Part shown: positions 1 through 45,258 of the stretch, piece by piece
Layout of the letters: the number at the start of each line of letters is the position of its first letter
Position numbering within the stretch: position 1 is the first letter of the stretch
Assembly (NCBI RefSeq): GCF_000374545.1
Contig: NZ_KB894608.1
Coordinates: forward strand, 1 to 45,258
From: Anaeromusa acidaminophila DSM 3853
GTDB lineage: Bacteria; Bacillota; Negativicutes; Anaeromusales; Anaeromusaceae
Direction: 5' to 3'
DNA length: 45,258 bases
Notes under the pieces: model-generated
The model's input: only the letters and a program-made list of their open reading frames with translations
Databases searched by the model: none
Told to the model about the DNA's origin: nothing
Translations under genes and position numbers: made by a program

Positions 1-145
1 CTACACCCTTATATTTGCACAACGCTTTTAAGATATCTCTGATATCTACTTTTAGTTGGTTATAGATGATTTTTCTCCTATACTTGGGCGTAAATACTAC
101 GTGATACTTGCACATCCATTTTGTGTGTGCTAAGCTTTTGTCCAT
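1..145 (-). CDS. tnpA: IS200/IS605-family transposase TnpA, N-terminal part
   Basis: This is the first 48 codons of a small Y1 (HUH) transposase of the IS200 type, cut by the left edge of the window. The protein begins MDKSLAHTKW and continues through CKYHVVFTPKYRR and IIYNQL, the usual opening of IS200 TnpA. These single-strand transposases move the element by cutting at hairpins at its ends. The catalytic HUH and tyrosine motifs would lie in the missing part. The ATG at 145 follows a weak AGGTG that is buried in a leader hairpin. The matching C-terminal part of a TnpA gene, same strand, sits at the right edge of the window. Confidence 0.9.
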   Translation of the reverse strand, partial: MDKSLAHTKWMCKYHVVFTPKYRRKIIYNQLKVDIRDILKALCKYKGV

Positions 146-213
146 AGAAATTCACCTGCTTTCTTCTTTCTGATGGCTTGAACACTCATCAGTATAGCAG
201 TTGGTGAATTTCT
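146..213 (-). promoter_or_regulatory. tnpA leader hairpin covering the ribosome binding site
   Basis: Directly upstream of the tnpA ATG the arms 146-156 and 203-213 form a perfect 11-bp stem (AGAAATTCACC / GGTGAATTTCT). An inner stem lies at 170-175/187-192 (CTGATG/CATCAG). The only Shine-Dalgarno-like bases (AGGTG) are inside the outer stem. IS200 is known to limit transposase translation with such a leader. That it works the same way here is inference. Confidence 0.6.
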
Positions 214-252
214 TTTTGTTTAACTTTTTATCTCCACCCGTTTAACGGGTGG

Positions 253-505
253 TTTTTTGTTTCCGACGTTCCTTCGTCAACACGCTGAAGCGCATAATAA
301 AAACAAACAGCAGGCAATAACGCTCTCGGCTTACTTGTCGGCTGTTTGTTTTATAGTCGATATAACGCAAGAGCTTGCTTCGATTCCCCCGTAAGTCAGC
401 CTAACGCCATTCTTTGTGAGGAACGCAGCGACACGGCAATCTTCTTTACTAATATTCTCTCTGGATTTTCTCTGTTACTCTATGTGACGTTCTCCCGTTC
501 TCTAG
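253..505. other. Gene-free stretch between IS end and deacetylase gene
   Basis: No coding sequence is visible. The stretch holds a probable terminator for the deacetylase gene (300-352). At 452-505 a pyrimidine-rich block including TCTCTGTTACTCT resembles sequence at 4664-4715 and probably belongs to the same dispersed repeat family. Confidence 0.5.
296..352 (-). terminator. Probable terminator of the deacetylase operon
   Basis: Perfect 12-bp arms AAAACAAACAGC (300-311) and GCTGTTTGTTTT (341-352) enclose a 29-base loop. Read on the minus strand the stem ends in a run of U (TTTTTATT), as expected downstream of the gene that stops at 506. The long loop makes this less certain than a compact terminator. 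Confidence 0.5.
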
Positions 506-2407
506 CTAAGGCGCAGTAAAGGTCAGCACAGCTTCGCCCGCCGGAGCGCTTATCAGCACCTGGCCGCCTTGGATACGCCCCGGTCCGCTTTGCAACGTCC
601 AGTCCGCAGGAACCTCCAGCGGCAGCTCTTCCACCGCTTGCGGCAAACGCAGCCGCACCTGACGAAGCTGTCCCTGAACGAACACATCCGCCTCCGCCTC
701 ATCCCGCGCCTCCCACCAACGTCCATATTCTCCCAGCGAGCCAAACCAGGCCTTGTCTTTAAGAGCGTTTACAAGCCCTTGCTCAAAAGTCATTTTCTCC
801 TCTAACACGTTAGGATGAATTAGGATATTCAACAAGCCACCGTAGCGGGCGACCTTCGCACTCAGCGCCAGCGCTTTATCTAGACGCTTGTCCATTGGCG
901 AATCCAGTTCGTCTTCAATCGTAATCGGAAATTCGTATATCGATGTCTCACCTTGGCTGCCCCGAGAATAGTTTAGTTGAAAAGGCCGATGCGTTAATGC
1001 CGTATTAGCAGTCACATTCGAACTGTAACGATAACCGGTTGCCGCCAGAGCCTGGGGCAAAGTCAGCGGATTTTGCAGGTGTCCCGCCCGGAAAGACGTC
1101 ACGGCTACGCCTGTTCCTTGTTCTAACAAAAATTTACTGACCCGTAGTTCGCCCAGCACCGTGGCATTATGAATGGCGTACCTGCCGCTAATGAATGGCT
1201 GGTACGCAGGATATGTTTCCGTTCCGCTTCCTAAAGGCAGCGCCGCAAAAACATAAGAATGGCTGACTGTATGGCTTCCCAATTCCATGCCTAATTCAAT
1301 TAACTTGCGCAAATACGGCAGATACGCTTCATTAAAAAATATTGCATCATAGTAGTCGCGGATGTATTTGGTTTGGATAAAGTACGTCCCCCGAATCCCC
1401 ATAGATTTTTCATATTCCGCATATGCTACAGCATTGACTACTGATTTTGTAAAATCCACGTCATGCGTAAGCAAGACGGCAAGCCCCCTACCAGATGGAA
1501 CAGAACCAAAAAAGACGGCATTTTTTTCCGCATTCCTATATACTTCCTTCAGCCACTGCAGCAAGATATCCAAAGACGGCTCATATTCGTTTACATAGCT
1601 GCGCGCACTACTCTCAGCTCGACTGTTATAGCCTGTCAAAAGCCAATGCCCCAAGTCCAGCCCAACTGCATAAGCCGCCCCTCCGCCATAATTCTTACGA
1701 ATAATGGCTGCTTTGCCGTCTTCATACGCCGCTACAATCTTTCCTGTAGGAAAAAGAAAGCTATACGTCCCCAAGGCAGCTTCCGGCGTACTGCCATTTA
1801 TGGTCAGCGAAGTCTCTCGGACATCATCCAATACCCATGATAAAACGCCTTTTTGAAAAGCTAGGCTTTTCTGCTGCCGTGAAGGAATGGCTTCGGTAAA
1901 ACCAAACAGACTTTTCATGGAATTAGCCAACGGCTGCACCGCTACCAAGGTACCGCCGCTTTGCACATGCTTGGATAACGCTGCCGCCGCTTCCGGCGAA
2001 ACCGTACCGCCGGAAATCATGGGATACGCCAAAATCGCCTTGTGGCGCAACGCTTCCATGTAATCCTTCGTCATCCGAAAAGGAATGCCGGCGCTCTTTA
2101 AACCATGCGCCAGCCCCAGCCAATCCGACTTCTCATCGGTAACCAACACCGCAAGACGACTGCTATCTCCCTGCTCATAGCGTGCCCATTTTTCTTCCAC
2201 AGGCGCTACTGTACTAGCGCTGGTCGGACCAGTTACGCCAGGAGCTATATATAAATCAGCAGCGTCCACATGAAACGAACCGGAATTGTCAATTTGTCGC
2301 GGCTCTTTAGAATTGCTCGGTCCGACCTGGCCATATGCATCCGCCGTGCTCAAAGCAATAATCCAGAAAAACAAACAAGACGCCATAACTTTAGCAAATC
2401 GTTTCAT
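506..2407 (-). CDS. Exported polysaccharide deacetylase (NodB-fold) with large N-terminal domain
   Basis: The protein is 633 residues from an ATG with AAGGAGG five bases upstream. An ATG-like start 13 codons earlier has no such site. It opens with a signal-anchor (MKRFAKV then a hydrophobic run to ADAYG). Residues about 65-290 look like a glutamine-amidotransferase-like fold without a clear catalytic triad. The C-terminal half carries carbohydrate esterase family 4 motifs: THDVDF (metal and base Asp), GSHTVSHS (metal His pair), SFRAGH and the late ILIHP. Such enzymes remove acetyl groups from cell-surface or exopolysaccharide amino sugars. It lies 10 bases after the GH16-like gene, so the two are one operon and likely act on the same glycan. 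The substrate cannot be told. Confidence 0.75.
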   Translation of the reverse strand: MKRFAKVMASCLFFWIIALSTADAYGQVGPSNSKEPRQIDNSGSFHVDAADLYIAPGVTGPTSASTVAPVEEKWARYEQGDSSRLAVLVTDEKSDWLGLAHGLKSAGIPFRMTKDYMEALRHKAILAYPMISGGTVSPEAAAALSKHVQSGGTLVAVQPLANSMKSLFGFTEAIPSRQQKSLAFQKGVLSWVLDDVRETSLTINGSTPEAALGTYSFLFPTGKIVAAYEDGKAAIIRKNYGGGAAYAVGLDLGHWLLTGYNSRAESSARSYVNEYEPSLDILLQWLKEVYRNAEKNAVFFGSVPSGRGLAVLLTHDVDFTKSVVNAVAYAEYEKSMGIRGTYFIQTKYIRDYYDAIFFNEAYLPYLRKLIELGMELGSHTVSHSYVFAALPLGSGTETYPAYQPFISGRYAIHNATVLGELRVSKFLLEQGTGVAVTSFRAGHLQNPLTLPQALAATGYRYSSNVTANTALTHRPFQLNYSRGSQGETSIYEFPITIEDELDSPMDKRLDKALALSAKVARYGGLLNILIHPNVLEEKMTFEQGLVNALKDKAWFGSLGEYGRWWEARDEAEADVFVQGQLRQVRLRLPQAVEELPLEVPADWTLQSGPGRIQGGQVLISAPAGEAVLTFTAP

Positions 2408-2417
2408 CCTAGCCTCC

Positions 2418-3131
2418 TTACGGCCATGGCCGATACTGAAAACCATGAATTATCACTTCTACATTCTCGCCGTTATGCGGCTGCCTTCCTCCATAGAGCC
2501 ACAAATTCATACGCACCTGCAGATAGCGCCGTTCAAAAAGTGTTTCTCCTAAAACCGGCTTCTGGGGATACTGCCAGCGGGCAAAGACAGCTTCCTCGTC
2601 GCTGCGATGCCCGTATTGCCCGACAAATCGCACTTGCTCCGGCATCCAATCGATCCAATAGGTGCTGTAGCTTCCCTCTGGAAGCGAAAATCGAAAAGGC
2701 TGCGCCTCGTGCAAATCTTGCCGATATATACCGAACAAGCCATTAGAGTTTTTCGCCCTTCCCCAGCGCGCCACTTCCACATCCGCCTCCTCTAAACTGG
2801 AAGGATGGTACAAAAATAAGCCCAGCACTACCTGCGGGTCCAGCCGATCCAGTTCACCAATGACTTGAAACGAAAAGCGTCCATAGGAAAAATACTCCCG
2901 AGTGATCACTTCAGCGCAATACCAAAGGCCTCTCTTTTCCAATCGCAAATGCAAAGCGCCAGTTTCATCCACCCACGCCTGGCGAAAAGACCAATGATTT
3001 TTTCCCGGATAATCATAGCCGTCCTTCACCTGCCATTGATAGCCAGCAAAGGACAATGCCGCTGCAGCCCAAACGCTGGCTGGCCAAACTAACACCAAGG
3101 CCAAGTAGACAAAGACGAGCTTTTTTCTCAT
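2418..3131 (-). CDS. Exported GH16-type beta-glycanase-like protein
   Basis: The protein is 237 residues with a clear signal peptide (MRKKLVFVYL... cleaved near VWAAA). I chose the ATG at 3131 because AAGGAGAAGG precedes it and the signal peptide begins there. A beta-jelly-roll glycanase pattern is visible: an edge motif FSYGRFSFQV near residue 85, then the ExDxE catalytic motif of family 16 at E115-A-D117-V-E119, then YWIDWMPEQVRF. In GH16 the first Glu is the nucleophile and the last the acid/base, so the site looks intact. Typical substrates are beta-1,3/1,4-glucans, agar-like polymers or capsule. It is the first gene of an operon with the deacetylase and is transcribed away from the GGDEF gene at 3353. 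Confidence 0.7.
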   Translation of the reverse strand: MRKKLVFVYLALVLVWPASVWAAAALSFAGYQWQVKDGYDYPGKNHWSFRQAWVDETGALHLRLEKRGLWYCAEVITREYFSYGRFSFQVIGELDRLDPQVVLGLFLYHPSSLEEADVEVARWGRAKNSNGLFGIYRQDLHEAQPFRFSLPEGSYSTYWIDWMPEQVRFVGQYGHRSDEEAVFARWQYPQKPVLGETLFERRYLQVRMNLWLYGGRQPHNGENVEVIIHGFQYRPWP

Positions 3132-3308
3132 AGCCTTCTCCTTTGCAGACACAAGTCGGTGAGCAAAAAAAGGATTATTGTGTTGATACAGTTCGCGCCC
3201 AAACAAGAGGTTCCTGCTATAGAAAGCCAATTTAACAAAACAGCGACTATCCAAAGACTTCGAATTCCGCAAATTTTCACCAAAGTCTTTTATGAGGCTT
3301 CTATTTTT

Positions 3309-3317
3309 GCTATGATA
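3309..3317 (+). promoter_or_regulatory. Extended -10 promoter for the PAS-GGDEF gene
   Basis: TGCTATGAT is an extended -10 element about 35 bases before the TTG start. The divergent spacer 3132-3352 also holds an inverted repeat AAAGACTT (3253-3260) / AAGTCTTT (3283-3290), a possible operator shared by the two divergent units. No clear -35 box is present. Confidence 0.4.
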
Positions 3318-3352
3318 GATATGGATAGATCTAGGCAAAGGAGACTTGCGAC

Positions 3353-4438
3353 TTGTTACAGAAAGAACAGCAGTCCATTACCCTCTTTACCGTCTTCGTT
3401 CTGTCCGGCATTTGGGCCGGCGTCATCTTCTTTACATACCAAGAAAGTCAAGTGGTCAAAGAAGCCTTCTCCGAGCGTCGTTCCCTCTATTACATAGCAG
3501 CCACTGTATTCAGTGCGCTGCTGCTTAGTTACGCCATTTACCTAATTCGCAGCAAAAAACAGGCGTTGCTTTTGGCGGAAGCCAAGGAAGAACAGGAACA
3601 GCTGCTGCGGCTGTACGCCAGTAAACTCCCGGATCCGTGCTTCATTATTGCCGAAGACGGCACCTATATGGACATCATCGGCCCGGAAGACAAGCTGTTT
3701 ATTTTCACGGCGGAGCAGGCTATCGGGCGAAACCTTGGCGATTTTTATCCTCCTCGGGAAGTGCAGGAAGTGTTAGAAGTCATTCGACGCACCATTGAAA
3801 GCGGCGAACCGCAGGTGACGGAATATACGCCGCAGTTTCCCTTTGGCGGCACCCGTTGCTTTGAAGTGCGAACCTCTCCCATCGACCGATTGGTAGAGGA
3901 AAAAAGAGTGGCCATGATGGTAGTCATTGATATTACCAGCCGCAAGCAAGCGTTGGAGCACATTCAGTTCATGACGGACCATGATTCTGTTACAGGCCTC
4001 TTAAACCGCAGCCGTTTTGAGAAAGAATTGCTGCGTCTTACCGCCCCTGGCTTGCCCACAAGCCTTATTGTCTTTGACATCCACGGTCTGCGCAGCATCA
4101 ACAATGCCTTCGGCTATCAAGCCGGCAATGATCTCTTGCTGGCGCTGGCGCACGTCCTCAAGCAAGTCGGCGGCAAACACTTTATTCTGGGCCGCATCGG
4201 CGACGACGAATTAGCCGCCATTCTGCCGGAAAGCGACGCCACCGCCTTAGAAGCCTACCGCAGCGCGGTATTGGCTCAAATCGAGCTGTACAACCAGTTG
4301 CATCCGGAACCGGCCTTATCGGTTCTTATAGGACAGGCCTTCTCTAACGGCACAACCAATCCAAGCCTGCTTTTACGCACAGCCGATGAAGCCATACTCC
4401 AACAAAAACAGGTGTTACTCTGCCGCCCACGAGACTAG
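3353..4438 (+). CDS. Membrane PAS-GGDEF protein with degenerate GGDEF motif
   Basis: The protein is 361 residues from a TTG start with AAAGGAG nine bases upstream. Two membrane helices (about 10-28 and 46-64) are followed by a short coiled linker, a PAS domain (about 85-200) and a GGDEF domain (about 205-355). The signature is RIGDDEL at 281-287 instead of RxGGDEF: the second Gly is Asp and the last Phe is Leu. No RxxD inhibitory site is visible. Second-glycine changes usually weaken or abolish diguanylate cyclase activity, so it may bind GTP or act as a partner rather than make c-di-GMP. The gene is alone in its unit and diverges from the glycanase operon. Confidence 0.8.
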   Translation: MLQKEQQSITLFTVFVLSGIWAGVIFFTYQESQVVKEAFSERRSLYYIAATVFSALLLSYAIYLIRSKKQALLLAEAKEEQEQLLRLYASKLPDPCFIIAEDGTYMDIIGPEDKLFIFTAEQAIGRNLGDFYPPREVQEVLEVIRRTIESGEPQVTEYTPQFPFGGTRCFEVRTSPIDRLVEEKRVAMMVVIDITSRKQALEHIQFMTDHDSVTGLLNRSRFEKELLRLTAPGLPTSLIVFDIHGLRSINNAFGYQAGNDLLLALAHVLKQVGGKHFILGRIGDDELAAILPESDATALEAYRSAVLAQIELYNQLHPEPALSVLIGQAFSNGTTNPSLLLRTADEAILQQKQVLLCRPRD

Positions 4439-4715
4439 GATTGAACCGGAGCACGGAATACGGCTTTTGAACAGGAGTAGAGGGAGTAAAGTGAGGGCTA
4501 CGGAACAGGATTGAACAAGAGAATCGGCGACGGCGCTGGATGCGCCTAGGGTCGGTTGCGCCATGGATGGCATGGCAACCGACATCTATAAAGGGCTCGC
4601 ATGAGACCTCTGGAAATAGAATATTGAACAGGAGTACGACGGTGCCAGAAGCACCTATTATGTTCTCTCTGTTTCCTCTGGCCTTTCCTCTGTTACTCTG
4701 TGCGAATCGTATCTC
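4439..4715. repeat. Structured intergenic repeat cluster (family R1)
   Basis: No gene is visible. Variants of GAACAAGAG occur at 4443, 4469, 4513 and 4625, with GAGGGAGTAAAGTGAGGGCTAC between them. Similar blocks lie at 7236-7326 and 18332-18439. Three hairpins follow: GGCGC/GCGCC (4533-4547), GTCGGTTGCGCCATG/CATGGCAACCGAC (4551-4583) and GGTGC/GCACC (4641-4655). None is followed by a T-run, so they do not look like terminators. Confidence 0.55.
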
Positions 4716-4829
4716 TTGTGTTGAGGTTACACTTTAATTCTCTAATTCTAGTATTTTATTATTTTTTGATACATTGTTATAAAATCAGTCGTTGTTTTCT
4801 GTTGTTTTTTGTCTTTTGTATTCTTTTCG

Positions 4830-4859
4830 TTGACAGATTGCACGCCCCTGCGATACAAT
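4830..4859 (+). promoter_or_regulatory. Strong sigma-70 promoter for a short transcript
   Basis: A consensus TTGACA (4830-4835) and TACAAT (4854-4859) are separated by 18 bases. The next annotated gene on either side is not served by this promoter: the plus-strand unit ends at terminators at 4917-4999 with no credible coding sequence. Confidence 0.65.
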
Positions 4860-4865
4860 TTAACC

Positions 4866-4957
4866 ATCGTCGATTCGGAATTGTCCGCCAACAATTCGCG
4901 AACTCGACCCATGAAGAGTTAGACAAGCAGCGCAAGGCTGTTTGTCTAACTTTTTTT
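4866..4957 (+). ncRNA. Candidate small RNA (about 90 nt)
   Basis: A strong promoter is followed after about 6 bases by a compact structured segment and an intrinsic terminator. The body contains the arms GAATTGT (4877-4883) and ACAATTC (4890-4896), flanked by TTCG and CGAA, which extend the stem. It ends in the terminator stem GTTAGACAA...TTGTCTAAC with seven T. No ribosome binding site plus reading frame fits inside. I do not recognise it as 6S RNA, a c-di-GMP riboswitch or any other known family. Confidence 0.5.
4917..4957 (+). terminator. Intrinsic terminator of the candidate small RNA
   Basis: The stem GTTAGACAAGCAGC / GCTGTTTGTCTAAC is 14 bp with one G-U pair and a 5-base loop, followed by TTTTTTT at 4951-4957. 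Confidence 0.8.
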
Positions 4958-4963
4958 ATATGC

Positions 4964-4999
4964 AAAGGAGTTGCGCCAGGAAGCACAACTCCTTTTTTT
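4964..4999. terminator. Second terminator before the convergent cyclase gene
   Basis: AAAGGAGTTG (4964-4973) pairs with CAACTCCTTT, followed by a run of seven T ending at 4999. It backs up the preceding terminator on the plus strand. It may also help end the minus-strand cyclase transcript, which stops coding at 5028. Confidence 0.65.
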
Positions 5000-5027
5000 A
5001 AACCGTTGCTTACTTATAATGATTCGC

Positions 5028-7127
5028 TCATTCCGCTCTCTTTTGCGTATAATAGAAAAACTCTTGGTCATCGTGGATCATATGATTCGTAATGATATCA
5101 TCAATGAAAAAAGAACAAAACGCAAAGGAACTAATTTTTTCAGCTACATAGTCTTCTTGTAGTTTAGCTGCTTTCGCAAGTAAGGTTTTATGGATTCTTT
5201 CATGTTCTTTTACATCTGGATATCCGATTTCCTCCAATATTTGTTCTTCGCTTTCAAAATGCTTTACAATTTCTCCGACTAAATTAACCATTAGCGAAAT
5301 TATCATTTTCCGATCCGGCTCCGGCTGCAAAGCATAATAAAAGTACTCGCTGGCCAAATTCACAAGAGCTTTATGTTGGCTATCGATTGTCGCTTCACCG
5401 CTATTCCATTCATCTCTCCATTCCACGTTCATTGACGCAACAGGAGCTAGCTTAGGGATATAGCAGACAACTCTATTTCTTCCTAATTTTTTAGCTCGAT
5501 ACAGCATTTCATCGGTTCGTTTATACCAAGATAAAAAATCTTCTTCTGCCTTTTTTTCGCTAACTCCCAGACTTGCGGTAACGTGACCGGCTATCGGATG
5601 CCTGGCGGTGTCCATAGCCACTCGGATTTTTTCCGCGGCACTTTCGGCTTCAATAATATTAGTGTGAGGCATTAAAACAAGGAATTCTTCTCCTCCAATG
5701 CGGAAAAAATGATCCGCGCTTCGAATAACCTTCTTAACCGTTTGCGCTGTTTGAATTAAAACCTCGTCTCCAATTGGGTGCCCCCATGTGTCATTTACTT
5801 TCTTAAAGTGATCAAGATCAAATAAAATCATGGCTAAGGATTCCTCATAACGTTCCGCATGAGCAATCAATTTTACCACTTCTTGTTCAAGCATTTGTCG
5901 GTTATATAGCCCAGTTAAGCAGTCTTGCGTCGCTAGTTTTTCATTCTGCGCTTTTAGCTCCTGCGTTTCTTTTAGGCTTGTATACAGCATTTTCACACCT
6001 TGCGTCAACAAGCCGATTTCATCTTTCCGCTTCAATTCTTCTTCTAACGGAATAACCGGTCTGCCATCTACAATGCTTTTTAACGCCCCGATAATTCGTT
6101 CTAAGGGGGCAAATAAACGCACTCGAAAATATACCAATGTAAAAAGAGCAAATCCCACTGCCAGGAAAAATTGCAGCGTCGCCCGCTCTAGTTGTTCTTC
6201 CGCTCTACTTTCTAAAGCGTCAACCGATCGAGCCGTTTCGCGGTTCACTTCGCGGATTAATTCAAAAATAGAATCAAAGGCTTTTACCGATAAATCAGCC
6301 AAACGGGCTGCATCAGAGCTTGTTGCGCTCCCATTCATTGTTTTTTGCAATACTTCATTTTGAAAAGGTCTATAGGTTTTATAATAATCATTGTACACTC
6401 TGTCTTTCTTTTCGGTCAGTTCCGCACGATTGATGTCAAAGACACTTTTTTCAATACCACTCCAAATGTAATCGGCTTTTGAACGATATTCAATAAAGTT
6501 CTCATATTCGCTTGGAGATAACTTCTTGCCTTGATTGACCACGGAAGTTAGTGTGCTCGCACTAGAACCGCTAAAAAGACGAAACTCAACACAATCAAGC
6601 TGAAAATGGTGATAAAAGTCAAAAAAACCGATTTCACTTGTTGGTTTTTCCAGTTCTTCAATGACTTGTTTTATGTGAAAAATGATCAAAGTCGACTCAT
6701 TAAACCAGGTAGTCCGAAACGAAATGTCTCGATCCGCTAAATTTAGCGAAGCTTGCACATCTGCATTCGATCGTAATTGCTTCAATTGATTATGCTTTTT
6801 TTTTAAGTTTTCCGCTTCTTCGGGGTTAAGAGAAGCAAGTCGATTAATTCCATCACTCAAAGAAGTATCAACCTGCCTTCTTCGCTCGGTAATGAAAATA
6901 CGATTTGCTTCGCTAAGCGGCGTTTTTGACGTTAGCACAACATTAGTTCGTCCACGTTCAAAAGCAAGCGCTTCTAGCGTAGAAAACAGAAACATACTGC
7001 ACTCGTTAATAGTCTCAATTTCTTTTGCTTTTTCCTTCTTCTCTATGACATCCACAAGCATAAAGGCGGAAGTAGAAATCAAGATCACGTTCACTAATAA
7101 AATACAGATTAGCAGTCTTCTTTGCAA
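5028..7127 (-). CDS. Diguanylate cyclase with C-terminal hemerythrin oxygen-sensing domain
   Basis: The protein is 699 residues. I prefer the TTG at 7127, which has GGAGG four bases upstream; a GTG eight codons earlier overlaps its only purine tract. Order: membrane helix (5-27), a mostly helical periplasmic domain with ERGRTNVVL resembling nitrate/nitrite-sensing NIT domains, second helix (about 318-336), HAMP (338-390), GGDEF (395-560) and bacteriohemerythrin (570-695). The cyclase signature GGEEF (478-482) is intact, with an RxxD product-inhibition site (RSAD, 469-472). The hemerythrin di-iron ligands are all visible: H585, H623, E627, H642, H646, H682, D687. It should make c-di-GMP from GTP under joint control of an external ligand and O2 or redox state. 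It is a single-gene unit, convergent with the candidate small RNA. Confidence 0.9.
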   Translation of the reverse strand: MQRRLLICILLVNVILISTSAFMLVDVIEKKEKAKEIETINECSMFLFSTLEALAFERGRTNVVLTSKTPLSEANRIFITERRRQVDTSLSDGINRLASLNPEEAENLKKKHNQLKQLRSNADVQASLNLADRDISFRTTWFNESTLIIFHIKQVIEELEKPTSEIGFFDFYHHFQLDCVEFRLFSGSSASTLTSVVNQGKKLSPSEYENFIEYRSKADYIWSGIEKSVFDINRAELTEKKDRVYNDYYKTYRPFQNEVLQKTMNGSATSSDAARLADLSVKAFDSIFELIREVNRETARSVDALESRAEEQLERATLQFFLAVGFALFTLVYFRVRLFAPLERIIGALKSIVDGRPVIPLEEELKRKDEIGLLTQGVKMLYTSLKETQELKAQNEKLATQDCLTGLYNRQMLEQEVVKLIAHAERYEESLAMILFDLDHFKKVNDTWGHPIGDEVLIQTAQTVKKVIRSADHFFRIGGEEFLVLMPHTNIIEAESAAEKIRVAMDTARHPIAGHVTASLGVSEKKAEEDFLSWYKRTDEMLYRAKKLGRNRVVCYIPKLAPVASMNVEWRDEWNSGEATIDSQHKALVNLASEYFYYALQPEPDRKMIISLMVNLVGEIVKHFESEEQILEEIGYPDVKEHERIHKTLLAKAAKLQEDYVAEKISSFAFCSFFIDDIITNHMIHDDQEFFYYTQKRAE

Positions 7128-7235
7128 AGAACCTCCAATAATAGCAACCACCTTCTTAACGAATTTTATAAGTTTCTATTTCTCTCATTGTTAACTGAAC
7201 TCCTTTTTCGTAAAGAATATTACGAAAATACTCTT

Positions 7236-7326
7236 TGCGTACCCTCCCTCTACTCTTGTCAAAACTCATACCCCGTAACCCTCATTCGTACCCTCTCATG
7301 ACTCCGGTTCTCTTGTTCAATCCCGT
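7236..7326 (-). repeat. Dispersed repeat R1, inverted copy
   Basis: Read on the minus strand it runs GAACAAGAG, GGAGTCATGAGAGGGTAC, then ATGAGGGTTACGG and TATG. This matches the copy at 18332-18385 base for base in most positions. A second shorter unit ACAAGAGTAGAGGGAGGGTAC follows. Confidence 0.65.
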
Positions 7327-7343
7327 CTTCCCTCGCACCCCTC

Positions 7344-7372
7344 TTGGTATGAATTGGTTTTCATGCTAAAAT
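7344..7372 (+). promoter_or_regulatory. Promoter of prfC
   Basis: TTGGTA (7344-7349) and TAAAAT (7367-7372) are spaced by 17 bases, with TG of an extended -10 before the latter. It lies about 60 bases before the prfC start. Confidence 0.55.
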
Positions 7373-7430
7373 GGAGGGACCGACAAATAGCAAGTAGTTG
7401 CTGATTTATATACATGGAGGTACATTAACT

Positions 7431-9032
7431 ATGACACAAGCATTGGCCGCGGAGAGCAAACGGCGACGCACGTTCGCCATCATCTCTCACCCGGATGCCG
7501 GTAAAACAACCTTAACGGAAAAACTCCTCTTATACGGAGGCGCTATTCACTTGGCCGGTTCGGTCAAATCCCGCAAGGCGCAGCGCCACGCCGTATCGGA
7601 CTGGATGGAGATCGAAAAGCAGCGCGGAATTTCCGTTACCTCCAGCGTTATGCAGTTCGACTATGACGGTTTCCGCATTAATATCCTCGACACCCCTGGT
7701 CACCAAGATTTCAGCGAAGATACCTACCGTACGCTGATGGCCGTAGACAGCGCCGTCATGCTCATCGACGTAGCTAAGGGCGTAGAGCCCCAAACAATCA
7801 AGCTCTTCAAGGTCTGCCGTCAGAGGGGCATTCCCATCTTTACCTTCGTCAACAAGCTGGACCGCCATGGCAAGCATCCGATGGATTTAATGGAAGAAAT
7901 CGAAAAGGTGCTGGGTATCCAAAGCTATCCCATGAACTGGCCCATCGGCATTGAAGGCGACTACAAAGGCGTCTACAACCGGCGCGAGCGTCAGATTGAA
8001 CTGTTCCAGGAAGACGGCACTCATGGTCAATGGGCGCTGCCGTCCAGCAAAGGCAGTGTTGACGACCCGGCTTTTACCGAAGTCATTGGCGAAGAAACGC
8101 ATCGCACGCTTTGCGAGGAAATTGAGCTTTTAGACACCGCCGGCGAAGCCTTCGACATGGAACGCGTCCAAAAAGGCGAGCTGACTCCTATCTTTTTCGG
8201 CAGCGCCATGAGCAATTTCGGCGTGCAGCCGTTTCTAGAAGAATTCCTGCGCCTAGCTCCCGAGCCTGCTCCGCGTCGTTCTTCCGACGGCGTCGTACAG
8301 CCTACGGAAGAAGAGTTTTCCGCTTTCGTTTTCAAAATCCAGGCCAACATGAATCCCGCCCACCGGGATCGTCTGGCCTTTATCCGCATTGTTTCGGGTC
8401 ATTTCGGCCGAGGCATGACGGTGAACCACTCCCGCAGCGGCAAACCGGTCAAGCTCTCGCAGCCGCAGCAATTTTTGGCGCAGGACCGCACCATTATTGA
8501 AGAAGCATGGCCTGGCGACATTGTAGGCCTCTTTGACCCGGGAGTTTTTGGCATTGGCGATACCCTTTCGGTCAACCGCAGCAGCGACTTCGCCTTTGCG
8601 GACTTTCCGATTTTCCCGCCGGAGCGCTTTTGCCGCGTCCAACCCAAGGACACGATGAAACGCAAGCAATTTTTAAAAGGCATTACCCAGCTCACCCAAG
8701 AGGGCGCTGTACAGCTGTTCCAACAAGACGACGCCCTAGCGGAAAGCTATGTCGTCGGCGCTGTCGGCCAGCTGCAGTTTGAAGTGCTGGAATACCGCCT
8801 TAAAAACGAATACGGCTGTACTATTTTAATGCAGCCGCTGCCTTACGAGCACGCCCGCTGGCTCGATGCCGGCAGCCAAGATGTGACCACCTTCAAAGGC
8901 ATTGACCGCGCTATGATCGTGCGCGATGCCAAAGACCGCAAAGTGGCGCTGTTCCAAAGCGACTGGGCTCTGCGCTGGTCTGAAGACAACAATCCGAAAA
9001 TCGGCTTTTTGCTTTCGCCGCCAGAGCTGTAG
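7431..9032 (+). CDS. prfC: Peptide chain release factor 3 (RF3)
   Basis: The protein is 533 residues, the usual RF3 length. It is a translational GTPase that removes RF1 or RF2 from the ribosome after peptide release and takes part in quality control. The G1 motif is HPDAGKTTLTEK, the RF3/EF-G-type switch follows (RGISVTSSVMQF), G3 is DTPGHQDF and G4 is NKLDR. The C-terminal beta-barrel domains carry the RF3 signature VGAVGQLQFEVLEYRLKNEY. The start is the ATG at 7431 with GGAGG ten bases upstream; an upstream in-frame start at 7398 lacks a binding site. A DeoR gene follows three bases after its stop. Confidence 0.97.
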   Translation: MTQALAAESKRRRTFAIISHPDAGKTTLTEKLLLYGGAIHLAGSVKSRKAQRHAVSDWMEIEKQRGISVTSSVMQFDYDGFRINILDTPGHQDFSEDTYRTLMAVDSAVMLIDVAKGVEPQTIKLFKVCRQRGIPIFTFVNKLDRHGKHPMDLMEEIEKVLGIQSYPMNWPIGIEGDYKGVYNRRERQIELFQEDGTHGQWALPSSKGSVDDPAFTEVIGEETHRTLCEEIELLDTAGEAFDMERVQKGELTPIFFGSAMSNFGVQPFLEEFLRLAPEPAPRRSSDGVVQPTEEEFSAFVFKIQANMNPAHRDRLAFIRIVSGHFGRGMTVNHSRSGKPVKLSQPQQFLAQDRTIIEEAWPGDIVGLFDPGVFGIGDTLSVNRSSDFAFADFPIFPPERFCRVQPKDTMKRKQFLKGITQLTQEGAVQLFQQDDALAESYVVGAVGQLQFEVLEYRLKNEYGCTILMQPLPYEHARWLDAGSQDVTTFKGIDRAMIVRDAKDRKVALFQSDWALRWSEDNNPKIGFLLSPPEL

Positions 9033-9035
9033 GCC

Positions 9036-9803
9036 ATGAACATCAATCGACGCAAAGAAATCCTCAACCTGCTCCTGCAGCACGGCTCTGTCAAGGTTTC
9101 CGTCCTGGCGGAACGCTTTGCCGTCAACGACGTCACCATTCGCCGGGATCTTAAATATCTAGCGGAAAAGCACGGCGTCACCCTCACCTACGGAGGCGCT
9201 TTTATCGACACGCCCTCCAGCACCTACCCCATTGCCGAGCTGACCCTTGCAGCCAAAAGGCGGCAGCAGTACGAAGAAAAGCAAGTCATCGCCCGCAAGG
9301 CGGCGGCGCTCATCGAAAACGGCGATACCATCGCCCTGAACGCAGGCAGTACGGTGGAATACGTCCTAGATTACCTGCCTTCGGCGGTGCAACGCCTCAA
9401 CGTACTGACCCTCTCTTTGGGCGTTGCCGTTAAGGCTAGTTCCCTGCCGCAGGCCACGTTATTTCTGCCTGGCGGCAAAGTCCGTCCGGAATCTACGGAG
9501 ATGTGCGGCAGTGAAACCGAACGGTTTTTGCGCCAGTTCAATGTGGACAAGGTGTTCTTCGGCGCGGCGGCGGTCCACCTCAAACGCGGCGTCACGCATC
9601 CCGTACCGGAAGAAGTCACAACGAACCGACTGATTTTGGATATCGCCGCCAAGCGCTACTTGGTCTGCGACTCCAGCAAATTTGACGGTGTCTCGCTGCA
9701 GCATATTGCAGACTTGTCCTTTTTCGACGCCATCATTGCTGACGATAAGCTGCCTGAAAGCTACCGCACTTACTGCCAGCTTAACGGCATCACGATTCTA
9801 TAA
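9036..9803 (+). CDS. DeoR/GlpR-family transcriptional regulator
   Basis: The protein is 255 residues. The N-terminal DeoR winged helix (about 1-57) shows RRKEILNLLLQHGSVKV and the recognition helix VNDVTIRRDLKYLAEK. The C-terminal sugar-phosphate sensor domain (about 75-230) has NAGSTVEYVLDYL, the phosphate-binding turn of the isomerase-like fold, and the late CDSSKF. Members usually repress sugar or nucleoside genes and release DNA on binding a phosphorylated sugar. No sugar operon adjoins it, so its target is unknown. It is translated three bases after prfC and shares its terminator, a pairing with no obvious functional logic. Confidence 0.9.
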   Translation: MNINRRKEILNLLLQHGSVKVSVLAERFAVNDVTIRRDLKYLAEKHGVTLTYGGAFIDTPSSTYPIAELTLAAKRRQQYEEKQVIARKAAALIENGDTIALNAGSTVEYVLDYLPSAVQRLNVLTLSLGVAVKASSLPQATLFLPGGKVRPESTEMCGSETERFLRQFNVDKVFFGAAAVHLKRGVTHPVPEEVTTNRLILDIAAKRYLVCDSSKFDGVSLQHIADLSFFDAIIADDKLPESYRTYCQLNGITIL

Positions 9804-9827
9804 TATTTTCTAAAACTTGATACTGCA

Positions 9828-9875
9828 GAAGGCAATTGACAGCAATCACATGCTGTCAATTGCCTTCTCTTTTTA
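9828..9875 (+). terminator. Terminator of the prfC-deoR operon
   Basis: A perfect 16-bp stem GAAGGCAATTGACAGC / GCTGTCAATTGCCTTC with an 8-base loop is followed by TCTTTTT. Confidence 0.9.
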
Positions 9876-10003
9876 TGCCGCATTCCTCACAGACAGCCAC
9901 TGTGCATCTCCCCGAGCCGCGTCTTTTCATCTCGTACAGACGCTTCTCTTTTTCTCTCCGAAACAAACTTTTCTCTTGTATACAAAAGATTTCTCTTGTT
10001 CTC

Positions 10004-10032
10004 TTGACTTTTCTCAGGTATTTCTATATCAT
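10004..10032 (+). promoter_or_regulatory. Probable promoter upstream of the HD-GYP gene
   Basis: TTGACT (10004-10009) and TATCAT (10027-10032) are spaced by 17 bases. Confidence 0.45.
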
Positions 10033-10084
10033 TATTTTCAATTTAAAAGTTATGTTATTATATCCTCACATTTTAGATGCACAA

Positions 10085-10121
10085 GCTAATGATCTTTCTA
10101 GTCATTGGCTTCTTCTTTTTT
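10085..10121 (+). terminator. Possible attenuator hairpin
   Basis: GCTAATGA (10085-10092) pairs with TCATTGGC (10102-10109), followed by TTCTTCTTTTTT. With the promoter at 10004 this would give an 80-base leader transcript. The stem is short, so the call is tentative. Confidence 0.3.
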
Positions 10122-10259
10122 ATCGTCTCGTAGACTACATAACTTGTTGATTTTCTCTTGTTTATTAATTTCTTTTTACAAATCCTGAGCCACTCCAATT
10201 GTATGTTATTATAATTTCAAAACGATTCTCTTTCGATTTCACATAAAGGAGGCTTCCAC

Positions 10260-11213
10260 ATGCTCCCTCACCCTATATCGCAGCCAATGCTGCCTGACAG
10301 CATCTTAGACGGCTTTCCCTGCCCTATTATCAAAATTGACCGAGACTTTCGCTTGCTGTATCACAATCCTGCAGCCTGCCGCTTACACGGTCCTGTACCG
10401 GAAACAACGCCGACGCCGCGTTGCTATGAATGGCTCAAGTTAAGCCAGCGCTGTCCGCACTGTCCTGTGGAACAGGCATTCCAAAACGGCCAGCCCTCTA
10501 CGAATCAAAAGTGCTCTGTAACCTCAGACCATCGCCTGGTTCGCCTTGAACAAACGGCCATTCCCGTCTATGACGCCCAAGGAAACATTGAATATGTTTT
10601 AGAAATTGACCTGGATACTACGCCGTTAATGACGCTCCAATGGGATTATGAAGTTGATTTTGTACAAACCATGTTCGCCTTTGCAGAGCTAATTGAAAAA
10701 CGCGACATCTACACCGGACGCCATTCGGAAAATACCCGCGCCGTTGCGCTCGAACTGGGGCGCTCTCTTGGGCTGGACACAGCGCAATTGGACGATTTAT
10801 CCACCATAGCGCTGCTTCATGATATCGGCAAAGTCGGCATCCCGGAAACCATCCTTCTGAAAAAAGGGCCTCTTAGCGCCGAAGAACGACAACAAATCGA
10901 AACGCACTCGCAACTCGGTCACGACGTGCTTTGCAAAATTAACCGTTTTCAAAAAATCGCCAACTGCATTCTCTGCCACCACGAATGGTTTAACGGGCAA
11001 GGCTATCCGGAGGGCCTGCAAGGCGAGGAAATCCCTTGGTTATCGCGTATTCTCAGCGTCGCCGACGTCTTTGAAGCTTTGACGGCGGACCGCATTTACC
11101 GTCCGGCTCTTCCCCGCGAAAAAGCGCTAGAGATCATCAATAACGGCAGCGGCAGCCAATTCGATCCGCAGGTAGTTGACGCCTTACTGCAGCTTAACGC
11201 AGAAAGCCCTTGA
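10260..11213 (+). CDS. PAS/HD-GYP cyclic-di-GMP phosphodiesterase
   Basis: The protein is 317 residues and soluble. A PAS domain (about 12-120) contains a cysteine set CYEW...CPHCP of the type seen in redox- or metal-responsive PAS domains. The HD-GYP domain (about 135-310) has the metal pair LLHDIGKVGIPE, the second His region THSQLGHD, HHEWFNGQGYPEGL (the GYP motif, with Asn where Asp is usual) and ADVFEALTADRIYRP. HD-GYP enzymes hydrolyse c-di-GMP to pGpG or GMP, and key residues are present. AAAGGAGG precedes the ATG. It is the first gene before the chemoreceptor, 211 bases away across a repeat, so co-transcription is uncertain. Confidence 0.9.
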   Translation: MLPHPISQPMLPDSILDGFPCPIIKIDRDFRLLYHNPAACRLHGPVPETTPTPRCYEWLKLSQRCPHCPVEQAFQNGQPSTNQKCSVTSDHRLVRLEQTAIPVYDAQGNIEYVLEIDLDTTPLMTLQWDYEVDFVQTMFAFAELIEKRDIYTGRHSENTRAVALELGRSLGLDTAQLDDLSTIALLHDIGKVGIPETILLKKGPLSAEERQQIETHSQLGHDVLCKINRFQKIANCILCHHEWFNGQGYPEGLQGEEIPWLSRILSVADVFEALTADRIYRPALPREKALEIINNGSGSQFDPQVVDALLQLNAESP

Positions 11214-11277
11214 AATTAACGTTCCTCGGAAAACCATGGGAACCTCTGGTTTAATGAGCACGCCAAGCAAAGAGAGA

Positions 11278-11361
11278 ACTTTTTTCGCCAGACAAGAAAG
11301 AAAACGCAGGCATAGCGGCGCTATGCCGAGGCTTTCTGACGATGTATGACGGAAAAAGAGC
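11278..11361 (+). repeat. Dispersed repeat R2, copy a
   Basis: An 84-base element with the central hairpin GGCATAG (11309-11315) / CTATGCC (11321-11327), flanked by GAAAG and CTTTC arms. It matches 39358-39446 at roughly four of five positions. Here the outer arm is damaged (CCAGAC against GTATGA). The segment after it (11384-11398, AAAGCAGTGGTTCCT) also recurs at 37176-37190. Confidence 0.7.
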
Positions 11362-11424
11362 CTCTTTGATGGGAGTTGCGCATAAAGCAGTGGTTCCTAA
11401 AGAGAAAAAGGGAGGCACTACATA

Positions 11425-13116
11425 ATGAATCGTTTTCCTCTCGTAGCCCAAATTGTCGGCATCATTGTTTTGATTGTGGCATTGATGACTGGCGTTGTAA
11501 GCTACACCTATTATCATCTCCGCGCCGTGGGCGCCGAAGCACAGCAAGTCATTGAAACCGACGCGATGGACATGGTGTTGGCAAAAGACGCCCACACCCA
11601 ATTTACCAGGGCGCTTTTAGACATGCGGGGCTTTTTGACCTATGCTGACGGCATGGATACCTATGAAAAAGGCTATCGCGCCAACATCCAGACAAGCTAC
11701 CAAATCATGACCGACTACACCTCGAAGGTGCAAAATCCCGCCCTGCACAGTAAAGGGGCGGAAGTGCAAAAGCTGATTGGCGATTATCTCAAACTAGGCA
11801 ACCAAGTCATTGCCGCCAAACGCAGCAACGCAGCGAATATGACGCAATTAACAACGCAAGGTCGAAATCTGGTGGCTGCCATCGACAAAGGCTTTGTAGA
11901 CTTGTCGGAAGTCCAAAAGAAAGAACTTCTGACCCAAACAGCCGCTATGAAGAGCGACGTCCAAGCCCGTTCCAACAATGCTCTTTTAGTCACTGCTGTC
12001 ATTCTTCTATTTTCTTTGGCTCTCGGCATTTGGTACAGCCGCCAACTGGCAGCTCCCGTCAAGGAACTGCAACGCTTGATGGCGGAAGCCAGCAAAGGCA
12101 ATCTGACCATCCGCTCGTCTAACCAGGCGGCTGATGAAATCGGCCAGCTTAGCCAATCCTTCAACACCATGATCGAAGGCCAGATGCGCATCGTCAAAGA
12201 TGTTTCCACCAGCGCCGTCGAGCTTTCCGCCGCCTCCGAAGAACTGGCGGCTTCGTCAGAGCAGGTTTCCGGCGCTGCCAACAGCATTGCCAACGATATT
12301 CAGCAGGTAGCTTCCTCGATGAGCGACGCCGCCAAAACGAGTATGGAAACCTCGCAGGTGCTTGTAGAATTATCCTCGCTCATTCAAATTGCCAAAGACA
12401 AAGCGCATTCGGCCAGCGACAAATCGGAAATTACCATGGCCACCGCCAAAGACGGCAAGGATACCATCAACAACGCCATGCAAAGCATGAACACGATTCA
12501 TGCCAAAACCATCGAAGCCGAACGGGTCATTACGCTGCTCAACGATTATTCCCAGCAAATCGGCAGCATCAATGAAACCATTACTAGCATCGCCAAGCAA
12601 ACGAATCTGTTAGCTCTGAATGCCGCTATCGAAGCGGCGCGAGCCGGCGAATCCGGTCGCGGTTTTGCTGTTGTCGCCGAAGAGGTTCGCAAACTGGCGG
12701 AACAATCCAATACGGAAGCGGATAATATTTCTCACCTCATTACTAAAATCACCGACAATACGCAAAATGCCGTTTTCGCCATGAAACAAAGCCTGCAGGA
12801 AGTGGAAACCGGCGTTACCGCCGTGACCGCAGCGGAACAGTCTTTGGAGCACATCATGGCCGCCGTCATCGAGACAGTGGAAGACGTCGACGGCATTGCC
12901 AAAATTACCAACGCGGAAATCGCTTCGTCCGATAAAATCATTCAACTTATTGAAAACGTCGCTAATGACATCGAAAGCACGGAACGAGAAACGCAGTCCG
13001 TTGCCGCCGCCATCCAGGAAGTTACAGCTACTGTCGAAACCATCGCCTCCACTTCGGAGGAAACCAGCGCTATGTCCCAAAGTCTTCAAAACAACATTAT
13101 CGTTTTCCAGATTTAA
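11425..13116 (+). CDS. Methyl-accepting chemotaxis protein
   Basis: The protein is 563 residues. TM1 (about 9-30) is followed by a four-helix-bundle sensor (about 35-185, 4HB_MCP type), TM2 (about 188-207), HAMP (208-262, PVKELQRLM to [10 protein letters not shown]) and the signalling domain. The receptor tip is intact: [40 protein letters not shown] read in two overlapping halves. Transmembrane receptors of this class control CheA. No CheA, CheW or CheY gene is near; instead a STAS gene follows 27 bases downstream. GGGAGG lies about ten bases before the ATG. The ligand is unknown. Confidence 0.95.
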
Positions 13117-13143
13117 TTTAATAGTGAAAGGAAGATTCCCGCC

Positions 13144-13449
13144 ATGGAACATACCTTAACAACCAACGGAAATCAAGCCATTCTCTCTTTAACCGGCAAG
13201 CTATACGTACATGACGCCGGCATTATTCGCGACGCCATGATCGAAAAAATCGAGACCGGTCACCATCACCTGACAATGAACCTAGCTGGCGTGACCTACA
13301 TCGACAGCTCCGGTCTGGGCGTGCTGGTCACGTTGCACAAAATGACCCAGGAAAAAAACGGCTCTCTTACCTTAATAGGCGTCCAGGGCATGGTCAAAGA
13401 ACTGTTGCAGCGCACTCGTCTGGATAAGGTGCTGCATCTGGAAAGCTAA
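13144..13449 (+). CDS. STAS-domain anti-sigma factor antagonist
   Basis: The protein is 101 residues and consists of one STAS domain. The phosphorylation loop VTYIDSSGLGVLV is intact, with Ser55/Ser56 following Asp54. In SpoIIAA/RsbV proteins one such serine is phosphorylated by an RsbW-type kinase, and the unphosphorylated form binds a partner. The next gene encodes both a PP2C phosphatase and an RsbW-like ATPase domain, so this protein is its likely substrate. AAAGGAAG precedes the ATG, 27 bases after the chemoreceptor stop. Confidence 0.9.
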   Translation: MEHTLTTNGNQAILSLTGKLYVHDAGIIRDAMIEKIETGHHHLTMNLAGVTYIDSSGLGVLVTLHKMTQEKNGSLTLIGVQGMVKELLQRTRLDKVLHLES

Positions 13450-13498
13450 GCAGCTGATACTGGCTTCACACTTTCTCACACAAAAGGAGTCCTTGTTC

Positions 13499-15439
13499 AT
13501 GAACCACGGAGAGCTTAGCCCGTTGCAGGTCATCTTTCAGCACATGCCAACCCTAGCTTGGATGAAAGATAGAGAAGGGCGCTTTTTAGAAGTCAATACC
13601 GCCTTTACCCGCTTCTGCCACAAAAGCCCTGCTGAAATTTTAGGCAAAACCGTTCACGACATTATGCCCGCTTTTTTAAGCACTGTCTATGAATCGCTGG
13701 ATACGGCGGTCCTGCAATCACGCATGCCCCAAAGCCGGGATCATATATATCGGGAAAATCGCGCCGGCAGCAATTGGTTTGACACCCAAATCATTCCTAT
13801 CTTCCATCGAAACGGCAGCCTTTGCGGCACCATCGGTTTTTCCCGTAAAATCTCCCGACGCAAGCAATTGGAGCTAAAGCTGGAAAATCAACAGCAATTT
13901 TTACGAACCATGATGGACAGTATCCCGGATATTCTTGTCTTCAAAGACCTGCAGTGTCAGGTTCTGGGCTGTAATAAATCTTGCCGCGAATTATTGTACG
14001 GTGTTGAACAGGAACAAGACGTTATTGGCAAAACTAGCTGGGACATCCTGAAAGATACCCAACTGGCGGAAAACTGCCTTAAGAAAGACTATGAGGCGCT
14101 GCTGCTGAACCAGCCTGTCAAAGTAGAGGAGCAATATACCTTAGTCAACGGCAGCGTCATTGACGTGGAAACCTTGAAAACGCCCTACCACGACAAAGAA
14201 GGCTATGTTACCGGCTTGATCGCCATCTCCCGGGACATCACCGAACGCAAGCGCTATGAACAGGAGCTGCGCTGCCGCGAGCAGCAGACCTTGAAAGAAC
14301 TGCACCTAGCCGCTCAAGTGCAGCAGGACACTTTGCCGGATGCCTTGTCCTTGCCGGAACTGCGTGTGAATACGCTCTTTTTGCCTTATCATACGGTAAG
14401 CGGTGATCTTTTTAACTACAAATGGTTCGCCCCGGAAAAAACGCTGCGCGGCTACATGGTCGACGTCAGCGGCCATGGCGTAGCTACGGCTCTGCAGACG
14501 GCTTCTTTGAAAATGCTGCTAGACACGCGTCTGCTTACTGGTGAAAGCATCACCGAGGACCATTTTGAGCTCATTAACCAACGCATTAAGCAATATCTTC
14601 ATGAAGACGCCTTCGCTGGCATCGCCTACTTCGAATTTGATCTGCAAAAATCGCTGCTTACCTTTATTTCCGGCGGAATTAATTTCTATCTTGCCGCCAA
14701 TGAAAGCCGCTGCTCTTTAATTCCCGTCAGCAGCCGTTTTCTAGGCATCTTTGACGACATTGACATGCAGACCGTCACTCGTCCTTTAAAAGCAGGCGAG
14801 GTCTACTGCATCATGAGCGACGGCGTTTCCGATTTAATGGAGCTTCATGGCTTACAAGCGCAACCTGGCTTATCCGGCTATACGCGCTGGCTTGAAACAC
14901 TGTCGCAAAAGCCGGAACGCAGCGACGATTTCTCTGCGGTGGTTCTGGAGATTAATCAATTACCCGGTCAATTGCGCCTGCCTTGCATCCAGACGCAGCA
15001 AGATCTCTCTCGGGCGCAAACAGCGATTCATGAGTATGTAACAAGCTGCGCGCCGGAAGGAGAAGCCGCTTTCCTTGAAGTAGCCGCCAACGAAGCCTTG
15101 AACAACGGCTTTTTAGCGGGTCAACGCGTTTCTTTGCGTATGCGCCGCTGCGGCAATCGCCTGAGTATACGCGTCAAAGACGACGGGCCTGGTTTTGACG
15201 CTCGCAGCCTCTTAAGCAAACTGCAAAACACCAGCCCGGAAGCTTGGTACGACGAGTTGGGTCTCCACGACCATGGCCGCGGTATTTTCTTGATGCATTC
15301 GGCCTGTGATCGCTTGGCTTACAACGCCAAAGGAAATGAAGTGCTGCTTCTGCGCAAATTCTCGACGCCGGCGCTTGAAAACAAGGAAGCCGAAACACAA
15401 AGCAATAGGGACCCAGAAAATACCAAAGGAGTTCTTTAA
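13499..15439 (+). CDS. PAS-PAS-PP2C phosphatase-HATPase partner-switching regulator
   Basis: The protein is 646 residues. I use the ATG at 13499, nine bases after AGGAG; a TTG two codons earlier is possible. Two PAS domains (about 8-120 and 130-253) precede a short coiled coil, a SpoIIE/RsbU PP2C domain (about 270-485; SGDLF, DVSGHG, MSDGVSD and a late DD carry the metal-binding Asp residues) and an RsbW-like HATPase domain (about 500-622; EVAANEALNNG, DDGPGFD, HGRGIFLM). One polypeptide thus combines a phosphatase and a serine kinase for a STAS protein, as in HsbR of Pseudomonas. PAS input should set the phosphorylation state of the STAS protein 50 bases upstream. No sigma factor gene is nearby. 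Confidence 0.92.
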   Translation: MNHGELSPLQVIFQHMPTLAWMKDREGRFLEVNTAFTRFCHKSPAEILGKTVHDIMPAFLSTVYESLDTAVLQSRMPQSRDHIYRENRAGSNWFDTQIIPIFHRNGSLCGTIGFSRKISRRKQLELKLENQQQFLRTMMDSIPDILVFKDLQCQVLGCNKSCRELLYGVEQEQDVIGKTSWDILKDTQLAENCLKKDYEALLLNQPVKVEEQYTLVNGSVIDVETLKTPYHDKEGYVTGLIAISRDITERKRYEQELRCREQQTLKELHLAAQVQQDTLPDALSLPELRVNTLFLPYHTVSGDLFNYKWFAPEKTLRGYMVDVSGHGVATALQTASLKMLLDTRLLTGESITEDHFELINQRIKQYLHEDAFAGIAYFEFDLQKSLLTFISGGINFYLAANESRCSLIPVSSRFLGIFDDIDMQTVTRPLKAGEVYCIMSDGVSDLMELHGLQAQPGLSGYTRWLETLSQKPERSDDFSAVVLEINQLPGQLRLPCIQTQQDLSRAQTAIHEYVTSCAPEGEAAFLEVAANEALNNGFLAGQRVSLRMRRCGNRLSIRVKDDGPGFDARSLLSKLQNTSPEAWYDELGLHDHGRGIFLMHSACDRLAYNAKGNEVLLLRKFSTPALENKEAETQSNRDPENTKGVL

Positions 15440-15465
15440 GGTTACGCTTTTCTATGAATCTTTCG

Positions 15466-15492
15466 GCCCGCTTAAGCGGGCTTTTATTTTTT
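15466..15492 (+). terminator. Terminator of the signalling operon
   Basis: The stem GCCCGCTTAAGCGGGC is followed by TTTTATTTTTT. Confidence 0.9.
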
Positions 15493-15546
15493 GCCTACTT
15501 TTGTGTCGGTTTATTTCTGATTTTTGTCGTTTTATAGTATATTCGT

Positions 15547-15575
15547 GTTGACTTCAGAAAGTTCTGTCGTAAAAT
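15547..15575 (+). promoter_or_regulatory. Possible promoter of the HAD gene
   Basis: TTGACT and TAAAAT are about 16 bases apart, with the small dyad CAGAA-AG-TTCTG between them as a possible operator. A stem GAAAAGCGG / CCGCTTTTC lies between this and the start codon. Confidence 0.35.
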
Positions 15576-15678
15576 AAAATAAAGAGCTTCTTGAAGTTGT
15601 TTATTTTTACCTATTTATCGAAAAGCGGAACGCGCGCCGCTTTTCCTAAAAAACCACAGAGAATGGAGATATGTGGCT

Positions 15679-16518
15679 ATGATGAACGACATGGAACGCT
15701 TGCACAATCTGAAGTATTTCGCCTTGGACATGGACGGCACTATTTATCTGGGACAAAAGCTGCTGCCAGGAGCCTTGGACTTCTTGCAGTACCTGAAGGA
15801 CAGCGGGCGCAAGCATCTATTTTTGACCAACAATTCTTCAAAACACAAGCACAGCTATGTGGAAAAGCTGCAAAAGCTAGGCATCAACGCAACTGACAAA
15901 GAGGTCATGACCTCTGGTGAGGCGACCGCTCTCTACTTACAGGCTAAAAATATGAATCGAGTCTACCTTTTGGGAACGCCGGACCTGGAGGATGAATTTC
16001 GCCAGCATGGTCTGACGCTGACCTGCGACAAGCCTGCCTGCGTCGTCCTCGGCTTTGACCAAACGCTAACCTACGCCAAGCTCACCGAAGCCTGCCACCT
16101 GCTGCGAGAAGGGGTCCCTTTTATCGCCACGCATCCGGACATCAACTGTCCTACCAATGAGCGTTCCGGTTATCTTCCTGACACCGGCGCGATGCTCAAG
16201 CTCATTGAGGCATCTACCGGCGTAACGCCACAGCTCATTATCGGTAAACCCCACCAAGAAATCATTAATGTCCTCATGTCCGCCTTGCATTGCACCAGAG
16301 AAGAAACCGCCATGGTCGGCGACCGTCTCTATACGGATATTCAGCTGGCTACCAACAGCGGCATCTGCGGTGTTCTCGTCCTCAGCGGCGAATCCACCCG
16401 CAGCGACATAGCCGCCAGCAGCGCTAAACCGACTTTCGTCTTTGAAAATGTCGGCGACCTAGCCAACGCCTTGCGTACGGCCGATGCCGCGTTGGGTAAA
16501 ACGCCTGTGCTAGTATAA
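15679..16518 (+). CDS. HAD-IIA sugar-phosphate phosphatase, NagD-like
   Basis: The protein is 279 residues. The HAD motifs are all present: motif I FALDMDGTIYLG (nucleophile and acid Asp), motif II FLTNNSS, Lys in IIGKPHQE and motif IV MVGDRLYTDIQLA. The large cap between motifs II and III is of the C2a type typical of NagD, AraL and p-nitrophenyl phosphatases. These enzymes dephosphorylate nucleotides or sugar phosphates in the cytoplasm. I take the ATG at 15679, ten bases after GGAG; a GTG at 15673 and the next ATG at 15682 are alternatives. It is a single-gene unit between terminators. Confidence 0.88.
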   Translation: MMNDMERLHNLKYFALDMDGTIYLGQKLLPGALDFLQYLKDSGRKHLFLTNNSSKHKHSYVEKLQKLGINATDKEVMTSGEATALYLQAKNMNRVYLLGTPDLEDEFRQHGLTLTCDKPACVVLGFDQTLTYAKLTEACHLLREGVPFIATHPDINCPTNERSGYLPDTGAMLKLIEASTGVTPQLIIGKPHQEIINVLMSALHCTREETAMVGDRLYTDIQLATNSGICGVLVLSGESTRSDIAASSAKPTFVFENVGDLANALRTADAALGKTPVLV

Positions 16519-16554
16519 GAAATACGGAACAAGAATCGTACCGAGATTACAAGC

Positions 16555-16592
16555 AGACGCCGCGGTCTTTAAGACGGGCGTCTTTTGCTTTT
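16555..16592 (+). terminator. Terminator of the HAD phosphatase gene
   Basis: AGACGCC (16555-16561) pairs with GGCGTCT (16577-16583), with a further GTCTT/AAGAC inside, followed by TTTGCTTTTT. A short R1 fragment (GAACAAGAATCGTACCGAG) precedes it near 16528. Confidence 0.75.
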
Positions 16593-16671
16593 TCAGCAGG
16601 AACCTCTCATTCCGCAGCGAAATAGAAATTACTGGACACCGCAGTTTACCGTGAAAGGAGTCAAAACTAAA

Positions 16672-18315
16672 ATGAATCATCGTTTTTCCTGCAAGACCGC
16701 TTCTCTCGTTCTTGCTTTGTTCTTATGGCTGCCCGCTTTGGTCTGGGCCGCACCGGTCAAAAATGTGATTGTCTTGATGACCGACGGCACCGGCACAACC
16801 CATACCACACTCACTCGCTGGTACCTGGGCGGTCAGCTTCTGCCGCAAGACCCGTACGTAGTCGGAGCCGTGCGCACCTTCGGGGCTGATTCAATTATTA
16901 CTGATTCCGCACCGGCCGCCAGCGCCTTTGCCACCGGCCATAAAACCGATGACAAATTCATCAGCGTCTTGCCGCCCAAAAGCACGATTCCCGGCGTAGA
17001 GGCAACACCGCTAGCTAAGCAGTATAAACCGGTGGCCACGGTTTTAGAAGGCGCCAAGCTCCAAGGTAAAGCCGTCGGCCTTGTAGCCACTTCCAACATC
17101 CAGCACGCCAGTCCGGCCGCCTTTTCGGCACATTGGCCCGACCGCAGCAATTACGAAGAAATCGGCAAACAACAAGTCTATTTGGATATTGATGTTGTCC
17201 TTTCCGGCGGCAGCCAGTATCTGCTGCCCCAAACCGCCGGCGGCAGCCGCAAAGACGGCGTTAATTTATTTGACGTGCTGAAACAGCGAGGCTACGCCAT
17301 TGCCGCCACCGAAAAGGAAATGCAGGCCGCCAAAAGCCCTCGCCTTTGGGGTCTTTTTGCGCCAAATGATTTAGACTACGACATGGACCGCAAAACCTTG
17401 CATCCGGAGCAGCCTTCCTTAGCGGAAATGACCGCCAAAGCCATTGAAACCCTTTCCCAAAATCCGAAAGGCTTTTTCCTTTTTGTAGAAGCCAGCAAGG
17501 TAGACTGGGCCTCCCATGCGAATGATCCCATCGGCGTCATCAGCGACTCCGTCGCCTACGCCAACGCCATCCGCACAGCGCTGGACTTTGCCAAAAAGGA
17601 CGGTCAAACGCTGGTGCTCTGCTTTGCTGACCACAGCAACGGCGGCCTAGCCATTGGCAGCAAGAAAAGCGACAAGGGCTATGATCACATGCCTTATGAA
17701 AACCTTGTCGCCCCGCTGCGCCGCGCCACGCTGACCGCTGAAGGAGTTGCAACCCTGCTTAACGGCGACCGTTCCACTGCTTCCTTACGCGAATACATTC
17801 AACGCTACTACGGCGTAGATGATTTAAATGACGAAGAAATTGCCCGCCTGCAACAGGCCCCTGGCATTCGTTTCAACACCGTATTGGGACATATTCTCAG
17901 CGAGCGTTCCATCTTGGCCTGGACTACAACCGGTCATACCGGCGAGGATGTTATGCTTTACGCTTATGGTCCCAACAAACCCAGCGGCCTTATTGACAAT
18001 ACCCGCCTAGCCACGTTATGCGCCGAAAGCATGGGCTTCAACCTGGACGAAGTCGATCAACGCCTCTATGTAGAAGCCACTTCACTCTTTGCCCCCTTAG
18101 GCGCTGCGATTTCTCTAGAAACGGACGCTACTGCCGATCCTGTCTTGGTAATCCGCCGCGGCGCCAAGGAAGCGCGACTGCCCTGCAGTACCGACTTGCT
18201 GCTTTACGGCGGCAAAACCTACCGCCTTGACGGCATTACCATTCATGCGCCCAACACCGGCCGCACCTATGTCAGCCGACAGGCTGCGGAGCTCCTGGAA
18301 AAGCAAGGTTTTTAA
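16672..18315 (+). CDS. Exported alkaline phosphatase
   Basis: The protein is 547 residues with a signal peptide (MNHRFSC to LVWAA). It belongs to the PhoA superfamily. The first metal site Asp is in VIVLMTDGTG. The nucleophile region is TDSAPAASAFATGHKT, slightly unlike the DSAxxAT form of E. coli. ASKVDWASHAND, CFADHSNGGL and TTGHTGEDVMLYAYG supply the remaining zinc and magnesium ligands. It should release phosphate from monoesters outside the cytoplasm. The start has AAAGGAG about 12 bases upstream. The next genes are PhoU-like and MgtC, which suggests a phosphate theme, but a terminator and a large repeat separate them. No clear Pho box was found. Confidence 0.9.
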   Translation: MNHRFSCKTASLVLALFLWLPALVWAAPVKNVIVLMTDGTGTTHTTLTRWYLGGQLLPQDPYVVGAVRTFGADSIITDSAPAASAFATGHKTDDKFISVLPPKSTIPGVEATPLAKQYKPVATVLEGAKLQGKAVGLVATSNIQHASPAAFSAHWPDRSNYEEIGKQQVYLDIDVVLSGGSQYLLPQTAGGSRKDGVNLFDVLKQRGYAIAATEKEMQAAKSPRLWGLFAPNDLDYDMDRKTLHPEQPSLAEMTAKAIETLSQNPKGFFLFVEASKVDWASHANDPIGVISDSVAYANAIRTALDFAKKDGQTLVLCFADHSNGGLAIGSKKSDKGYDHMPYENLVAPLRRATLTAEGVATLLNGDRSTASLREYIQRYYGVDDLNDEEIARLQQAPGIRFNTVLGHILSERSILAWTTTGHTGEDVMLYAYGPNKPSGLIDNTRLATLCAESMGFNLDEVDQRLYVEATSLFAPLGAAISLETDATADPVLVIRRGAKEARLPCSTDLLLYGGKTYRLDGITIHAPNTGRTYVSRQAAELLEKQGF

Positions 18316-18331
18316 AAAAGAACGGGACTGC

Positions 18332-18439
18332 GAACAAGAGTCGCGGGAGTCACGAGAGGGTACTGTATGAGGATTACGGTATGTATTCAAAATCGTGCTA
18401 CTCCTGCGTACCCTCCTATTCTCATCGCGACTCTTGTTC
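18332..18439. repeat. Dispersed repeat R1, palindromic copy
   Basis: A 108-base unit with perfect 14-base ends GAACAAGAGTCGCG (18332-18345) and CGCGACTCTTGTTC (18426-18439). An internal pair GGGTAC / GTACCC lies at about 18358-18363 and 18408-18413. Its left half matches the inverted copy at 7236-7326. The shape (palindromic ends, no gene, intergenic) is that of a MITE or REP-like element. Confidence 0.7.
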
Positions 18440-18462
18440 GATCCTCTATCTTCTCCCACTCA

Positions 18463-18507
18463 AAAAGACGCTGCTGTCTTCCAAGACGCAGACGTCTTTT
18501 GTCTTTT
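18463..18507 (+). terminator. Terminator downstream of alkaline phosphatase
   Basis: AAAAGACG (18463-18470) pairs with CGTCTTTT (18493-18500), with CTGC/GCAG nested inside, then GTCTTTT. Confidence 0.6.
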
Positions 18508-18572
18508 CAGGCAGGATGCCTGCCGCCTGTGTCGAACTAAAGAATAAAGAAATTTAAAAGGAGGCTCGCGCC

Positions 18573-19235
18573 ATGACCGACCAACTTCGTCTAACGGCAG
18601 ACGTTTGCCAACTTCACAATATGGTACATACTGCATTGCGCGACGCCTTGACTGCGTTGCTTACCCTTGATACGACTCTCGCCCAAGAAGTTCGGGAGAA
18701 GGAAAAAGAAATTGATCGCACCTCGGTTCGTCTCGATGAAGCCTGTATCGCTTGGCTGAATGAGCATCCTTCACCGACCGAAGTCTCCCGCGCCGTCGCC
18801 AGCGTCAAAATCGTCGCAGAACTGGAACGCTTGGGCGACTATGCCAACAACATCGCTAAAATGGTACGTCGTCGTTTTTGCTGCTACGACATGGCTCCTT
18901 TCGAAAATGTGCTCGCCTTGATTCGCTCCATGATGGAGCATGCCCTTTCCATGCTCCAAGACATCATGCAAGCCTACGGCCAAGCGGATGCCGAACTTCT
19001 TTTAGTTTCCGCTTTGCACGAAAAAGACAATATTGTCGACCAACTGTGCCGCGACATCTACAAAGAAATCATTATGGCCGCCATGGTCCATCCCTGGACG
19101 CTGGAAGCAGCCATTGATCTGCAAATCGTCGTCCGCTTCATCGAACGCGTAGCCGACCGCACCACGAATATTGCCGAATGGCTCCACTACGCCGCCTGCG
19201 GTCAACGCTTTCAAAAGGAGGCAACCGGCTCATGA
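18573..19235 (+). CDS. PhoU-like protein
   Basis: The protein is 220 residues of two three-helix PhoU repeats. Each carries the metal-binding helix: ELERLGDYANNIAK near residue 88 and FIERVADRTTNIAE near 195. PhoU proteins restrain phosphate uptake and PhoR signalling. Shorter relatives pair with other transporters. No pst genes are here; the stop codon overlaps the start of the MgtC gene (ATGA), so the two are translationally coupled. AAAAGGAGG precedes the ATG. Confidence 0.88.
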   Translation: MTDQLRLTADVCQLHNMVHTALRDALTALLTLDTTLAQEVREKEKEIDRTSVRLDEACIAWLNEHPSPTEVSRAVASVKIVAELERLGDYANNIAKMVRRRFCCYDMAPFENVLALIRSMMEHALSMLQDIMQAYGQADAELLLVSALHEKDNIVDQLCRDIYKEIIMAAMVHPWTLEAAIDLQIVVRFIERVADRTTNIAEWLHYAACGQRFQKEATGS

Positions 19236-19900
19236 TCATTGATGACGTAACCGCCACGCTGCGCTTAGTCCTCTCTTTAATTCTGGCCGGTGTCATCGGC
19301 TACGAGCGCAGCTACTTCCATAAAGCAGCCGGTCTGCGCACACACATTCTTGTCGCCCTCGGCTCTTGCTTAATTATGATTTTATCAATGAATCTTTACG
19401 GCGGCGTTGAAGGCAAAACCAATGCCGACCCCGCCCGCTTGGCCGCGCAGGTAGTCAGCGGCATCGGCTTTCTCGGCGCCGGTACCATCATGAAAGAAGG
19501 CGCTACGATTAAAGGGCTGACCACTGCCGCCAGTCTCTGGGTAGTAGCCTGCGTCGGCCTGGCTGTAGGCAGCGGCTACTACTTGGGTGCCATCGTCACT
19601 ACCGTCCTATCTGTGGTGACCTTGACTTGGCTGTACCGCGTTGAATCGCATCGCGCCACAGGACCAAGCGAAGCCGTGCTGGTCATTCATTCGCTGGATA
19701 AGCCGGGGCAAATCGGCAAAGTAGCGTCCTGTCTAAGCAGTGCCGGACTGACCGTCACGGATATGCGCCTGGAAAAAGGCGACAAAGGACACACCACTTT
19801 TTTTGTCGCTATTAAATCGCCGGACCCCTCCGTCACCAAGACCGCCCTTAAAGACTTGAGCCAGCTCGAAGGAATTACCGAAGCACAGCTAGCTGAGTAG
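19232..19900 (+). CDS. MgtC/SapB-family membrane protein
   Basis: The protein is 222 residues. The N-terminal MgtC domain (about 1-140) has four to five membrane helices with the family motifs GYERSYFHKAAGLRTH, LVALGSCL and QVVSGIGFLGAGTI. The soluble C-terminal part (about 150-220) looks like an ACT domain. MgtC proteins affect magnesium and phosphate homeostasis and F-ATPase activity. The start ATG at 19232 overlaps the phoU-like TGA and has AAAGGAGG about ten bases upstream. Coupling to a PhoU-like gene fits a phosphate-related role, which is inference. Confidence 0.92.
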   Translation: MIIDDVTATLRLVLSLILAGVIGYERSYFHKAAGLRTHILVALGSCLIMILSMNLYGGVEGKTNADPARLAAQVVSGIGFLGAGTIMKEGATIKGLTTAASLWVVACVGLAVGSGYYLGAIVTTVLSVVTLTWLYRVESHRATGPSEAVLVIHSLDKPGQIGKVASCLSSAGLTVTDMRLEKGDKGHTTFFVAIKSPDPSVTKTALKDLSQLEGITEAQLAE

Positions 19901-19976
19901 AGAGAAGACTCATCGCGACTCCTATCCAAAACCTCGTTCGCATTCGTATCTCTAGCAGAGAAAGGCGTGAGGCAGC

Positions 19977-21356
19977 ATGTCCAAGGACGAAATCGGCCAA
20001 TTGGCGGAAGCCCACCAAGTCATGTTGTCCGGAATTACCAGCGTCATCAGCCGTCTGCAGCAGGTCAACCAAAATTTAAAACTTAGCGAAGAGCGCTGGC
20101 AGTTGGCGCTGGAAGGCAGCAGCGATGGCTTGTGGGACTGGGATATCTCCACAGGTCTTGTTTTTCTGTCATGCCGAGCGCAACATTTGATGAGTTTGGA
20201 GCCGACGGAAAAACTGCTTCCTTTGCGGCATTGCCTGCAGCAGGTCATGCCCGAGGACCGCAAACAGCTTTCTTTATTAATTCGCCGCCATCTCAAAGGA
20301 AAGTATCCTTTGTTGCGGGCTGAATTTCGCGTTATCACCGACGAGGGTCCTTCTTGGCGCCTGCTCAAAGGAGACAGTTTGCGTGCAGAAGAAGGCTACC
20401 GCCCTTTGCGCATGGTAGGCTCGCTGTCCAATATCCAGTACCGCAAGAACGCCGAGCGGCAGCTGCGCGAGGCCAACGAAAAATTAGAAAGCAAAGTCCA
20501 GGAGCGCACACAGGCGCTGGCGCAAAGCAATCAGCAATTAACGCAGACGCTAGAACAGTTGCGCAGCGCGCAGGAGCATGTACTGCAGGCGGAAAAGCAG
20601 GCCGCCCTTGGCGTTTTAGTCAGCGGCATCGCCCACGAGCTCAACACCCCATTAGGCATCAGCATTACCGCTTCCTCCCATGCCCAGCAGGTACTGCAGG
20701 AAACGCAGGAGGTTTTAAACGCCCCCGCCGTCAGCCGCCAACAGCTACAAAGCCACCTGGATTTATTAGCACAAAGTCTGCATCTTTTAGAGGACAATCT
20801 GGAACGCAGCGCTGATTTAGTACGCCGTTTTCGTACGGTTGATGTAGAGAACAGCAGCGCCTCTCAATGGTTTGATGTCAAGCAGTACCTCTATGCTATC
20901 GCCCACAGCCTGGAAAACGAATTGAACTACACGCCCCATCACCTGTCTATTTCCTGCCCGGATCAGGTGCAGCTCTTCGGTCCCCCTACCGCCTTTTCCC
21001 AGATCATCACCAACTTAATTCGCAATTCCTTGCAACATGCTTTTCCTACTAAGCAAGCAGGAGAACTGTCCATAGAAGTCCGTCCCTCCGAGACCGCGCT
21101 AGAACTCATTTACAGCGATAACGGCGTTGGTATGCCGCCGGAGGTGCTTGCTAAAATTTTCGATCCTTTCTTCACCACTAAACGCGGTCAAGGCGGCACC
21201 GGCTTAGGCCTATATATCTTATATTCTTTAACAACCAAAAGCTTTCGCGGCAGCGTTACCTGCCAAAGCCAACCTGGGCAAGGCGCACGCTTTCTTTTTT
21301 CTTTCCCCGTCAAAGAAGCAACAGAGCCATTAACGCCGCTGCAAGGAGGGAGCTAG
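19977..21356 (+). CDS. Cytosolic PAS sensor histidine kinase starting inside a HAMP domain
   Basis: The protein is 459 residues with no membrane segment. Residues 3-30 (KDEIGQLAEAHQVMLSGI) look like the second helix of a HAMP domain. Then come a PAS domain (about 40-160), a coiled coil (about 165-215) and a kinase core with H-box SGIAHELNTPLG, N-box NLIRNSLQHA, G1 DNGVGMPPE, F-box FDPFFTTKR and G2 GGTGLGLYI. It should autophosphorylate on the H-box His. An in-frame TGA lies nine bases before the ATG, so no HAMP first half is encoded upstream. GTGAGG precedes the ATG. The next gene, two bases away, encodes the missing kind of part. No response regulator is adjacent. Confidence 0.9.
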   Translation: MSKDEIGQLAEAHQVMLSGITSVISRLQQVNQNLKLSEERWQLALEGSSDGLWDWDISTGLVFLSCRAQHLMSLEPTEKLLPLRHCLQQVMPEDRKQLSLLIRRHLKGKYPLLRAEFRVITDEGPSWRLLKGDSLRAEEGYRPLRMVGSLSNIQYRKNAERQLREANEKLESKVQERTQALAQSNQQLTQTLEQLRSAQEHVLQAEKQAALGVLVSGIAHELNTPLGISITASSHAQQVLQETQEVLNAPAVSRQQLQSHLDLLAQSLHLLEDNLERSADLVRRFRTVDVENSSASQWFDVKQYLYAIAHSLENELNYTPHHLSISCPDQVQLFGPPTAFSQIITNLIRNSLQHAFPTKQAGELSIEVRPSETALELIYSDNGVGMPPEVLAKIFDPFFTTKRGQGGTGLGLYILYSLTTKSFRGSVTCQSQPGQGARFLFSFPVKEATEPLTPLQGGS

Positions 21357-21357
21357 G

Positions 21358-22443
21358 ATGGGCATTCGCATCAAGCTAACACTTATGTTTTCCCTGCTTC
21401 TTACCGTCAGCCTACTGTTGGCCAGTTTGGTAGAATACCAGTTTGCCCGGCAACAATTGCTGTTGCACCTGCAAAAAGAAAGCAACGCTGTTACCCAAGC
21501 AGAAGTGGCCCGCCTTGATTTCTGGCTGCAGCGCAAAGCAGTCGCCTTAGAACAAACCGCCAGTTTCTTGCCGCTGCTCCCTCGCTCGCCGGAAAGTCTG
21601 CAACCATTATTGGCGCGACAACTGAGTCTTGACTCCGATATTACCGATATCTATTTAGGCACGGAAGAAGGCGTGATGATCGACGGCTCCCGCTGGCAGC
21701 CGCCGACAGGCTACGACCCTCGACAGCGCCCATGGTATCGCCAAGCGCTTTTTTCATCCGGCTTAGTCTTCAGCGACCCCTATCTGGATCTGGTTACCAA
21801 CCAATACGCCATATCCATCGCCAAACAAGTGCGCCTTGATAATCAAGCGCTGGCCGGCGTTCTCAGCCAAGATGTGCCTCTGTCTCGCTTTTTAGATCGT
21901 ATCCGCCATATTCAGCCTTTTGATGGCGGATATGCCTTTTTGTTGGATCAGAACGGCATCATTCTGGCTCACCCGGATCCAAGTCTGCAGTCGCTGGACA
22001 TTAACCAGTCAGAAACCCTCCAAGCCCTGCCGCCTGAAATGCGCAGCGACCTGCTACAGCAAAGCGAAGGCTTTCTTGAATACACATTTCAGAATGAATC
22101 ACGCTTAGCTTACTTTGGCAAGCTCCCCAGCACAGGCTGGACATTGGTCATCACCTTACCGCGCAGCTATCTTGACGAACCATTGCGCGAGCTCTTGCTA
22201 CGCTACCTCTTTTTGACGTGTTTCGCGCAAGTTTTAACTCTCTTTTGCATTCACCGTTTGGCGAATCAATTCATTCGCCCCTTGGAATCCCTCACTCTGC
22301 AAGCCCGCCAGGTTTCCGGCGCTGTACAGCGGCTGCAAGAACGCCTAGATGCCGGTGAAAACCCAGCCCAGCTATCCGATTGGGCGCAAGATCTCCCTTC
22401 CTCCAAGCCGGTACAGGCGGAAAATCGTCCCGAAAAGCCTTGA
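21358..22443 (+). CDS. Orphan dCache sensor membrane protein ending in a HAMP first helix
   Basis: The protein is 361 residues from an ATG with AAGGAGG eight bases upstream, one base after the kinase stop. TM1 (about 7-27) is followed by a double-Cache extracellular domain (about 35-275) with the ligand-pocket signature YDPRQRPWYRQA, then TM2 (about 278-300). After it IRPLESLTLQARQVSG matches HAMP helix 1, and the protein then ends with about 45 unstructured residues and no output domain. Cache domains bind small metabolites such as amino or organic acids. It most likely feeds the upstream kinase, so that the two proteins together form Cache-TM-HAMP-PAS-kinase. That is inference from gene order and domain content. 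Confidence 0.85.
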   Translation: MGIRIKLTLMFSLLLTVSLLLASLVEYQFARQQLLLHLQKESNAVTQAEVARLDFWLQRKAVALEQTASFLPLLPRSPESLQPLLARQLSLDSDITDIYLGTEEGVMIDGSRWQPPTGYDPRQRPWYRQALFSSGLVFSDPYLDLVTNQYAISIAKQVRLDNQALAGVLSQDVPLSRFLDRIRHIQPFDGGYAFLLDQNGIILAHPDPSLQSLDINQSETLQALPPEMRSDLLQQSEGFLEYTFQNESRLAYFGKLPSTGWTLVITLPRSYLDEPLRELLLRYLFLTCFAQVLTLFCIHRLANQFIRPLESLTLQARQVSGAVQRLQERLDAGENPAQLSDWAQDLPSSKPVQAENRPEKP

Positions 22444-22469
22444 CAAACAGTACATTCGCACCGTATTAT
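22440..22469 (+). promoter_or_regulatory. Promoter of the homocysteine operon
   Basis: TTGACA (22440-22445) overlaps the stop codon of the Cache gene. TATTAT follows at 22464-22469 after 18 bases. Transcription would begin about 25 bases before the riboswitch. Confidence 0.6.
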
Positions 22470-22500
22470 TAGTTCTAGTTACAAAAAACTGTATAGAGTA

Positions 22501-22615
22501 ACTCTTATCAAGAGCGGTGGAGGGACTGGCCCTTTGAAACCGCGGCAACCGGCCTCCCGAGGCGTCCGGTGCTAAATCCAGCGGAATGCATGCGTTCCGA
22601 CAGATGAGGGAGAGA
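22501..22615 (+). promoter_or_regulatory. SAM-I (S-box) riboswitch
   Basis: The leader carries the S-box core: CTTATCAAGAG, GGTGGAGGGACTGGCCC, TGAAACC, CGGCAACC, GGTGCTAAATCC, and the closing P1 strand GATGAGGG, which pairs with CTCTTATC at 22502-22509. S-box RNAs bind S-adenosylmethionine and then favour a terminator. The terminator is present at 22630-22661. This predicts that the downstream genes are expressed when SAM is low. Confidence 0.95.
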
Positions 22616-22629
22616 ATTATCGCCATTAC

Positions 22630-22661
22630 GCGCCTCTTTTCTTCCGAAAAGAGGCGCTTTT
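22630..22661 (+). terminator. Riboswitch-controlled terminator
   Basis: GCGCCTCTTTT (22630-22640) pairs with AAAAGAGGCGC, loop CTTCCG, followed by TTTT. The purine-rich 3' strand of riboswitch P1 (GAGGGAGAG) can pair with the CCTCTTTTC arm as an antiterminator. Confidence 0.85.
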
Positions 22662-22686
22662 GCATAACAAAAAGAGGAGGCCTACT

Positions 22687-23853
22687 ATGTCCACGCAAAA
22701 AAGTTATGAAGAAATCAACGAGCGCATCCGCAAAGGTCAAGCGGTCGTACTCACTGCGGAAGAAGTCAGCCAAATGGCTCAAGAGCAAGGCGTAACCGCC
22801 GTAGCCCGCAAGGTCGATGTCGTCACCACAGGCACTTTCGGTCCCATGTGCTCCTCCGGCGCCTTCTTAAACTTCGGCCACAGCGAGCCTCCCATTAAAA
22901 TGAAGCGCGTCTGGCTCAACGATGTGCCCGCCTACGCCGGCATCGCCGCGGTGGATGCTTATATCGGCGCTACGGAGGTAGCCGATAATGATGAACACTA
23001 CAGCGGCGCCCATGTGATCGAAGATCTCATCGCCGGCAAGAAAATCCATCTGCGGGCTACCGCCCCCGGCACGGATTGCTATCCGCGCCGCAGCATTGAC
23101 ACCTGGGTCACAAAAGACGATTTAAACGAGTGCTTCCTCTTTAACCCCCGCAACGCCTACCAAAATTACGGCGCTGCCACCAATACATCTGAACGCATTC
23201 TCTACACCTATATGGGCATGCTGCTGCCCCGCTGCGGCAATGTTACCTATTCCACCGCCGGCGAGCTCAGCCCGCTCCTCAACGATCCTTATCTGCGCAC
23301 CATCGGCCTGGGCACGCGTATCTTCTTGGGCGGCGCCGAAGGCTATATCGCCTGGAACGGCACCCAACACAACCCCTCACGCCCTCGTAATACCTGTGGC
23401 ATCCCCACCGGAGGCGCAGCCACCTTGTCTCTTGTGGGGGACCTCAAAGCCATGAGCCCGGAATTCATCCGCGCTGCGGTTTTTGAAAAATACGGCATCA
23501 GCCTCTCCGTAGGCGTAGGCATTCCTATTCCGGTGCTGGACGAGGATGTGGCCAGGGCCGTCTCGGTGACCAACGCTGATATTGAAACCTCTCTCTTCGA
23601 TTACAGCGTGCCCTCGCGCAACCGCCCCGCTTTGGGAACCTTCACATACGCACAACTGCGCAGCGGCAGCATCTCCTTCAAGGGGCGCACCCTCCGCACC
23701 GCGCCCATGTCCAGCCTTCCCAAGGCGCGGCAGATTGCCGGCCAACTCAAGGACTGGATTGCCGCCGGACGTTTTGAAGTCAGCCGTCCGGTAGCGCCAT
23801 TGCCAGAAACAGCGAAACTGAACAGCCTGGAAATCCGCAAGGAGGGTGAATAA
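22687..23853 (+). CDS. COG1900 homocysteine biosynthesis protein (aspartate-semialdehyde sulfurtransferase)
   Basis: The protein is 388 residues from an ATG after AGGAGG. It is the DUF39/COG1900 enzyme that, with a NIL-ferredoxin partner, converts L-aspartate semialdehyde to homocysteine in methanogens and some anaerobic bacteria. Conserved cysteines stand at C55 (GPMCSSG) and C131 (GTDCYPRR), likely the persulfide-carrying residues, and another lies in RNTCGIPTGG. It heads a tight operon with the ferredoxin partner (1 base gap) and COG2122, under a SAM riboswitch. This agrees fully with a role in methionine supply and replaces the need for homoserine acylation. Confidence 0.92.
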   Translation: MSTQKSYEEINERIRKGQAVVLTAEEVSQMAQEQGVTAVARKVDVVTTGTFGPMCSSGAFLNFGHSEPPIKMKRVWLNDVPAYAGIAAVDAYIGATEVADNDEHYSGAHVIEDLIAGKKIHLRATAPGTDCYPRRSIDTWVTKDDLNECFLFNPRNAYQNYGAATNTSERILYTYMGMLLPRCGNVTYSTAGELSPLLNDPYLRTIGLGTRIFLGGAEGYIAWNGTQHNPSRPRNTCGIPTGGAATLSLVGDLKAMSPEFIRAAVFEKYGISLSVGVGIPIPVLDEDVARAVSVTNADIETSLFDYSVPSRNRPALGTFTYAQLRSGSISFKGRTLRTAPMSSLPKARQIAGQLKDWIAAGRFEVSRPVAPLPETAKLNSLEIRKEGE

Positions 23854-23854
23854 C

Positions 23855-24298
23855 ATGCCGGCTACGGAACGAGTTTTACTGAATTTCACCGCTGAATCTT
23901 ACGATAAAGCGATCGCTTACCATTTGGTCAAAGATTTTGAACTGAAGATCAACATTCTCCGGGCGGAAGTCACCCCCGGCGAGGAAGGGCATCTGCTGCT
24001 GGACCTGGAAGGCGAAGACGCGCAAATCGCCGCGGCCTTGGAATTCCTCACCGCTGAAGGCATTGAAACCACCTCGGTACGACGCCAGATTCGCGTAGAT
24101 GCCGACCGCTGCACTCATTGCGGCGCCTGCACGGCAGTCTGCTTCTCCAAAGCCCTGGTGTTAGAGCAGCCCTCTTGGGAGCTGGCTTTCCGGCCTGAAA
24201 AATGCATTGCCTGCGGCCTCTGTTTGCAAGCCTGTCCTATGCGGGCCATCCGCCAGGGAATGGTCGCGCAGGCAGCGCAAGAAACACCGGAAGCATGA
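23855..24298 (+). CDS. NIL-domain 2[4Fe-4S] ferredoxin of the homocysteine system
   Basis: The protein is 147 residues. The N-terminal NIL domain (about 1-75), also found in methionine ABC transporter ATPases, is followed by two iron-sulfur motifs: CTHCGACTAVC and CIACGLCLQAC. I take the ATG at 23855, nine bases after AAGGAGG; a GTG at 23846 abuts that site. This is the electron-donating partner of COG1900, known to be required with it in archaea. Its stop overlaps the next start (ATGA). Confidence 0.92.
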   Translation: MPATERVLLNFTAESYDKAIAYHLVKDFELKINILRAEVTPGEEGHLLLDLEGEDAQIAAALEFLTAEGIETTSVRRQIRVDADRCTHCGACTAVCFSKALVLEQPSWELAFRPEKCIACGLCLQACPMRAIRQGMVAQAAQETPEA

Positions 24299-25044
24299 GT
24301 TCCTTTGAACCGCGCTGGTACCGCGAGGCGCTGCATCGCTCCAGCCTCGCCCCCTTTGCCGTGCGCTTTCGAGAAACCGATCTTTGGGTAGCCGTGCCGC
24401 CGCGCCAAAACACAGCGGCCCTGCGACAATACTGTGAAAAAATAGCCGCCTCTCTTTGGGAGGAACTGCACGCCTATATTTTAAAAGATCCGGTATTTTT
24501 GCATTCTCTGATTCCCCATACGCCTCATTTTGGCGCACCGCCAGTGGCGTTAAAAATGGCAGCCGCTGCAGACAAAGCCGGCGTGGGTCCTATGGCCGCC
24601 GTGGCCGGGGCCTTTGCTGAAGAAATAGCGCAGCAGCTGATGCAAAAATTCAAAGTCCAAGATATTATTGTTGAAAATGGCGGCGACATCTATCTGGCCG
24701 CTACCCAGCTTCGGCGCATTGCCATCTGGGCCGGCGCTTCACCGCTTTCCGGCAAGCTGGCCTTAGAGCTAGAACCAGCCCAGTCACCGCTAAGCCTCTG
24801 CACTTCTTCGGCTACTGTCGGCCCATCCCTCAGCTTAGGCCAGGCTGACGCCGTCACCATCCTTGCTAAAAGCGGCGCTGTCGCTGACGCCTACGCCACG
24901 GCGGTCGGCAACCAAGTGCGCTCCGCCGCCGACATTGAACCCGCCTTAGCCTACGCCGACGCCCAAGAAGATATCCTGGGCTGCGTGATCGTCATCGGCG
25001 ACCGCATCGGCGCTATCGGGCAAGTAAAACTTTCCCCCTTATAA
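24295..25044 (+). CDS. UPF0280 (COG2122) family protein, homocysteine-linked
   Basis: The protein is 249 residues. It belongs to the ApbE-like UPF0280 family; motifs include APFAVRFRETDLWV, GVGPMAAVAGAFAEE, IIVENGGDIYL and VGNQV. In Methanosarcina a COG2122 protein works with COG1900 and the NIL-ferredoxin in sulfide-dependent homocysteine formation, though its chemistry is not settled. The start ATG overlaps the ferredoxin stop, giving translational coupling. It is the last gene clearly under the SAM riboswitch, with metF 77 bases further on. Confidence 0.88.
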   Translation: MSSFEPRWYREALHRSSLAPFAVRFRETDLWVAVPPRQNTAALRQYCEKIAASLWEELHAYILKDPVFLHSLIPHTPHFGAPPVALKMAAAADKAGVGPMAAVAGAFAEEIAQQLMQKFKVQDIIVENGGDIYLAATQLRRIAIWAGASPLSGKLALELEPAQSPLSLCTSSATVGPSLSLGQADAVTILAKSGAVADAYATAVGNQVRSAADIEPALAYADAQEDILGCVIVIGDRIGAIGQVKLSPL

Positions 25045-25049
25045 GAAAC

Positions 25050-25077
25050 GAACAAGAGTCAAGGGTGTCCCTTGTTC
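25050..25077. repeat. Short R1-like inverted repeat
   Basis: GAACAAGAGTC (25050-25060) faces CCTTGTTC (25070-25077) in the gap before metF. There is no T-run, so it is probably not a full terminator and metF may be read through from the riboswitch operon. Confidence 0.45.
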
Positions 25078-25121
25078 ATTTCCCATCTTCGCCATTATTT
25101 TCTTATAGAAAGGACTTTTAT

Positions 25122-25979
25122 ATGCTGATTCACGAACTGTTTCAACAAAAAAAACCGGTTGTTTCTTTTGAGATTTTCCCGCCTAAGCCGGATTCGCCGC
25201 TGGAGTCGATTTTCCAGTGCATCGAAGAGCTGCAGCAAATCAAGCCCGACTTTATCAGCGTCACCTATGGCGCTGGCGGCTCCACCCAAGGACGCACGCT
25301 GGAAGTGGCCCGCCATATCCAGGACGACCACGGCATCCTTGCTTTGGGCCATCTGACCTGCGTAGGCGCAACGCCCGCCCAAAGCCAAGCCGTTTTGGAC
25401 GACTTCGCCGCCCATGGCATTGAGAACATCCTAGCCCTGCGCGGCGATAAGCCAAAGGATGCGCCGCCTGGGCCTTTAAACTGCTATGCGCAAGATCTTA
25501 TCCGTCTGATTCGCAGCCGCAACCAGCCTTGCAGCATCGCTGCAGCCGCCTACCCGGAAGGCCATCTGGAAAGCCCTAACCGCGAAGAAGACTTAAAGCG
25601 CCTCAAGGAAAAAGTAGACAGCGGCGCTGATTTTCTCATCACCCAGATATTTTTTGACAATGCTATGCTCTACCGTTTTCTCGACGGCGCTCGCGCCCAC
25701 GGCATTGCCGTCCCTGTTACCGCCGGCATTATGCCCGTGTTCAGCCGTTCTCAGGTCGAACGCATCTGTTCGCTCTGCGGCGCATCCCTGCCGCCGGCGC
25801 TGCTTCTCATCATGGACAAGTACGGCCACCAAAAAGAATCCATGGAAGAAGCCGGCCTGGAATACGCCAGCCAACAAATCGAAGACCTCATGCAGCACGG
25901 CATTGAAGGCATCCATCTCTACACCATGAACCGCCCGCATCTGGCGCGCACCTTGGCTTGGAATACGGGACTGCGGTAA
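25122..25979 (+). CDS. metF: Methylenetetrahydrofolate reductase
   Basis: The protein is 285 residues, the length of a bacterial MetF. It reduces 5,10-methylene-THF to 5-methyl-THF, which supplies the methyl group for homocysteine to methionine. The TIM-barrel motifs are seen: SFEIFPPKP (catalytic Glu), DFISVTYGAGGST, LGHLTCVG, NILALRGDKP (flavin site), FLITQIFFD and VPVTAGIMPV. AAAGGA precedes the ATG at 25122. It follows the homocysteine genes in the same direction, so one locus provides both homocysteine and its methyl donor. Confidence 0.96.
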   Translation: MLIHELFQQKKPVVSFEIFPPKPDSPLESIFQCIEELQQIKPDFISVTYGAGGSTQGRTLEVARHIQDDHGILALGHLTCVGATPAQSQAVLDDFAAHGIENILALRGDKPKDAPPGPLNCYAQDLIRLIRSRNQPCSIAAAAYPEGHLESPNREEDLKRLKEKVDSGADFLITQIFFDNAMLYRFLDGARAHGIAVPVTAGIMPVFSRSQVERICSLCGASLPPALLLIMDKYGHQKESMEEAGLEYASQQIEDLMQHGIEGIHLYTMNRPHLARTLAWNTGLR

Positions 25980-25993
25980 AAACTAAACAACGC

Positions 25994-26032
25994 AAAAAGC
26001 AAGAGTCCAGGCTGGCCTCTTGCTTTTCTTTA
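25994..26032. terminator. Bidirectional terminator between metF and the amidohydrolase
   Basis: AAAAGCAAGAG (25994-26004) pairs with CTCTTGCTTTT, followed by CTTT on the plus strand. The A-run on the left gives U on the minus strand, so it can serve both convergent genes. Confidence 0.8.
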
Positions 26033-26109
26033 TGGCGTTTAGCGAGCGTCCCTGGCCGCTTTGACTACGATTTTCCGCCTTCTATTACCTTTTGAACTCG
26101 TTTTAAGAT

Positions 26110-27420
26110 TTAAATTTCTTCCTGTTCCCGCAACAGTTCCGCCGCCGCGCTGGCCATAAACTGCATCGCCTTTCTTAAACAGGCTTCATCGATATCGAAG
26201 GCTGAGTTATGATAGGGAGCCGCAGCGGCTGCGCCATAGATGACAAACGCCGCCTGACCGCCCTGCTGCTGCACGCGCTGCATATAATAGGAAAAATCCT
26301 CGCTGCCGTTAAGCGCATGGGACGGCACAACGTTATCAAAAATACCTAGTCTCCGCCCCAGCCGCTCCAGACGGTCCGAGAGAGCCGGCGAGTTCGTTGC
26401 GCTGGCCGCGCCGCCGGCTTTGGTAATGGCAACATCAATATCGTACATTTGCGCCGCTCCCTGCAAAATACGGTACGCCGCAGTACGCACAAAATCATCA
26501 ATTTCGGACGTTTCTCCCCGAGTCTCCACCTTGAGCAGCGCCTGGCCGGGAATAACGTTACGGCCGCTCCCTGCTGTTAACACCCCTACGTTCACCCGCG
26601 AAGCCCCTTGACTATGCCTGGAAATGCCCTGAATGTTCAATGCCGCCGTGGCCGCGGCCATCATGGCGTTCTTGCCGCATTCCGGCGCCCCCCCTGCATG
26701 AGACGGTACGCCCGTAAAGACCGCGTCAAATTTGCTTGTCGCCAAAAAATGCCCCACATGACAGGCAATGCTCCCTGCCGGCGCTTCCCCCGTATGAGCG
26801 CCCAGCATATACTGCACGTCATCTACTACGCCTTTATCCACAATGGCTTTCGCGCCGCGCGTCCCTTCTTCGGCCGGCTGAAAAATCAATTTCACCGTTC
26901 CCGCCAGTTCTTCTTGCAAGGACGCTAAAATTTCCGCTACACCCAGCCCTACAGACGTATGCGCGTCATGGCCGCAGGCGTGCATCAGTCCTGGATGAAT
27001 GGAGGAAAATCCGTTTTGACAAGGACGATGCTCCAGTGCCGCCGTTTCCGCAACATCGTTGCAATCCATATCAAAGCGCAGCGCCACCACCGGCCCGGGC
27101 CGGGAAAAGCGCAGCGTGCCCACGACCGCCGTACGACCGCCCTCCATTTGCGCCACAAGGTCCGGAGCAGCTCCTTCCTCTATCGCCCGCTTGACATGCG
27201 CCGCCAGCACGTCTTCAGCCGGCACGCCCATGCGGCTTTCTTCGTGCAGCACTTCTTTACCTATGGCCACTTCATACCCTAGGGCGCGCAGCTCCTGAAC
27301 CACCAAGGAAGCTGTACGATATTCCGTCCAACCCGCCTCGGGATATTTGTGCAAATCCCGCCGCCGCTGTATGGTCTTTGCTTCCAAGGCTTCCGCTAAC
27401 ATTGCTATTTCTTTATCCAT
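26110..27420 (-). CDS. M20 amidohydrolase similar to AbgA (p-aminobenzoyl-glutamate hydrolase subunit A)
   Basis: The protein is 436 residues, the same length as E. coli AbgA. Resemblance extends along the whole chain: RRDLHKYPEAGWTEYRTASLV, ESRMGVPAED, RPGPVVALRFDMD, LMHACGHDAHTSVGLG, LIFQPAEEGTRGAKA, GASRVNVGVLTAGSGRNVIPG and the late GSEDFSYYMQRVQQQGG. Metal ligands HACGHD, EEG and H in YHNSAF are present. AbgAB releases p-aminobenzoate and glutamate from folate fragments; other M20D members are aminoacylases. No AbgB or AbgT neighbour is present. The ATG at 27420 has AAGGG ten bases upstream. Its position beside metF is suggestive only. Confidence 0.75.
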   Translation of the reverse strand: MDKEIAMLAEALEAKTIQRRRDLHKYPEAGWTEYRTASLVVQELRALGYEVAIGKEVLHEESRMGVPAEDVLAAHVKRAIEEGAAPDLVAQMEGGRTAVVGTLRFSRPGPVVALRFDMDCNDVAETAALEHRPCQNGFSSIHPGLMHACGHDAHTSVGLGVAEILASLQEELAGTVKLIFQPAEEGTRGAKAIVDKGVVDDVQYMLGAHTGEAPAGSIACHVGHFLATSKFDAVFTGVPSHAGGAPECGKNAMMAAATAALNIQGISRHSQGASRVNVGVLTAGSGRNVIPGQALLKVETRGETSEIDDFVRTAAYRILQGAAQMYDIDVAITKAGGAASATNSPALSDRLERLGRRLGIFDNVVPSHALNGSEDFSYYMQRVQQQGGQAAFVIYGAAAAAPYHNSAFDIDEACLRKAMQFMASAAAELLREQEEI

Positions 27421-27616
27421 AAACGCCACACCCTTATTGAATAGTTTAATTGAAAGTAACTTCCATTTCTCTTTACAGAAACCCTTCTAACTCTATTTTC
27501 TTATTTTCTTTCACTAAAAGCAGGAATCAGCTGTTTTTTTTCGAAGTTATGAAAATCACATAATTTGTCTATTTTAAGTTATTTTATTGTGCAGCAACTG
27601 CCTAAGGAGGGTTTTC
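27421..27616. other. Divergent promoter region, amidohydrolase and flagellin
   Basis: An AT-rich spacer with no gene. It holds a dyad TTATG-N7-CATAA near 27547-27563 that could bind a regulator. I could not identify a convincing sigma-28 promoter. Confidence 0.35.
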
Positions 27617-30571
27617 GTGAGAATTCTCGATGCCACTTGTGCCTTACGTGCTGTAAACCAGCTAAATAAGAATAGCGCCGCTAGTAATAAAGTATTGCAA
27701 AAATTGGCCAGCGGCTATCAGATTAATCATGCTGCCGATAATGCCGCAGGCCTAGCTATCAGCGAAAAGATGCGCGCCAATATCTGGGGTCTAGAGCAGG
27801 CTGCCCGCAATATCCAGGATGGCATGAGCTATCTGAATACTGCTGACGGATATTTAGAAGACATTCAGAATCCTGCCTTACTGCGCTTGCGGGAACTAGC
27901 CGTACAAGCGTCGAACGGATTTTTAACCCAAAGCGACCACCAAGCCATTCAAAACGAAGTCGATGAAATCAAGGCGCACTTGCAGCAAACCTTCCGCACC
28001 GCACAATTCAACACCATTCCCATTTTTGCCCAAGACATCAAAAAAATCAAAACGCCAATTCCAGGTATCTTGCCTGGGGACACCCTCCTCCGCCAGTATG
28101 GCTTAACCGTGACAGCCGGCAATAATGATCACCTAACGTTTCGCCTAGATGATACCTCCTATTCTCTCACCCTAAGCCCAGGGTATTACACGGCAGACCA
28201 GCTTGTGAGCACCTTAAACAGCAAATTTGCAGCTTTAGGGACCGATGTAACCGTATCTTTCGAAAAAGACAGCCTTGTCTATCATTCTCCTAGCAAAATT
28301 CTCGACAGTTTAGGCGGCTCCATGATTGAAATCGACTCCCCCCTTGCCTATACCTCCATCATCTATGACAACCGTAATGCTGGCCACATTCAAGGCGCAT
28401 ACATCCAAGGATGGGAAGATCTCTCCGACGGAGTAACAATTAACAGCACGAACAATACTCTCTCCTTTCGCCTCGGCGATGCCGGAACCTATACAAATGT
28501 CAGCATGACCTTTCCTGACGGCTCCTATACCGCTTCTCAAATCGTCGATACCTTAAATACTTATTTTACCACCAATTCTTATCCGGTCACCGCTTCTTTA
28601 AATGGCAATTACCTGAAAATCCAGCATAATAACTGTGGTAGCGACTATACTCTCGATACCTGGGGCGGTACGGCTAAAGCCGTCATCTTGGACCGCCTTG
28701 TTACTTCATCAATAATGGAATCCTACAATAACAGTCCCCCAGATGCCAAGGCCATCTTTGCTGGATATGGCATACTGCCTAGCAGCCTTGACATTCAAGC
28801 TGGAAAAAACGATACTTTTCGTTTTTCAGTTGACGGCAGCTCGCACATATTAGCTTTATCTGCCGGAACCTACTCGCCAGCAACCCTTGTGACCCATCTA
28901 AACAACCTGTTCACTGCTAACAGCATTTCTGTAACCGCCGCACTCAGCAGTGGACGGCTGCAGCTAACCTACAGTGGCGCTGGCAGTGGCTCCATCGGCG
29001 GTACTGCCGGAATGGCTGCTTATACGCTGCTGGGCGGCGCTGCCATCGCCCCTACAGAATCTCCAGGCACCTATTATCTGGTAGAAGGCAGCACAGAACC
29101 GCATGCAGGTAATCATGCCAGCGTCACTGGCCATACAGCACTAAATAACGGTGTCCAGATTATTGCCGGCTTTAACGACACACTAACCTTTAATCTCAAT
29201 GGGGCCCCCCAGAGCATTACACTGGCTGCTGGCTGGTACGCCTCTTCTGGCACTATAGTGAGCGCCCTCAACAGCGCCTTAAGCGGCCTGGACGTCACTG
29301 CCTCTTACAACGGATCTGCACTGGTCTTTACACACAACATGGCTGGCGGCGGTGTTCCCCAATTTCCTTATTCCCTAAATAATTTTTCCGGCAACGCCTT
29401 GACCACCCTTATGACCACCCCTATGCCTGTTAATACAGCTTACGGTACCAGCAGCACCTACAGCAGCGTAACCGGCTCAGCCAATATCGAAAATATCACC
29501 ATCACTGCTGGTGTCAACGACGGTCTCACTGTCACATTAAACGGCACTGCTCATACTCTTACTCTTGATGCCGGCACCTATATCAAAACAGACCTCTTAA
29601 CTATGCTCAACCAAAAGCTATCAGCAGAAGGCATCGGCAGCCAAATTGAGGCTCTATCTTCCTCCTCTAACTTGCAATTAAAAGCTCTAATCACAGGCAC
29701 GGGTACCCAATTTAACGCTATCACTGGCACAGCCAGCAACACTCTCTTCCGAGCAATTACTACTTATTACATTAATGCAAGCTCGTATTCTCCCAGCGAG
29801 GACGATACTTATATAGACGGACGTCTCAATTTAGCAGAAGACACGATAACCATTAGCCAAGGAAAAAATGACGTCTTAGCTTTTGATCTCACTACCGACG
29901 GCATAGCAACGCGCAAAAATATCACCTTATCTGAAGGCGAGTATGATCCCGCTTCGCTGATATCCATGCTCAATCAAAAGCTGCAGGAAGCAGGCCTCGA
30001 CGTACAAGCATCCGTCAAAAATGTAACTACGCCCCAAAAAACGATGCCGGTCTTATCGCTTACCTATGAGCCTGGAAAAAATGGTAATTTTGTTATTGAC
30101 GGCGTCGGCGGCAGCGCCTCGTACAGCATTTTTTATCCAGGACCCTACAATCTTAAGTTCACAGGCGGCGAAAAACTCTATTTTCAGGTGGGTGCCAATA
30201 CGGGCAATCGCTTTTATTCCGGCACTCAGCTTGTCATGAACCTGGAAGTACTCGGCTTAAACCGGCTGGATATGACCAACTGGAGCGGCGCACAGCAAGC
30301 GCTAGAAGACATCGATACCGCCGCGGCCTCGGTTTCTGCCGCCCAGGGCCTTATCGGGTCCAAATATAACGCCCTGCAAGCCTTATCTAATAATGTCACC
30401 TTGTCTGCAGAAAATCTGCAGACAGCGGAAGCCCGCATTCGAGATACAGACATGGCGAAAGCCGTGTCAGAACAAATCAAGCTCTCTGTTTTAATGCAAG
30501 CTGGCACGGCAGCATTGATTCAAGCAAACCAACAACCAAAAACCGTATTATCTTTGTTGGAAAATCGCTGA
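27617..30571 (+). CDS. Giant flagellin with six repeated central modules
   Basis: The protein is 984 residues, about twice or more the usual flagellin. I take the GTG at 27617, seven bases after AAGGAGG. The N-terminal D0/D1 helices (1-145) are typical: RAVNQLNKNSAASNKVLQKL, ASGYQINHAADNAAGLAIS, GLEQAARNIQDGMS. The C-terminal D1/D0 (about 885-984) ends with RIRDTDMAKAVSEQIKLSVL, AALIQANQQP. Between them lie six related modules starting near 162, 272, 390, 512, 626 and 742, each with the pattern I-x-x-G-x-N-D-x-L-x-F, then ITL-x-x-G-x-Y, then L-x-x-x-LN. They should form a large variable surface domain on the filament. No flagellar assembly or chaperone genes are adjacent. Confidence 0.93.
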   Translation: MRILDATCALRAVNQLNKNSAASNKVLQKLASGYQINHAADNAAGLAISEKMRANIWGLEQAARNIQDGMSYLNTADGYLEDIQNPALLRLRELAVQASNGFLTQSDHQAIQNEVDEIKAHLQQTFRTAQFNTIPIFAQDIKKIKTPIPGILPGDTLLRQYGLTVTAGNNDHLTFRLDDTSYSLTLSPGYYTADQLVSTLNSKFAALGTDVTVSFEKDSLVYHSPSKILDSLGGSMIEIDSPLAYTSIIYDNRNAGHIQGAYIQGWEDLSDGVTINSTNNTLSFRLGDAGTYTNVSMTFPDGSYTASQIVDTLNTYFTTNSYPVTASLNGNYLKIQHNNCGSDYTLDTWGGTAKAVILDRLVTSSIMESYNNSPPDAKAIFAGYGILPSSLDIQAGKNDTFRFSVDGSSHILALSAGTYSPATLVTHLNNLFTANSISVTAALSSGRLQLTYSGAGSGSIGGTAGMAAYTLLGGAAIAPTESPGTYYLVEGSTEPHAGNHASVTGHTALNNGVQIIAGFNDTLTFNLNGAPQSITLAAGWYASSGTIVSALNSALSGLDVTASYNGSALVFTHNMAGGGVPQFPYSLNNFSGNALTTLMTTPMPVNTAYGTSSTYSSVTGSANIENITITAGVNDGLTVTLNGTAHTLTLDAGTYIKTDLLTMLNQKLSAEGIGSQIEALSSSSNLQLKALITGTGTQFNAITGTASNTLFRAITTYYINASSYSPSEDDTYIDGRLNLAEDTITISQGKNDVLAFDLTTDGIATRKNITLSEGEYDPASLISMLNQKLQEAGLDVQASVKNVTTPQKTMPVLSLTYEPGKNGNFVIDGVGGSASYSIFYPGPYNLKFTGGEKLYFQVGANTGNRFYSGTQLVMNLEVLGLNRLDMTNWSGAQQALEDIDTAAASVSAAQGLIGSKYNALQALSNNVTLSAENLQTAEARIRDTDMAKAVSEQIKLSVLMQAGTAALIQANQQPKTVLSLLENR

Positions 30572-30608
30572 CAGTTCCTTATATTTCATACTCCCTTTAA
30601 TGGCCGCT

Positions 30609-30651
30609 AAACCGGAACGCATCATTTTGATGGATTCCGGTTTTTCTTTTT
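30609..30651 (+). terminator. Terminator of the flagellin gene
   Basis: AAACCGGAA (30609-30617) pairs with TTCCGGTTT (30635-30643), followed by TTCTTTTT. Confidence 0.85.
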
Positions 30652-30835
30652 CCATGAAAACAACCATTTACTCTCAAACGACGAAAGTTAATTTTTCTTT
30701 GCTTTTTTTCTCAATTGGACTCTTTTTGTAAATTTTAATTGGATATTTACGACTCACATTTTGGTGTTTATTATGAATACAAAGTACTCTATAGTCGCTT
30801 TTCTATTCTGATATACATTATGAGGAGGTTTTTGT

Positions 30836-32062
30836 ATGAACGCCATGACCGTTCCCTGTACCCCGCCTTCATTTTCTTTCTCTAAACGCACGGACGCCTT
30901 AAAGGCGTCCGAAATCCGGGAAATTTTGAAAATCACCGAGCGCGAAGAAGTCATTTCTTTTGCCGGCGGCCTGCCGGCGCCGGAATTGTTTCCCGTGGAA
31001 GAACTAAAGCAGGTATCCTTGCAGGTGTTGGAAGAATCCGGCCAAAAAGCCCTGCAGTACTCCACCACTGAAGGCTATGAACCGCTGCGCCGCCAGATCG
31101 CCCAGCGCATGCAGCAAAAATTCCGCACTACCTTCCAAGGAGACGACATCCTAATTACCTCCGGTTCGCAGCAAGCCTTGGATTTATTAGGAAAGGTATT
31201 TCTCGACGAGGACGACGTCGTACTCTGCGAAAGTCCCACGTATTTGGCGGCGCTCAGCGCCTTTCGCGCCTACCGTCCCCGTTTTATTGAAGTTCCTACC
31301 GACGAAGAAGGCATGGTTTCGGAAGCCTTGGAACGCATCCTCCAAAGCACGGAACGCATCAAATTTGCGTACGTCATTCCTGATTTTCAGAATCCAACGG
31401 GAAAAACCTGGTCGCCTTCACGGCGCCAGGCTTTCATGAAGCTTGCCAATCAGTACCGCCTGCCGGTCATCGAAGACAATCCTTACGGAGAATTGCGCTT
31501 CGAAAATGAAATTCCGCCGTCCCTGCAAACCTTAGATCAACACGGTCTGGTCATCGCTTTAGGTACGTTTTCCAAAATCTTTTGCCCCGGCATGCGCATC
31601 GGCTGGATTGCCGCCCATCCGGAAATCAGGAACAAGTGCGTACTCCTTAAACAAGGCGTTGACTTGTGTACCTCGTTAAAAGCGCAAATGGAAATTTCCC
31701 GCTTTATCGATCAGTATGATTTTGAAGCGCGGATTCAAAAAATTGTCTCTGTGTATCGTCAGCGACGCAATGCCATGCTGCAGGCGTTGGATGACTTTTT
31801 ACCAACTGGCGTCTCCTTCACCCGCCCGGAAGGAGGTCTGTTCCTTTGGCTGCAGTTGCCAGAGTCGATCAAGGCCATGGAACTTCTGCATGATTGTTTA
31901 GCCCAAAATGTCGCCTTTGTTCCCGGCGATTCGTTCTTCCCGAACGGCGGCGTTACCAACACTCTGCGCCTCAACTATTCTAATACGCCAGAAGAGCAAA
32001 TCCGCGAAGGAGTCCGCCGCTTGGCGCAGGCGATAGAAAGACGGCTGCACCGCACGACTTGA
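30836..32062 (+). CDS. PLP-dependent aminotransferase (class I, LysN/2-aminoadipate type)
   Basis: The protein is 408 residues. It is a fold-type I aminotransferase: ISFAGGLPAPELFP at the N-terminus, YSTTEGYEPLRRQIA, SGSQQALDLL (cofactor phosphate), PDFQNPTGKTWS (Asn/Pro motif), EDNPYGELRF and GTFSKIFCPGMRIGW with the Schiff-base lysine in SK. This sub-family includes 2-aminoadipate, valine-pyruvate and aromatic aminotransferases and the catalytic part of MocR regulators; no DNA-binding domain is attached here. AGGAGG lies eight bases before the ATG. The amino acid substrate cannot be assigned. It is a single-gene unit. Confidence 0.9.
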   Translation: MNAMTVPCTPPSFSFSKRTDALKASEIREILKITEREEVISFAGGLPAPELFPVEELKQVSLQVLEESGQKALQYSTTEGYEPLRRQIAQRMQQKFRTTFQGDDILITSGSQQALDLLGKVFLDEDDVVLCESPTYLAALSAFRAYRPRFIEVPTDEEGMVSEALERILQSTERIKFAYVIPDFQNPTGKTWSPSRRQAFMKLANQYRLPVIEDNPYGELRFENEIPPSLQTLDQHGLVIALGTFSKIFCPGMRIGWIAAHPEIRNKCVLLKQGVDLCTSLKAQMEISRFIDQYDFEARIQKIVSVYRQRRNAMLQALDDFLPTGVSFTRPEGGLFLWLQLPESIKAMELLHDCLAQNVAFVPGDSFFPNGGVTNTLRLNYSNTPEEQIREGVRRLAQAIERRLHRTT

Positions 32063-32116
32063 GCTACTCTTTCCTAAACTACAACTTCCGTTTACTCATC
32101 TGCTTACTTTTAGCCC

Positions 32117-32160
32117 AAAAGGGTTGAGAAGCGTTTACTCTACGCTTTCTCAACCCTTTT
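32117..32160. terminator. Bidirectional terminator between aminotransferase and EIIC-EAL gene
   Basis: A near-perfect 18-bp stem AAAAGGGTTGAGAAGCGT / ACGCTTTCTCAACCCTTTT with a 7-base loop provides T-runs on both strands for the two convergent genes. Confidence 0.9.
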
Positions 32161-32190
32161 GCAAGCCTTCTTGCCTTCTTTATTATTTGA

Positions 32191-34305
32191 TTAGCCGGAT
32201 TCCTGCAAATAAAAGTCTCGTTGATTATGCCGCAGAATATACATTGCAGCATCTTCCGCCGCCAACGGCGGACTATATAAATAGCCTTGATAAACAGTAC
32301 ACCCCATGGAGCTAAGCACTTGCTGCTGCCTTTGCGTTTCCACATATTCGACAACCATTTCAAGCCCAAGAGAGGCGCAAAGAGAAGTAATCGATAAAAT
32401 GATTTCTTGACTACTTTTATCTTCAACTACATTGCGGCTCAGCATGCCGTCGATTTTGAGGGTATCCATAGGAAAGTTTTGAATATATCGCAAAGAAGTA
32501 TGCCCCATGCCAAAATCGTCAATCGCCAGCCGTACCCCCATGTTTCGCAGCGCTTCTAGATTTTTCGCCGTATTTACATCGGCCGTAATCGCAGCAGTCT
32601 CCGTAATCTCGATTTCTAAATCCTTCGGACACAGCGCGTTTTGCTGCAAAATCACACGCACCTGTTCACTCAACAACGACGCTTGCAACTGACGCGGCGA
32701 AATATTCACAGAGACTCGCACATTAAAAATCCCCATCCGTTTCCAACATTGCAGCTCTGAGCAGGCTTCTTGTATAATCCACCGCCCTAGTTCATGAATC
32801 AAGCCGCTTTCTTCGGCAATCGCAATAATAACCGGGGGCGCCACCGCTCCATATAAAGAATGCTTCCAGCGCAGCAACGCTTCTGCCGCTACTACTTTCC
32901 CAGCCGCATTGACTTGCGGCTGATAGACTAAAACCAATTCTCTTTTTTTCAGACTCTCTTTGAGATCATGCGCTAACGAGCGCGCCAGCACGCCTTGTGC
33001 ATCCCCACGTTCCAAGAGTCTCTTATCGGGCGCGGCGTTCTGGAACAGACTCTGCTGCAAGCCTTGAAAGGCAAGATTCATTTCTTCTTTTCTTTGTTTT
33101 TCATTCCACCTCACAAAAGGAATGTAAATCAATGTCCCTAACAGCAAATTTAGCGCCTGCAAGGCCACGCCAAACCAAGAACCGCTCACAACATAGCCGC
33201 TAAAAAATACAGGCATGGTCCATGATACAAGCGGTGCGTCCGCTGGCAGCCACCCGAAGTATAACGCGCCAAAGGTCGTAACCATCGCCACTATCGGCAC
33301 GAGCACAAAGGGCAGTAAAAACGTAGGATTAAGAACAATTGGCAAGCCAAATACTAATAGCTCATTAATATTAAAAACGGCAGGAACCAGAGACAGCTTT
33401 ATCAGCCATGACATCGCCCCGCGCCTAGATACCAGCAGCAACGCCAGCAGAAGGCTCAGCGTCATTCCCGCTCCACCCATAAGCACAAAAGCCTCAAAAT
33501 AGTGCAAAAAAGCATTAGGCTCTATAAAAACCGTTGTTCCTGAATACTGTACGACTTCCAGCGTATGAAGATAGTCTAACACCGGGTTCATCAGACGACT
33601 GCCATGCATCCCAAAAAACCAAAATACATGCACAAAAAAAGGAAATAAAAACATCGTCAAACTGGTATGTGCAAGGTCGTTCATCCAATTCGACAAGAAT
33701 ACATAAATACATGCCTGCACATCAAACAAACCAGACCAAGCCGCAAAAAGATGCACTGCATAAAAAGAAAGAATCGTTGCTGTGGCAGGAACCATATTAG
33801 AGAGAACCTGTGCTAAAAGCGGATCTCCTACATCCGCTCTACATAAAATATACCGCCCTCCACGGGACGTAAAAAACAACACCATCTCTGTTGCCACAAC
33901 GGCGGTAGCCACACCAATCCAAAGGCCGTCCGCCCCTGTCCAAGAAGAAGAAAAAAAGGCTAAATCCTGCAAGCTCCAAGAAGGCATCAGAACGAAAAAA
34001 GAAGTTAAAGAAACCAATGCAGCCATCATGGGATGGATCCGTCTTTTGCTCTCCGCTTCCGCCAAGCAATAACTGATTGCTCCTATAACAGTAAGGTTCA
34101 TTCCTTTCATCGCCGCAACGCCCAACAAACCGAAATAGGCAAACGTCTCTTTGTCCAAAAAGGTGACAAAGGTTGGCAGCGCCCCTAACATAATGGCAAA
34201 AGCGCCGATAACAATCAAAGGCAGGTTCAACAAGAATCCTTGGCGGATCGCCCTTAAATGCCGTTGACTGGTCAGCCAGTCCGTAATCCCTTGTATTTGT
34301 TTCAT
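32191..34305 (-). CDS. PTS EIIC (cellobiose/lactose type)-EAL fusion, c-di-GMP phosphodiesterase
   Basis: The protein is 704 residues from the ATG at 34305 behind AAGGAG. Residues 1 to about 405 are a sugar-permease EIIC domain of the lactose/cellobiose class with about ten helices and the motifs FWFFGMHGS and NINELLVFGLPIVLNP. A linker leads to an EAL domain (about 450-695). Catalytic residues are intact: E475 of EALLRW, N534, E569, D596-D597 of IDDFG, K617, E653 and E656 of VEYVET, and Q673 in QGYLYSPPL. No EIIA, EIIB or sugar hydrolase gene adjoins, so EIIC likely serves as a sugar sensor that controls c-di-GMP hydrolysis. That function is inference; transport with distant EIIAB is possible. 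Confidence 0.92.
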   Translation of the reverse strand: MKQIQGITDWLTSQRHLRAIRQGFLLNLPLIVIGAFAIMLGALPTFVTFLDKETFAYFGLLGVAAMKGMNLTVIGAISYCLAEAESKRRIHPMMAALVSLTSFFVLMPSWSLQDLAFFSSSWTGADGLWIGVATAVVATEMVLFFTSRGGRYILCRADVGDPLLAQVLSNMVPATATILSFYAVHLFAAWSGLFDVQACIYVFLSNWMNDLAHTSLTMFLFPFFVHVFWFFGMHGSRLMNPVLDYLHTLEVVQYSGTTVFIEPNAFLHYFEAFVLMGGAGMTLSLLLALLLVSRRGAMSWLIKLSLVPAVFNINELLVFGLPIVLNPTFLLPFVLVPIVAMVTTFGALYFGWLPADAPLVSWTMPVFFSGYVVSGSWFGVALQALNLLLGTLIYIPFVRWNEKQRKEEMNLAFQGLQQSLFQNAAPDKRLLERGDAQGVLARSLAHDLKESLKKRELVLVYQPQVNAAGKVVAAEALLRWKHSLYGAVAPPVIIAIAEESGLIHELGRWIIQEACSELQCWKRMGIFNVRVSVNISPRQLQASLLSEQVRVILQQNALCPKDLEIEITETAAITADVNTAKNLEALRNMGVRLAIDDFGMGHTSLRYIQNFPMDTLKIDGMLSRNVVEDKSSQEIILSITSLCASLGLEMVVEYVETQRQQQVLSSMGCTVYQGYLYSPPLAAEDAAMYILRHNQRDFYLQESG

Positions 34306-34417
34306 GCCAGAGCGACTCCTTCTCTTAAGGAAAATACACATACTTTATGGTAATTCAAAGAAAATAGTGTAAAATCCTTTTTTTAGGAAATCGTCTCTGC
34401 CAAAAATGCTCTGTCTC

Positions 34418-34903
34418 TTACAAGCCGCTGACTATATATTGATAAAACCGGCTGTCCACCTTCATCACCGGGAATGAAGGTGGCAACTGTTTTTTCGCCA
34501 CCTCTATAAAGCCGTTCTTTTCATAAAAACGATGCGCCGCTAAAAATTTGTCCGTTGTTCCCAAATAGATTTCTCGCAAGCCTTGCTCCTGTGACCAGTT
34601 CAAAAGAACATCCAGCAGCTTTTTCGCCGTTTGCTTAGCGCCGCGGTAGTCTTTGTGCACAAACATTTTGCGCAGCGCTCCCTGTCCTGCGCCAATATCA
34701 ATGAGCGCGATGGTACCCACAACAAGGCCGTTATCTTCAGCCACCCAAAAATTTCCCTTCCCGGTTTGATAAAAAGAACTCACTTGGCTCAAATCCGGCT
34801 GATCTTCCTTGGTAATAGCAATGCCGAATTCTTGCTGCTGAATCGGCAGAATCAAGTCGAATACCCCTTGCTGATCCTCTAGCTGATATTCACGGATTTT
34901 CAT
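34418..34903 (-). CDS. GNAT-family N-acetyltransferase
   Basis: The protein is 161 residues. It has the GNAT pattern: MKIREYQLEDQQGVFDLI at the start, NFWVAEDNGLVVGTIALID (strands 3-4), ALRKMFVHKDYRGAKQTAKKLL as motif A for acetyl-CoA pyrophosphate (loosely R/Q-x-x-G/A), and AHRFYEKNGFIEV. Substrate unknown. It overlaps the end of the MarR gene by 14 bases and has AAAGGAGG eight bases before its ATG inside that gene, so the pair is one operon. MarR-GNAT pairs often deal with small toxic molecules. Confidence 0.88.
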   Translation of the reverse strand: MKIREYQLEDQQGVFDLILPIQQQEFGIAITKEDQPDLSQVSSFYQTGKGNFWVAEDNGLVVGTIALIDIGAGQGALRKMFVHKDYRGAKQTAKKLLDVLLNWSQEQGLREIYLGTTDKFLAAHRFYEKNGFIEVAKKQLPPSFPVMKVDSRFYQYIVSGL

Positions 34904-35360
34904 ATTTCTCTCCTCCTTTACCTGTTTTCCACGCCAGCCACTCGGTTTCGATATTCTCGCGTATGCGCTCCATAAGGGTTTCCGCCAAAGCTTGCTCTTC
35001 CTTAGTCATTCCCGTAAAACAACAGGCAAGATAGCGATTTTCCTCGGCAATCAGCTCCGGATACGCTTCCTTCGCCCGCTCCGTAGGAAACAAGTGAACC
35101 ATTCTCTTGTCCGTCTGGTTTTGTTCCTTACGAACATAGCCCTCCGCTTCCAGCTTCTGCACCGCCTTCGTCGCCGTTGCCTTATCCACTTTTAGAAGAT
35201 GAGACAGCTCCAGCAAATGAAGGCCCGGGCTTTCGCAAATACGGGTCAGGAAAACAAATTGGCCGCGCTGCAACGCAAGCTTTTTAAATCTCACATCGCT
35301 GAGAGACTGTACGCAACGAGCCACAGCGCCGACTTCCCGCAAAAATTGATGTGTTAGCAT
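34890..35360 (-). CDS. MarR-family transcriptional regulator
   Basis: The protein is 156 residues. The winged helix is clear: LHLLELSHLLKVDKATATKAVQKLEAEGYVRKEQ and the wing DKRMVHLFPTERA. MarR dimers repress their own operon and release DNA on binding small phenolic or oxidant ligands. Two matched dyads sit on its promoter, supporting autoregulation. It is the first gene of an operon with the GNAT gene. GGAGG lies six bases before the ATG. Confidence 0.92.
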   Translation of the reverse strand: MLTHQFLREVGAVARCVQSLSDVRFKKLALQRGQFVFLTRICESPGLHLLELSHLLKVDKATATKAVQKLEAEGYVRKEQNQTDKRMVHLFPTERAKEAYPELIAEENRYLACCFTGMTKEEQALAETLMERIRENIETEWLAWKTGKGGEKYENP

Positions 35361-35376
35361 ACGATCCTCCGATTTT

Positions 35377-35431
35377 TAATTGAACTTTCAACTATAATCA
35401 AAGTACCAAAATTTAATTGAAATGTCAACTA
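35377..35431 (-). promoter_or_regulatory. MarR promoter with two matching operators
   Basis: On the minus strand TTGACA (35423-35428) and TACTTT (35400-35405) are 17 bases apart. Two 18-base dyads, TAGTTGACATTTCAATTA (35414-35431) and TAGTTGAAAGTTCAATTA (35377-35394), differ at two positions and are 37 bases apart. The first covers the -35 and the second covers the start of transcription, a typical autorepression layout. Confidence 0.75.
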
Positions 35432-35455
35432 TATTTAAATACTGCTATAAAAAGT

Positions 35456-35498
35456 AAAAACCTGGTCAAGAAAGCCACGCTTTCTTGACCAGGTTTTT
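35456..35498. terminator. Terminator of the small CxxCxC protein gene
   Basis: A perfect 19-bp stem AAAAACCTGGTCAAGAAAG / CTTTCTTGACCAGGTTTTT with a 5-base loop. Its right arm reaches the stop codon of the minus-strand gene ending at 35498. T-runs are present on both strands. Confidence 0.9.
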
Positions 35499-35746
35499 CA
35501 CCATCTCCAAGGTTCCCAGGACTCCATAGCCGCTGTAATCTGCTCCGGCGTCGTCTTCTCCGGCAGATAATCCAGCTTCACCTGCCCGTTATGCCCGAAT
35601 AGGGGCATATGAAGATGTACTTGATTGACTCCCGGCAAATCCAACAAATATTGTTCCAACGCCTGCTTGCTCCCCTTCGGAATCCCCGTAATTCGCAGCA
35701 CCAGGCGCGCCTCCCCCGGCGCGGAGCATCCACAGCCTTTACACAT
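35498..35746 (-). CDS. Small HMA-like protein with N-terminal CxxCxC
   Basis: The protein is 82 residues. It starts MCKGCGCS, a cysteine cluster able to bind a metal or cluster. The rest (LVLRITGIPKGSKQALEQYL, LPGVNQVHLHMPLFGHNGQV, EQITAAMESW) has the beta-alpha-beta-beta-alpha-beta pattern of heavy-metal-associated domains, though the usual internal CxxC is absent. It may be a metal chaperone or sensor. GGGAGG precedes the ATG. I do not know a named family for it. Confidence 0.65.
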   Translation of the reverse strand: MCKGCGCSAPGEARLVLRITGIPKGSKQALEQYLLDLPGVNQVHLHMPLFGHNGQVKLDYLPEKTTPEQITAAMESWEPWRW

Positions 35747-35794
35747 GTTCTTGCCTCCCTGCCTTTCTACAAAACAACACTAAACAAAACCTTC

Positions 35795-36436
35795 TTACTG
35801 TGCTTCCCGATGTTTAACATTGGATAACGCCGGAGGAATTGCATAATCAAATTTGCTAAAAAACAGATCCAGCGATTTTAAAAGCACCGTTTTAAATCCA
35901 GGACCGCCGAGAAATTCTGCATCCCGCGAAGTTTCATTAAACTTTCCATTATAAAGATACGTTCCCGTATTTCGATCCACCGCTTTTACGGGAATGGACG
36001 TGGTTACCGCCTTCGTTACCGCCAAAAATTCCACTCGGTCTTGCACGGAAAAAGGCTCTACTTCAATCAGCAACAATACATCGGCATCCCCTTCCTGCCC
36101 TACCGCAAGAATGTCTGTGCGCTCCGCCATCGACACATTACGAATGCCTTTAGCTGCCAAGCGATCCTTGTAAATTTCTCCCGGAACCAGTACCCACCGA
36201 TTCACCGCCAGCTTTTTGAGATGGCTCATAATTTTAGCGTCAATGTCCGTGTCATACTCGGTTTTAGCATTATTGGTGTATAAAATCGCCACCCGGGGCA
36301 GTTTGCTATCACGCTCTGTCAAAATCGCTGCTGTTCTTTCTGAGATGCTGGTTCCATCTCCTTCGTTTTCCGCAGCCCAGGCCGAGCCTACGCCTACCAT
36401 CAGCAGCAACAGGGTAATCAGCCAAATTCGCTTCAT
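35795..36436 (-). CDS. Exported protein of unknown function
   Basis: The protein is 213 residues with a clean signal peptide (MKRIWLITLLLLMVGVGSAWA). I chose the ATG at 36436, with GGAGGG seven bases upstream, over an earlier start. After a short linker, RVAILYTNNAKTEYD, a helix, RWVLVPGEIYKDRLAAKGI and ADVLLLIEVEPF alternate strands and helices. This resembles the CsgG/LpoB-like fold of periplasmic proteins. That resemblance is by pattern only. It lies 48 bases upstream of the small CxxCxC gene on the same strand. Confidence 0.6.
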   Translation of the reverse strand: MKRIWLITLLLLMVGVGSAWAAENEGDGTSISERTAAILTERDSKLPRVAILYTNNAKTEYDTDIDAKIMSHLKKLAVNRWVLVPGEIYKDRLAAKGIRNVSMAERTDILAVGQEGDADVLLLIEVEPFSVQDRVEFLAVTKAVTTSIPVKAVDRNTGTYLYNGKFNETSRDAEFLGGPGFKTVLLKSLDLFFSKFDYAIPPALSNVKHREAQ

Positions 36437-36640
36437 ATACTTCCCTCCTGTCTTTGCTTTGCATCTTCTTATAAAAAAAACCACAAAGAAGGGACATCAA
36501 AGATGGTCCTTTTTCTTAGTGGATATGTAGCGCAATGCAATATAACAGAAAGAGAAGAATGGCATATTTTTACTTTCACTATACCGCCGCAACTCTCTCC
36601 CGTCAAGGTTTTAACCCTGACTTGCCATTATTTTTTTCTT
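36437..36640. other. Intergenic region with a hairpin, possible terminator of the yaiI-like gene
   Basis: There is no gene. AGGGACATC / GATGGTCCT around 36493-36512 forms an imperfect hairpin with TTTTTCTT on the plus side and a run of eight T on the minus side further on (36472-36480). It may end the UPF0178 transcript. Confidence 0.35.
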
Positions 36641-37090
36641 TTACGAGCTCCTATCAGTTAGCTGCCGCAACAATCGTTCCAACGTCGCCGCAAAACGAGC
36701 GTCATCCTCCGCCTGGCGTTTACGCGGCCCCTTCGTCCGCCCGCCGCCGCGGCGCACCTTGGCTTTAATCTCCCTTTCCTCCAGCAAAAAATCCATTTTC
36801 TCGGATCGATACTCACTCCCCGAGGGGCTTACACAGCACGCTTTCTTAGCCAGCACCAGCGCCGCTAACCCCCAATCCTGAGTAATGACCAAATCATTCG
36901 CTTCTGTCAGATTCACAATCTTCAAATCCGCTTCCTGCGAAGCATTGCCTACAGTAATATGCTCATCCGAGGCAATCTGGTGATTAAAGCTGGCTACGGT
37001 TATCACAGAAATTCCATAACGCTTTCCCGCCTCCAAGCAGCAAGCAAGCACTGCCTTCGGACAAGCATCCGCATCAATAATCAGTTTCAT
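36641..37090 (-). CDS. UPF0178 (YaiI/YqxD) family protein
   Basis: The protein is 149 residues. It carries the UPF0178/DUF188 signature IIDADACPK at the N-terminus, [41 protein letters not shown], and a basic tail [13 protein letters not shown]. The fold is related to PIN and NYN nucleases and the Asp set is kept, so nuclease activity is possible but the family function is unknown. The ATG at 37090 has GGAG seven bases upstream. It diverges from the deaminase gene. Confidence 0.9.
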
Positions 37091-37209
37091 ATCCAACTCC
37101 ATATACAGGATTTTCTATATTCTCACAGAATATGTTATCACAATAAATTACGAATAGAGTTCCACTGTATCTCCAAAAGCAGTGGTTCCTCTGGAAAGAA
37201 GGAATCTGC

Positions 37210-38712
37210 TTGCAAAAACACATTCATCCTACAGCACAGCGCTTACACATTGTAAGGCATTTTTTTCTTCTCGCCCTGCTGCTGCTCTTTTATAGCGGCA
37301 GTGCATCCGCCGGCGGCTCCGTAGAAAAAGACACCAGCCAGCAAGTAGCCCAATACTTTGAAAGCGCCAAGAAAAATGAAGCCGAGCTCGTCGCCTTTTT
37401 GCACAAAATGCCGAAAGGCGCGGACTTGCATAATCATCCTTGGGGCGCCGTCTATACGGAAACCCTTTTAGACTCGGCCATTGCGCAAAACCTCGTTTTT
37501 GACCGCACAACCCGGTCCTTTGTCAAAGAAACCGCAAATCCCTGCTATACCGCACAAGAATTAAAGCAGAGCAACTCTAAAATGGGCGAAGTTCTCTCCG
37601 CTCTTTCCCTGCGCAACCAACCAAAGGAAACGGAAAACGGGCATGACCATTTCTTCGATTCCTTTGGGCGCTTTGCCGCCGCCGTCCCCAGCGAAGAATC
37701 CATGCTGCGCGAACAAGTAGGGCGGGCCATCAGCCAGAAAATCCGTTATTTGGAGCTTATGACGGAACCGCCGCGCGAGGAAGAAGCCGTTCGTTCCTGG
37801 CTGCAACAGATGGGTGCAGCGCGCCGCGAGACCATCTCCCAAGCCGGCGGCGCTTGGAATGTCGACGTAGCTTATATCGTCCCCATCAATCGCAACGCCT
37901 TGCCGGACTCCTTGAAAAACGGTCCTTGGAATCAAGAGGTTTACGAAGAATTTTTTACCCAGGAAGTACGACAAGCGCTTACCGCGATTGTTCGTTTTTC
38001 TGACCAAGGCATCCGCAGCCTCACATTCTTAGATCCTGAGGATTCTTGGATTTCCCGCACCCAATTTGCTGTGCAAATGCGTATTTTAGACCAAGAGTGG
38101 CGCCGCCTGGTTGCCGAAAATCCAGCTAACGCAGACAAGCTCAAGGTCAACCTTCATGCCGGCGAGCTTACTTTGGCTTATTCGCCGTATGAACCCATGC
38201 GCAATCGCATTAGCCAAAGCATTGCCTTGGGACATGCCTCGCGCGTCGGCCACGGCATTAGCATCCAATGGGAAGACGACGTCTATGGCCTGCTGCGTCA
38301 AATGCGCGACTATAAAACCGCGGTTGAAATTTGCCTGACCAGCAACGAAGGCATCCTGAACGTCGCTGGCGGTGACAAGCATCCCTTCCGCTTATATTGG
38401 GACGCCGACGTCCCAGTAGCGCTATGCACGGATGACGAAGGAATTTCCCGCAGCAATCTGACCATGGAATACGCCAGAGCCGCCCAATGGTTCGGCCTCA
38501 GCTACGGCCATCTCAAATGGCTGGCCTTCAGCAGTCTGGAATATTCGTACCTGCCCGGAGAAAGCTTCTTCATCAACGGCGACTTCAACCGCCCCAAAAC
38601 CGCCCTTCCCCAAGGTTCAGCCAAAGCGATTTTAGAACAGCAGCTACGCAAAGATTTTCAGCGTTTTGAAGCCGATATGGAGCAAAATATACGCCTGATG
38701 AAAAGCCGCTAG
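37210..38712 (+). CDS. Secreted adenosine deaminase-like amidohydrolase
   Basis: The protein is 500 residues from a TTG start behind GAAGGA, with a signal peptide (helix to GSASAGG). Zinc and catalytic motifs of the adenosine/AMP deaminase family are intact: KGADLHNHPWG (HxH), NLHAGE (His and Glu), RVGHGIS (His) and VALCTDDEGIS (two Asp). The N-terminal extension before HxH resembles secreted ADGF/CECR1-type enzymes. It should deaminate adenosine or a related nucleoside outside the cytoplasm. It is convergent with the VOC gene, whose stop is 2 bases away. The gap before it shares AAAGCAGTGGTTCCT with the region at 11384. Confidence 0.87.
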   Translation: MQKHIHPTAQRLHIVRHFFLLALLLLFYSGSASAGGSVEKDTSQQVAQYFESAKKNEAELVAFLHKMPKGADLHNHPWGAVYTETLLDSAIAQNLVFDRTTRSFVKETANPCYTAQELKQSNSKMGEVLSALSLRNQPKETENGHDHFFDSFGRFAAAVPSEESMLREQVGRAISQKIRYLELMTEPPREEEAVRSWLQQMGAARRETISQAGGAWNVDVAYIVPINRNALPDSLKNGPWNQEVYEEFFTQEVRQALTAIVRFSDQGIRSLTFLDPEDSWISRTQFAVQMRILDQEWRRLVAENPANADKLKVNLHAGELTLAYSPYEPMRNRISQSIALGHASRVGHGISIQWEDDVYGLLRQMRDYKTAVEICLTSNEGILNVAGGDKHPFRLYWDADVPVALCTDDEGISRSNLTMEYARAAQWFGLSYGHLKWLAFSSLEYSYLPGESFFINGDFNRPKTALPQGSAKAILEQQLRKDFQRFEADMEQNIRLMKSR

Positions 38713-38714
38713 GT

Positions 38715-39140
38715 TCAGGGGAGTACCAGCGCATCTTTTTTATCGAGTTTCAAGTACGGGTTCCAGGCCACTTCCCACAAATGGCCGTCCGGATCGGCAA
38801 AATAGCCGCTATAGCCGCCCCAAGACACTTTTTGAGGGGCTTTAATCAAAGCTGCTCCGGCAGCCCGCGCTTCTTTCAAGACAGTATCTACTTCTTTTTC
38901 GCTTTTTGCGTTATAAGCCAGGGTCAAACCGGAAAACCCGGTCCCCGCCGCAGCGATGGTCGCATCGGCCGCCAATTCTTCCCGTGGGTACAAAGCCAGC
39001 GCTACGCCGCCCAAATCAAAAAAAGCGATGCTCTCTTGGCTGGCTGAAGAGGGTTTCCAGCCCAAGCCATTTTGGTAAAATTCCCGAGATCTCGCTAAGT
39101 CACGCACTCCCAAAGTCACTACATTTAACTTTTGCCGCAT
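38715..39140 (-). CDS. VOC-family (glyoxalase/bleomycin resistance-like) protein
   Basis: The protein is 141 residues of two beta-alpha-beta-beta-beta modules: LNVVTLGVRDLARSREFYQNGLGWKP with a C-terminal module FSGLTLAYNAKSEKEVDTVLKEARAAGA and YFADPDGHLWEVAWNP. The metal ligands of glyoxalases are only partly kept (His is absent near the start, Glu is present in WEVAWN). The reaction is unknown. AGAGGAG lies upstream of the ATG at 39140. Confidence 0.85.
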   Translation of the reverse strand: MRQKLNVVTLGVRDLARSREFYQNGLGWKPSSASQESIAFFDLGGVALALYPREELAADATIAAAGTGFSGLTLAYNAKSEKEVDTVLKEARAAGAALIKAPQKVSWGGYSGYFADPDGHLWEVAWNPYLKLDKKDALVLP

Positions 39141-39465
39141 CAATTACCGGCTCCTCTCGTTCGTTATGTACTGCTCTATTGTACCATGTCGAAGAAAAAA
39201 GAGTGAAAGTTGAACAAGAGAGCAGCAAAAGGGATGATGCCGAAGCAGCAAACACAAAGCATCGGTGAAAAGCCAGAAAGTCCTGGCAAGCCTTCATGGC
39301 TGCCAGGACTTTCTCTAAAGAACAACTACTAATTTTACAAGAATCCCGACAAATTATGAATTTTTTCTCGCCAGACGCGAAAGAAAACACAGGCATAGCG
39401 GGACTATGCCGAGGCTTTCTGACAAAGTCTGGTAGAAAAAAAGCTAATTTGTCGCGAGATGCTTG
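39141..39465. other. Intergenic stretch with repeat R2
   Basis: No credible gene. It contains a lone GAACAAGAG (39212-39220) and the better of the two R2 copies (39358-39446). Confidence 0.5.
39358..39446 (+). repeat. Dispersed repeat R2, copy b (complete hairpin)
   Basis: Three nested arm pairs are intact: CCAGAC/GTCTGG outside, GAAAG/CTTTC in the middle and GGCATAG/CTATGCC inside. The unit matches 11278-11361, including the long shared run CTATGCCGAGGCTTTCTGAC. A transcript would fold into one long hairpin. Confidence 0.7.
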
Positions 39466-40359
39466 TTACATATTGTTGACGCTTTGCACCAGCTTCTCAA
39501 TAGCCGCCACCTGCTCGGGCTGCAACGCCAAAGACGGTTCCTGCGTGACCGTCTCTATGTTTACGCCTTGAGCGGCTACGCCGCCTTTAATGGCCGCCAC
39601 AAAGGGCGACGACAAATCGTACAGGTTCATCAGCACGGAAATTTTAGCCTGCCCTGCGGCCACACCGGCAAAATCCTGCTTTTCATACGCCGCCAGCAAC
39701 TCTCGGAACACGCCGGGGATGACGTTAGTCAGGCCGCCAATAACGCCATCGCCGCCTGCGAGCAGATTGGGCACCATGTATTCGTCATAACCGGACATGA
39801 CGCAAAAATCAGGCCGCTCTTTTTTGACGATCTGAATGAGCTTGCGCGTATGGCTGATACCATCAACCGTGTCCTTGATCCCGATAATATGGGGAAATTC
39901 CTTAGCCAGACGCAGCACCAGCTGCGGGTCCAGATTAACCGACGTCCGATCCGGGAAATTGTAAATCATAATTGGCATGGTGGTGTTTTTCGCCAGTTCC
40001 GCATAGTAGCGGTACAACACTTCGTTCCCTAACTGGAAATAGTAGGGGGAAATGACGACTACCGCATCAGCGCCAGCCTGCTGCGCATAATTGGTCAGCT
40101 CAATGACTTCCGCCAAAATGGTGCCGCCAGTGCCGATCAATACAGGAACTCGCTTATCCACAACCCGCACGACCAAATCAATAAACTCTTTTTTCTCGTC
40201 CATCGTAAGCGCGAAAAACTCGCCGATACTGCCCAAAAACAGAATGCCGTTGATGCCTTCGTCAATCAAGCGGTTAATGTGCCGCTCATTGCCAGCCGCA
40301 TCGATTTTCCCTTGCTTGTCGAACACCGTAATTGCTGGAGTAATGGCTCCCTTGAACAT
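39466..40359 (-). CDS. DapA/N-acetylneuraminate lyase-family aldolase
   Basis: The protein is 297 residues, a TIM-barrel class I aldolase. Family residues are present: GSIGEFFALT (binding turn), IGTGGT, IYNFPDRT with the catalytic Tyr and HIIGIKDT with the Schiff-base Lys. The family includes dihydrodipicolinate synthase, N-acetylneuraminate lyase and keto-deoxy sugar acid aldolases. The GSIGEF turn in place of GTTGE argues against a housekeeping DapA. AAGGAAGGGG precedes the ATG at 40359. It lies 29 bases after an exported protein gene on the same strand. Confidence 0.85.
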   Translation of the reverse strand: MFKGAITPAITVFDKQGKIDAAGNERHINRLIDEGINGILFLGSIGEFFALTMDEKKEFIDLVVRVVDKRVPVLIGTGGTILAEVIELTNYAQQAGADAVVVISPYYFQLGNEVLYRYYAELAKNTTMPIMIYNFPDRTSVNLDPQLVLRLAKEFPHIIGIKDTVDGISHTRKLIQIVKKERPDFCVMSGYDEYMVPNLLAGGDGVIGGLTNVIPGVFRELLAAYEKQDFAGVAAGQAKISVLMNLYDLSSPFVAAIKGGVAAQGVNIETVTQEPSLALQPEQVAAIEKLVQSVNNM

Positions 40360-40388
40360 GAAATCCCCTTCCTTTCTTGCCTTTCGCT

Positions 40389-41042
40389 TCACGGCTGCCC
40401 TAAAAATACGCCGTTGCCTGGGGCTCCCGGCTGCCATTGAGCACGATCCGCAAATTTAACCCAGCCCTCTTCGCCCGTGCTTTTTTGCAAGCAAAACCAC
40501 ATTTCCTCGCCGCGATTCTCCACTCCCTTGTAACCGGCCCACAAGCGGGCAATGCCTAAATCGCCGTTAAAAGGCAGCGAAGAAATGCCGGAACCTGGCA
40601 AATAAATCAGGTTATTCTTGAACCAGGCATAAAAATAACCTTCCCCGGCGTAAAAAAGAATGTACGCGGTATCTCCCGGTTTCGGAAGCTCTTTACCTTT
40701 GTTCGCCGCCAAATTGGGCGCTATCGGGAGCTCGCCGGTGATTTGAATGCGCCCGTTATTCGGAAATGAATGCACTTCAAAGCCAACAACCTTAGCCCCT
40801 TCGCCAGCCTCTAGAGAAGCGACCTTTTCGCTTTCCTCATTGGCGCGCAAATGCAGCACCACCGGCGCTAAGGGCTTCATGTAAGCGCTGCCGGAAAAAA
40901 GAATCGCCGGCGAATCGCCGATAATGCGATTATGCGTAATTACCACTGACGGCGGCTCCACTACCGGCGCAGCTTCAACCGCACCCATCGCCAAAAGAAA
41001 ACAGGCTGCTGCCAAAATAAACTCTTTATGAAACCATTTCAT
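40389..41042 (-). CDS. Exported protein of unknown function
   Basis: The protein is 217 residues with a signal peptide (MKWFHKEFILAAACFLLAMGAVEA). The mature part is beta-rich (VVITHNRIIGDSPAILFSGS, GDTAYILFYAGEGYFYAWFKNN, GEEGWVKFADRAQW) and includes a possible SH3-like tail (EEMWFCLQ to GWVKF). I recognise no family. Start at 41042 with AAGGAGT ten bases upstream. It probably forms an operon with the aldolase. Confidence 0.6.
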   Translation of the reverse strand: MKWFHKEFILAAACFLLAMGAVEAAPVVEPPSVVITHNRIIGDSPAILFSGSAYMKPLAPVVLHLRANEESEKVASLEAGEGAKVVGFEVHSFPNNGRIQITGELPIAPNLAANKGKELPKPGDTAYILFYAGEGYFYAWFKNNLIYLPGSGISSLPFNGDLGIARLWAGYKGVENRGEEMWFCLQKSTGEEGWVKFADRAQWQPGAPGNGVFLGQP

Positions 41043-41154
41043 AGCAAGTAACACTCCTTAGAAAATCCTGGTTTCCTTCACCAGATCGTTCCTTAGAAAT
41101 TGTAGCAGATCCGCTTTGTTTAAGCTACCACTAGGAGGATATCCCATGGTATTT

Positions 41155-41976
41155 TCATTTTTCGTCCACTCGCCAATATACTCTCGCAGTCAACGACTCG
41201 GAGCGTTCTTCCACGCTGCCATCGCGCGCCAACGCCGCTAAGCTTGCCCGCAGCCTGGATGCCAGCTCCTCTTCTGACGAACACACCTCCTTAAAAAACG
41301 GCGTATACGTCCGGACCGCCTCGTCTAACGACAGTTCCCACTGCCAGTTTTCTTGCTGGTAGGTTACTTCCGGGTAATAACCGGCGGCAAACAATGTCGC
41401 CACGGTATAGGAAAGCGTTTTCCCCCAGGGCGCTTGGTAGGAATCGCCGAAAAACTGCCGACCCAGCTGTTCGCGAACGACATCGCGCCGCCGGGCAAAG
41501 GTTGTTAAAAAACACGCTTTGCGACTGGCGCGGCACAGAGCTAGCAGCGCATCCACATTGCTGATCCCCGGACACATCGAAGCAAAGGTCAGATCAAAAG
41601 CGCCTTGCCAGCCTTGCGCTTCCAAATCAACCGTTTCCCAAACGGCCTGTACAAAGTCGGTTTTCCCCAACAATCCTTCTTCCTCGGCACGATTCCTGGC
41701 ATGGCGCAGCATATTGCCGGAAATGTCCGTCCCTACCACGCTGGCGCCGCGTCTGGCAAACGCTAAGGCATACGCACCCGGACCGCAGCCAACGTCAAGT
41801 ACGGCAGTCCCAGCGCCCAACACGCCTTTCCCTTCCAAATAGGCTAGGGTAGAACGCATCCGACTGCTGTCGCGCTCCTTCCCCGCAAATTCCGCCGCCC
41901 GCAAATCCCAAAATTCTTGGGTCTTTTTCCAATCTCCGTCCGCCTTCCACTCTTGCCGCAAGGTCTCCAGCTGCAT
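41155..41976 (-). CDS. SAM-dependent methyltransferase (class I)
   Basis: The protein is 273 residues. The SAM-binding motif I is AVLDVGCGPGAYALAFA near residue 60, motif II acidic end VVGTDISGNML, and motif IV FDLTFASMCPGI. The C-terminal part has TPFFKEVCSSEEEL. The substrate is unknown. GAGGGAG precedes the ATG. It is on the same strand as the kinase gene but separated from it by 241 bases with a probable terminator. Confidence 0.88.
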   Translation of the reverse strand: MQLETLRQEWKADGDWKKTQEFWDLRAAEFAGKERDSSRMRSTLAYLEGKGVLGAGTAVLDVGCGPGAYALAFARRGASVVGTDISGNMLRHARNRAEEEGLLGKTDFVQAVWETVDLEAQGWQGAFDLTFASMCPGISNVDALLALCRASRKACFLTTFARRRDVVREQLGRQFFGDSYQAPWGKTLSYTVATLFAAGYYPEVTYQQENWQWELSLDEAVRTYTPFFKEVCSSEEELASRLRASLAALARDGSVEERSESLTARVYWRVDEK

Positions 41977-42160
41977 TCCGCCACTCCCTCTCCAGGCATT
42001 TCCTCTTGCAATACTTCCTCTCTGACAGGCAAAATCCTGCTGAAACCGCCACCTGCCGAGAAAACCATTTCGCGTCTTTCGTGTATTTCGCGGTTCTTTA
42101 GCAGCGTCCCTCCAATTTATTACCTAGCCGTTTAACGCTTATCCATTCAGCTATATGGAT

Positions 42161-42209
42161 AAAGCTCCTCTGCCGCACCGTCTTAAAGGCTTGGGCAAAG
42201 GAGCTTTTA
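42161..42209 (-). terminator. Possible terminator of the methylthioribose kinase-like gene
   Basis: AAAGCTCCT (42161-42169) faces AGGAGCTTT (42199-42207) across a 29-base loop. The short T-run makes it weak. A further small hairpin ATCCAT/ATGGAT lies just beyond (42141-42160). Confidence 0.4.
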
Positions 42210-42217
42210 TAGATTAC

Positions 42218-43456
42218 TCAGTCCGCTTGAACCGCCAGCCGCCGCAAGCAAGCGGTCAGCTCGTTTATCTCCGTCATCTTCTTTCCACACAGCAGCAGTT
42301 CTTCCGCTAGACACAGCACCAGCCGCTGCCCTGATGCCTGTACCCGTAGATCTGTCAATTCTTTGAAATCAAAAGGCAGCCCTGCGTCGCACAGGCGTCC
42401 TACCGAAGCGCAGGCAATAAAACCGAGGGTATCAGCCAAACGCTCTTGCCGGGAAAAACGGTTGTAAGGACTTTGAAAGGGGTTGCTCTCCCCGAAATGC
42501 TCCTCCCAGGCCGTCTGAAAAGAATCGCCAAATTCTTGATAAATCTCTTCTATTACGTCCAAAAGGTATGCCTGATACTCCCTTTTTTCCACCGCCGCCA
42601 CATCGTTCCTGGCTTGCAGAGCGGCATAACTCAAAACCAGACTGCTTAGAAGCCGCCCTAGATCAAAGGCCACCGGCCCGTAGGTAGCATACTCGGCGTC
42701 AAAAATCTTGATTTCCTGTTCGTCCGCAAAAATATTGGACGTATGTAAATCGGAATGAATCAGACATTGCCGCTGCCAGGCATAGCGCTCCTGCAAGCGT
42801 TCCACCTCCCTCCGCACCGGCGACAAGGCGCAGAGCTCCGCCATTTCTTTCTTGATGAGCGGATTGACCGCTTCCAGCGGCGGCGTCAGCATGGCGCCTT
42901 GAAAAAACAACCGCTTCCAAAAAGGCTTGGTTTGCCCATCCGCAAAGGTCGCTTGCAGCAGCTTCTTTTCTTCCAGGTCAAGAAAACACTCTGAGGTATA
43001 AAACGCGGTTGTCCCCAGAAATTTGCCTAGTCGCTTGCCAACTTCCGGAAACTGCCTGCGTTCCAGAATACTCTCACTTAATAAACGGAGCCGCCCCAAA
43101 TCTTCCATGATTAACAGTTTGCGCTCATCATCCCAACGATAAATTTGCGGCGTCGTACCTGGGCAAAGACGCTCCCAAAAACGCAGCGCATGCACTTCCA
43201 CCGCCATGCGCGCTAATGGCAGCTCATAGACTTCCCCGTGAGAGGTCAAGTTGACCTGCGGCATCAGCTGTTTAAGGATGACCGAGCTTCCGTCAACCGC
43301 CTCCACGCGGGTAATCTCGTTCACATGACCGTCTACGCTGCGGCTGTCTCCTGCAAGACGCCTGGCGCGAAGAGGCCCCTTCTTGCTAAATTCGGGCAAC
43401 GCCTGCCGTACGTACGCTGCCGCTTCCTCCGGGCTGAAGATCTTATAGACATCCAT
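42218..43456 (-). CDS. S-methyl-5-thioribose kinase-like protein
   Basis: The protein is 412 residues (MtnK is about 400). It has the aminoglycoside-phosphotransferase kinase fold with MtnK-like segments: VNEITRVE, VILKQLMPQV (ATP Lys), LIMEDLGRLRLLSE, GKFLGTTAFYTSECF, then the catalytic loop CLIHSDLHTSNIF and IKIFDAEYATYGPVAFDLG (metal Asp). MtnK phosphorylates methylthioribose in the methionine salvage pathway. No mtnA or mtnN is next to it, so assignment rests on sequence pattern. Start ATG 43456 follows a GGGAGAAGG tract. Other small-molecule kinases of this fold are possible. Confidence 0.7.
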   Translation of the reverse strand: MDVYKIFSPEEAAAYVRQALPEFSKKGPLRARRLAGDSRSVDGHVNEITRVEAVDGSSVILKQLMPQVNLTSHGEVYELPLARMAVEVHALRFWERLCPGTTPQIYRWDDERKLLIMEDLGRLRLLSESILERRQFPEVGKRLGKFLGTTAFYTSECFLDLEEKKLLQATFADGQTKPFWKRLFFQGAMLTPPLEAVNPLIKKEMAELCALSPVRREVERLQERYAWQRQCLIHSDLHTSNIFADEQEIKIFDAEYATYGPVAFDLGRLLSSLVLSYAALQARNDVAAVEKREYQAYLLDVIEEIYQEFGDSFQTAWEEHFGESNPFQSPYNRFSRQERLADTLGFIACASVGRLCDAGLPFDFKELTDLRVQASGQRLVLCLAEELLLCGKKMTEINELTACLRRLAVQAD

Positions 43457-43589
43457 AGTCCGCCTTCTCCCTGCGTCATCGTTCCTTCTCTCTATGGTAA
43501 AAGTAAAGCCGCCCCCTGTAAATCCAGAAGGCGGCAAGGCCATAGCACGCTCCTATTAAAGAACAAGAATTCACCAAGTCTTTCTGTGG

Positions 43590-44849
43590 TTAGCGTACCG
43601 AGAAAACCAAAAGCACCGCGATTACGCCCAGCACCATGCCCGGCGCCGTCCTTTTGGCAATCTCAAAGGGATTGACCTTGGCAATGGTCGCGCAGACAAT
43701 CAAACCGCCCGCTACGGGTGACATGGTCCGTCCCAAGGCGCCGGAAATGGTAGCCAGCGAACCCATATCGCTGATAGCCCAGCCGAATTGCGCCGCATGA
43801 GGCGTTACCGCCCCGTTGAAAGCCAGTGCCGCCGCATCGCCGGAGCCGCTGAGAATTGCTAAGAAGTACGGCCCAAAGGTCGCCGCATAAATCGCAATAT
43901 CCTGGGAGGCTTTCATTTTCTCAATCATCGCGCCGGTGAGACCAATAATCTGCATCCCTTGGGTGAACACAGCAGCGGCAATGATAATGCCCATAATGTC
44001 TCCATACGAATCGCCCATGCCTTTAAAAAAGCCTTTGGAAATTTCCTGGGGATTTTGGAAGGTAGCCAAAAAGCCCAGCATAGCCCCGATAATCATGGCC
44101 TGCGGCACAGTCACCGTCGGAATCACGCCAAGCTGCTTGCTGCCCAATACCAGCAGCAACAGCGGCAGCGCTGGAATAATGGCTTTTAAGAGATTGACTT
44201 TGAAATCCTGACCGTCTTCCTGAAACGCAGCGGCACGCTCCGCGTCCGGGCCTTCCTTGCGCCAGTACGCTACCATCGCCAGCATCGGCGCCGCAATAGC
44301 CAGTACCACCAGCACCGCCGGCGCGTGATTGGCAATGACCGTCATCACATCCACCTGCGCCAGCTTAGCCACAAAGGGATTGTGGCTAAGCCCCGGGCTC
44401 ATGGTACTGCCGAAAGTCCCCGACATAACACAGGCCGCAGCCATAGCCGGATGCACGCCGGAACGGATCAACGTGGGGATCAGCACTGCCCCTACGGCGG
44501 CAGCGCAGCCAGCTGTACTAGGCAAAGCAATGTTCAACACCCAGGTCACCACCACCGCGCCAGGCACTAAGATCGGCTTCACCCGCTTGAGGCCCCCTGC
44601 CAGCAAATGCACCAAATGCTTGTCGCAATTGGTTACGCTCATGACATAGGAAAAACCCATCACCGTACAAATCGTCGTTACCAAGCCTTCATTCACCATG
44701 GCCTTGGCAAAAGCGTCCATAGCCGCCAGCGGTTTCCCCGCCGCCGCCGCCATGGCTAAGCCGCCTAAAAACAGCACTAACCTTGTTTCATAGCGTTTCA
44801 CAATAGCAACAAAAGTAAGCAAGACAATAATAGCTCCCACCCAAATCAT
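43590..44849 (-). CDS. DcuC-family C4-dicarboxylate transporter
   Basis: The protein is 419 residues with about 11-12 membrane helices. It has the ion-transporter features of the DcuC family: a paired glycine/serine-rich re-entrant segment in each half (LPSTAGCAAAVGAVLIPTL with SGTFGSTMSPGLSHNP, and LSGSGDAAALAFNGAVTPHA with GALGRTMSPVAGG). DcuC proteins export succinate and exchange C4-dicarboxylates in anaerobic cells. It is somewhat shorter than E. coli DcuC, so another carboxylate is possible. AAGGAGG lies 11 bases before the ATG. The upstream region (44850-45019) is AT-rich. Confidence 0.85.
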   Translation of the reverse strand: MIWVGAIIVLLTFVAIVKRYETRLVLFLGGLAMAAAAGKPLAAMDAFAKAMVNEGLVTTICTVMGFSYVMSVTNCDKHLVHLLAGGLKRVKPILVPGAVVVTWVLNIALPSTAGCAAAVGAVLIPTLIRSGVHPAMAAACVMSGTFGSTMSPGLSHNPFVAKLAQVDVMTVIANHAPAVLVVLAIAAPMLAMVAYWRKEGPDAERAAAFQEDGQDFKVNLLKAIIPALPLLLLVLGSKQLGVIPTVTVPQAMIIGAMLGFLATFQNPQEISKGFFKGMGDSYGDIMGIIIAAAVFTQGMQIIGLTGAMIEKMKASQDIAIYAATFGPYFLAILSGSGDAAALAFNGAVTPHAAQFGWAISDMGSLATISGALGRTMSPVAGGLIVCATIAKVNPFEIAKRTAPGMVLGVIAVLLVFSVR

Positions 44850-45019
44850 CTACCAATTCGCCTCCTTAAAAATGTTTTTTCTATACGCACATTTGCAACC
44901 ACAGTACACTATTCGCCACATTAAGGATATTTCCTTTTTTAATTTTTGCACAATTTGAAACAAGTATACAAAATGCTAGTTAATTGCTGTTTTTATAACG
45001 CCACTAAACACAGTCATGA

Positions 45020-45258
45020 CCGCCCGTTAAACGGGCGGCATGCACCAGCCCTATAAGGGCTGATTACTAGCGGCACCTAAAAGTGCTGCTTTTCACTTCG
45101 TTCAAGCCATCTTTGCACTTGGTACTAGCTACCCCTGAAGGGGTCTTCTAACTCTTTTACACTAATTTTATCCATCATTTGATCTGCTTTCTCTTGTTCT
45201 CTTATATACTTTTTTATTGTAGCTTCATTAAGGCCAACTGTACTCACATAATATCCAA
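45020..45258 (-). mobile_element. IS200/IS605-type element, right end (partial)
   Basis: The last codons of tnpA are followed on the minus strand by three hairpins: AGCAGCAC/GTGCCGCT (45069-45090), AGCCC/GGGCT (45047-45061) and CCGCCCG/CGGGCGG (45020-45038). The last matches the left-end hairpin at 234-252 in loop and arm sequence. Multiple end hairpins fit this family. Confidence 0.75.
45125..45258 (-). CDS. tnpA: IS200/IS605-family transposase TnpA, C-terminal part
   Basis: The last 43 codons of an IS200 TnpA are visible before the window ends: GYYVSTVGLNEATIKKYIREQ, then MMDKISVKELEDPFRGS and a TAG stop. The YYVSTVG and IKKYIREQ segments are typical of the region around the catalytic tyrosine. 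Same strand as the N-terminal part at 1-145; the two fragments do not overlap, and about 50 middle codons are outside the window. Confidence 0.88.
   Translation of the reverse strand, partial: GYYVSTVGLNEATIKKYIREQEKADQMMDKISVKELEDPFRGS

Follow-up and report, generated by a model that had tools for sequence, protein, structure and literature searches.

A HAMP domain divided between two adjacent genes of Anaeromusa acidaminophila: a probable two-chain sensor kinase

Introduction

HAMP domains relay signals in very many bacterial receptors. They form a parallel four-helix bundle that couples the second transmembrane helix (TM2) to the output. How the two helices AS1 and AS2 move during signalling, as rigid bodies or by loosening, is debated.

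In Campylobacter jejuni, CetA and CetB form a bipartite energy-taxis receptor (PMC2628428). The domains of a single receptor, Aer, are there distributed over adjacent co-transcribed genes, one for a membrane protein and one for a PAS protein. In Rhodobacter sphaeroides, CheA3 and CheA4 form a split kinase in which the phospho-acceptor domain is apart from the catalytic domain (PMC3591291).

We analysed a stretch of 45,258 nucleotides of Anaeromusa acidaminophila DSM 3853 (contig NZ_KB894608.1 of assembly GCF_000374545.1), hereafter the window, in which a gene for a soluble histidine kinase is followed by a gene for a membrane sensor. Coordinates are those of the window and refer to its forward strand unless noted otherwise. 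The nearest working analogue of this pair is CetA/CetB. Here as well, two adjacent genes correspond to a receptor known as a single chain, represented by the dCache-HAMP-kinase G050:C177 and by the kinases of family f6 described below. However, the whole HAMP domain lies in the membrane protein CetA, whereas the membrane partner studied here has AS1 only. In addition, the output of CetA/CetB is a chemotaxis signalling domain and its PAS protein has no kinase, whereas here the PAS protein is the kinase. The resemblance to CheA3/CheA4 lies in the use of two chains, but there one histidine kinase function is divided, whereas here the sensor is separate and the kinase core is whole. In a search of mainly open-access literature, no precedent for a split or partial HAMP domain was found.

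Results

The first gene of the pair (19977-21356) encodes a histidine kinase of 459 residues, in which open reading frame and domain matches outline a HAMP helix 2, a coil, a PAS domain, a DHp region and a HATPase domain. No transmembrane peak was found in this protein. Its ATG codon is preceded by two in-frame stops, TAG at 19953-19955 and TGA at 19968-19970, both kept in the four available genomes of the genus; the sequence-only reading had noticed one. The HATPase_c catalytic domain (residues 337-446, 20985-21314) was matched at 8.5e-25. The PAS domain, at about residues 46-152 (20112-20432), is indicated by a weak PAS_3 match, by PDB entry 3mr0, whose match spans residues 34-170, and by the predicted fold. 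H220, in the sequence AHELNTPLG (codon 20634-20636), is the probable phospho-acceptor; it was invariant in an alignment of 27 kinases, together with N350, G383 and G411, so that the protein has the H-box histidine and the N, G1, F and G2 motifs expected of a sensor histidine kinase.

The second gene (21358-22443) encodes a dCache_1 membrane protein of 361 residues that has no output domain. The dCache_1 match reached 1.3e-32, and transmembrane peaks at residues 7 and 280 indicate two membrane segments. No MCPsignal match was found in this protein, whose chain ends after AS1 and an extension. The TAG stop of the kinase and the ATG of the sensor lie 1 nt apart, and with the Shine-Dalgarno sequence AAGGAGG they occupy positions 21343-21360, a spacing kept in the four genomes. 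Because this strong Shine-Dalgarno sequence sits inside the 3′ end of the kinase gene, translation of the two genes is probably coupled. Upon alignment with the PctA structure 5ltx, residues Y119, R124, W126, Y127, Y142 and D172 of the sensor (21712-21873) correspond to Y121, R126, W128, Y129, Y144 and D173 of PctA, so that all six compared residues of the dCache_1AA motif (PMC10104139) are in place. A likely ligand of the sensor would therefore be an amino acid. PctA differs in being a chemoreceptor that carries a signalling domain of its own, whereas the present sensor has no output domain.

In order to locate HAMP sequences, we used a profile of 48 positions, built with 58 HAMP domains that belong to other loci. 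Residues 2-17 of the kinase (SKDEIGQLAEAHQVML, 19980-20027) matched positions 30-45 with 13.3 bits, that is the last third of the profile only. This corresponds to AS2, and the earlier claim that the kinase begins at HAMP helix 2 was thereby borne out. Residues 304-320 of the dCache protein (QFIRPLESLTLQARQVS, 22267-22317) matched positions 2-18 with 8.9 bits, corresponding to AS1 only. In 5000 shuffles of each segment, neither score was attained once. Among 4350 control pieces of 60 residues, taken from proteins without a called HAMP domain, 2 reached at least 13.3 bits and 7 at least 8.9 bits, and the majority of the highest-scoring pieces lay within degenerate HAMP domains of relatives. Both halves keep HAMP-specific sequence, namely P-L-x-x-L in AS1 and DEIGxLA in AS2, which has the DExG start of a helix 2. 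AS1, connector and AS2, which by definition stand in one chain, are thus not found together: AS1 and AS2 are on separate proteins, the profile matched a connector in neither of them, and none of the forward frames ahead of the kinase start contained an AS1. When joined artificially, AS1, a generic connector and AS2 scored 48 bits and a direct join scored 17.5 bits, as compared to 80 for a typical full HAMP domain; since we supplied the connector, these joins carry no weight beyond that of the two half-matches. The sensor tail SDWAQDLP, which aligns with GDWDQKLP of kinases, was considered as a connector and rejected, because only two of the four genomes retain the pattern and it earned no score with the profile.

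Structure predictions were obtained for both proteins. For kinase residues 3-48, AlphaFold2 predicted a single unbroken helix that begins in AS2 and leads into the PAS domain (pLDDT about 65-85); the segment that the sequence-only reading had required to be helical is thus predicted to be so. In the sensor, a helix was predicted from TM2 through and past AS1 (residues 270-331), followed by a short helix (336-345) and then by disorder, all with low confidence and from a shallow alignment. The statement that the dCache protein ends soon after helix 1 holds only in part: AS1 is present, but it is followed by a conserved extension of about 25 residues (322-347, 22321-22398), which resembles neither a HAMP connector nor AS2 and beyond which the sequence is variable.

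Conservation was examined in four genomes of the genus, one of which is assembled as a single contig. All four contain the same pair, in the same order and with the same 1-nt gap, Shine-Dalgarno sequence and neighbours. The order reversed with respect to a normal sensor kinase, as first noted in the window, is therefore conserved across the genus. Identity to the window's pair was 92-93% for the kinase and 86-87% for the sensor. The synteny HAD-ALP-PhoU-MgtC-kinase-sensor-HcyBio was found in the four genomes, with a HAD phosphatase, an alkaline phosphatase, PhoU and MgtC upstream and HcyBio-Fer-ApbE-like-MetF downstream. A SAM riboswitch (22502-22610; Rfam RF00162, 90.9 bits) stands at the start of the next operon (HcyBio-ferredoxin-MetF) and marks the end of the kinase-sensor unit.

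With one near-identical genome pair left out, dN/dS was 0.05-0.07 in the kinase gene and 0.08-0.17 in the sensor gene. Both genes are under strong purifying selection and are kept for function. Within the kinase, residues 1-45, comprising AS2 and the coil, are the most constrained part (dN 0-0.009, dS 0.36-0.57); dN was 0.04-0.06 in the PAS domain and 0.03 in the kinase core. In the sensor, AS1 and the residues from 322 to about 345 are conserved, and conservation is lost abruptly in the tail. As a separate observation, the 63 nt that code for AS1 (22258-22320, codons 301-321) show no difference between genomes G000 and G001 (dS 0), as compared to a whole-gene dS of about 0.6; this stretch is possibly a recombination patch.

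The search for single-chain orthologues proposed on the basis of the sequence did yield single-chain relatives. Outside the genus, full-length relatives of the kinase occur only in one other family of the class, f6, where they are single chains with lengths of 794-816 residues. They consist of an N-terminal Cache-like sensor, a transmembrane segment, a HAMP-like region, a PAS domain and a kinase, and are about 40% identical to the kinase from its residue 4-5 onward, over the kinase, AS2 and PAS regions. In four of the f6 genomes examined, a DUF3369-HD response regulator directly follows the kinase. A more distant relative, G018:C1, is a single chain of 671 residues that is 34% identical from residue 1. 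The sensor parts of the f6 kinases gave no BLAST match with the present sensor at 1e-8, and the relatives of this sensor in the class are mostly chemoreceptors (32-39%). The two halves need therefore not share one parent protein. However, sensor and kinase modules do occur fused in normal order, since G050:C177 is a single-chain dCache-HAMP-kinase of 692 residues, with 34% identity in the sensor and 39% in the kinase core and with a complete HAMP domain that has SKDEISILAQEFNIM at helix 2. The single-chain relatives (G050:C177 and those of genomes G026, G037, G050, G055 and G120) thus have the modules of the pair in one chain and in normal order.

With the N-terminal part of the kinase as query, 380 genomes of the class yielded no further gene that begins at AS2, nor was there one among the proteins that match the kinase in a set of about 400 phylum genomes. 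A DNA pattern for AS2 starts, which detects only ATG starts with an upstream GAGG and is not exhaustive, retrieved from 310 genomes of the class nothing beyond the four members of the genus and a single match that is out of frame. Two candidates were discarded. L134, considered as an independent AS2-start protein, is a GGDEF-HD protein and adjoins an N in its contig. A dCache open reading frame of 411 residues in G003 is part of a GGDEF-EAL protein that is interrupted in the G003 assembly; its orthologue in G000 has 986 residues.

Discussion

Our results suggest that the two genes probably encode one bipartite sensor kinase, in which a dCache-AS1 protein signals to an AS2-PAS-kinase. Several observations support this reading: the complementary HAMP halves, together with the conserved order, 1-nt gap, Shine-Dalgarno sequence and synteny; the single chains that carry both halves in normal order; and an AS2 that is predicted to be helical and continuous into the PAS domain and that, with the coil, shows the strongest constraint within the kinase. 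Each protein also supplies what the other is missing, the sensor having no output domain and the kinase no membrane sensor. We consider a functional pairing of sensor and kinase to be rather probable. Counting against the two-chain reading, soluble PAS-containing kinases can work alone, the sensor has no connector and its helix is predicted to run past AS1, the f6 sensors do not match the present one, most relatives of which are chemoreceptors, and no cognate regulator was found on the contig.

A two-chain kinase of this type could operate as follows. The sensor would be a dimer in the inner membrane, and its periplasmic dCache_1 domain would probably bind an amino acid. The signal would pass via TM2 into the cytoplasmic AS1 helix and, through a presumed inter-chain contact that may be HAMP-like in character, to AS2 and the coil of the kinase. 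From there it would reach the PAS domain, the DHp and CA domains and finally an unlinked response regulator. A nearby cognate response regulator is common for kinases but not obligatory, and no Response_reg match was found on the pair's contig. As a guess, the target may be the genome's only DUF3369-HD regulator, of the type that adjoins single-chain relatives of the kinase, which would then be shared, as it adjoins another kinase related to the present one (G000:C4).

How the two chains might meet is a matter on which we can be less definite. One reading, which we hold to be less likely than not and which agrees with the two-chain suggestion of the sequence-only reading, is that a HAMP domain is assembled in trans, with AS1 of the sensor and AS2 of the kinase forming a mixed four-helix bundle. 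The retained signatures of AS1 and AS2 and the extreme constraint on AS2 favour such a bundle, which is only plausible because the sensor has no connector and because its helix is predicted to run past AS1, a non-canonical end for a HAMP domain. If so, the pair might be a transmembrane kinase in which sensor and output are free to come together, to separate or to swap partners. It is likewise less likely than not that the proteins form one sensor unit devoid of a HAMP bundle, the long helix of the sensor (AS1 and residues 322-345) docking in another way on the coil or PAS domain of the kinase. Such docking would agree with the conservation of residues 322-347, so unlike a connector or AS2, and with the helices predicted at 270-331 and then at 336-345, but it leaves aside that HAMP-specific sequence is retained in AS1 and AS2 alike.

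It appears unlikely that the kinase is an autonomous PAS kinase of the cytosol, in which AS2 is a remnant with no role left but to begin a dimerising coil. The dCache protein would then be a separate sensor with another signalling target or a co-transcribed passenger. The PAS and kinase domains do look complete, helix 3-48 leads directly into the PAS domain and could dimerise alone, and the nearest relatives of the sensor are mostly chemoreceptors. However, AS2 and the coil are more constrained than a remnant would have to be, four genomes share the gene order, the spacing and the synteny, and a sensor without output that is under purifying selection needs a partner. Finally, it is highly improbable that the split results from faulty sequencing or assembly or that the genes are a pair of decaying pseudogenes. 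The assembly is a draft in 61 contigs, of which the window is one, but we ruled this reading out because four genomes, including one assembled as a single contig, have the same split, because the positions of start, Shine-Dalgarno sequence and stop are conserved, and because dN/dS is low.

As to its origin, the split may possibly reflect a permutation, in which tandem duplication of a single-chain dCache-HAMP-PAS-kinase was followed by complementary losses near the HAMP connector, the first copy losing its front and the second its back. Complementary break points, the reversed gene order and the existence of single-chain dCache-HAMP-kinases are in line with this scenario. On the other hand, no DNA similarity was found between the region upstream of the kinase and the 3′ end of the sensor gene, and in trees each of the two proteins sits on a long stem and lacks a single-chain sister. 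Moreover, capture of a chemoreceptor-derived sensor beside a truncated kinase is equally possible and explains the data equally well.

If the two-chain reading is correct, a transmembrane kinase has been cut between sensor and output and is still kept by selection, and one sensor could serve several kinases, or the reverse. A natural HAMP domain without connector would also let the two halves be varied separately.

Other genes of the window

Four further genes were recorded. A protein of 716 residues (32191-34341, reverse strand) combines a PTS EIIC membrane domain with an EAL domain and is thereby an unusual sensor for c-di-GMP turnover, similar in type to a sugar transporter. A GGDEF protein with a C-terminal hemerythrin domain is encoded at 5028-7151 (reverse strand). 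The 648-residue product of 13493-15439 (forward strand) has the layout PAS-PAS-SpoIIE phosphatase-HATPase_c_2, with a phosphatase and an anti-sigma-type kinase in one chain. The gene at 27587-30571 (forward strand) encodes a very long flagellin of 994 residues, about 750 of which lie between the N- and C-terminal flagellin domains.
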